A stretch of 36,306 bases of DNA from Deltaproteobacteria bacterium (GTDB lineage: Bacteria; Desulfobacterota; Desulfuromonadia; Desulfuromonadales; JAAYDE01): NCBI GenBank assembly GCA_016926265.1, contig JAFGOW010000230.1, positions 1 to 36,306 of the forward strand, written 5' to 3'. Positions 1-36,306 of the stretch are shown piece by piece (position 1 is the stretch's first letter; each line of letters opens with the position of its first letter). The notes under the pieces are model-generated. The model saw only the letters and a program-made list of their open reading frames with translations. It was not told the DNA's origin and ran no database searches. Made by a program: the position numbers and the translations under genes.

Positions 1-48
1 AAACAGGGCCAGAAACAGAAGGCTAATTACATAGTGCATGAAGTGCAT
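1..48 (-). CDS. Possible start of a membrane or exported protein, cut by window edge
   Basis: On the minus strand an ATG at 48-46 opens a frame that runs off the left edge after 16 codons, reading MHFMHYVISLLFLALF, a hydrophobic stretch that could begin a membrane helix or signal peptide. An AAGG sits six bases upstream of the ATG, a reasonable ribosome-binding site. Only 16 residues are visible, so the product cannot be named. It lies just downstream of a transposase remnant on the same strand and could itself be a chance frame. Confidence 0.3.
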   Translation of the reverse strand, partial: MHFMHYVISLLFLALF

Positions 49-96
49 GGTTTACCTTGTTGCCCCAAAACGGTTTTTTCGGGGGACCGATAAGGG

Positions 97-354
97 CTAT
101 TTTATCGAAGCGTTTGAAGGCTGCCCCCGGCGGCAGAAAGTCGATTCCAGGCCCAGGCGTCGGCAGATTTCTTTTTGCCAGTCGGAAGTGCCGTATGGGG
201 CTTAGCGATCCCGGCATTGTCGGAGCCGCTCCTGTACCATCTCCGTAAAAGGTGGCTCCACGAAACTTCCCCAATTTTCAGGATGCTCACAGGGCAGCGG
301 CAAGGTTATAGTCCTGGCTGTCTTGCCACTGTTCTCACAAAACGAGGTAAGTTT
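97..354 (-). pseudogene. C-terminal remnant of a REP-associated tyrosine (Y1/IS200-like) transposase
   Basis: Translating the minus strand from 354 to the stop at 97-99 gives about 85 codons whose second half fits the tail of REP-associated tyrosine transposases (RAYTs): an LPLP...NW...V..P.TE run, then LRQCRDR, stop, APYG..DW, and RRLGLEST followed by RRGQP. In intact RAYTs the segment around 'RG.P(Y/F)G...W......LGLESTLRPRGRP' closes the protein. Here a TAA at 202-204 interrupts the frame, and the upstream part with the catalytic HUH and Tyr motifs is missing, because the frame is closed by TAA at 355-357. The piece therefore cannot make an active transposase. Known of the family: RAYTs mobilise or maintain short palindromic REP repeats. 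Inference: it is a decayed relic. The match is from memory of the family, not an alignment. Confidence 0.7.
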
Positions 355-475
355 TTAATTCGTAATGCTTATTCTCTCTGCGTCACTGGGCGCCATTGGA
401 CTTTTGCTTTTGAGGTCTTCTTTTCTCTTGGTTCGCAAAAGACTAGATTAAAATGCTATTACCGAATGAACATTG

Positions 476-507
476 ACGAATACCACCAGTTCACTGGTGG
501 TATTCGT
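476..507 (-). repeat. Perfect 14-bp hairpin enclosing the stop codon of the PEP-CTERM gene
   Basis: Arms 476-489 and 494-507 are perfect reverse complements around a four-base loop (490-493). Three of the loop bases are the TGA stop of the minus-strand PEP-CTERM frame, so the last codons (EYHQ) form one arm. No T-run follows on the minus strand, so it is not a classic intrinsic terminator. It could be a 3'-end stabiliser, a rho-related structure, or a REP-like palindrome, given the RAYT remnant 120 bp away. Confidence 0.7.
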
Positions 508-1111
508 TGTTTCTTGACCGTTTTTTGCGGGATGTTACGGTTAGGCCGATCAAACCTGCACCCATGAGCAGCATCGTGGCGGGCTCAGGGACAGGAACGG
601 CGGCATTGAACGCGTCATTGAACTCGAAGTTATCAATGGCATAGCCATCGCCCCAATATCCTGCAATATCATTGAACTCCACATAGGCAATTCCAGCCAT
701 GGCCAGGGAAAGTACCGCGTCACCCGGTGCTTAAGTAACCGTTTCCAACAGTGAGCCATCCGAAGCGAATGCGGACATTGTAATCACATCGATTTCCGTA
801 CCGACACCGTGAAGTATATTATCAATGGAAACGAAGTCGGTTACCGAATCGAAAACAGCCCGGATGATATGGACATCATAATACGCCGTTGAAAGAACCT
901 GAGTCCCATTAAGGGAACGAACCTCAAGAAAACCGAGAAAGGAAGAAAAACAATCATTGCTATCCTCTGCCCCAAAAAAAGTCACACCATCATAGTCCAG
1001 CATCGGGATGTAACCAGACGCTTCATTTTCAAAATCGATGGTGGCAGCCAAGGCAGCGGGAGCCGAGAAAAGACAAAGGACACAAATCGCTAAAATTATT
1101 TTCCTCAACAT
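491..1111 (-). pseudogene. PEP-CTERM sorting-domain exoprotein interrupted by an in-frame TAA
   Basis: The ATG at 1111-1109 has GGAGG five bases upstream and begins a signal peptide (MLRKIILAICVLCLFSAPAALA). The frame runs to a TAA at 731-733 (codon 127). The same frame continues without any shift to a second stop at 491-493, and this second part ends in the PEP-CTERM sorting signal: VPEP, a hydrophobic stretch, then the basic tail SRKKRSRNN. Without the TAA the product would be about 206 residues, normal for small PEP-CTERM proteins, which are exported and processed by an exosortase and often belong to biofilm matrix. The simplest reading is a nonsense mutation that removes the sorting signal. 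Recoding or a sequencing error are alternatives. A longer start (GTG 1117) is possible but has poorer spacing to the Shine-Dalgarno site. Confidence 0.8.
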
Positions 1112-1117
1112 GCTCAC

Positions 1118-1556
1118 CTCCAGATTAGAACAAAAGCAAAAACAAAATTTCCGCGTACGGTCTGAAGCAAGGACGCTGTTTCTCTATTTCGCAGGCCTCT
1201 GGAGGAGCAGGACTTGTCTTTTGATTCCGAGAGTAAAAAGACAAGAGATTGGGAACAGTTTTTCCTCAATTCCACCCGTATGCCTTTTTGGGTCGAACCC
1301 AATCCAACCTCATTCCAGCCCCTTGCACCCGGACAATGGTTTTTTTCAACCCTGCATTTTTAAGTGGACGTATGCCCGCCTGGTACCCCTCCGGATGAAG
1401 TCGAGTTAAAATTCTCCTTTATTTAATAAATGTCAATGATTTTTTGCGACTTATTAACTCATTGATATTTCAACATGAAAAAAATAGTTTATATATTTTC
1501 AACAGGTTAAACACCCGTTGCGTGGCCAAATGCCGTCAATTTTTTTGGTCAAAGGC
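1118..1556. other. Gene-free interval upstream of the PEP-CTERM gene
   Basis: No convincing coding frame. It contains an inverted repeat with 10-bp arms (1213-1222 and 1236-1245, spacer 13) about 100 bp upstream of the PEP-CTERM start, which could be an operator, and an AT-rich stretch around 1410-1500. I saw no convincing sigma-54 GG/GC promoter pair here, although PEP-CTERM genes in some bacteria are controlled by the sigma-54-dependent PrsK/PrsR system. Confidence 0.4.
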
Positions 1557-1582
1557 AAAAAAAAGCGACCCTTCCAGATCGC
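1557..1582 (-). terminator. Probable intrinsic terminator reading leftwards out of the repeat cluster
   Basis: On the minus strand, GCGATC and GGTCGC pair (one G-T) around a six-base loop and are followed by eight T. This would stop transcription entering from the repeat cluster at 1670-2160, where I find no credible protein on that strand. Confidence 0.5.
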
Positions 1583-1781
1583 CTTTTCCGCTGTTTTATA
1601 AAAACCTTCCCTCCCGCTGCCAAGGTCTGAGGTGGGAAAAACTCCTCATTGCCGCAAGTGAGGGGAAAAAACCTGGCTCACGCGAAGACGCGAGGAAAGT
1701 CCAAGGCAAGGCAAAGAAGTGTTTCACGCGGAGGCGCAAAGAACGCAGAGAAAAACAAAAACCAATAGAGAAGGGTGGCTT

Positions 1782-1985
1782 CCTTTGCGCCCTTGGCGTC
1801 TTGAGCGAGTGAAAGGAGCGACCGTTAAAACCTGGTCTTGCCTCACGCAAGGACGCAAAGAGGGGAGAAAAAGAGAAGGGTTTCCTTTGCGCTCTTGGCG
1901 TTCTTGAGCGAGTGAAACGAGCGGGCGGTAAAACCGGGTCTTGCCTCACGCAAAGCCGCGAAGACGCAAAGAAAAACGAAAAGCG
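1782..1985 (+). repeat. Two tandem ~102-bp copies of an inverted-plus-forward repeat pair
   Basis: Positions 1782-1883 and 1884-1985 align with offset 102. Each copy starts with CCTTTGCGCYCTTGGCG, continues through GAGCGAGTGAAA, a GTAAAACC-like spacer and TCTTGCCTCACGCAA, and ends in an A/G-rich tail. Differences are scattered substitutions and small indels, which suggests an old local duplication. Confidence 0.7.
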
Positions 1986-2060
1986 AATAGGGATGAAGGG
2001 GATGGAAATGGATGGTCCACAGTCCCTTGTCAATCGTCATTGGTTGAGATCCTTATTTTC

Positions 2061-2115
2061 TTTTCGTGTCTTTTCGTGGAAAAAACAATGTGTTAGCCAC
2101 GGAAAAACACGAAAA
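2061..2115. repeat. Inverted repeat, 19-bp arms
   Basis: Arms 2061-2079 and 2097-2115 match at 17 of 19 positions when one is reverse-complemented, with a 17-base spacer. Core words are TTTTCGTG and CACGAAAA. This is a second sequence type from the neighbouring 'cacgcaaag' units, but resembles another commonly dispersed 'ccacggaaaacacg' repeat. Confidence 0.65.
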
Positions 2116-2195
2116 AAAATCCTAATACCTGGCTCACGCGAAGCCGCGACGGCGCGAGTTGCGAAAAGATGTTTGGTTTCTCATGCGCTCCAGGG

Positions 2196-2227
2196 TTATA
2201 CTCTCTTTATTCCAAAAGAGAGTATAA
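2196..2227 (+). promoter_or_regulatory. Perfect 13-bp inverted repeat just ahead of the GSU2403-family gene (operator-like)
   Basis: Arms 2196-2208 and 2215-2227 are exact reverse complements (TTATACTCTCTTT and its complement) around a six-base loop. The right arm ends one base before the GGAGAAGG ribosome-binding region (2229-2236) of the gene starting at 2239. No T-run follows. The position suits a repressor operator or a 5' hairpin controlling translation. The gene's product or an unlinked regulator could bind it. Confidence 0.6.
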
Positions 2228-2238
2228 CGGAGAAGGCC

Positions 2239-3309
2239 ATGTCTGAAATCCCCCTGGTTACCCAAACTCTGTATGCCGAACTGGTTGATCAGCTGGTCCT
2301 GTGGGAGACACAGCGCTCTATTGGCTCTTTGTCGGGCGGGTTTGTTTCCAAGGAGGTTAAGGGAAAGAAATATTATTATTTTCAGCATTTCTTGCCCGGC
2401 GGAGAGCGCACCCAGACCTATGTCGGCCAGGCCGGCCCGGAAATGGATTCCCTTGTTGAAAAATACAAAAAGGAACGACCTGATTTCATTGCCGATCAGG
2501 AAAATATCCAACAGTTGTGCGCCCAACTCCGGGCCGGCGGGGCTATAACTGCGAGTCATGCCCATGTCAGGGTCTTGCAGGCCTTGGCGGATGCCGGTGT
2601 TTTCCGTATCGGCGGGGTGTTGGTCGGAACCCAGGCCTTTGCCGCCATGGGCAATATTCTTGGCGAACGTTGGGAATCGCGGGGCATCGAGACCCAGGAT
2701 GTTGATATCGCATGGGAACTGGGCCTGGCCTTGGCCGTTCCCGAACTGCCGGAGGCCGATGTTCCAAAGACCCTCGAACAATTGAAAATGGGTTTTTTCC
2801 CTGTCCCCCCCTTAGACCCCAGAAATCCGTCCACTTCCTTCAAGGTGCGCAAGAGCGCCCTGCGGGTGGATATTCTGACCCCAATGGGCAAAATCCAAAG
2901 TGACCGGCCGATCTATCTGCCGCGATTGCGAACCGCCGGCCAAGCCCTGAAGTACCTGGACTATCTGATTGAAACCCCTTCCCAGGCGGCACTGATCAAC
3001 TCAACGGGGGTTCTGGTGAACATCCCTGATCCTGCCCGTTTTGCCTTTCACAAACTGGTGGTTTCTCAAGAGCGCCCTGTTGTGGAACAGGTCAAAAAGC
3101 ACAAGGATTTAAAACAGGCAGCCCTTTTGTTTGCGGTTCTCCTGGAAAAAAGGCCAGGGGATATTCACGCCGCATGGGATGCCTTGACGGGGCGTGGAAG
3201 CTCTTGGATAAAAAAAGCCAGGCAAGGGTTCAACGATATGAAAAAGCAGTATCCGGGCACTCCGGATATTTCCAAGTTTTCCGAGGAAAGTTTTGACCCG
3301 AGTCAGTAA
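2239..3309 (+). CDS. GSU2403-family nucleotidyltransferase-fold protein
   Basis: A 356-residue protein resembling the GSU2403 family (predicted nucleotidyltransferase fold, NTP_transf_8 type) first named in Geobacter sulfurreducens. The start ATG at 2239 follows GGAGAAGG; the frame is open further upstream only because it runs through repeats. Visible fold motifs are GVLVGTQAF near residues 125-133 (the G-S/T of the NTP-binding loop), QDVDIAW near 153-159 (the two metal-binding acidic residues) and RVDIL near 210 (third acidic residue). The N-terminal 80 residues (KYYYFQHFLPGG...YVG) look like a small beta-rich domain. Substrate is unknown. The fold is shared with AbiEii-type toxins, so a toxin or RNA-modifying role is possible but unproven. 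No antitoxin-like partner precedes it; the 57-residue gene at 3482 lies 172 bp downstream. Confidence 0.75.
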   Translation: MSEIPLVTQTLYAELVDQLVLWETQRSIGSLSGGFVSKEVKGKKYYYFQHFLPGGERTQTYVGQAGPEMDSLVEKYKKERPDFIADQENIQQLCAQLRAGGAITASHAHVRVLQALADAGVFRIGGVLVGTQAFAAMGNILGERWESRGIETQDVDIAWELGLALAVPELPEADVPKTLEQLKMGFFPVPPLDPRNPSTSFKVRKSALRVDILTPMGKIQSDRPIYLPRLRTAGQALKYLDYLIETPSQAALINSTGVLVNIPDPARFAFHKLVVSQERPVVEQVKKHKDLKQAALLFAVLLEKRPGDIHAAWDALTGRGSSWIKKARQGFNDMKKQYPGTPDISKFSEESFDPSQ

Positions 3310-3481
3310 TGAGCATCCAGGGGTACAGGCCACCTTACCGCAGCCGCACTTGGCGGGCCAAAGCCCCAGGCCCAGGCGGCAGGCGGGCAACGGCGGAGAA
3401 TTTGATTCCAGCCGATTCTTCACTAGAATGAAAGATATAGGGAAAAATCGTATCCACTCAAAGAATCAGGGGAGGTGGATC

Positions 3482-3655
3482 ATGACTCAAGCCCGCTTCA
3501 CTCCGGAAGAAAAAGAGATCATGGCGGAGGTTTTGGCAGGGGCGATCTCCGATCTGAGTTCGGAGATCAGCCACACCGATCTGCTGGAGTTCAGGGAGGG
3601 CCTGAAGGAGAGGAAGCAGCGGCTCCTGGCCTGCCTGGAAAAACTGAAGCACTGA
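3482..3655 (+). CDS. Small conserved-looking protein, 57 residues
   Basis: ATG at 3482 is preceded by a strong GGGGAGGTGGATC ribosome-binding site. The product is charged and helical: TPEEKEIMAEVLAGAISDL, then a region with TDLLEFREGLKERKQRL, with no membrane segment, no cysteine-based metal site and no signal peptide. The pattern (EEK..., DL..EI..TD..EFRE.LK.RK..L) recalls short uncharacterised proteins annotated in Desulfuromonadia, but I cannot name a family. The good Shine-Dalgarno site and protein-like composition support a real gene. It stands alone, convergent with the pfk operon. Confidence 0.65.
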   Translation: MTQARFTPEEKEIMAEVLAGAISDLSSEISHTDLLEFREGLKERKQRLLACLEKLKH

Positions 3656-3663
3656 TCCCACGC

Positions 3664-3699
3664 AAAAAAAATACCGGCGCCTGGTTGTCCAGACGCCGG
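3664..3699 (-). terminator. Intrinsic terminator of the HIT-exbB-exbD-ROK-pfk operon
   Basis: On the minus strand an 11-bp GC-rich stem (3674-3684 with 3689-3699, one mismatch, four-base loop) is followed directly by A then eight T (complement of 3664-3671). It lies 28 bp past the pfk stop codon. Confidence 0.8.
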
Positions 3700-3726
3700 C
3701 GCCTTCAGAAAAATCTTGAAACAGGG

Positions 3727-4815
3727 TCAGCGGCCCAGCGAGATTCCCAACTCCTCGGCGGCTTCGATCAGATCGCCGTGGGGATCCACCAGGTTGAGGG
3801 ATTCGACCGCCTCGTCGATATCGACCGCAATCACGGACCGGCCCCCCAAGGCCACCATCTTCCCGAATTCCCCCTTTTCGATCAGCTTGACCGCATGGAC
3901 TCCAAACCGGGAACTTAAAATCCGGTCGAAGGGGCAAGGGGTGCCGCCGCGCTGGACATGCCCCAGCACCACGACCCGGCTTTCGGTGTGGAGCGCCTCG
4001 GCCAATTGCCGCGAGACCACCTCGCCGATCCCGCCCAGCCTGGCAATCCCGTAGTTTTGTTCGGCGGTAGCCCGCACCACGACCTCCCCTTCCACGGCAT
4101 GAGCGCCCTCGGACACCACCACCAGGGAAAACTTCCGGCCGATGCGGCGCCGCAGCCGCAGGCTCTGGCAGACCTTGTCGATCTGGTACGGGATCTCCGG
4201 GATCAGGATGACGTCGGCGCCGCCGGCAATTCCCGACTCCAGGGCGATCCAGCCGGCATTGCGGCCCATGACCTCGACCACGAGCACCCGGTGGTGGCTT
4301 TCCGCGGTGGTCAGCAGCCGGTCGAGGGCCTCGGTGACGATCTCCACGGCGGTGCTGTAGCCGAAGGTGACGTCGGTGCCCCGCAGGTCGTTGTCGATGG
4401 TCTTGGGCACCCCGATCACCGGCACCCCCAGTTCGCAGAGGCGCTTGCCGATCTTGAGGGTGCCGTCCCCGCCCACGGCGATGAGGGCCTCAATCCCGAG
4501 CCGCCGGCAGTTTTCCACCACCTGGCCGGAGACATCGACCATCTCCACGCCATCCCCCTTTTTGACCGGAAAGGAAAAGGGGTTGCCGCGATTGCTGGTG
4601 CCGAGGATGGTCCCCCCGCGGGAGAGAATCCCCTTCACATTGGCCACTTCCAGCTTCAGGGTGCGCGGCTCCCCGACCAGGCCGTCGAATCCGTCGCGGA
4701 TCCCCAAAACCTCCCATCCCCTTTGAACCACCGCCGCAATGACGACGCCGCGGATGACGGCATTGAGACCGGGACAGTCGCCGCCGCCGGTCAGGATCGC
4801 TATTCTCTTCGCCAT
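3727..4815 (-). CDS. pfkA: 6-phosphofructokinase
   Basis: A 362-residue PFK-A family enzyme phosphorylating fructose 6-phosphate in glycolysis. Visible motifs: nucleotide/phosphate loop TGGGDCPGLNAVIRG (residues 9-23), GGDGT (115-119), PKTIDND (137-143, catalytic Asp 141), EVMGR and HVQRGG. The residue equivalent to E. coli Gly104 is Gly118, which favours ATP as donor, while the equivalent of Gly124 is Lys138, the choice seen in PPi-dependent and group III enzymes. The combination GGDGT plus PKTIDND is known from ATP-dependent group III PFKs such as actinomycete enzymes, so ATP is the likelier donor. I chose the second of two nearby ATGs (4815) because it is six bases from GGGGAGG; 4821 is the alternative. 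It is the last gene of its operon, 27 bp after the ROK kinase. Confidence 0.93.
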   Translation of the reverse strand: MAKRIAILTGGGDCPGLNAVIRGVVIAAVVQRGWEVLGIRDGFDGLVGEPRTLKLEVANVKGILSRGGTILGTSNRGNPFSFPVKKGDGVEMVDVSGQVVENCRRLGIEALIAVGGDGTLKIGKRLCELGVPVIGVPKTIDNDLRGTDVTFGYSTAVEIVTEALDRLLTTAESHHRVLVVEVMGRNAGWIALESGIAGGADVILIPEIPYQIDKVCQSLRLRRRIGRKFSLVVVSEGAHAVEGEVVVRATAEQNYGIARLGGIGEVVSRQLAEALHTESRVVVLGHVQRGGTPCPFDRILSSRFGVHAVKLIEKGEFGKMVALGGRSVIAVDIDEAVESLNLVDPHGDLIEAAEELGISLGR

Positions 4816-4842
4816 TTCCATCCTCCCCGCAAAAAGCCGAAC

Positions 4843-5832
4843 TTAGGTGGAATTGTCCTCAAAACCGCCATCCCCGGCCAACAGATCGTCATGGGCCAGC
4901 AGCGCCGCGCCCAGAATCCCCGCCTCCTCACCCAGTTCCCCTCGCACAATCTTCATGCGCCGGAAAGGAATGTCGAAGGCGCGGCTTTTCATCTCTTTTT
5001 CCAGCCAGGGCCGGATCAGATCGAGGCTTTCCGCCGGCCCGCCGGTGATGACGACCCCGTCCAGGTTGAGCAGATTGGCGACGCTGGCCAGCACCTGCCC
5101 CAACCGCTCACCGGCCTCGCGGAAGGCTTTAAGGGCCACCGCGTCGCCGCCGCGGGCCGCTTCGGAAACCTGCAGCGAGGTGACTTCTTCCCGCTGCAAC
5201 GCGGCCAGGACGCTGTTTTCTCCCCGCTCCAGGCAATCGAGAACGGTGCGAACGATGCCGGTGGCCGAGGCGTACTGTTCCAGGCATCCCCGGCTGCCGC
5301 ACCGGCACTCGCGCCCCTCGGGCTCGACGACGAAATGGCCGATCTCCCCGGCGGAGCCGTCGGAGCCCTTCCAGAGCCGCTTTTCCAGAATCAGCCCGCC
5401 CCCGACCCCGGTTCCCAGGGTAATGGTCAGAAAAGAGGAAAATAAACGTCCGGCTCCGAACCGGGCTTCCCCCCAGGCAATGGCGTTGGCATCGTTGGCG
5501 ATCAGGGTCGGCAGGGAAAACTGTTTGCGGATGGCTGCCGCCAGGGGAAAACCGTTGAGGGGGGCAAGGTTGGGGGAGACGGTGACGATCCCGGAGGAAC
5601 TGATGACGCCGGCCGCGCCCATCCCCAGGGCGGTCACGGTGAGATTTTCCTTGGCGGCGTAGGTGATCAGATCGTCGCAGAGCCGGAACAGGCGCCCCAG
5701 AAAAAAGTCGCGCCCCTCGTACATTTTGGTCGGCACCTTGTTCAGCAGCAGGATCTCCCCGGCCAGGGAGACCAGGGCCGCCCGGCAGTTGGTGCCGCCG
5801 AGATCGATGCCGATAAGGACTTCTCCGCTCAT
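4843..5832 (-). CDS. ROK-family sugar kinase (probable glucokinase)
   Basis: A 329-residue ROK kinase, likely phosphorylating glucose or a related hexose with ATP. Motifs: phosphate loop IDLGGTNCRAAL (9-20), NDANAIAWGEARFGAG with the catalytic Asp at 114, TLGTGVGGG (138-146), EIGH (163-166), and the ROK zinc site with Cys176, Cys178 and Cys183 in GRECRCGSRGCLE. The ATG at 5832 overlaps the TGA of exbD (ATGA), indicating translational coupling; an upstream in-frame start at 5853 would overlap exbD more and lacks support. pfk follows 27 bp downstream, giving sugar phosphorylation and the committed glycolytic step in one transcript. ROK repressors carry an N-terminal HTH; none is present, so this is an enzyme. 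Exact sugar specificity cannot be read from sequence. Confidence 0.9.
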   Translation of the reverse strand: MSGEVLIGIDLGGTNCRAALVSLAGEILLLNKVPTKMYEGRDFFLGRLFRLCDDLITYAAKENLTVTALGMGAAGVISSSGIVTVSPNLAPLNGFPLAAAIRKQFSLPTLIANDANAIAWGEARFGAGRLFSSFLTITLGTGVGGGLILEKRLWKGSDGSAGEIGHFVVEPEGRECRCGSRGCLEQYASATGIVRTVLDCLERGENSVLAALQREEVTSLQVSEAARGGDAVALKAFREAGERLGQVLASVANLLNLDGVVITGGPAESLDLIRPWLEKEMKSRAFDIPFRRMKIVRGELGEEAGILGAALLAHDDLLAGDGGFEDNST

Positions 5833-6257
5833 GGCTTCGGTTCCCGCTCCCATTCGGTGCCGATGGCCAGCTTGCCGAACCCCGCTTCCCTGGCCAGATC
5901 CATCAGTTCCACCACCCGACCATGGCGGGCATCGCGGTCAGCCAGTAGCAGAAAGGTCATTTTTTCGGCCTCGCCACGGTAATATTTGAGCAACGTGGCC
6001 ACTTCCGTGAGGGTAACGGGATTGGGCTGGCCCCGGTCGTGATGAAAGATCGCGCCTTCCGCCGAAACCGAAAAACGGATTTCCTTCGCTTCCCTGGGAA
6101 TTGCCTGGGCGGAGGAGCGCGGGAGTTTGATGGAGATGCCCGGCGTTTCGACGAAGGTGGTGGAGATCATGAAAAAGATCAGCAGCAGGAAGACCACATC
6201 CACCATCGGGGTCAGGTCGATCTTGGGTTCTTCCGATTTCTGGCGCAGAAAACCCAT
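5829..6257 (-). CDS. exbD: ExbD/TolR-family proton channel subunit
   Basis: A 142-residue inner-membrane protein with the ExbD layout: short cytoplasmic N-terminus, PKIDLTPMVDVVFLLLIFFM as the single membrane helix (about 18-37) with the essential helix Asp at position 20, and a periplasmic domain of about 100 residues. With ExbB it forms the proton-driven motor that energises TonB-dependent outer-membrane receptors, or Tol-Pal in the TolR case. GAGGTAGG lies 9 bases upstream inside the end of exbB; the two genes are 6 bp apart. No tonB, tolA or receptor is in the window, so which system it serves is open. Its stop overlaps the start of the ROK kinase. Confidence 0.93.
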   Translation of the reverse strand: MGFLRQKSEEPKIDLTPMVDVVFLLLIFFMISTTFVETPGISIKLPRSSAQAIPREAKEIRFSVSAEGAIFHHDRGQPNPVTLTEVATLLKYYRGEAEKMTFLLLADRDARHGRVVELMDLAREAGFGKLAIGTEWEREPKP

Positions 6258-6263
6258 CGGAGC

Positions 6264-6863
6264 CTACCTCGACAGCAGATTGACAAGATGCATGGAATGT
6301 TCTTCCATCTCCAGGGTGATCAGGGCCGCGCGGCTGGAGAGGTAACGGTGAAGCAGGATGACGGGGATGGCGACCGAAAGCCCCGCCGCGGTGGTCAGCA
6401 GCGCTTGCGAGATGCCCCCTCCCAAGGTGGCCGGGGTGCCGACCCCCTGGACGGCGATCACGTTGAAGGCCTGGATCATCCCCAGCACCGTCCCCAACAG
6501 GCCGAGCAGCGGAGAAAGGGTGGCGATGGTGCTCAGCAGGCCCAGATAGCGGTTGACGAAAACCGCCTCCCGGGAACCGACCTCCTCCACCTCCTGCTTG
6601 AGTTGATCCCGGGATTTCCCGAAGGATTTCAACGCCGCCAGATAAATCCGGGCGAGCGGGTTTTGGGAACCGAGGCAAAGCGTTTCGGCTTCGCTGCGTT
6701 CACCTTTCGAGACCAGGTTGTCGATCCGGCCCGCCAGCAGCTGGTACTCCCGGCGCACCCTTGAAAAAACCCAGAGCCGCTCCAAAAAGATCCCCACCGC
6801 CAGCACCGAGCAGAAGGCGATCACATACAGGAGCGGACCCCCTTTGTCGAAAATCTCCATCAT
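6264..6863 (-). CDS. exbB: MotA/TolQ/ExbB-family proton channel protein
   Basis: A 199-residue inner-membrane protein with three predicted helices: about 12-30 (LLYVIAFCSVLAVGIFLE), about 107-130 (LGLLSTIATLSPLLGLLGTVLGMI) and about 150-175 (QALLTTAAGLSVAIPVILLH). The segments SPLLGLLGTV and TTAAGLSVAIP are typical of the ExbB/TolQ channel. Together with the following exbD it would form the proton channel subcomplex. Two ATG codons in tandem (6863, 6860) are possible starts, with AAGGG 12 bases upstream. It follows the HIT gene by 68 bp on the same strand, and I see no promoter in that gap, so it is probably part of the same operon. Confidence 0.92.
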   Translation of the reverse strand: MMEIFDKGGPLLYVIAFCSVLAVGIFLERLWVFSRVRREYQLLAGRIDNLVSKGERSEAETLCLGSQNPLARIYLAALKSFGKSRDQLKQEVEEVGSREAVFVNRYLGLLSTIATLSPLLGLLGTVLGMIQAFNVIAVQGVGTPATLGGGISQALLTTAAGLSVAIPVILLHRYLSSRAALITLEMEEHSMHLVNLLSR

Positions 6864-6931
6864 CTGACGTTTACCCTTTCAACGCCCGCCGGGACAGCCG
6901 CCCATCGGACCCAAACCCGCCGCAGGGCGGA

Positions 6932-7420
6932 TCATATCCCTTTTTTGAAAACCGCCCGGAGCATCTCGAAGGTGGCCTGAAGATGTTCCGGAATGACCCG
7001 CACGTCGGCGAAAACCGGCATGAAATTGGTGTCCCCCAGCCACCGAGGGACAATGTGGATATGGACATGCTCCGTCACCCCGGCTCCCCCCACCTTGCCC
7101 AGGTTGATGCCGATGTTGAACCCCTGGGGATGAAGCATATCCTGCAAGACTGACTGGGCGCGGACCAGCAGCTCGAACAGCTCCAGCCGCTCCGGGGCGG
7201 AAAGCTCTTCCAGCGAGGAGGTATGGCGGAAGGGGACGATCAACAGGTGGCCGTTGGAGTAGGGGTATTTGTTCATCACCACGAAACAGTGGTCGCCGCG
7301 GTGCAAAACCAGCCGCTCAAGATCCTGTTCCCCCTTGTCCCTGAGGCAGAAGACGCATTCCTCGTCAACGACGTCGCCTCCGACATAGGCCATCCGCCAG
7401 GGGGCCCACAGTTGTTTCAT
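6932..7420 (-). CDS. HIT-family nucleotide hydrolase/phosphorylase (Ap4A type)
   Basis: A 162-residue histidine-triad protein. The HIT motif is EHVHIHIVPRW with His118, His120 and His122; the PRW ending and the N-terminal W.PWR.AY together with a CxxC pair (Cys22, Cys25) match the branch annotated as diadenosine tetraphosphate phosphorylase-like proteins. It likely cleaves a phosphoanhydride or phosphoramidate bond of a dinucleotide or adenylylated compound in the cytoplasm. The start follows AAGGAGG with ideal spacing. It is the first gene of the five-gene minus-strand operon and has its own sigma-70 promoter at 7549-7578. The functional link to ExbBD and sugar kinases is not obvious. Confidence 0.9.
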   Translation of the reverse strand: MKQLWAPWRMAYVGGDVVDEECVFCLRDKGEQDLERLVLHRGDHCFVVMNKYPYSNGHLLIVPFRHTSSLEELSAPERLELFELLVRAQSVLQDMLHPQGFNIGINLGKVGGAGVTEHVHIHIVPRWLGDTNFMPVFADVRVIPEHLQATFEMLRAVFKKGI

Positions 7421-7442
7421 GAAATTCCTCCTTGAAATACGC

Positions 7443-7467
7443 CGCCCCGGCGCAATAAATGGGGCGG
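7443..7467 (-). other. Hairpin in the leader of the HIT operon
   Basis: Arms 7443-7449 and 7461-7467 (CCGCCCC and GGGGCGG) are perfect complements with an 11-base loop, inside the approximately 120-nt leader between the predicted promoter and the HIT start codon. No T-run follows, so it is not an obvious attenuator. Confidence 0.45.
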
Positions 7468-7548
7468 ATCCAGGACATCTCGAGTCATTTTCGCCGGAGA
7501 GGAAGAGCCGGGCGGACCAGGTTCTCCATCCCCCCTCCTATTGCGAAA

Positions 7549-7578
7549 ATGATAGGTTAAAACCGCCCTGCTGTCCAA
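7549..7578 (-). promoter_or_regulatory. Sigma-70-type promoter of the HIT-exbB-exbD-ROK-pfk operon
   Basis: On the minus strand TTGGAC (7578-7573) and TATCAT (7554-7549) are separated by 18 bases. The predicted start near 7542 leaves a leader of about 120 nt before the HIT ATG. Confidence 0.5.
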
Positions 7579-7660
7579 GCCCTTTTTCCCGATAGCGGCA
7601 CCGCCCGGCCTTTGCAATGAAATTGTGCCTTCCCCTGGGAATCATTTCTCGCGCTTCCCC

Positions 7661-7689
7661 TTCCCAGAAGCCGCCGATCTTGTTATGAT
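7661..7689 (+). promoter_or_regulatory. Extended -10 promoter of thrC
   Basis: TATGAT at 7684-7689 is preceded by TG one base before it (extended -10), and TTCCCA at 7661-7666 lies 17 bases upstream, a weak -35. The start would be about 35 nt before the thrC ATG. With the HIT promoter at 7549-7578 it accounts for the 310-bp divergent interval 7421-7730, in which I see no gene. Confidence 0.45.
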
Positions 7690-7730
7690 GACGCGGCGTC
7701 CACCCAGCCCCTTTCCAGGAGCCTTTTTCC

Positions 7731-9119
7731 ATGCGCTACATCAGTACCCGCGGCGGCGTTCGCCCCCTTTCGTTCGAGGATGCCGTCATGATGGGGCTGG
7801 CCGATGACGGCGGCCTGCTGCTGCCCGAATCGATTCCCACCCTGTCCCCGGAAGAGATCGGCGACCTGACTTCCCTCCCCTACCCCGAACTCGCCTTCCG
7901 CATCATCTCTCTTTTTGCCACCGACATCCCGCCCGACATTCTCAAGGAGCTCATCGACCGTTCCTACGGGACCTTCAACCATCCGGAAATCACCCCCACG
8001 GTCAAAAAAAGCACGTTCTACATCCTGGAACTGTTCCACGGCCCGACCCTGGCCTTCAAAGACCTGGCCCTGCAGTTCCTGGGCAATCTGTTCGAATACC
8101 TGGTGGAAAAACGCCGGAGCCGGATGAACATCCTCGGCGCCACCTCGGGAGACACCGGCAGCGCAGCCATTTATGGCCTGCGCGGAAAACGAAACATCAA
8201 CATCTTCATCCTGCACCCCCAGGGGAAGGTTTCCCCGATCCAAAAACTGCAGATGACCACCGTCACCGACCCCAACGTCTTCAACCTGGCCGTCCGCGGC
8301 ACCTTCGACGACGGACAGCGGATCGTCAAGGAGATCTTCGGGGATCTCGATTTCAAATCGCGCCACGCCCTGGCCTCCATCAACTCCATCAACTGGGCGC
8401 GGCTGGTGGCCCAGATCGTCTACTATTTCTATGCCTGGGGCAAGGTCTGCCGGGATACCTCGGCGCCAGAGGTCACCTTTTCGGTGCCGACCGGCAATTT
8501 CGGAGACGTCTTTGCCGGCTGGCTGGCCAAACGGATGGGGCTTCCCATCGCCAAGCTGGTTATCGCCACCAACGAAAACAACATCCTGGCCCGGTTCGTC
8601 CGCAACGGTGATTATTCCCTGGGGAAAGTCGTTGAAACCCTCTCCCCATCCATGGATATCCAGGTGGCCAGCAACTTCGAACGCTACCTCTTTTACATCT
8701 ACGACCGCGATCCGGGCCGGGTCTGCAAGGCCCTGGAGACCTTCCGGAATACCGGCGCCATCTCATTTTCGGAGCCAGAGTTGAAAACCATTTCCGAGGA
8801 TTTCGTCTCGGATTCCGTTACCGGAGACGAGACCATCGCCACCATCCGTGATTTTTACCGTCAGACCGGCTACCTCCTCGACCCGCACACGGCGGTCGGG
8901 GTCCGCGCCGGCCTCCGGAACACGGGTCCGGAACAACCCCTGGTCTGCCTGGCTACCGCCCATCCGGCCAAATTCAGCGCCGCCGTCCGCCTGGCCGTCG
9001 GCTTCGATCCGCGCCGGCCCCCCTCCCTCCAGGGAATCGAGAAGCGGGAGGAGAGATGCCACATCATCGAAGCCGATCCGGAAACCGTCAAAGAGTTCTT
9101 GGCCCGGCACGCGCTTTAG
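7731..9119 (+). CDS. thrC: Threonine synthase
   Basis: A 462-residue PLP enzyme converting O-phosphohomoserine to threonine, last step of threonine synthesis. The N-terminus MRYISTRGG...SFEDAVMMGLADDGGLLLPE is the typical threonine synthase entry domain; the PLP lysine is Lys110 in GPTLAFKDLALQF; the phosphate-binding loop follows as ATSGDTGSAA; SVPTGNFGDVFAGWLAKRMGLP is another family block. Length fits the long bacterial type (about 460-480). AGGA lies 9 bases before the ATG. It stands alone and ends 13 bp before a perfect bidirectional terminator shared with glnA. Confidence 0.97.
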   Translation: MRYISTRGGVRPLSFEDAVMMGLADDGGLLLPESIPTLSPEEIGDLTSLPYPELAFRIISLFATDIPPDILKELIDRSYGTFNHPEITPTVKKSTFYILELFHGPTLAFKDLALQFLGNLFEYLVEKRRSRMNILGATSGDTGSAAIYGLRGKRNINIFILHPQGKVSPIQKLQMTTVTDPNVFNLAVRGTFDDGQRIVKEIFGDLDFKSRHALASINSINWARLVAQIVYYFYAWGKVCRDTSAPEVTFSVPTGNFGDVFAGWLAKRMGLPIAKLVIATNENNILARFVRNGDYSLGKVVETLSPSMDIQVASNFERYLFYIYDRDPGRVCKALETFRNTGAISFSEPELKTISEDFVSDSVTGDETIATIRDFYRQTGYLLDPHTAVGVRAGLRNTGPEQPLVCLATAHPAKFSAAVRLAVGFDPRRPPSLQGIEKREERCHIIEADPETVKEFLARHAL

Positions 9120-9132
9120 GCGCTTCCTGTTC

Positions 9133-9175
9133 CCGACAAAAAAAGCCCCCGAATACCGGGGGCTTTTTTTGTCGG
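9133..9175. terminator. Bidirectional intrinsic terminator between thrC and glnA
   Basis: Perfect 19-bp arms (9133-9151 and 9157-9175) around a five-base loop. Each arm holds a GC block flanked by seven A or T, so a G/C stem followed by T7 is formed in both directions. It ends thrC on the plus strand and glnA on the minus strand. Confidence 0.95.
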
Positions 9176-9187
9176 TGTGGGGATCGT

Positions 9188-10597
9188 TCAGCAGTCGAAA
9201 TAGAGCTCGAACTCCATCGGGGTGGGGCGCATCCGGACCTTGTCGACCTCGGCGCTGCGCTTGTAGTCGATCCACATGTCGATGACATCCTTGGTGAAGA
9301 CATCCCCTTTGAGCAAAAATTCATGATCCTCTTCAAGGAAGTCCAGAGCTTCTTCCAGGGAACCGGCCACCTTGGGAACATTGCGCAGTTCCTCGGGGGA
9401 AAGCCCGTAGATATCCTTGTCCAGCGGTTCGCCCGGATCGATCTTGTTCTCGATGCCGTCCAGACCCGCCATCACCATGGCCGCGAAAGCCAGATAACCG
9501 TTGCAGGCCGGGTCCGGGGTACGGAATTCGACCCGCTTGGCCTTGGGGTTGCTGGTGACGGGAATCCGCAACGAAGCGGAGCGGTTGCGGCCTGAATAGG
9601 CCAGGTTGACCGGCGCCTCGTAGCCCGGCACCAGCCGTTTATAGGAGTTGGTGCTCGGATTGGTGATGGCGCAGAGCGCCTTGGCGTGTTTCATGATGCC
9701 GCCGATATAGTAGAGCGCCATCTTTGAGAGGCCGCCGTAGCCGTCACCCGCGAACAGATTCTTCCCGTCCTTCCAGAGCGACTGATGGCAATGCATCCCC
9801 GAGCCGTTATCCCCGAACAGGGGCTTGGGCATGAAGGTCACGGTGCGGCCGTTGCGATGGGCGACATTCTTGATGATGTACTTGAACCATTGGAGGTTGT
9901 CCCCCATCGTCAAAAGGCTGTCGAACCGCATGTCGATTTCGCACTGGCCGCCGGTCGCCACCTCATGGTGCATGCACTCGATATGCAATCCGACCTTCTG
10001 CAGCTCTTCCACCATTTCGTTGCGGAGATCCACCAGCGAGTCGGTAGGGGCGCAGGGGAAATACCCTTCCTTGTGACGGGGCTTGTAGCCGAGGTTAGGG
10101 AACTCCTCCCGACCCGAGTTCCAGATCCCTTCCACGGAATCGAGCATGTGGAAAGACTGGTTGACGCCGGAAGAATAGCGCACGTCGTCGAAGATGAAGA
10201 ATTCGGGTTCCGGTCCGAAATAGGCGACATCGGCGATACCGCTCGATTTCAGATAGGCCTCGGCCTTCTGGGCGATAAAGCGGGGATCGCGAGTGTAGCC
10301 TTCGCGGGTGATGGGATCGACGATGTTGCAGATCAGACTCAGACAGGGAGAAGCCACAAAGGGGTCAATCTTGGCGGTGCCGGCATCGGGGACGATCAAC
10401 ATGTCGCTGTTGTGGATCGGCTGCCAGCCCCGGATCGAAGAACCGTCAAAGCCGATTCCTTCCTCAAAGGTCTCCTCGCTCAGTTCCTGAATAGGAGCCG
10501 AAAAATGCTGCCAGATGCCGACGAAATCGAGAAACTTGAAATCGACGACCTTCAATTCCTTTTCCTTGACGAATTGCATGACTTCTTTGGGTGTCAT
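9188..10597 (-). CDS. glnA: Glutamine synthetase, type I
   Basis: A 469-residue GSI enzyme joining ammonia to glutamate with ATP. Recognisable blocks: [24 protein letters not shown], the ATP/glutamate site [47 protein letters not shown] and the C-terminal [16 protein letters not shown]. Tyr397 in DKDIYGLS is at the adenylylation site of enterobacterial GlnA, so control by GlnE-type adenylyltransferase is likely (GlnE itself is not in the window). GGAGAGG precedes the ATG. glnB lies 54 bp upstream on the same strand, the classic glnB-glnA pair. Confidence 0.98.
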
Positions 10598-10651
10598 CTT
10601 TTTTTCCTCTCCTTGAATTGAAAATCCCGTGACGAAACGGCCGTACCGCCG

Positions 10652-11029
<378 letters not shown>

Positions 11030-11264
11030 CTAAAAGCAAAACCTCTGCCGAAGCCTCAACACCCCCGGATAAATATTTAAACCTTTGTTTAGACATCGTT
11101 TTTAATGACGAATTGAACTTTTTCCGGAATCGGGGAAAAAATCGGCGGAGTTTTTTGATTATTTTTTAGGCACCGCGCCCTGTCGGCTGATGGTTTTCCA
11201 GGCACTTGGGCACCCTGGATCAAAACCCTTTTCCCCTCCAAAAAAACCGGGGTAGGGAGTCCTC

Positions 11265-11810
11265 TCAGATCGGGGGATGCCCCTGCCCAGAAGCGGCCCT
11301 TCCCTGCCGCCAACGGAGATAGCTCCGCCATTCCTCCTCGAAGTGGGAGGTAAAAACCCCACTTCCCAACGCGATGGCGATTTCCGTCGCGGTCCAGAAT
11401 CGAACCGTCTCGATCTCCCGGGTGTCAAAAGCAAACGGCCCCTCAGCCACCGCCATGAAGGTCGCCACATTTTCCGATTCGATTTCGTTACGAATTCGGG
11501 ATCCATAAAGGTAGGTCAGGGCGAGGTTTTCCAGACCGAGTTCCTCACGGGTTTCCCGGCCGGCGGCGGCCCGATAGTCCTCCCCCAAAGCCAGATGCCC
11601 CCCGACACTGGTATCCCAGCGGCCGGGCTGAATATCCTTGTCGGGGGAACGTTTCTGCAGCAGGAGTTCACCCTTTTTATTGAAAACCATCACATGGGCG
11701 ACCCGGTGAATCAGCGAGGGGTCGCCATGGCATAGGCGCCGCGGGGCGCGACCGATGACTCGATCCTGTTCGTCCAGGATCTCGAAGATCTCTTCGGAAC
11801 ATCCGCTCAT
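11265..11810 (-). CDS. Nudix hydrolase (YfcD/isopentenyl isomerase-like branch)
   Basis: A 181-residue protein with a perfect Nudix box G-x5-E-x7-REUxEExGU at residues 71-93 (starting GGHLALGE and ending RETREELGL). The N-terminus EEIFEILDEQDRVIG.A.R...H..P.LIHR resembles the isopentenyl-diphosphate isomerase/YfcD branch of Nudix proteins, but it is unlikely to be an isomerase without further evidence. Expected activity is hydrolysis of a nucleoside diphosphate derivative. The start ATG at 11810 lies four bases after the stop of the DUF2148 gene, so the two are translationally coupled. The frame stays open upstream inside the neighbour, but that part is out-of-frame shadow. Confidence 0.9.
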   Translation of the reverse strand: MSGCSEEIFEILDEQDRVIGRAPRRLCHGDPSLIHRVAHVMVFNKKGELLLQKRSPDKDIQPGRWDTSVGGHLALGEDYRAAAGRETREELGLENLALTYLYGSRIRNEIESENVATFMAVAEGPFAFDTREIETVRFWTATEIAIALGSGVFTSHFEEEWRSYLRWRQGRAASGQGHPPI

Positions 11811-11814
11811 GGCA

Positions 11815-12348
11815 TCAGCTTTTCCGGTCGAAAAAGGGGCTTTTCCCCGACACCGAAAGGGGCAGCCCGAAAGCAACCCGCACTTCCGGACCCAGGATGC
11901 CCAATTCCACGGCGGCCTTGCCGGCGCTGAAAAGAATGCGGTTGTCGATGCGCAGGTCCGCGGCGCGGCTGACGGCGGAACCGAGGGCAATCCCGAGGTC
12001 GCCGCTGTTGAAGGCGCAAATCCCGCCAGCCCGCTGCAACGCCTCGCAATCGGCAAAACCGCAGTAACCGCAGCCGGGAAGGCCGAGGGGCTTTTCCCTG
12101 GTTCCGAGCAGGATCAGAACCTGCGCCTGATCGACATTTTCGGCGTCCCGGGCGAAAAACTTGATGCCGTCCCTCAGCGCAATCTGTCGCATCCGGTCGG
12201 CGATTCCGGTTTTATCCGCGGCGGTGACGACGGCGCTCCGGAGCAGGTCGATCCCTTTTCCTTTGGGGGCGGTCCGGGCCGCCATGCAGATCAGCGCGGC
12301 AGGACCCAGCAGCTCCTCGGTTTCCAGTTCCCGATCGAAAATGATCAT
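11815..12348 (-). CDS. DUF2148 ferredoxin-like domain protein
   Basis: A 177-residue protein of the DUF2148 type, described as carrying a ferredoxin-like domain. Cysteines 93, 96 and 101 in GCGYCGFADCEAL plus Cys111 could bind an Fe-S cluster. Other family-like stretches are AARTAPKGKGIDLL near the N-terminus and GSAVSRAADLRIDNRILFSAG. It is common in anaerobes, and its function is unknown. A strong GGAGGG precedes ATG 12348. The Nudix gene follows by four bases, so they form a two-gene operon divergent from the lpxA homologue. Confidence 0.85.
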   Translation of the reverse strand: MIIFDRELETEELLGPAALICMAARTAPKGKGIDLLRSAVVTAADKTGIADRMRQIALRDGIKFFARDAENVDQAQVLILLGTREKPLGLPGCGYCGFADCEALQRAGGICAFNSGDLGIALGSAVSRAADLRIDNRILFSAGKAAVELGILGPEVRVAFGLPLSVSGKSPFFDRKS

Positions 12349-12473
12349 TTTCTCCCTCCATTACCCGGTCGATTTGATTTCCAAATGTGAATTCAGCTTG
12401 ATAGCAAAAGGTCGATGTGCTAATTCAATACCTCAAATACTATACTTTATAAAGATCGGGGAGAAAAAAGGAA

Positions 12474-13274
12474 ATGCCTAAAATCCATCCAACCGCCACC
12501 GTCGATCCGAGTGCCCGATTGGCCGCGGGAGTCGAAATCGGCCCCCATGCCTTCGTTGACGCCGATGTCACCATTGGCGAGGGAACCGTCGTCATGCACG
12601 GCGCCCATGTCGCCCAGGGCACCACCCTGGGGCGGGGCAACCGGATCTTCCCTTGCGCCGTGATCGGCCAGGCCCCTCAGGATATCGGCTACCGTGGGGA
12701 ACGCGCCTTTACCGTGATCGGAGACAACAACGTGATGCGGGAAGGGTTCACCGTCAACCGGGGCCACCGCCTCGACCACGTGACCCGCATCGGCAACAAC
12801 AACTATTTCATGGCCAACAGCCACGTCGCCCACGACTGTCAGATCGGCGATTTCAACGTTTTCGCCAACGGTTCCCTGATGGCCGGCCATGTCCAGATCG
12901 GGAACCGCGCCATCCTTTCAGGCAACGTCCTGGTCCACCAGTTCGTACGAATCGGTTCTTTCGCCCTGATGCGGGGCGGCTCCCGGATTTCCAAGGACCT
13001 TCCCCCCTTCTGCATCTGCGACGGCGGCAACTGGGCGCGGGCCATCAACGTCATCGGCCTGAAACGGAATCAGTTCGACACAGCCCGGATCCGTGCCCTC
13101 CGGGAGGCCTTCAAGACCATCTTCCGGTCCGGGATGAAACTGGCCGCGGCGCTGGAACATATCCAGAACCATCTTCAGGTCACGGAAGATGTCCGATATC
13201 TGGTGGATTTCATCCGCGACAGTAAAAGAGGAATCGTCAAAGGAAGAGACACCCTGGAGATTGAAAACGATTAA
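12474..13274 (+). CDS. lpxA: Acyl-ACP--UDP-N-acetylglucosamine O-acyltransferase (LpxA)
   Basis: A 266-residue left-handed beta-helix acyltransferase. Hexapeptide repeats run from about residue 2 to 170, the catalytic His is at 120 in SHVAHDCQIG (E. coli His125), and the LpxA-specific YRGE loop (73-76), HQF and the helical C-terminus GLKRNQF...LREAFK.IFRSG are present. It would transfer a 3-hydroxyacyl chain to UDP-GlcNAc, the first step of lipid A synthesis. Gly is kept at the position aligned with the E. coli acyl-chain ruler Gly173, suggesting longer chains, but this is tentative. Unlike the usual lpxD-fabZ-lpxA-lpxB cluster it stands without lipid A neighbours, so it may be a second copy. 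A TATACT -10-like box lies at 12441-12446. Confidence 0.88.
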   Translation: MPKIHPTATVDPSARLAAGVEIGPHAFVDADVTIGEGTVVMHGAHVAQGTTLGRGNRIFPCAVIGQAPQDIGYRGERAFTVIGDNNVMREGFTVNRGHRLDHVTRIGNNNYFMANSHVAHDCQIGDFNVFANGSLMAGHVQIGNRAILSGNVLVHQFVRIGSFALMRGGSRISKDLPPFCICDGGNWARAINVIGLKRNQFDTARIRALREAFKTIFRSGMKLAAALEHIQNHLQVTEDVRYLVDFIRDSKRGIVKGRDTLEIEND

Positions 13275-13292
13275 CTGCCTGCGGGTCTTGCC

Positions 13293-15515
13293 ATGGAGAA
13301 GGTTCCGCCATCCGATCATGCCGTCCGACAGCCGGGAGAGGTTCCCCAGGAAGCCGTTTTCCAGTTTCTCCAGCTGTTGAATGCCCATCGCAAGAAGCTG
13401 CTGATCTACCCGGTGGGGCATCCGCTCCTGGATCAATCCCTGAACCTGGTGGTCCAGTACGCCGGCAATCTGTTCCGGGGCAGGGATGCCGTTTCCTTCA
13501 TTGCCGCTCGGGGAAAGCTCCACATTGCGGATACCCCGCTGGACCCCGGCAACCGGGTTTTTCAGGATTTCGCCCGGGCCTTGACCGACCGGGGAATCCT
13601 GCTGCTGATTTTCCGGTGCGGCCTGAACCGCGAAGAACTCCAAAATTTCGCGCTGCTGCTCAATCTCAAGCCGGAAGAGTTCGTCGCCAGGGGCGGCGTG
13701 GAACCGATATTCCAGGAGGCAGCCTTCGAACATCTGGAGGCCCGGGGGATGGACTACAGCGTCCTTCAGGTGGAAGAGGTCGGCGCCGAGCCCAGCGACC
13801 TGCCGCTGTTCTCCTCTCTGGACAGCGAATTTTCCCCCGAGGCGGTGTGGGGGAAATTCGTCGCGGCGCTTCTCGAAGATCCCTTTTTTGGGGGCGCCGC
13901 TTCCGATGCCCTCAGCTCCGAAATCAGCTCCCAGCAGCTGGCCGATCTCCTCAACCGTCTCTTTCCACCGCCCAACAACCACCTTCCGGAAACCGGGCTC
14001 CAAAAAAGCATGGCCTGTTTTCTCGGCGATATCTCGGGACCGGAAACGGACGGATACCAGCCCTTGCTCATGGTGCTCGAAAAATTCGAACAGTTCCTCC
14101 AGAACCTCCATCCCCACCTCCGCAGCCAGTTTCAGCAACACCTTTTCCATTCCGACCTGAAAAACCTGAAGGCCGTGGAAAGGATCCTGCGGAGTTTTTC
14201 AGGGCAAACGCTGTGGGAAATCCTCGACGACATCAACCGCAACAACCTCACCGTTTCCGAAAACGTGCTGGCGCTGATGGAACAGCTTTCGCACAGCCGC
14301 CGACACGAAAAGCAAAAGAAATTTCAAATGCTTCCCGACCCCTTGCTGAGGGAAAAACTCCAGACGCTGTTCCATGAGGATGTCGGGGAGCATTTCGGTT
14401 CGGAAGACTACCGCCGCACCCTTCACGCCCTCATCAAAAAAGCCTTTCCCCAAAACGAGCTGGAAGACGATATCAAAAGGCTCCGCAGGACCCTGACCCC
14501 CCAGCAGGTCGAGCTGCAACAGAGTCGGGTGATCCTGGAACTGTTCAACCTCGATACGGAAACCGGGAGCAAGACCACCCTCGGAAAAAAACTCGCCGAT
14601 TCCATCGCTTTTTTTCTCCAGACCGGAAATTTCTCCTCGCTGGTGGAACTGCACCGGCGCCTGATGCTGGCGAGGGAAAAAGCGGGGGAGGAAAACTCCC
14701 TCCACTACCAGCAGCTGCTGGCTCTTTTCTTCAGCCCCGATTTCATGCGGGAAGTCCTGGAAACCCTGGCAACCTGGGGAAAGGAGAACCTGGACGACAT
14801 CCGTTACCTGATCCGGGCCAACGGCCGTTTCTTCATCTCCCCCTTGCTGGAACAGCTGGCCGAAGAGGGCAACCGGTTTTTGAGGCGTTTCATCATCGAC
14901 GAACTGATCGAAATCGGACGCGACGGGAACCCGGAGCCGTTTCTGGCCAAACTGGGGGACAAGCGCTGGTATTTCGTCCGCAACCTGGTCACCATCCTGA
15001 GGGCCTTCGAGGATCCCACGATCAGCAGGGAACTGCGGCGGATCGCCAACCACCCCCATGTCAAGGTCCGGAAGGAAATCATTCAGACCCTCTATCATTT
15101 CCGGGATCCTTTGGCCGACACGCTGGTTTCCCAGGACCTCAGGAGCCATGACGAGGAACGCAGGCTGAACGCCCTGATCGCGGCGGAATCGTCCTCCGCT
15201 CCGGAGATTCTGGAAAAACTGCTCAACGTGATTCGGGAAAAAGGGCTGACGGACCCGGAACTGGAGATTAAAAAACAGGCGGTGAGAAGCCTTGCCGGGA
15301 TCGGAAACCCTCAGGCGCTGGCGCTCTTTTCCACAACCCTCAACAGCATTTCGCTATTCAATGCCAAGCGCCTGACCGCCCTCAAACAGGAGATTCTGCA
15401 GAATCTGCCCCGCTTTTCATCTCCGGAAGCGGCCGCCATCCTGAAGGAGTACTCCGGCTCCAGGAACAAAGAACTGGCCACCGCCGCCCAGGAAGCGCTC
15501 AAAAAATTGAGGTGA
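13293..15515 (+). CDS. Large HEAT-repeat protein with an N-terminal domain shared with the next gene
   Basis: A 740-residue soluble protein with no signal peptide or membrane helix. Residues about 24-125 form a compact domain with YPVGHP (39-44), DTPL (80-83) and an IF....REEL block (102-116) that lines up with the N-terminus of the following HD-GYP protein. Residues about 130-530 are largely helical and unrecognised. From about 540 to 740 HEAT repeats appear (DKRWYFVRNLVTIL, HPHVKVRKEIIQTL, EIKKQAVRSLAGIGNPQAL), usually protein-docking scaffolds. It starts 18 bp after lpxA with only a weak ribosome-binding site, and its TGA overlaps the region where the next gene starts, so the two are likely co-translated. 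Inference: a scaffold or adaptor working with the HD-GYP protein. Confidence 0.85.
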   Translation: MEKVPPSDHAVRQPGEVPQEAVFQFLQLLNAHRKKLLIYPVGHPLLDQSLNLVVQYAGNLFRGRDAVSFIAARGKLHIADTPLDPGNRVFQDFARALTDRGILLLIFRCGLNREELQNFALLLNLKPEEFVARGGVEPIFQEAAFEHLEARGMDYSVLQVEEVGAEPSDLPLFSSLDSEFSPEAVWGKFVAALLEDPFFGGAASDALSSEISSQQLADLLNRLFPPPNNHLPETGLQKSMACFLGDISGPETDGYQPLLMVLEKFEQFLQNLHPHLRSQFQQHLFHSDLKNLKAVERILRSFSGQTLWEILDDINRNNLTVSENVLALMEQLSHSRRHEKQKKFQMLPDPLLREKLQTLFHEDVGEHFGSEDYRRTLHALIKKAFPQNELEDDIKRLRRTLTPQQVELQQSRVILELFNLDTETGSKTTLGKKLADSIAFFLQTGNFSSLVELHRRLMLAREKAGEENSLHYQQLLALFFSPDFMREVLETLATWGKENLDDIRYLIRANGRFFISPLLEQLAEEGNRFLRRFIIDELIEIGRDGNPEPFLAKLGDKRWYFVRNLVTILRAFEDPTISRELRRIANHPHVKVRKEIIQTLYHFRDPLADTLVSQDLRSHDEERRLNALIAAESSSAPEILEKLLNVIREKGLTDPELEIKKQAVRSLAGIGNPQALALFSTTLNSISLFNAKRLTALKQEILQNLPRFSSPEAAAILKEYSGSRNKELATAAQEALKKLR

Positions 15516-15523
15516 CCCCGCCG

Positions 15524-16666
15524 ATGACGGAAAATAAACTTTTTCACTGCCGGGAGTTCGCGCGCTTTTTTGCCATGGCGCTCGCCAACGCCACCCTCTA
15601 CTCCCCCCACCACCCGCAGGTGATCCGGCTTGCAGCCAAGGCTTACCAGTCCTTGATGGCGGCCATGGGCGGAGAGGAACAGCTCGCGTTTCTGCTCATT
15701 GACGATCAGATGGTCGCCGACCACCAACCTCTTGAAAAGGGGGTCTATACCGCCCGTGTGCGCCAGGCTTTTCATGAAAAGCGGATCGAGCATGTGGAAT
15801 TCAGCGCCAAAACAACCGAGGAAGACCTGCTGCTCCTGATCCGCAACCTCCTCAACCCCAGCCTCGGCTATGCCGATATGGCGCCCAACGATCACATCCG
15901 TTTTGGCAAAATCGCCCTGGAACCATCGGAGGATCTGGAGCCCGGCCTCTCAGATGGAGCCGAAACCCCGTTTCTGCCCAAAGAAGAGCTTCCGGGGAGC
16001 GAATCCCGGATCCTCGCGGAGATCTATGAGCAGGCCAAAAAGAAACGGCACTTTTCCCTCAGCGGAGTGGCGAAGATGGTCTCCGGGCTGGTCAAATTCC
16101 TGCGGGAGGATCTTCCTTCGTTTCTGGCCCTGGCCGCCATCCAGGACAAGGACGGTTACACCTTCACCCATTCCACCAATGTCAGCATCCTCAACCTGGC
16201 GCAGGCCATCTCCCTCGGCATCGAGGATCGCCTTGTCCACGACATCGGCATCGCCGGGATGCTTCATGACGTGGGCAAGCTTTTCATTCCCGAAGAAATC
16301 CTCTGCAAACCGGGACGCCTGACCGAGGAGGAACTGGCCGTCATCCGGCAGCACCCCGTCCAGGGAGCCGCCTACCTTTACGACATCCCCCAGATCCCGC
16401 CGCTGGCTGTTTCAACCGCCTTCGAACACCATATGAAATTCAACGGCGGAGGATATCCGAAGGTCCCCGCCGGCTGGACCCTGAATCTCTGCTCCCAGAT
16501 CACCTCCATCTCCGATACCTTCGATGCCATCCGAACTCGAAGGAGTTACCAGGAGCCCGCCAACTTGGAGACCAGCAAGGAGATCCTGCAAAAGATCGCC
16601 GGGGCCGAGCTGAATCCGGCCCTGACCCGGAACTTCATCGGCCTGATCGATTCAGCCAGGGTCTGA
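15524..16666 (+). CDS. HD-GYP domain protein (probable cyclic-di-nucleotide phosphodiesterase)
   Basis: A 380-residue protein. Residues 8-115 form a domain similar in pattern to the N-terminus of the preceding HEAT protein (YSPHHP 26-31, DHQPL 66-70). From about 200 an HD-GYP domain follows: THSTNV, LHDVGK near 248-253 (the HD pair), RQHPVQGA, HHMKFNGGGYP near 302-312 and ISDTFDAI. HD-GYP proteins degrade cyclic di-GMP to GMP or pGpG. The usual HHExxDGxGYP is here HHMxxNGxGYP: the two His remain but the Glu and Asp are replaced. I prefer ATG 15524 (GAGG upstream); a GTG at 15512 overlapping the previous stop would add four residues. Confidence 0.88.
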   Translation: MTENKLFHCREFARFFAMALANATLYSPHHPQVIRLAAKAYQSLMAAMGGEEQLAFLLIDDQMVADHQPLEKGVYTARVRQAFHEKRIEHVEFSAKTTEEDLLLLIRNLLNPSLGYADMAPNDHIRFGKIALEPSEDLEPGLSDGAETPFLPKEELPGSESRILAEIYEQAKKKRHFSLSGVAKMVSGLVKFLREDLPSFLALAAIQDKDGYTFTHSTNVSILNLAQAISLGIEDRLVHDIGIAGMLHDVGKLFIPEEILCKPGRLTEEELAVIRQHPVQGAAYLYDIPQIPPLAVSTAFEHHMKFNGGGYPKVPAGWTLNLCSQITSISDTFDAIRTRRSYQEPANLETSKEILQKIAGAELNPALTRNFIGLIDSARV

Positions 16667-16797
16667 ATTCTGTCCCCTCCTGAGGCCGAAGCCAATGGGA
16701 ACCGGCCCTCACTCCAACAACCTTGGTGCTGTTGGCAGGTTTCCCCGTTTTGCCCCAAATTAACCCATTCGTTTTTTCAGCGATTGGCCAAAGGGGA

Positions 16798-17064
16798 TCA
16801 CAAACGGCAGATTTCCCCTGGGGCCTCCGGGCAGGCGTTTGAAATCTTGCAGATCAATACCACTTCATCCTCCCCGGCCACCGCCGCGAAAGCCTCCTCC
16901 AGAAGCCGGAAAACGTCTTTTCGATCCCCCCCCAGAATGGTACTCATGGGTCCTTCCGTCACTTGGAGGCCGGGCGTGGCCAAAATTTCACGAAAACGGC
17001 GTATGGGCGGCGACAACTCCCTGGTCCTCAGCGGATAAAGACTGATCTCGGCCTGGATTCTCAC
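16798..17064 (-). CDS. YkoF-like/MTH1187-type thiamine-binding family protein
   Basis: An 88-residue protein starting with GTG, seven bases after a strong AAGGAGG. The pattern IQAEISLYPLR...L.PPI..F...L...GL.V..GPMSTIL.G....VF..L..AF......VVLICKISNACP is that of the small MTH1187/YkoF-like ferredoxin-fold family, several members of which bind thiamine or related pyrimidines. No thiamine genes or TPP riboswitch are nearby, so the ligand is not established. It is convergent with the HD-GYP gene and has no operon partner. Confidence 0.75.
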   Translation of the reverse strand: MRIQAEISLYPLRTRELSPPIRRFREILATPGLQVTEGPMSTILGGDRKDVFRLLEEAFAAVAGEDEVVLICKISNACPEAPGEICRL

Positions 17065-17088
17065 AATTTAACCTCCTTCGGGCAGGCT

Positions 17089-17122
17089 AAAAAAAGAAAA
17101 GGTGCTCGAAAGCACCTTTTTA
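17089..17122 (-). terminator. Intrinsic terminator downstream of the DUF3135-like gene
   Basis: Arms 17097-17106 and 17111-17120 are perfect 10-bp complements with a four-base loop (TTCG on the minus strand). On the minus strand the stem is followed by CTTTTTTTT (complement of 17089-17096), and on the plus strand by TTTTT, so it may act both ways. It lies 65 bp past the stop of the gene at 17185 and insulates it from the GTG-started gene at 17064. Confidence 0.85.
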
Positions 17123-17184
17123 ATTCAAGCAGATTTCCATGAGATTACAAACGGAGCCAAACTCCGCCGGTTCTCGTGGCCCTG

Positions 17185-17529
17185 TTATTTTTTGCTGAAA
17201 TTAAGAACCTTGCCGTTTTTCTGCTTTTCATCCTCCCGTTTTTTTAAAAAGTTTTCCGGATCGTGAAGGACCTCATGAAATTGCTGGAAATGTTCCCAGA
17301 AAATCTCCACCATCCGATTCATACGAGCCACCGGGTCCTGGTATTTCATCAGGGAGGCATCGATCTTCATCTGGAGTCCGTTGGCGCGCGCCCGGTACTC
17401 CTCGGGAAAATTATCGATGGTCTCCCGGATCAGCCGCCGCCGTTCCTCCTCAAAAGCCCGCGGATCGCGGCTGTGAAGGCCGGTCAGTCGGGAGAAAATG
17501 CGGTCCCGGTCTTGATTTCGGTCCGTCAT
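17185..17529 (-). CDS. Probable DUF3135-family protein
   Basis: A 114-residue soluble, charged, helical protein. The pattern DPRAFEEERRRLIRETIDNF, then PEEYRARANGLQMKID, then a helix with MNRMVEIFWEHFQQF, resembles DUF3135 (a short family with DP.AFE..R..L and GLQ..ID signatures), but the assignment is by eye. No membrane segment or metal site. GAGGT lies about ten bases before the ATG. It ends 65 bp before a strong terminator and has no operon partner. Function unknown. Confidence 0.6.
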   Translation of the reverse strand: MTDRNQDRDRIFSRLTGLHSRDPRAFEEERRRLIRETIDNFPEEYRARANGLQMKIDASLMKYQDPVARMNRMVEIFWEHFQQFHEVLHDPENFLKKREDEKQKNGKVLNFSKK

Positions 17530-17712
17530 GGGAAAATGACCTCATTGCTGTTTCCGCAAGCAAAAGCATTAAGCACTATTCATACCACACGCCAGAAACA
17601 ACCAGCCTGGTGTTTTTTACCCCAACTGCCGCCTCAGATCCACCCAGAAAAATGACATTAAAAAAGCCGCCAGCCCCCTCTGTTTTGAAATTCTCCGTTT
17701 AAGATTGATGAC

Positions 17713-17820
17713 TTAAATGAAAAAAACAGCCCAAAAATGCCCGCTCCCGAACTTGCCTTCAACAGCGCCCCGATAAGCCAATTCGGTCTGGCGGTTCGAG
17801 ATCCCTGCCTGGTGGGGACA
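17713..17820 (-). pseudogene. C-terminal scrap of a DDE transposase
   Basis: On the minus strand, 35 codons between TAA (17823-17821) and TAA (17715-17713) read in part AGISNRQTELAYRGAVEGKFGSG. The phrase R.AVEGKFG followed normally by (Q/E)GKRR is typical of the C-terminus of IS5/IS1182-like DDE transposases, where the Glu of the DDE triad lies in this segment. Here it runs into FWAVFFI and a stop. No start codon, terminal inverted repeats or upstream transposase domain are visible. It is a small relic, identified from the motif only. Confidence 0.45.
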
Positions 17821-17823
17821 TTA

Positions 17824-17988
17824 TTTGTCAGAACCGACGGACGCCGGTGACCGGAATGGAGCGTCAACAGCGATTTCAGTCACCCCGGCGCCATCTGGAA
17901 GCATGGGATGGGCATTGCCACCAGACAAACGGGATCTTTTGGAACAACGGGAACAGGAAGAATAGAAAACGGGTTCGGGGATAGCGGA
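17824..17988. other. Non-coding stretch in a sparse region
   Basis: Between the DUF3135-like gene and the small membrane-protein gene (17530-17988, 459 bp) only the transposase scrap at 17713-17820 was recognised. Short frames here look like chance. No RNA gene or promoter could be supported. Confidence 0.4.
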
Positions 17989-18330
17989 TTACGGCGGGGA
18001 AAGGTTTTTCATCGGTTCCTGGTGGTAATCGGAATAATCGGGTTTTTTCGGTTTTTTATTAACGATATACAGGTATTCTCGTCCGTCCCTCTCGATTTTT
18101 TGAACCCGGACCAGGATCGAGCTGTCCTCGCCCCGGGGCCGGAATCGCGCCCACCCTTCCGGTCCGGCTTCGGCCCTCGAAGAGCTTCCCCCCTGGGTAG
18201 TAATGGAACGCCCCACACCCGTTTCAAGAAAATACAGCGAAAAAACGGCCAAACCGATGATTGCAAGACCGATAAGGAGATGGAGACAAAAGGATACTTT
18301 TTGATTTTGAACGGGTTTTTTCCCCCACAT
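17989..18330 (-). CDS. Small single-pass membrane protein of unknown function
   Basis: A 113-residue frame beginning MWGKKPVQNQK, followed by one clear membrane helix (about 12-34, VSFCLHLLIGLAIIGLAVFSLYFLE) and a hydrophilic tail ending in KNLSPP. GGAG lies nine bases upstream of ATG 18330. The helix, positive-inside N-terminus and Shine-Dalgarno site argue for a real gene. I recognise no family. The tail (SSILVRVQKIERDGREYLYIVNKKPKKP) could be an extracytoplasmic segment. It is divergent from the XRE regulator. Confidence 0.5.
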   Translation of the reverse strand: MWGKKPVQNQKVSFCLHLLIGLAIIGLAVFSLYFLETGVGRSITTQGGSSSRAEAGPEGWARFRPRGEDSSILVRVQKIERDGREYLYIVNKKPKKPDYSDYHQEPMKNLSPP

Positions 18331-18617
18331 CGGCGCCGCTCCGCTTTATTATGAGTAATTTTTCAAGCAGAAATCGTGCCCAAGATGAAAATCCCCTTCA
18401 GCGGCCTGTCAGACGGGCAATCCGTTCCTAAAACCTTCGAATGGGTCTTTTTCCCGACAACCCCCAAAAACCGTTCCAGATTCATTTCAGCCCCCGGAAC
18501 CTGATGGCGGGGACACTCCAAAACCCTGCTGGAGGCCCAGGGCCAGAATCACCAGGTCATTTGTAAAACCCCCGACTAACTGTTTTTCCGGTAAAAATTC
18601 AAAATGAACGAAATTTT
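18331..18617. other. Divergent intergenic region, nothing recognised
   Basis: About 290 bp between the small membrane-protein gene and the promoter of the XRE gene. I see no coding frame, tRNA or convincing hairpin terminator. Confidence 0.4.
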
Positions 18618-18646
18618 TTGATGTCCTTTTAGAAAAAGTATGATAA
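18618..18646 (+). promoter_or_regulatory. Putative promoter of the XRE regulator
   Basis: TTGATG at 18618-18623 and TGATAA at 18641-18646 are 17 bases apart in an A/T-rich stretch; TATGAT (18639-18644) is an overlapping alternative -10 with a 15-base spacer. It lies about 45 bp before the ATG at 18690. Confidence 0.4.
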
Positions 18647-18689
18647 AAAAACAAACAACGTTTTGTTTTTCCAGCGAGGGGGAACGGAA

Positions 18690-19103
18690 ATGAAAAGCAG
18701 CGTCAAGACCCAGGACGTCAGCTACCAACTCGGGAGAAGGGTAGCCGCTTTGCGGCAAAGCGCCGGCATGTGTCAGGAAGATCTGGCGGCCATTCTGGGC
18801 CTGGGCCAGCCCAGCAGCATCAGCAACCGGGAACAGGGCATCACCGAGTTCACCCCACGGGAGCTGTCGCTGGTAGCCCAACATTTCGGCGTCACCCTCG
18901 ATTATCTGATCCTGGGAAAAGCCGAATCGGAAGATCTTTCCGAGGCGGCGCGGATTGCCCGCCAGATCTTCAACCTGGCCCACCAATGCACCCTCGACCG
19001 GATGACGATGCTGCTCCATCTCGCCCAGACCGCCGCCGAAGCCAGCCGCATGGAATACTCCCGTCCGGCCAAACAGGAACAGAAAACCCCCGAAACAAAC
19101 TGA
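18690..19103 (+). CDS. XRE-family helix-turn-helix regulator
   Basis: A 137-residue protein. Residues about 11-76 form a Cro/CI-type HTH: LGRRVAALRQSAGMCQEDLA, then GQPSSISNREQGITEFTPREL and VAQHFGVTLDYLILG. The C-terminal 60 residues are helical and may mediate dimerisation. GAGGGGG precedes the ATG by about eight bases. It stands alone, convergent with the aldehyde dehydrogenase. XRE regulators with this layout control stress, phage or secondary-metabolism genes; its targets cannot be inferred. No palindrome was obvious at its own promoter. Confidence 0.88.
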   Translation: MKSSVKTQDVSYQLGRRVAALRQSAGMCQEDLAAILGLGQPSSISNREQGITEFTPRELSLVAQHFGVTLDYLILGKAESEDLSEAARIARQIFNLAHQCTLDRMTMLLHLAQTAAEASRMEYSRPAKQEQKTPETN

Positions 19104-19135
19104 TCCGCCCCCGCTGAGCAAGCGCCGCCGTTTCG

Positions 19136-20761
19136 CTACAGAATATAATCCGTGGTCAAAAAGTTGGAGCGCCGCTCCCGAAGGATTCGGTTCAGGAGCC
19201 CCCGATTGAGATCGGTATCCTTGGCCGCCACCAGGGTGCGGATGCTGAAAACCCGAAGGGCGTCGGACACCGAAAGGGTTCCCTCGGCGGAATCCTTGCG
19301 CCCGGTAAAGGGGAAAGTATCCGGTCCGCGCTGGCACTGGCTGTTGAGGTTGACCCGGCACACCTGATTCACCAGCGGGTCGATCAAATCGGCAATCTGC
19401 TGGGGATCGGTCCCGAAAACGCTGACCTGTTGCCCATAAGGGGATTCCATCACGTATCGCATCGGCTCCTCGATGTCATGGAACGGAACCACCGGCACCA
19501 GCGGCCCAAACTGTTCCTCCTGGTAGAGCCTCATGGCGGGCGCCACCGGATAGAGGACGGCCGGAACCATAACGGTCCGATTGACGGCGCCGCCATCGGC
19601 ATTGACGGTTCGCGCCCCCTTCCGGTGGGCATCCGCGATCAAACCACTCAGATAAACGGTTTTGTCCGGTTCCGCCAACGGCGTGATCCGGACCCCCTCC
19701 TCCCACGGCATCCCGATTTTCAGCCGGTCGATCCCGGCGCAAAACCGTTCCAGGAAGGGTTCGGCGATCCGGGCGTGGACAAAAACAATCTTCAGTGCGG
19801 TGCAGCGCTGCCCGTTGTAGGAAAGGGCGCCGAGCAGGCATTCCCTGACAGCCTCATCGAGATCGGCGTCCGGAAGCAGAATGGCGGGGTTTTTGGCCTC
19901 CAGCCCCAAAATGGAGCGCAGCCGGTGGGGCTTGGGGTGCTGTTTTTTGAGAATGTCGGCCACCCGGCTGGAGCCGATAAAGGCCAGGACATCGACCTTT
20001 CCCGATTCCATCAGCGGTGCGATGACCTGCGGCCCGTCACCGTAGACGGTGTTGACCACTCCCGGCGGGAAGGAATCGCGGAACGCTTCCAAAAGGGGGC
20101 GGTGAAGCAGCACCCCCAGCTTGGGGGGCTTGAAAATCACCGCATTCCCCATGATCAAAGCCGGAATCAGGGTGGTGAAGGTTTCGTTAAGGGGATAGTT
20201 GAAGGGCCCCATGCACAGCACCACCCCCAACGGCGCCCGGCGGATCTGCCCCATCACCCCCTGTTCCATCACGATCCGGGAGGAGACGCGGTCAAGATCT
20301 TTGAGAGCGGTCGCCGTCTCCTGGATGTACTGAACGGTTCGATCGAACTCCTTGCGGGAATCCTCCAGACCCTTCCCGATCTCCCACATCAGCAGCCGCA
20401 CCACCTCCTGCCGCCGCTCCTTCATGCGGGCGACAAAACCCTCGACATGACCGATCCGCTCCTCCACGCTGAGCGTCGGCCAGCGGCCCCGCCCCTGCCC
20501 GTAGGCCAGGCAGGCCGCCTCCAGGGCCGCAAGGGACTCGCGCTCGGTCAGCAACGGATAGCGTCCCAGACAGAAGGGCTGCAATCCCGCCTCTTCCTCA
20601 ACCCAGAGCGGGGAGACCACCTCCTGAAACGGCCCCGGCCACGAGTGAATCACCCCGCCCGCGAGGTACTCGCATTGATCGATGAAAGGCGGCGGGGCGA
20701 AGTCTTCGGGAATCCTCTTTTTTCCGGGAAATACGGAGTCCAGCCGATGGCGGTTTTCCAT
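19136..20761 (-). CDS. GapN-like aldehyde dehydrogenase (probable non-phosphorylating glyceraldehyde-3-phosphate dehydrogenase)
   Basis: A 541-residue aldehyde dehydrogenase superfamily member. Catalytic residues are Asn188 in GPFNYPLNE, Glu288 in LGLEAKNPAIL and Cys320 in NGQRCTALK. The N-terminal extension before the fold, the NYPLNETF segment, the YNGQRCTALK block and C-terminal NSQCQRGPDTFPFTGRKDSA resemble NADP-dependent GapN of plants and related bacteria, which oxidises glyceraldehyde 3-phosphate straight to 3-phosphoglycerate, giving NADPH but no ATP. Another aldehyde substrate cannot be excluded. GAGGAGGG lies six bases before ATG 20761. It is on the same strand as the HDOD-GGDEF gene but 222 bp away with its own probable promoter. 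Confidence 0.85.
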   Translation of the reverse strand: MENRHRLDSVFPGKKRIPEDFAPPPFIDQCEYLAGGVIHSWPGPFQEVVSPLWVEEEAGLQPFCLGRYPLLTERESLAALEAACLAYGQGRGRWPTLSVEERIGHVEGFVARMKERRQEVVRLLMWEIGKGLEDSRKEFDRTVQYIQETATALKDLDRVSSRIVMEQGVMGQIRRAPLGVVLCMGPFNYPLNETFTTLIPALIMGNAVIFKPPKLGVLLHRPLLEAFRDSFPPGVVNTVYGDGPQVIAPLMESGKVDVLAFIGSSRVADILKKQHPKPHRLRSILGLEAKNPAILLPDADLDEAVRECLLGALSYNGQRCTALKIVFVHARIAEPFLERFCAGIDRLKIGMPWEEGVRITPLAEPDKTVYLSGLIADAHRKGARTVNADGGAVNRTVMVPAVLYPVAPAMRLYQEEQFGPLVPVVPFHDIEEPMRYVMESPYGQQVSVFGTDPQQIADLIDPLVNQVCRVNLNSQCQRGPDTFPFTGRKDSAEGTLSVSDALRVFSIRTLVAAKDTDLNRGLLNRILRERRSNFLTTDYIL

Positions 20762-20813
20762 CCAAATCCCTCCTCAAGGATTAACGGTTGAAGTCCGCTC
20801 GGGATACCCTCGA

Positions 20814-20822
20814 ATTGTACCA
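20814..20822 (-). promoter_or_regulatory. Extended -10 promoter element before the GapN-like gene
   Basis: On the minus strand TGGTACAAT: TACAAT at 20819-20814 with TG one base upstream. No good -35 at 16-18 bases, as is common for extended -10 promoters. About 53 bp before the start codon. Confidence 0.35.
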
Positions 20823-20916
20823 AATTCGGGGGCCAAACGGATTTCGGGAACTGGGGAAAGCCCCGCGAAAGGATGAAGGCTTGCCTAAAACCTGGGATCG
20901 GAGGGAAAACCTCGCA

Positions 20917-20939
20917 GGGTGGAGGTTCGCCCTCCATCC
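20917..20939 (-). terminator. Weak hairpin terminator after the HDOD-GGDEF gene
   Basis: Nine-base arms 20917-20925 and 20931-20939 pair with one G-U. On the minus strand a short T4 run follows only after about seven bases, so termination efficiency is doubtful. Confidence 0.3.
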
Positions 20940-20983
20940 TCAGAAGAGGGAGAAAGGGGCAGCCCGCAACGGCGCCGCCGCCA

Positions 20984-22552
20984 TCACCCCGCCTCTCCGA
21001 GATCGAAGAAGATGGCGCGGTTTTTCCCCGATCCTTTGGCAAAATAAAGCGCCCGATCAGCCACCTCGATCATCGTTTCGCGCCCTTGGACCTCCATCCC
21101 GGGAGCGAAGGTCGTGCCGCCGAGACTGATGGTCACCCGGACCATCTTGCCGGCGGCCCGGATCTTCATTTTCTCAACCTTCTGGCGGATCCGGTCGGCG
21201 AAAGCCTGACATCCGGCGGCATCGGTTTCGGGGAGGATGACGGCGAACTCGTCGCCGCCGAAACGAGCCAGAATTTCATTGGAGCGCATGACGCAGGCGA
21301 CCCTCCTGGCGACGGCCTTGAGAATGAGGTCGCCGGCCAGGTGTCCGTTGCGGTCGTTGATAACTTTGAAATTGTCGACGTCGAAAACGATCAGGGAGAG
21401 ATACCGCCCGTGCCGCTGGGAGCGGAGAAACTCCGATTCCAGCATTTCATGGAAATAACGGTGTCCGAAAACCCCCGTCAGGCTGTCGCGGAAAACCAGG
21501 GACCGCAGTTTGCTGTTGGCTTCCATCAGTTCGGAAGCCAGTTTTTCGATTTCAGCCTCGGCCTGTTGCAATTCCACGACGTACTGCTCATAGGAAAGAC
21601 TCAGATTGCAAAGTTCCCTGTTGGCCTCCAACAGCATTTGGGAGTAGGGCTTGATGTCCTCGGGACTGATTTCAAAAGTGGAAAGGACATCGCGGGTCTC
21701 CTCGGCCACCCGGTCGATGAGGCGATGAATCTCCTCTTCGGTCATTCCATATTGTTCTTGAAGCAATTGTTGAACATCCCGAACCCGCTCGGCGCTTCGG
21801 AAGCCGTGGTAGATCGAGGCGATCCGATCGGCCACGGCGAGCAGCTCGGCCCGTGGGCGGAACGCTTCGGGGCACTCCTCGGGCTGATGATGAAAACGGA
21901 TCGGGACATGAATGGTGTCGGGCAGCCCCCAGTTCCGCAACATGGCCGCGCCCATTTCCGGGTGATCGGCCCGGAATATCTCTTTCTCCGACTCAAGCTG
22001 CCGGCTCATGGAGGCATGAACCAGGTCGCGGATGGGGACGAATTCCGCCGGCCGGATCAGGCACATGACCAGATAACCGATGTTCTGCAGCAGCGCGGTA
22101 ACGAAAGTGTCGTCGTTCTTCCGATTGATATGCACCGACAGCAACTCGGTTGCCACCGCCAGGGTCAACGCTTCTTTCCAGAAGCCGTTGAAGTCAAAGC
22201 AATCTCCGCAGGCCTCCTTCATCTCCTGTGCGATGACGAAGGAAAGGGCGATGTTTTTGAGAGCCTTGCACCCCAGGACCGTCAACGCCATGTCGATGCT
22301 GTCGACCTTTTTGGAAAACCCGTAGATGGAGGAATTGGCCAGACTGAGCGTCTTGGCGGCCAGGGCGGGGTCCGACGAGACAACCTGGGCCAACTCCCGG
22401 AAGGAACTCTCATCGTCTCTCACCAGCTTGAGGATCCGGACCGCAATGGCGGGAGGAGAAGGCAGATCGATGGGGCTGTCCAGGACATCCTCCACGGCGC
22501 CCTTTCCAGGGGATCCGGGAATTTCTTCAGGAGCAGCCTTGCGTTCATCCAT
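20984..22552 (-). CDS. HDOD-GGDEF signalling protein (probable diguanylate cyclase)
   Basis: A 522-residue cytoplasmic protein. Residues about 24-230 form an HDOD domain (DLPSPPAIAVRILKLV, SSDPALAAKTLSLANSSIYG, ALLQNIGYLV), a signalling module without the catalytic HD pair. A coiled helix (about 300-355, LSYEQYVVELQQAEAEIEKL) leads to a GGDEF domain with D.LTG.FGHRYF, FDVDNFKVIND..GH and GGDEF at 432-436, so synthesis of c-di-GMP is expected. The inhibitory I-site RxxD is replaced by RSNE (423-426), so product feedback through that site is probably absent. HDOD-GGDEF fusions are frequent in Desulfuromonadia. It is monocistronic, divergent from the DUF3617 gene. Confidence 0.93.
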   Translation of the reverse strand: MDERKAAPEEIPGSPGKGAVEDVLDSPIDLPSPPAIAVRILKLVRDDESSFRELAQVVSSDPALAAKTLSLANSSIYGFSKKVDSIDMALTVLGCKALKNIALSFVIAQEMKEACGDCFDFNGFWKEALTLAVATELLSVHINRKNDDTFVTALLQNIGYLVMCLIRPAEFVPIRDLVHASMSRQLESEKEIFRADHPEMGAAMLRNWGLPDTIHVPIRFHHQPEECPEAFRPRAELLAVADRIASIYHGFRSAERVRDVQQLLQEQYGMTEEEIHRLIDRVAEETRDVLSTFEISPEDIKPYSQMLLEANRELCNLSLSYEQYVVELQQAEAEIEKLASELMEANSKLRSLVFRDSLTGVFGHRYFHEMLESEFLRSQRHGRYLSLIVFDVDNFKVINDRNGHLAGDLILKAVARRVACVMRSNEILARFGGDEFAVILPETDAAGCQAFADRIRQKVEKMKIRAAGKMVRVTISLGGTTFAPGMEVQGRETMIEVADRALYFAKGSGKNRAIFFDLGEAG

Positions 22553-22762
22553 TAGGGGTGCTTTCCTTTCACATCAGGGAATGCCGCGGGACACTGCCAT
22601 GCTCGACGACAGGATGCCGGAACCGGACCCCGCGGATTCTCTGTTTTTAGGCAACCGGCGCCGTTGCCGGCAGAAAAAACCCTTGAGTTAAAGCAAATTT
22701 TTTGCCATAAATCTGGGCCGGAAACTATCGGAAATCGGCTCTTTCGACAAGGAGAAAAGACG

Positions 22763-23191
22763 ATGAGAAAAATATTGGGCTTCGTTTTACCGTTGATAGC
22801 GATCCTGCCGTTGTCGGCCTTCGGTCAGCAGGGCTCGGAAATCAACATGCGGGAAGGGCTCTGGGAAATCACCTCGGAGGTCAAGATGCCCGGGATGCCG
22901 ATGGCCATTCCCCCCATGACCCATCAGCAGTGCATCAAAAAAAGCGATTTGGCCACCACCATGCCCTCGTCCGGCCCGGAAAGCCAGGAGTGTACGACAC
23001 GGAACCTTTCCATCCGAGGCAACAGCATCTCTTATGACGTCGAATGCGGCAGCGGAGAATCGGCCACCAAAGCCCACGCCGTTTTCACCTACGAAGGGGA
23101 TACCATGAAGGGCACCATGAAAACCACCGGCCCCGAGGGGATGCAGATGACCACCACCTTCACGGGACGGCGCGTCGGGGATTGTCCGTAA
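22763..23191 (+). CDS. DUF3617-family exported protein
   Basis: A 142-residue protein with a signal peptide (MRKILGFVLPLIAILPLSAFG, cleavage near residue 22) and a periplasmic domain of the DUF3617 type: MREGLWEITSEVKMPGMP at the start of the mature part, HQQCIKKSD, a pair of cysteines in QECTTRN and YDVECG, and repeated T-rich MKGTMKTT strands. Function is unknown. GGAGAAAAG precedes the ATG. It is alone and followed by two tandem terminators facing acnB. Confidence 0.85.
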   Translation: MRKILGFVLPLIAILPLSAFGQQGSEINMREGLWEITSEVKMPGMPMAIPPMTHQQCIKKSDLATTMPSSGPESQECTTRNLSIRGNSISYDVECGSGESATKAHAVFTYEGDTMKGTMKTTGPEGMQMTTTFTGRRVGDCP

Positions 23192-23318
23192 AGGATTGGT
23201 TGGCGGAGGCGACGGCAACCCCGATTCTCCGCCCTAATCCGTTTTGCCTGCAACCGTTCTGGGGCAGGGATGGATCTGCCCATGTTTTCTTCCGTTATTT
23301 TTGGCCCCCAACAATCCA

Positions 23319-23353
23319 GGGGCGGCGCCCAAGCCCGGCGACGCCCCTTTTTT
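23319..23353 (+). terminator. Intrinsic terminator of the DUF3617 gene
   Basis: Arms 23319-23329 and 23337-23347 pair at 10 of 11 positions and are followed by six T (23348-23353). Confidence 0.75.
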
Positions 23354-23383
23354 GTCACCGCCCCAGTGGAACCCGCCTTGGCC

Positions 23384-23422
23384 CCGCTGTCTTTGGCCGT
23401 TACCGACAGCGGCGGCTTTTTT
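23384..23422 (+). terminator. Second tandem terminator, abutting acnB
   Basis: Arms 23384-23391 and 23405-23412 (CCGCTGTC and GACAGCGG) are perfect complements with a 13-base loop. CGGC and six T follow, ending at the acnB stop codon. On the minus strand no T-run follows the stem, so it mainly serves plus-strand transcripts heading into acnB. Confidence 0.5.
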
Positions 23423-25950
23423 CAATACCCCTTCATCTCGTTGAACTGAAAGAACCGGTAGAGATTTTCCCGCTGGGGAAGGATTTTCTCCTTGTAAACC
23501 TCCAGATATTCGCTGACGGAAGGGATTCGCCCCAGCATCGCCGTCACCGCGGCCACTTCGGCGGAGCCGAGGAAAACCTTGGCGCCGTCCCCGATCCGGT
23601 CATCGAAATTGCGGGTTGAAGTGGAAAAAACCGTCACCCCGTCGGGCACCCTGGCCTGATTGCCCATGCAAAGCGAACAGCCGGGGGGCTCAATCCTCGC
23701 CCCGACATCGCTGAAGAGGGGCAACAGCCCTTCCTCTTTCAGTTGTTCGTAATCGATCCGGGTGGGGGGGCAGATCCAGATCCGAACCGCCGGATTGAAG
23801 CGGCACCAGCGCCAGATTTCCGCGGCGGCCCGGAAATGGCCGATATGGGTCAGACAGGAGCCGATAAAAACATCCTGAACGGGGGTTCCGGCCACTTCGG
23901 AAAGCAACCGCACATCATCGGGGTCGTTGGGGCAGGCCACCAGCGGTTCCTTCAGCTGCTCCAGGTCGATCTCCAGCGTGGCGGCATAGCCGGCCGTGGC
24001 GTCGGCGCTCAGCAACTCGGGTTTCCGCAGCCAATGTTCAAGTGCCCGCACCCGTTTTTCGAGGGCCTTGGAGTCGTGGTACTCCTCATGGGCCAGGCGC
24101 CGCATCAAAGCGATGTTGGAACGCAGAACCTTTTTCACATGCTCCTCGGTGAGCCGTAGACAAGCGGCCGCCGCACTCCGCTCGGCAGAGGAGTTGGCCA
24201 GTTCGAATGCCTGTTCCGCGACCAGATCGCTGAGCCCCTCGATTTCGAGAATACGGCCGTTGAAGACATTTTTCTTGTTTAATTTGGGAACCGTCAGCAG
24301 GCCTTCCCGAACAGCCTGGAACGGAATGGCATGGGCCAGATCGCGCAGAGTGATGCCGACCTGCCGCTTCCCTTTGAAGCGCACCAGTACCGATTCCGGC
24401 ATGTCGAGCAGCATGAAACCGAGGGCGCCCGCGAAAGCGACCATTCCGGAACCGGCCGGGAAGGAAAGCCCGAGGGGAAAGCGGGTGTGGGAATCGCCGG
24501 CGACTCCGACCGTGTCGGGCATCAGCATGCGGTTGATCCAGCAGTGGATCACTCCGTCGCCGGGGTGCAGGGCCAACCCTCCCCGCCCGATTATAAATTC
24601 GGCGAGGGATTGATGCATCTCCAGATCTTCCCGCTGCGGATAGGCCGAGGTGTGACAGAAGGATTGCAAAAACAGCGGCGCCTGGAATTTCAGGCAACCG
24701 AGCCCCTTGATCTCTTCCATGGTCATCGGCCCGGTGGCATCCTGGGAACCCACCGTGGAGACCTGCGGTTCGCAGACCGTCCCCGGCAGCACCCCCGGCA
24801 ACCCGCAGGCCTTGCCGACGATCTTCTGCGCCAGGGTGAAGGCCTGACCCGGCGCCGGCTTGGGAAAGCGCGGCGGGATAAAGACCTCTTCCGGACCCAG
24901 ATCGAGGAGAGCGCGGGCTTTCAGGGTCAGGGCGCGCCCGACGTGGAGCGGAATTCTCCCCCCGGCGCGGAATTCGTCGGCCAGGGTGGAAGGCTGCAAC
25001 GAGAATGTCGTCAGGATGTTTCCTGCCGTGTCGGTGGCCAATCCGGATCGGACATGGATCACGACCTGGTCGCCATGTTTGAGTTTGGAAACGTCCATCG
25101 ACAGCGGCAGGGCCCCCGAATCCCGCACCGTGTTGAAAAAAATGGGAGCGATCACGCCGCCGATCACAATACCGCAGCAGCGTTTGTTGGGAACCTGGGG
25201 AATATCCTCTCCGATATGCCACAACAGGTTGTTACAAGCGGATTTCCGGGAAGAACCGGTGCCGAGGACATCGGCCACGAATGCGACACGATCCCCGGCC
25301 AGCCGCCATTGATTGATGGTTTCCAACCCGCCGGGGAACCGGAATTTGCCCATGGTCAGGGCATGCAACGGAATGTCCGCCCGGCTCCAGGAAGCCCCGG
25401 CCGGAGAGAGGTCATCGGTGTTGACCTCCCCTTCCACCTTGAAGACCTTGATTTTTATCTTGTCCGGAAAAGGGGGTCGGGACAGGAACCAATCCCCTGC
25501 GGCCCACGATTCAAGAACCTTGCGGGCGGCAGGGCAATAATCGGCGAGGGCCGCGACATCCTGGAATTCCTCATAAACCAAAAACACCCGCGACAAGGCG
25601 GCGGCGGCTTCCATCCCGAGTTCCTCATCCTTGAGGGCGTCCACCAATACCGGAACGTTGTAGCCCCCCTTCATCTCCCCGAGGAAACGGAGCGCATCCC
25701 GCCGCGAAATCAGCGAGGAGGTGCATCGGCCGCTAAGAATATCGCGCAGAAAATTGGCCTTGATGCCGGCGGCAGGGTCCACGCCGGGGGAAACCCGGTT
25801 TCGGAACAGGTTCATCAGAAACTTCTCTTTTCCCTTGGGGGGAACCTGGAGCAGGATGCATACCCCTTGGATCTGGTCCGGGTTGAGCGGCTGGGGAGGA
25901 ATTCCCAGGGCGTTCCGCTCCGTTTCCTGGCGAAAATAGGAATCAATCAT
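23422..25950 (-). CDS. acnB: Bifunctional aconitate hydratase 2 / 2-methylisocitrate dehydratase
   Basis: An 842-residue AcnB-type aconitase interconverting citrate and isocitrate in the TCA cycle. The N-terminal HEAT-like domain (about 1-155), the swivelling domain (about 160-380, with TDDLSPAGASWSR and GSSRKSACNN) and the Fe-S catalytic core are in AcnB order. The three cluster cysteines are Cys699 (GSCLTHIGHF), Cys758 and Cys761 (CSLCMGN), each 11 residues before its E. coli AcnB counterpart. ATGPMTMEEIKGLGC and AGDSHTRFPLG are further active-site blocks. GGGAGGAG lies five bases before the ATG. It is monocistronic with a strong promoter at 26052-26080. Confidence 0.98.
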   Translation of the reverse strand: MIDSYFRQETERNALGIPPQPLNPDQIQGVCILLQVPPKGKEKFLMNLFRNRVSPGVDPAAGIKANFLRDILSGRCTSSLISRRDALRFLGEMKGGYNVPVLVDALKDEELGMEAAAALSRVFLVYEEFQDVAALADYCPAARKVLESWAAGDWFLSRPPFPDKIKIKVFKVEGEVNTDDLSPAGASWSRADIPLHALTMGKFRFPGGLETINQWRLAGDRVAFVADVLGTGSSRKSACNNLLWHIGEDIPQVPNKRCCGIVIGGVIAPIFFNTVRDSGALPLSMDVSKLKHGDQVVIHVRSGLATDTAGNILTTFSLQPSTLADEFRAGGRIPLHVGRALTLKARALLDLGPEEVFIPPRFPKPAPGQAFTLAQKIVGKACGLPGVLPGTVCEPQVSTVGSQDATGPMTMEEIKGLGCLKFQAPLFLQSFCHTSAYPQREDLEMHQSLAEFIIGRGGLALHPGDGVIHCWINRMLMPDTVGVAGDSHTRFPLGLSFPAGSGMVAFAGALGFMLLDMPESVLVRFKGKRQVGITLRDLAHAIPFQAVREGLLTVPKLNKKNVFNGRILEIEGLSDLVAEQAFELANSSAERSAAAACLRLTEEHVKKVLRSNIALMRRLAHEEYHDSKALEKRVRALEHWLRKPELLSADATAGYAATLEIDLEQLKEPLVACPNDPDDVRLLSEVAGTPVQDVFIGSCLTHIGHFRAAAEIWRWCRFNPAVRIWICPPTRIDYEQLKEEGLLPLFSDVGARIEPPGCSLCMGNQARVPDGVTVFSTSTRNFDDRIGDGAKVFLGSAEVAAVTAMLGRIPSVSEYLEVYKEKILPQRENLYRFFQFNEMKGY

Positions 25951-26020
25951 CGAACTCCTCCCTTGTTATGCGTTAATTCCGGCAGATAAAAACGAAAAAA
26001 TCGGGGCGAAGCAGGATGGG

Positions 26021-26042
26021 TTGTTTACCAAACGGTTATCAA
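26021..26042 (-). promoter_or_regulatory. Operator-like inverted repeat at the acnB transcription start
   Basis: On the minus strand TTGATAACC and GGTAAACAA form arms that match at 7 of 9 positions around GTTT. The site begins at about the predicted +1 of the acnB promoter, where a bound repressor would block initiation or clearance. The cognate regulator is unknown. Confidence 0.4.
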
Positions 26043-26051
26043 TTATTAGAA

Positions 26052-26080
26052 TGTATATCCAGCAAACCAGAGGTTGTCAA
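26052..26080 (-). promoter_or_regulatory. Near-consensus sigma-70 promoter of acnB
   Basis: On the minus strand a perfect -35 TTGACA (26080-26075), a 17-base spacer and -10 TATACA (26057-26052). Transcription would begin near 26045, giving a leader of about 95 nt. Confidence 0.8.
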
Positions 26081-26231
26081 ACCACGGAAAGCGCTTGAAC
26101 TTTTTCTTACCATTACGATTTCGTCGCCGCCGACCGCACCCACGGCCCTTTTCCTCTGAACGGAGCGATCAAATCCAACCGTCTCGGACAACACATGGCT
26201 GCCTCAAAAAAACCACCATCGGAAAACCCGG

Positions 26232-28661
26232 ATGATTATTTCACCCGCATCCAAAAAATGCACGCCTGAAGGAACACCGGAAAACGGTCCCGCCCTCTGG
26301 TCCCCAACCCTGGCAGGCTTTTTCGTTGCGTTCACGGCGGGCATTCTGACGGCGCCCTACTTCCTCTTCTCCATCCCCTTGGCGCTGGCGCCGGCCCCCT
26401 TTTTTCTGCTGCTGTTTGTTCCCCAAACTTTTCTGACCAGAAAACTTCTGTTGCAGCTGCTCTTTTTCACGCTGGGCCTTTCCCTCTACCACCTCGATCT
26501 CCACACCGGCGCGGTCCCTGGGCAGATCGGCTACCTGGCCGGAAAGGAAGTCTGCCTGAGGGGTCAGATTCTCGAAGTTTCCCCCCGCCCTGACCATTCC
26601 GTTCTAAAACTCGCCGCCGAGCAGCTCATGGCCCCCGCCAGCGCCACCCCGGTTGAAGGAAAAATCCAAATCGCCCTGGAAGAAACCGGCATCAACCTCG
26701 TTCCCGGCGATCGAATCCAGTTCCGGTCGCGCCTCCGCCTCCCCGGACGATTCGGCACCCCGGGGGAATTCGATTACCCCCGCCACCTGGCCGGAACCGG
26801 GGTCCAGGCGGTGGCCCATCTGCCCTCTTCCGGGCACCTGGTTCGGTTCCCGACTTCTTCCACGGACAGTTTTCGAATCCGGGTAGAGAAATCCCGCCGT
26901 TTCCTCGGTTGGTTCCTGGACGCCTTCATCCCGCCGGAAAAGGCGCCCTATCTGAAGGCGATTCTCATCGGAGACCGGGGCGGTCTGACCAAACCGCAAC
27001 AAGAAAACCTGGCGACCTTGGGGTTGGCTCATCTTTTCTCGATCTCGGGCCTGCATTTGGGGATTTTGTTCGGAATCCTTTATCCCCTGGCGCTCTTTCT
27101 GATCCGCCGCTCGGAACGGATGCTGATCCTCCTCGGCCCCCCCCGCCGTTTTATCCCGCTCCTTCTGATCCCGCCCCTCGGCTGTTATCTTCTGCTGGCC
27201 GGCAACGGCATCCCGGCCCGGCGGGCCTTCTGGATGATCCTGCTGGGGGCGGCCCTGCTGTTCTTTTACCACCGAAGCCGGCCGCTCTCCCTCCTCCTGG
27301 CCGCGGCTTTCGGTCTGCTGCTGTTCAGTCCCCCAGTCCTTTTTTCACCCTCTTTTCAGCTCTCTTTCATCGCGGTGTTTGCCATCCTGAGATGGGCCCC
27401 GGCCTGGTCGCCGCAGTTAGCCCGGTTGCCCCGCTGCCTCCGTTACCCAACCGGACTGTTCCTGGTGACGCTGTGCGCTACCGCCGCCACCTTTCCCATC
27501 GTGCTGTGCCATTTCCATCTGGCCCCGGCGGCGGGCCTGATCAACAACCTGTTCGCCGTCCCCCTGATAGCCGGATTGGCGCTCCCTGTCACACTGGCAG
27601 CAGCTCCACTCATTGCGGTGTATCCCGACGCCGCCATCTTGCTTCTCGGCTTTGCCGGGAAGGTAATCGATCTCACCCTTTTTTTGAGCAAAACCGTGGC
27701 CGATTTGCTGCCGGGAACGGACAGCCGGTTTTATCCGACCCCTCCTGAAACCCTGGGACTGCTGCTGGCCTTAGGCATCTTGTTGTTCTGGCGCTGGCAA
27801 AGCTCAGGGAAACTGCGGACCATCCTGGCGCTAGCCCTGTCTGCCACGGTTTTTTTGCTCCCCTGCGACCGCGATGAAACCCTGACCGTCACCCCTTTGA
27901 GCGTTGGACAGGGGAACGCCATCCTGGTCAGCCTCGACGGCGATCACTATCTGGTCGACGGCGGCGGGCTTCCGACTTCGCGATTCGACATCGGGGCAAG
28001 GATCGTCGCGCCGGCCCTGGCCCGCCTCGGAGTCCGAAAACTCAAGGCCGTAGTTCTGAGCCATGCCCACCCCGACCATTACCTGGGGCTGATTCACATT
28101 CTCGCCCACTTTCCGGTAGCCGAATTCTGGACGGGCCTGCCTGTCCCCAACCTCCCGGAATCACTTCAAAACATCATCCGGGAGCGGGCCGTTCCTGTAA
28201 TAACCTTTCCCCAAGGGTGGACCGCCCGCCAGGGCTCCAAAGGAGAAACCTTGTGGATCTTCACGCCCGACCAGGACAATCCCGATATCAACAACCGATC
28301 GCTGGCTTTTTATTTATGTCAAGGGGACCACAGTCTGCTGCTGACCGGCGATCTGGAGGACCAGGGAATCAAGCAACTGCTGGCCGGATGCCCACTAAAA
28401 AACACCACGCTCCTCAATCTTCCCCATCACGGCAGTTTTTCCAACGGGGTACCCAAACTCCTTTCCTCTTTCAGCCCTCGAATGGCCTTCATTTCCGTAG
28501 GCAAAAACAATCCCCACCGTCTTCCCCACCCCAAAACCCTGGCTGCGGCCAAACGCGTTGCGGTTCCGGTGTTCCGCACCGACCAACAGGGCACCCTGCG
28601 CTTTCGCGGAGAGGGGAGAAACTGGGAGGTCCGCCATTGGGAACGGGGGCTTTTCCGTTGA
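26232..28661 (+). CDS. comEC: ComEC/Rec2 competence DNA-uptake channel
   Basis: An 809-residue inner-membrane protein with the full ComEC layout: two or three N-terminal helices, a DUF4131/OB-like domain (about 95-200, GKEVCLRGQILEVSPRPDHSV), the Competence membrane domain (about 230-510, with LFSISGLHLGILFG and GNGIPARRAFWM), and a C-terminal metallo-beta-lactamase domain (about 550-800) with HAHPDH (His611, His613, Asp615, His616), LTGDLED and NLPHHGS. In competent bacteria it forms the channel for single-stranded DNA and may degrade the other strand. The ribosome-binding site is weak (GGAAAACCCGG), so the exact start is uncertain. It is 56 bp upstream of the response regulator gene on the same strand. 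Confidence 0.95.
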   Translation: MIISPASKKCTPEGTPENGPALWSPTLAGFFVAFTAGILTAPYFLFSIPLALAPAPFFLLLFVPQTFLTRKLLLQLLFFTLGLSLYHLDLHTGAVPGQIGYLAGKEVCLRGQILEVSPRPDHSVLKLAAEQLMAPASATPVEGKIQIALEETGINLVPGDRIQFRSRLRLPGRFGTPGEFDYPRHLAGTGVQAVAHLPSSGHLVRFPTSSTDSFRIRVEKSRRFLGWFLDAFIPPEKAPYLKAILIGDRGGLTKPQQENLATLGLAHLFSISGLHLGILFGILYPLALFLIRRSERMLILLGPPRRFIPLLLIPPLGCYLLLAGNGIPARRAFWMILLGAALLFFYHRSRPLSLLLAAAFGLLLFSPPVLFSPSFQLSFIAVFAILRWAPAWSPQLARLPRCLRYPTGLFLVTLCATAATFPIVLCHFHLAPAAGLINNLFAVPLIAGLALPVTLAAAPLIAVYPDAAILLLGFAGKVIDLTLFLSKTVADLLPGTDSRFYPTPPETLGLLLALGILLFWRWQSSGKLRTILALALSATVFLLPCDRDETLTVTPLSVGQGNAILVSLDGDHYLVDGGGLPTSRFDIGARIVAPALARLGVRKLKAVVLSHAHPDHYLGLIHILAHFPVAEFWTGLPVPNLPESLQNIIRERAVPVITFPQGWTARQGSKGETLWIFTPDQDNPDINNRSLAFYLCQGDHSLLLTGDLEDQGIKQLLAGCPLKNTTLLNLPHHGSFSNGVPKLLSSFSPRMAFISVGKNNPHRLPHPKTLAAAKRVAVPVFRTDQQGTLRFRGEGRNWEVRHWERGLFR

Positions 28662-28717
28662 CAGCCGGAAGGCCATTTGTTAATTTTTTCACTTTGGGCG
28701 GTTAAGGAGAAAACCTG

Positions 28718-30100
28718 ATGAAGCCGGCCTTGATTCTGGTCGTCGATGACGAACCTTTCTTCCGCGAGCTTTATTCCGAGACCCTCAGCACCGATGGTTA
28801 TCGGGTAGAAGCCGCCGATTCGGGCGAGGAAGCATTGCGCCGGATCCAGAGAGGAGGGATCGACGTCGTTTTGACCGATTTGGTGATGAAGGGGTTTTCC
28901 GGCCTCGATCTGTTGCGTGCAGTCCGAAAAATGATGCACCCGCCGGAGGTCATCCTGGTTACCGCCAACGCCACCATCGAAAGCGCCATTGAAGCCATCA
29001 AAAACGGCGCCCGCGACTACCTGATCAAACCCTTCAACCCGGAGGAACTCCGCCACCTGATCCGAACCTGCCTCGACCAGCGCCAGGTTTTAAATGAAAA
29101 TATCCACCTCAAGCAACAGATCCGCCTGTTCCAAAAGGGGCAGTCACTGGCTTTTCTGCTCGACATCGACAAACTCTTGCCCCAGGCGGTGGAATTCCTC
29201 ACCCAGGAAGTCCGTGACGGACGCGGCTTTGCTTTTCTCCTTGCCGATGGAGAGCCCGGCCACTTCATCCATTCCGACGGGTTGACCCCTGAGGGATGCA
29301 AGGCCATGACCGATTCCCTGCTGCCACGGTTTCAGACCCTTTCCGGAATCTCCTTCCTCCAGATGCAGGACATCCCGGCCGACCAGAAATGGCCGGCAGC
29401 CATTCACGCACTCTGCCTGATCCCGCTGCTCTACCAGAAAAAGTTGGAAGGCGGAATCGTCATTTTCAACCCGGAACAGCCGGAAAACGATTTCCATTTC
29501 CCCTATGAACAACTCAATTTCCTGGCCCAGCAAGCCACCCTGGGCTTTGCCAATTCTTATCGCTTCAAGGGCGCCCAGGACCTCATCTATACCGATGACC
29601 TGACCGGACTCTACAATTTCCGCTACCTCAACCTGGTACTCCAGCAGGAACTGCTGCGGACCCGCCGTTACGGTCTAACCTTTGCGCTGGTTTTCATCGA
29701 CCTCGACTATTTCAAAGAGGTCAACGACAACTACGGCCATCTGGCAGGCAGCCAGACTTTGAGGGAAGTGGCCATGCTGCTGAGGGAGAGCGTCCGGGAA
29801 ACCGATCTGCTGTTCCGTTACGGTGGCGACGAATTTACCGCGCTCCTCGTGGAAACCGATGCGGACGGCGCCCTTCTGGTCTCGGAAAGGATCCGTCGCA
29901 AGATTGAAAACCATGTCTTTCTTGCCGATTCCATCGCCTATTCCAAACTGACCGCCACCGTCGGCTACGCCATCTTCCCTCATGATGCCAAAAACCAGAA
30001 AAAACTGATGGAACTGGCCGACCGGGCCATGTATCACGGCAAAAAAATGAGAAATACGGTCTGCAGCGTCAAGGAGTATTTCGATTCGAAGAAAAAGTGA
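28718..30100 (+). CDS. Response regulator with GGDEF output (diguanylate cyclase)
   Basis: A 460-residue protein. Residues 1-120 are a receiver domain with acidic pocket Asp10/Asp11, phospho-acceptor Asp54 in VLTDLVM and Lys104 in LIKPF. Residues about 140-290 form a middle domain that may be GAF-like. The C-terminal GGDEF domain starts near 297 (YTDDLTGLYNFRYL) with GGDEF at 369-373 and an intact I-site RETD at 360-363, so c-di-GMP synthesis with product feedback is expected. AAGGAG lies eight bases before the ATG. No sensor kinase is adjacent, so its partner is encoded elsewhere. Confidence 0.93.
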   Translation: MKPALILVVDDEPFFRELYSETLSTDGYRVEAADSGEEALRRIQRGGIDVVLTDLVMKGFSGLDLLRAVRKMMHPPEVILVTANATIESAIEAIKNGARDYLIKPFNPEELRHLIRTCLDQRQVLNENIHLKQQIRLFQKGQSLAFLLDIDKLLPQAVEFLTQEVRDGRGFAFLLADGEPGHFIHSDGLTPEGCKAMTDSLLPRFQTLSGISFLQMQDIPADQKWPAAIHALCLIPLLYQKKLEGGIVIFNPEQPENDFHFPYEQLNFLAQQATLGFANSYRFKGAQDLIYTDDLTGLYNFRYLNLVLQQELLRTRRYGLTFALVFIDLDYFKEVNDNYGHLAGSQTLREVAMLLRESVRETDLLFRYGGDEFTALLVETDADGALLVSERIRRKIENHVFLADSIAYSKLTATVGYAIFPHDAKNQKKLMELADRAMYHGKKMRNTVCSVKEYFDSKKK

Positions 30101-30153
30101 CGGCGGGAAACTTGTGACGAAGAGCGCCGAAATTTTTTGACTTCGTTTACCCC

Positions 30154-30172
30154 GGCCTCCTCATGGGAGGCC
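30154..30172 (+). other. Hairpin between the response regulator gene and hisS
   Basis: Arms 30154-30160 and 30166-30172 (GGCCTCC and GGAGGCC) pair perfectly with a five-base loop. Only GTCTTTG follows, a poor T-run, so it is at best a weak terminator or a leader structure of hisS, whose ATG is 24 bases downstream. Confidence 0.4.
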
Positions 30173-30195
30173 GTCTTTGCGAGAACGGACAACCC

Positions 30196-31464
30196 ATGAT
30201 TACGGGCATCAAAGGAATGAACGACATCCTGCCGGCGGAAATCGAGGCCTGGCATTTCATCGAAGCCTGCGTCCGGGAGGTATTTCACCCCTTCGGCTTC
30301 AAGGAAATCCGCGTGCCGGTGGTGGAGAAAACCGAGCTTTTTTGCCGCTCCATCGGCGAAGATACCGACATCGTCGAAAAGGAGATGTACACCTTCGCCG
30401 ACAAGAGCGGCAATTCCCTGACCTTGCGACCAGAGGGAACCGCCTCGGTAATGCGTTCCCATATCGAACACAAGCTCCACATCCTGAATCCCGTCGACCG
30501 GCTCTACTACGTCGGCCCCATGTTCCGCTACGAGCGTCCGCAAAAAGGGCGCTACCGCCAGTTTCACCAGATCGGAGCGGAAATCATCGGCGAACCAAGC
30601 CCGCTGGCCGATGTCCAACTTCTCAACATGCTCTGGCGTTTTTTCGCACGAATCGGCATCAATGATGCCGTGCTGCAGATCAACTCCCTCGGCTGTCCCG
30701 GCTGCCGCCCCCGCTACCGCCAAGCCCTGGTCGATTTCATCGCCGAACGCCTCGACCGGCTTTGCGGCGACTGCCGCCGCCGCTACCAGCACAACCCGCT
30801 CCGAGTACTCGACTGCAAGGTCGAACAGTGTCGGGATGCCGTTCAGGCCGCCCCGTCGGTTCTGGATTTCCTGTGCCCTGATTGCGGCACCCATTTCAAT
30901 ACGGTACGTCGGTTGCTCTCCAACCTGGCCATCCCCTTCGAGGTCAACAACCGGATGGTGAGAGGCCTCGATTACTACTGCCGCACCACCTTCGAGATGA
31001 TCGCCTCCCGGCTTGGAGCGCAGAATGCGGTGGCTGCGGGCGGCCGTTATGACGGTCTTATCGAAAGCCTCGGCGGACCAACACTGCCGGGGATCGGGTT
31101 TGCCATCGGCATGGAGCGTCTGACCCTGATGATGGACACCACCCGAATCCCCGCCTCGCGCCCCCTCCTCTTCCTGGCAGCCCTGGGGGAAAAAGCGGTT
31201 GAAAAGGCCTTTCTGCTGCTGGCCGATTTTCAGAAACAGGGGATCGGCGCCGAAATGGACTTTTCCGGAAAAAGCCTTAAATCCCAGCTGCGGCGCGCCG
31301 ACAAGCTGCAAACGCCTTTGGTACTGATCCTCGGGGAAGACGAACTGGCCGCCAATCAGATTCAGGTCCGGGACATGGAGACCGCCACCCAGGAAAAGGT
31401 CGGGCTGGAATCGCTGCGGACTTTCCTGGCCAGCCGCTGGCCGCACCATTTCCCCCAGGCGTAG
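30196..31464 (+). CDS. hisS: Histidine--tRNA ligase
   Basis: A 422-residue class II synthetase charging tRNA-His. Motifs: [12 protein letters not shown] at the N-terminus, [11 protein letters not shown] (motif 2 region start), [20 protein letters not shown], the HisA block [22 protein letters not shown] (HisB) and GFAIGMERL (motif 3), followed by the anticodon-binding domain from about 330. A start at ATG 30196 matches the usual N-terminus and length; a frame extension to 30163 lies in the upstream hairpin. It is followed by aspS about 100 bp downstream. Confidence 0.98.
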
Positions 31465-31564
31465 AGACCTTTTGCCCTATTCATTTTGCACAGAATTCCA
31501 CCGAATCGCTCTTCATCTGGAAAATAGCGCGGTTCGGATCAACCCAACAGCGGAGGGTACCCCT

Positions 31565-33364
<1,800 letters not shown>

Positions 33365-33380
33365 TTCAGGGTCCTTCGGC

Positions 33381-33430
33381 CATTCTTCCCAGGAGACGCT
33401 GCGTCCGGCCGGCATAACCTGGGAAGAATG
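33381..33430 (+). repeat. Inverted repeat upstream of the LysM lipoprotein gene
   Basis: Perfect 13-bp arms at 33381-33393 and 33418-33430 enclose 24 bases that include the self-complementary CCGGCCGG. No T-run follows. It lies between aspS and the lipoprotein gene, about 40 bp before the latter's start, and could be a regulatory hairpin, a factor-dependent terminator or a REP-like element. Confidence 0.6.
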
Positions 33431-33468
33431 CCATAACCCATCCGGGGTCTTTTCGAGGATTGGGGCCC

Positions 33469-34164
33469 ATGCAAAAATCGACCTTTACCGTTCCCGTCAT
33501 TTTGGCGCTGCTGTGCTGTTCCTGCGCCCAGATGCCCAGGGAACAACTCCAATTGGCCCGCCAGGCAATGGGCGAGGCCTACACGGCGGGGGCGCCGGAA
33601 CTGGTTCCGGAGGAATACAGAGCCGCTCAGGCAGCGCTACGGGATGCCGAAAACCTGATCCACCACAGGAATTATCGGCTTGCCGGCGAACTTCTCCCCC
33701 TCGCCGCCAGCTACGGCTATCGCGCCGCTTTCCTGGCGAGGGAGAAACGGCTCCAACTCGAAACGGCGACGGCCGCATCGGAAGGCTCCCTGTCAGAAAC
33801 CCCGGAAGGGGTGCGAGCCGCCTCCTCGGGAGCAGATTCCAGACCGGAGAAATCGGTCACAATCGATGCCTCCAGGAAAAAAAATGCCGCCCCCCCCGCG
33901 CCGCCAAACCGCTATGAGGTTAAAAAAGAGGAGTCCCTCTGGTTGATCGCCGGCCTCAAGGAAGTTTACGGCGATGCTTTGCTGTGGCCCATCATCTACA
34001 AGGCCAATCGGGACCAGATCAAAGACCCTCGTCAGGTTTTCCCCGGCCAGGTACTCGCCATTCCCCGATCCGCCACCCCGGAGGACAAGGAAGAAGCCCG
34101 GCGGGAGGCCCGTCAATCGGATATTTTCCTATCGGAGCGCCCCGCCCCCTCTCCCGGGACGTGA
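33469..34164 (+). CDS. LysM-domain lipoprotein
   Basis: A 231-residue envelope protein. The N-terminus MQKSTFTVPVILALLCCSCA is a lipoprotein signal with Cys19 as the probable lipidated residue. A helical region follows (about 25-100, QLQLARQAMGEAYTAGAPEL and EYRAAQAALRDAEN, like DUF4398), then a low-complexity linker and a LysM domain (about 147-200, YEVKKEESLWLIAGL, VYGDALLWPIIYKANRDQI, VFPGQVLAIP) that would bind peptidoglycan. It thus probably tethers the outer membrane to the cell wall. The ATG at 33469 is chosen over TTG 33460 because GAGG is suitably spaced only for the ATG. Confidence 0.88.
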   Translation: MQKSTFTVPVILALLCCSCAQMPREQLQLARQAMGEAYTAGAPELVPEEYRAAQAALRDAENLIHHRNYRLAGELLPLAASYGYRAAFLAREKRLQLETATAASEGSLSETPEGVRAASSGADSRPEKSVTIDASRKKNAAPPAPPNRYEVKKEESLWLIAGLKEVYGDALLWPIIYKANRDQIKDPRQVFPGQVLAIPRSATPEDKEEARREARQSDIFLSERPAPSPGT

Positions 34165-34184
34165 CAAACCCGGCTCTCCATTCT

Positions 34185-34320
34185 TTCTTGTTTAAAAGAC
34201 CATGTTTTATTTTTTAAATAAAAAAGCCTATTTAATTTAATATTTTATAAAATTATTTCATTGTATCATGAAATTTATTGACAAAAATAGAATACCGTTT
34301 TATTTTCATGAATGTTAAGC
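34185..34320 (+). promoter_or_regulatory. AT-rich promoter island upstream of mdh
   Basis: Base composition drops sharply to mostly A/T over about 130 bp in an otherwise GC-rich window. It holds a near-consensus sigma-70 promoter, TTGACA at 34278-34283, 17-base spacer and TATTTT at 34301-34306. Repeated boxes surround it: ATTTCAT 34255-34261 and ATGAAAT 34268-34274 (7-bp palindrome, spacer 6) just upstream of the -35, and TTTCATGA 34304-34311 overlapping the -10, which is the exact reverse complement of 34266-34273. Such boxes look like operator half-sites. The AT-rich flank could act as an UP element. Confidence 0.6.
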
Positions 34321-34696
34321 CCGAACGGCAGAAAGAGGGCCGATTTGTCCTTTTTCCCGTCCTTGGCCTCGCCGCCGGGAAAAAACCTTTCCCCGCATCC
34401 TTTTTTTTAACCAGGCGGCAAAAAACCGGATTTATCGTTACTCGGACAAGGCGCGAGGATTTTAAAAAGCCCTGCCCACTTCAATAGGTCGCTTTAAAAA
34501 AAATCAGCATCGACGTCAGTTATCTTCCAAAATCACGGCGTTTATGCGTCCTGCTTATCGAGCGCCCTTTTCGCCGCGATAACGTTTTGGTAAAAGGAGA
34601 TCTGCCGATGCGGGTCGGTGGATTCCGTCAACCACTGCGGAAAACCACCAGAGAAATGGCCATAAAAAAGATTCCAGTTTTTTTGGAGGGGAGCAG
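34313..34696 (+). other. Long (about 380-nt) leader before mdh
   Basis: No credible gene. A short frame from ATG 34308 to 34487 has no ribosome-binding site and odd composition. The leader ends in GGAGGGGAG just before the mdh start. It may hold a small RNA or structured leader, or a second promoter closer to mdh may exist; I cannot recognise a riboswitch class here. Confidence 0.35.
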
Positions 34697-35662
34697 ATGA
34701 TTAAATTGGGCCGTGCGAAAATAGCCATCATCGGCAGTGGCAATATAGGCGGGATTCTTGCCTTTCACGCCACTTCCCGGAAGCTGGGCGATATCGTTCT
34801 TTATGATGTGGTCGAGGGACGTCCCCAGGGAAAATCCCTGGATATCTCTGCCGCAGCGCGGGAAGACGAGTTCGACCTCCGCATCGTCGGCACCAACGAT
34901 TATGGCGATCTCAAAGATTCCAACATTGTTATCATCACCGCCGGCGCCACCCGGCGACCGGGGATGAGCCGCGACGATCTGGTCTATATCAACACCAAAA
35001 TCATCCGGGATGTTTCGGAGGGGATCAAAAAATACGCCCCCAATTCCTATATCATCGTGGTTTCCAACCCGCTCGATGCCATGGTGACGCTGTGCCAGCG
35101 CTATACCGGTTTTCCCCACCAACGGGTCATGGGAATGGCCGGCGTTCTTGATTCGGCCCGTTTCGCCACTTTCATCGCCTGGGAGCTGGGGATTTCCGTC
35201 CGCGATATCAACGCCACCGTCCTCGGGGGTCACGGCGATTCCATGGTTCCCATCGTTCGTTTCGCCAATGTCAACGGCATCCCGGTCATGGAACTGCTCG
35301 TGCGTAAATACAAAGGGGACAAGATCCACGCCAAAAAGGTCATGGACGGACTGGTCCAGAGGACCCAGAAGGCGGGCGGCGAGGTGGTGAAACTTCTCCA
35401 AGACGGGAGCGCCTATTTTTCTCCGGCCTCCAGCATCCTCACCATGGTCGAAGCCATCATCCAGAATCAGAAACGTCTCATGTCCGCCTCGGCCTATCTG
35501 ACTGGACAATTCGGCGTCTATGGCTATTATGTGGGGGTTCCCTGTATCATCGGAGCGGAAGGGGTGGAACAGATCGTAGAATTCGAAATGACCGAGGAGG
35601 AGAAAGCCATGTTCGACAAATCGGTGGCGGCGGTCAAAAATCTCGTCGGTACGCTGCCCTGA
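34697..35662 (+). CDS. mdh: Malate dehydrogenase
   Basis: A 321-residue LDH-like malate dehydrogenase oxidising malate to oxaloacetate with NAD. Motifs: nucleotide loop IIGSGNIGG (11-19), [15 protein letters not shown] with the substrate-binding Arg residues in the mobile loop, [20 protein letters not shown] and the catalytic His in GGHGDSMVP. Arg in the loop marks malate rather than lactate specificity. GGAGGGGAG lies just before the ATG. It is followed by ferredoxin and alpha subunits of a 2-oxoacid:ferredoxin oxidoreductase, an arrangement familiar from Geobacter, so the TCA cycle steps oxaloacetate formation and 2-oxoglutarate oxidation are co-located. Confidence 0.98.
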
Positions 35663-35742
35663 TTTTTGATGGATCCAGGGAGATTTTTTGGGGTCCAATT
35701 TTCCCTCAACCACCAATTGAAACATCGCGAGGAGATCTTTTA

Positions 35743-35934
35743 ATGGGCATCCCCCGAATTGAAATAAACGAAAAATACTGCAAAGGATGCAGCATCTGCG
35801 TGGAATTCTGCCCAAAGCAGGTTTTGCTGATGGAGGGTTTCGTGGCCAAGGTCGTCAATCCTGAGGCTTGCATCCAATGCATGCAGTGCGAACTCCGTTG
35901 CCCCGATTTCGCGATCCAGGTTTATCCCGAATAA
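35743..35934 (+). CDS. korD: 2x[4Fe-4S] ferredoxin, delta subunit of 2-oxoacid:ferredoxin oxidoreductase
   Basis: A 63-residue ferredoxin with two complete CxxCxxCxxxC sets: Cys13, 16, 19, 23 and Cys43, 46, 49, 53. The layout (EKYCKGCSICVEFCP ... NPEACIQCMQCELRCPDFAI) is that of the small electron-transfer subunit of KOR/VOR enzymes. It would pass electrons from 2-oxoglutarate oxidation to ferredoxin. CGAGGAG is about 9 bases upstream of ATG 35743. It precedes the alpha subunit by 24 bp. A porD-type subunit of a different 2-oxoacid oxidoreductase is a less likely alternative. Confidence 0.9.
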   Translation: MGIPRIEINEKYCKGCSICVEFCPKQVLLMEGFVAKVVNPEACIQCMQCELRCPDFAIQVYPE

Positions 35935-35958
35935 AATCAAGAGGAGGAATACTTCCCC

Positions 35959-36306
35959 GTGGCCAAAAAATCCGCTTTGATCCAAGGCAACGAAGCCTGC
36001 GCCCATGCGGCACTTTACGCCGGGTGCACCTTTTTCGCCGGCTATCCCATCACCCCCTCTTCGGAAATCGCCGAGGTGCTGTCAAAAGAGCTCCCCAAGA
36101 TCGGCGGCAAATTCATCCAGATGGAAGATGAAATCGGCGCCATGGCCGCCATCATCGGCGCTTCCCTGTGCGGGCACAAGGTCATGGACGCCTCTTCCGG
36201 CCCCGGCATGTCGCTCAAGCAGGAGCTGATCGGCTACGCCTGCATCGCCGAGGTCCCCTGCGTCATCGTCAACGTCATGCGCGGCGGCCCCTCCACCGGC
36301 ATGCCC
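35959..36306 (+). CDS. korA: 2-oxoglutarate:ferredoxin oxidoreductase subunit alpha, 5' part
   Basis: Starting at GTG 35959, 11 bases after GAGGAGG, 116 codons are open to the window edge. The sequence AKKSALIQGNEACAHAALYAGC, then FAGYPITPSSEIAEVL, then QMEDEIGAMAAIIGASLCG and DASSGPGMSLKQE matches the start of the pyrimidine-binding (alpha) subunit of KOR enzymes, where GYPITPSSEIAE and SGPG are hallmarks. The enzyme converts 2-oxoglutarate and CoA to succinyl-CoA with reduced ferredoxin. The gene continues beyond the window; beta and gamma subunits probably follow. A branched-chain 2-oxoacid specificity is not excluded. Confidence 0.93.
   Translation, partial: MAKKSALIQGNEACAHAALYAGCTFFAGYPITPSSEIAEVLSKELPKIGGKFIQMEDEIGAMAAIIGASLCGHKVMDASSGPGMSLKQELIGYACIAEVPCVIVNVMRGGPSTGMP

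Follow-up and report, generated by a model that had tools for sequence, protein, structure and literature searches.

RamB is an XRE-family repressor of acetate and TCA cycle genes in corynebacteria, and BzdR and BoxR are XRE-family repressors of the benzoyl-CoA pathway. Citrate synthase is the classic target of another repressor, HgtR. In Geobacter sulfurreducens, HgtR (GSU3364) is described as a repressor of citrate synthase and energy genes in the available portions of two papers (PMC7726332, PMC7894505), the first of which quotes gltA, atpG and nuoA as targets. An available portion of a third paper gives the promoter of GSU3364 as RpoN-dependent by prediction (PMC2725144). For the lineage studied here, we found no published account of TCA cycle control with operator, repressor and targets, and no TCA terms were found in the main text of PMC545781.

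In our study, a stretch of 36,306 nucleotides of deltaproteobacterial DNA (the window) was analysed around the malate dehydrogenase gene, mdh. The mdh promoter is quite probably controlled by an autorepressed XRE-family repressor of the TCA cycle, which would act through a palindrome and not through the ATTTCAT/ATGAAAT boxes named in a preliminary description of this DNA. That description had proposed that a regulator of central metabolism binds upstream of mdh; the proposal is well supported as regards the regulator, with the palindrome at 34283-34307 as the predicted binding site in place of the boxes. The likeliest regulator, judged from the sequence, is the XRE-family product of a gene that also lies in the window. 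For TCA cycle control in this lineage, an operator and a candidate repressor can thereby be named and a definite set of targets listed.

Promoter and predicted operators of mdh

The window is contig C78 of a genome (G000) of 2.77 Mb in 258 contigs, which is 85% complete. Judged by its gene content, it probably falls within the wider Geobacter/Desulfuromonas group. Its relatives within the family, by mdh identity, were G001 of the same genus (88%), G002 (81%) and G003 (76%). These four family genomes were searched together with 54 further genomes of the order (58 in total).

The region 34185-34313 upstream of mdh contained 16% G+C against 58% for the whole window, which bears out the AT-rich island noted earlier. 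A sigma-70-type promoter was found on the forward strand of this island (34278-34306), with TTGACA at 34278-34283 and TATTTT at 34301-34306 separated by 17 nt. It was the only promoter-like match on the forward strand within 33600-35100, and the near-consensus promoter of the preliminary description is thus confirmed by the promoter search. The 25-bp palindrome AAAAATAGAATACCGTTTTATTTTC at 34283-34307 (consensus palindrome AAAAATARAACANYGTTYTATTTTT) is the predicted main operator of this promoter, O2, and was the best match in the window with a score of 31.6. Its first base is the last one of the -35 hexamer, and from there it runs across the spacer and the -10 hexamer. A weaker upstream copy, O1, was present at 34190-34214, 93 bp from O2; its right half-site was intact and it was the third-best match in the window (score 16.0). 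In G001 and G002, counterparts of O1 were found at upstream distances of 93 and 86 bp, respectively. The mdh-promoter palindromes of G001 and G002 were ATAAATAAAATAGCGTTTTATTTTT and AACAATAGAACGCTGTTTGTTTTTT, respectively; that of G002 is situated after the -10, unlike that of the window. When the three mdh upstream regions were aligned, the conserved blocks were O1 and O2. No palindrome was found at mdh in G003.

The promoter is followed on the forward strand by mdh (34697-35662; TIGR01763, 383.5 bits, cut-off 351.85), by a 4Fe-4S ferredoxin gene that is probably part of the mdh operon (35743-35934; ORF list, Pfam Fer4) and by korA, which encodes the alpha subunit of a 2-oxoacid:ferredoxin oxidoreductase and is cut by the end of the window (35959-36306; ORF list). 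A full-length ortholog of korA in L004 scored 575 bits with NF006412 (cut-off 411).

The boxes themselves were present as ATTTCAT at 34255-34261 and ATGAAAT at 34268-34274. Three matching half-sites had been described; two are exact, whereas the third is TTTTCAT (34303-34309) and has only TTTCAT in common with them. Among 20,000 shuffles of the island, 0.6% contained at least two such 7-mers and 0.3% at least three of the 6-mers, odds that refer to a feature picked after the fact. In G001, neither TTTCAT nor ATGAAA was present in the upstream stretch examined at mdh, and in G002 there was a single, unrelated 6-mer 27 nt before the gene. The boxes are not the important feature of this promoter, because the same-genus relative has none, and the comparison of orthologous promoters did not favour them as a functional element. 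They were rejected as the operator since the three-genome alignment conserves O1 and O2 and not the boxes.

Distribution and strength of the palindrome

The pattern derived from mdh, with up to two mismatches, had 10 matches in the window's own genome and none in its reversed control. Those at mdh and sucC were each counted twice, once per strand; the others were found at two acn loci, nuoE, a porin gene, the xre gene and one place inside an ORF. A relaxed pattern gave 20 matches in the four family genomes (7, 4, 9 and 0), again with none in the control. The palindrome preceded mdh(-fdx-kor), acn, sucC(-sucD-icd), nuoE and xre in each of the three palindrome-bearing genomes. It preceded sdhC in two of the three (G001 and G002); no site was found at sdhC in G000, of which the assembly is 85% complete. 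A lactate-type MFS gene had the site in G000 and G002, and livG and dctP each had it in G000 and G001. Upstream of citrate synthase, nothing scored above 6 by the matrix at the gltA loci of G000 and G001; the best scores at the gltA locus of G002 (8.4 and 7.0) both lay downstream of the gene.

The targets were named with NCBIfam and Pfam as malate dehydrogenase, succinate-CoA ligase beta subunit, aconitate hydratase, NuoE, a protein of the SdhC b558 family, 2-oxoacid:acceptor oxidoreductase alpha subunit, L-lactate MFS transporter and DctP. LivG was below its own family cut-off and is a best-guess name, and the porin, which had no Pfam match, was named by eye. A wider search of the family gave 62 matches against 13 in the control, many of them one-mismatch matches and four of them weak ones in G003. 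The targets given here cover part of these 62 matches and the edges of the regulon are soft; among the matches opened, one in G000 (C139) was inside an ORF, and those in G000 C10 and G002 C50 were without a clear target.

A palindromic matrix was built from 16 sites and examined with each target group omitted once. Fifteen of the 16 sites scored 27.1-37.0 (maximum 42.6) and the lone low score was 13.9, for nuoE of G001. The test matrix consisted of the 11 sucC, acn, sdhC and nuoE sites, with the mdh and xre sites excluded. In the 36-kb window it found 34283-34307 (31.6), followed by 18646-18670 (29.1) and 34190-34214 (16.0); the next score was 10.3. In 355,203 bases of other families, gathered for other purposes, eight places reached 10, one reached 20 and none reached 25. 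One of 5000 island shuffles reached the score of O2. The matrix is only partly independent of mdh, since its sites were first found by the mdh-derived pattern; the reversed-pattern controls and the xre site, which has two mismatches to the first pattern, guard against this bias. A shuffle control was made on loci picked for their sites, and the reversed patterns and the test matrix are relied on in its place.

The position of the palindrome relative to the promoter was similar at mdh, sdhC, acn and nuoE. The palindrome adjoins a -35 element (TTGAC, TTGAA, TTGAT, TTGCG or TTTAC) or shares bases with it, and the right half of the palindrome supplies the -10, with the exception of mdh in G002. 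Second, weaker copies were found at several targets, 86 to about 350 bp upstream; the extra copies were at mdh, at sucC in G001 (score 26.8) and at acn in G000 (C13) and G002.

The two aconitase loci of G000 (L041 and L044, on C13 and C91) were 89% identical over 187 aa. Both contained the palindrome, and their divergent neighbours were of the same type. Either the locus is duplicated or the assembly combines two strains.

The pattern AATAAAAC had matches in 44 of the 58 genomes. It was rejected as an order-wide regulon, as the matches opened outside the family were mostly not at TCA genes. Nearly all of the listed matches were opened; those outside the family were mostly an IclR gene's own site, an XRE-cupin site or scattered places. 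In many other families of the order, the similar palindrome AATAAAACNNYGTATTATTTT directly preceded one IclR-family gene (L079, L084, L087, L091, L106, L107, L113, L116, L128, L130 and L133, about position 1511), where it is probably the regulator's own operator. A T-rich variant containing AATARAAC (such as AATAAAACTATTTTTTATTTT) was present just upstream of an XRE-cupin regulator gene (L055, L075, L077, L090, L120 and L127, about position 1511 or 1146), and a role as an autoregulatory site is likely from its location.

The XRE-family gene of the window

The second-best match of the window, AAAAAACAAACAACGTTTTGTTTTT at 18646-18670 (29.1), is the predicted operator of the xre gene itself, with its centre 32 nt before the ATG. 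The gene (18690-19103, forward strand) encodes an XRE-family protein of 137 aa with a Cro/C1-type helix-turn-helix (HTH), the candidate repressor (Pfam HTH_3, 37.1 bits, cut-off 23; HTH_31, 30.5, cut-off 27). A possible promoter, TTGATG ... TATGATAA (18618-18646, forward strand), which is weak and was recognised by eye, lies directly upstream of this operator. The palindrome was also found upstream of xre in G001 and G002. In G002 it was about 190 nt away from the start codon. The distance was 28-32 nt in G001 and the window, where the palindrome directly follows a -10-like TATGATA. This layout is that of an autorepressor, to which binding by the protein itself would belong.

Outside the window's own genome, orthologs of the XRE protein were found in G001 (77%) and G002 (63%) and in no others, so that 3 of the 277 genomes searched in the class contain it. 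The other matches in the 277 genomes were weak, mostly 26-38% identical, and covered the HTH or a short stretch only. G003 contained neither the xre gene nor the mdh site. The HTH segment GLGQPSSISNREQGIT was invariant across the three orthologs. A structure search gave one match, 4ich, restricted to the HTH part, and none that was close; the single-sequence structure model was poor (pLDDT 62.5).

The mdh leader and the history of the locus

The long leader of the preliminary description was also found, about 384 nt from about 34313 to the mdh ATG at 34697 (34313-34696, forward strand). Leaders of roughly 260-390 nt were present in all three genomes. By Rfam, folding and the three-genome comparison, the leader was devoid of conserved sequence or structure. 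The Rfam search of the leader gave no match, its fold had a z-score of -0.64 and was equalled by 23 of 100 shuffled sequences, and the three leaders had only matches of 9-15 nt in common. The regulatory RNA that had been suggested for this leader is accordingly not supported, and a cis-regulatory RNA was rejected since neither a known family nor a conserved structure was found. The window contained an ORF of 30 codons with a good ribosome site at 34610-34699, of which the TGA overlaps the ATG of mdh (ATGA); it was rejected as a leader peptide because it is not conserved in G001 or G002. Positions 34445-34470 of the leader matched positions 1501-1526 of L002 (26 bases, 96%), a different place in the genome, where they are part of an inverted-repeat element that has ends of the GTTGAAAA type. 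The mdh leader may hold a decayed repeat of this kind.

In relatives of the order, the icd locus has the order aspS, LysM lipoprotein, promoter, icd and mdh. The lipoprotein gene of the window (33460-34164) matched the lipoprotein that precedes icd in the relatives (34% over 229 aa), and icd was found beside sucC, on the same strand and downstream of the palindrome, in G000 (C131) and G002 (C48). Because of this synteny and the present position of icd, the leader occupies the place that icd has in the order relatives.

The GntR/FCD system of the order

A different motif, TTGTATACTGTATACA, was present with at most one mismatch in 46 of the 58 genomes, and the reversed control had no match in any genome. 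It was found before icd, before mdh and beside a gene of the GntR/FCD family. In these other families it is situated downstream of TTGACA, with TATACT as the -10. Orthologs of the GntR protein (E up to 1e-40) were found in 44 of the 58 genomes. The four family genomes contained neither the motif nor the ortholog at these thresholds; weak GntR homologs (36% and 29%) were present in the window's family. All 44 genomes with the ortholog contained the motif; among the 14 without it, 12 had no site and two (G010 and G030) had one (Fisher p 1e-10, with relatedness ignored). Families f4 (5/5 genomes) and f2 (3/4) were also without both the ortholog and the motif.

Forty TTGTATACTGTATACA regions were opened among the matches listed, several of them without a clear target. 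Opened sites also preceded genes for citrate synthase, an ATP synthase b/b'-type subunit, the ATP synthase gene-1 protein, NuoA, pyruvate carboxylase and glyQ; one example of each target was checked against families and the rest were read by eye. Loci L185-L188 and L246-L275 show this combination of a GntR/FCD regulator and TTGTATACTGTATACA sites, the latter at icd/mdh, at nuoA and at the genes for citrate synthase and ATP synthase. In three of these targets, namely citrate synthase, the ATP synthase b/b'-type subunit and NuoA, the system matches the HgtR targets quoted in the available portion of the literature. We found no paper on the GntR/FCD-TTGTATACTGTATACA system, which, likened by its targets, is a candidate for the HgtR-like control of the order outside Geobacter.

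Discussion

On the basis of the three genomes with both the gene and the sites, the XRE protein would bind the 25-bp palindrome AAAAATARAACANYGTTYTATTTTT, presumably as a homodimer. The palindrome extends from the -35 through the -10, and therefore a bound dimer would cover the core promoter at mdh, acn, sdhC and nuoE and keep RNA polymerase out. The palindromes of xre and of the G002 mdh lie directly behind the -10, over the presumed start. The second upstream copies may serve cooperative or looped binding, and an activator role is possible where a copy lies upstream of the -35. In such a scheme, the XRE protein would limit its own synthesis and coordinate mdh-kor, acn, sucCD-icd, sdhC, nuoE and some uptake genes. 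The TCA cycle would probably be lowered under an excess of carbon or reducing power.

The palindrome could instead be a genuine TCA operator of another protein (TetR, IclR or similar), with xre merely one of its targets. Regulators of regulators are common, and the shape of a palindrome alone cannot name the protein family, because similar A/T-flanked palindromes outside the family precede an IclR gene and an XRE-cupin gene. However, xre was the only regulator gene with the site in all three genomes and its presence or absence tracks the sites, which makes this explanation an unlikely one. It is very improbable that control lies in the leader, as a regulatory RNA or as a translationally coupled peptide at 34610-34699. 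A leader of about 260-390 nt is kept in all three genomes, and in the window the 30-codon ORF, which has a good ribosome site, terminates at the mdh ATG, but the fold is matched by 23 of 100 shuffles, Rfam has nothing similar and the ORF has no counterpart in G001 or G002.

Still less can be said for the ATTTCAT/ATGAAAT boxes as the site of a separate regulator, as the preliminary description had them. Their symmetric placement upstream of the -35 and the rarity of three half-sites in the shuffled island (0.3%) are set against the absence of the 6-mer from the G001 stretch examined before mdh, its single unrelated copy in G002 and an alignment that is conserved at O1/O2 and not at the boxes; we give this reading hardly any credence. 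The binding of the Geobacter HgtR, or of an ortholog, to the mdh site, which the preliminary description had raised, was the least probable of all. HgtR acts on the same pathway, as a repressor of citrate synthase and energy genes in the portions available (PMC7726332, PMC7894505), but citrate synthase in the window's family is without an upstream site, and HgtR was rejected on its targets for this reason. Furthermore, TTGTATACTGTATACA, the motif with HgtR-matching targets, is absent from the four family genomes, where its GntR protein has only the weak homologs. We keep the XRE protein as the candidate repressor at the palindrome.

The palindrome, placed before mdh, other TCA cycle genes and xre, points to a lineage-specific on/off switch of central metabolism, for which the relatives use a different protein. 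We would give an even chance to the reading that TCA control has passed between unrelated regulators within the order. Most families would run it through the GntR/FCD-TTGTATACTGTATACA system, and the window's family would have lost both parts and placed an overlapping set of genes (mdh, kor and icd, plus acn, sucCD, sdhC and nuoE) under a family-restricted XRE repressor and a new palindrome. The same even chance, taken jointly, covers the move of icd from the mdh operon to the sucCD operon, where an operator of the regulon still precedes it. The window's family may have lost the GntR system or may never have had it, since families f4 and f2 are mostly without it too. Such an exchange would be a natural experiment in which a central-metabolism regulon was kept coherent while its regulator and operator were exchanged, with both versions readable side by side in sister families.

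RamB, BzdR/BoxR and the XRE protein are all Cro/C1-type HTH regulators of carbon metabolism genes, the last by prediction. The XRE protein is much shorter (137 aa) and has a different operator. It is also devoid of the kinase-like domain of BzdR and is not BzdR-like (PRK08154), with 25.5 bits for NF006015 against a cut-off of 204.

The HgtR regulon and the predicted XRE regulon are alike in that a repressor lowers, or would lower, the genes of central carbon and energy metabolism as a group. The HgtR targets in the available portion of the source are gltA, atpG and nuoA, whereas the XRE regulon contains mdh-kor, acn, sucCD-icd, sdhC and nuoE, and its citrate synthase is without a site. The promoter of the HgtR gene is predicted to be RpoN-dependent (PMC2725144, available portion); that of xre is a weak, sigma-70-like one, immediately next to the xre operator.

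The GntR/FCD system differs from the XRE system in its unrelated protein family and operator and in its absence from the window's family. Its targets also include citrate synthase, ATP synthase and nuoA. The two are alike in their arrangement, with a site beside the regulator's own gene and sites on the icd/mdh promoters, overlapping the promoter.
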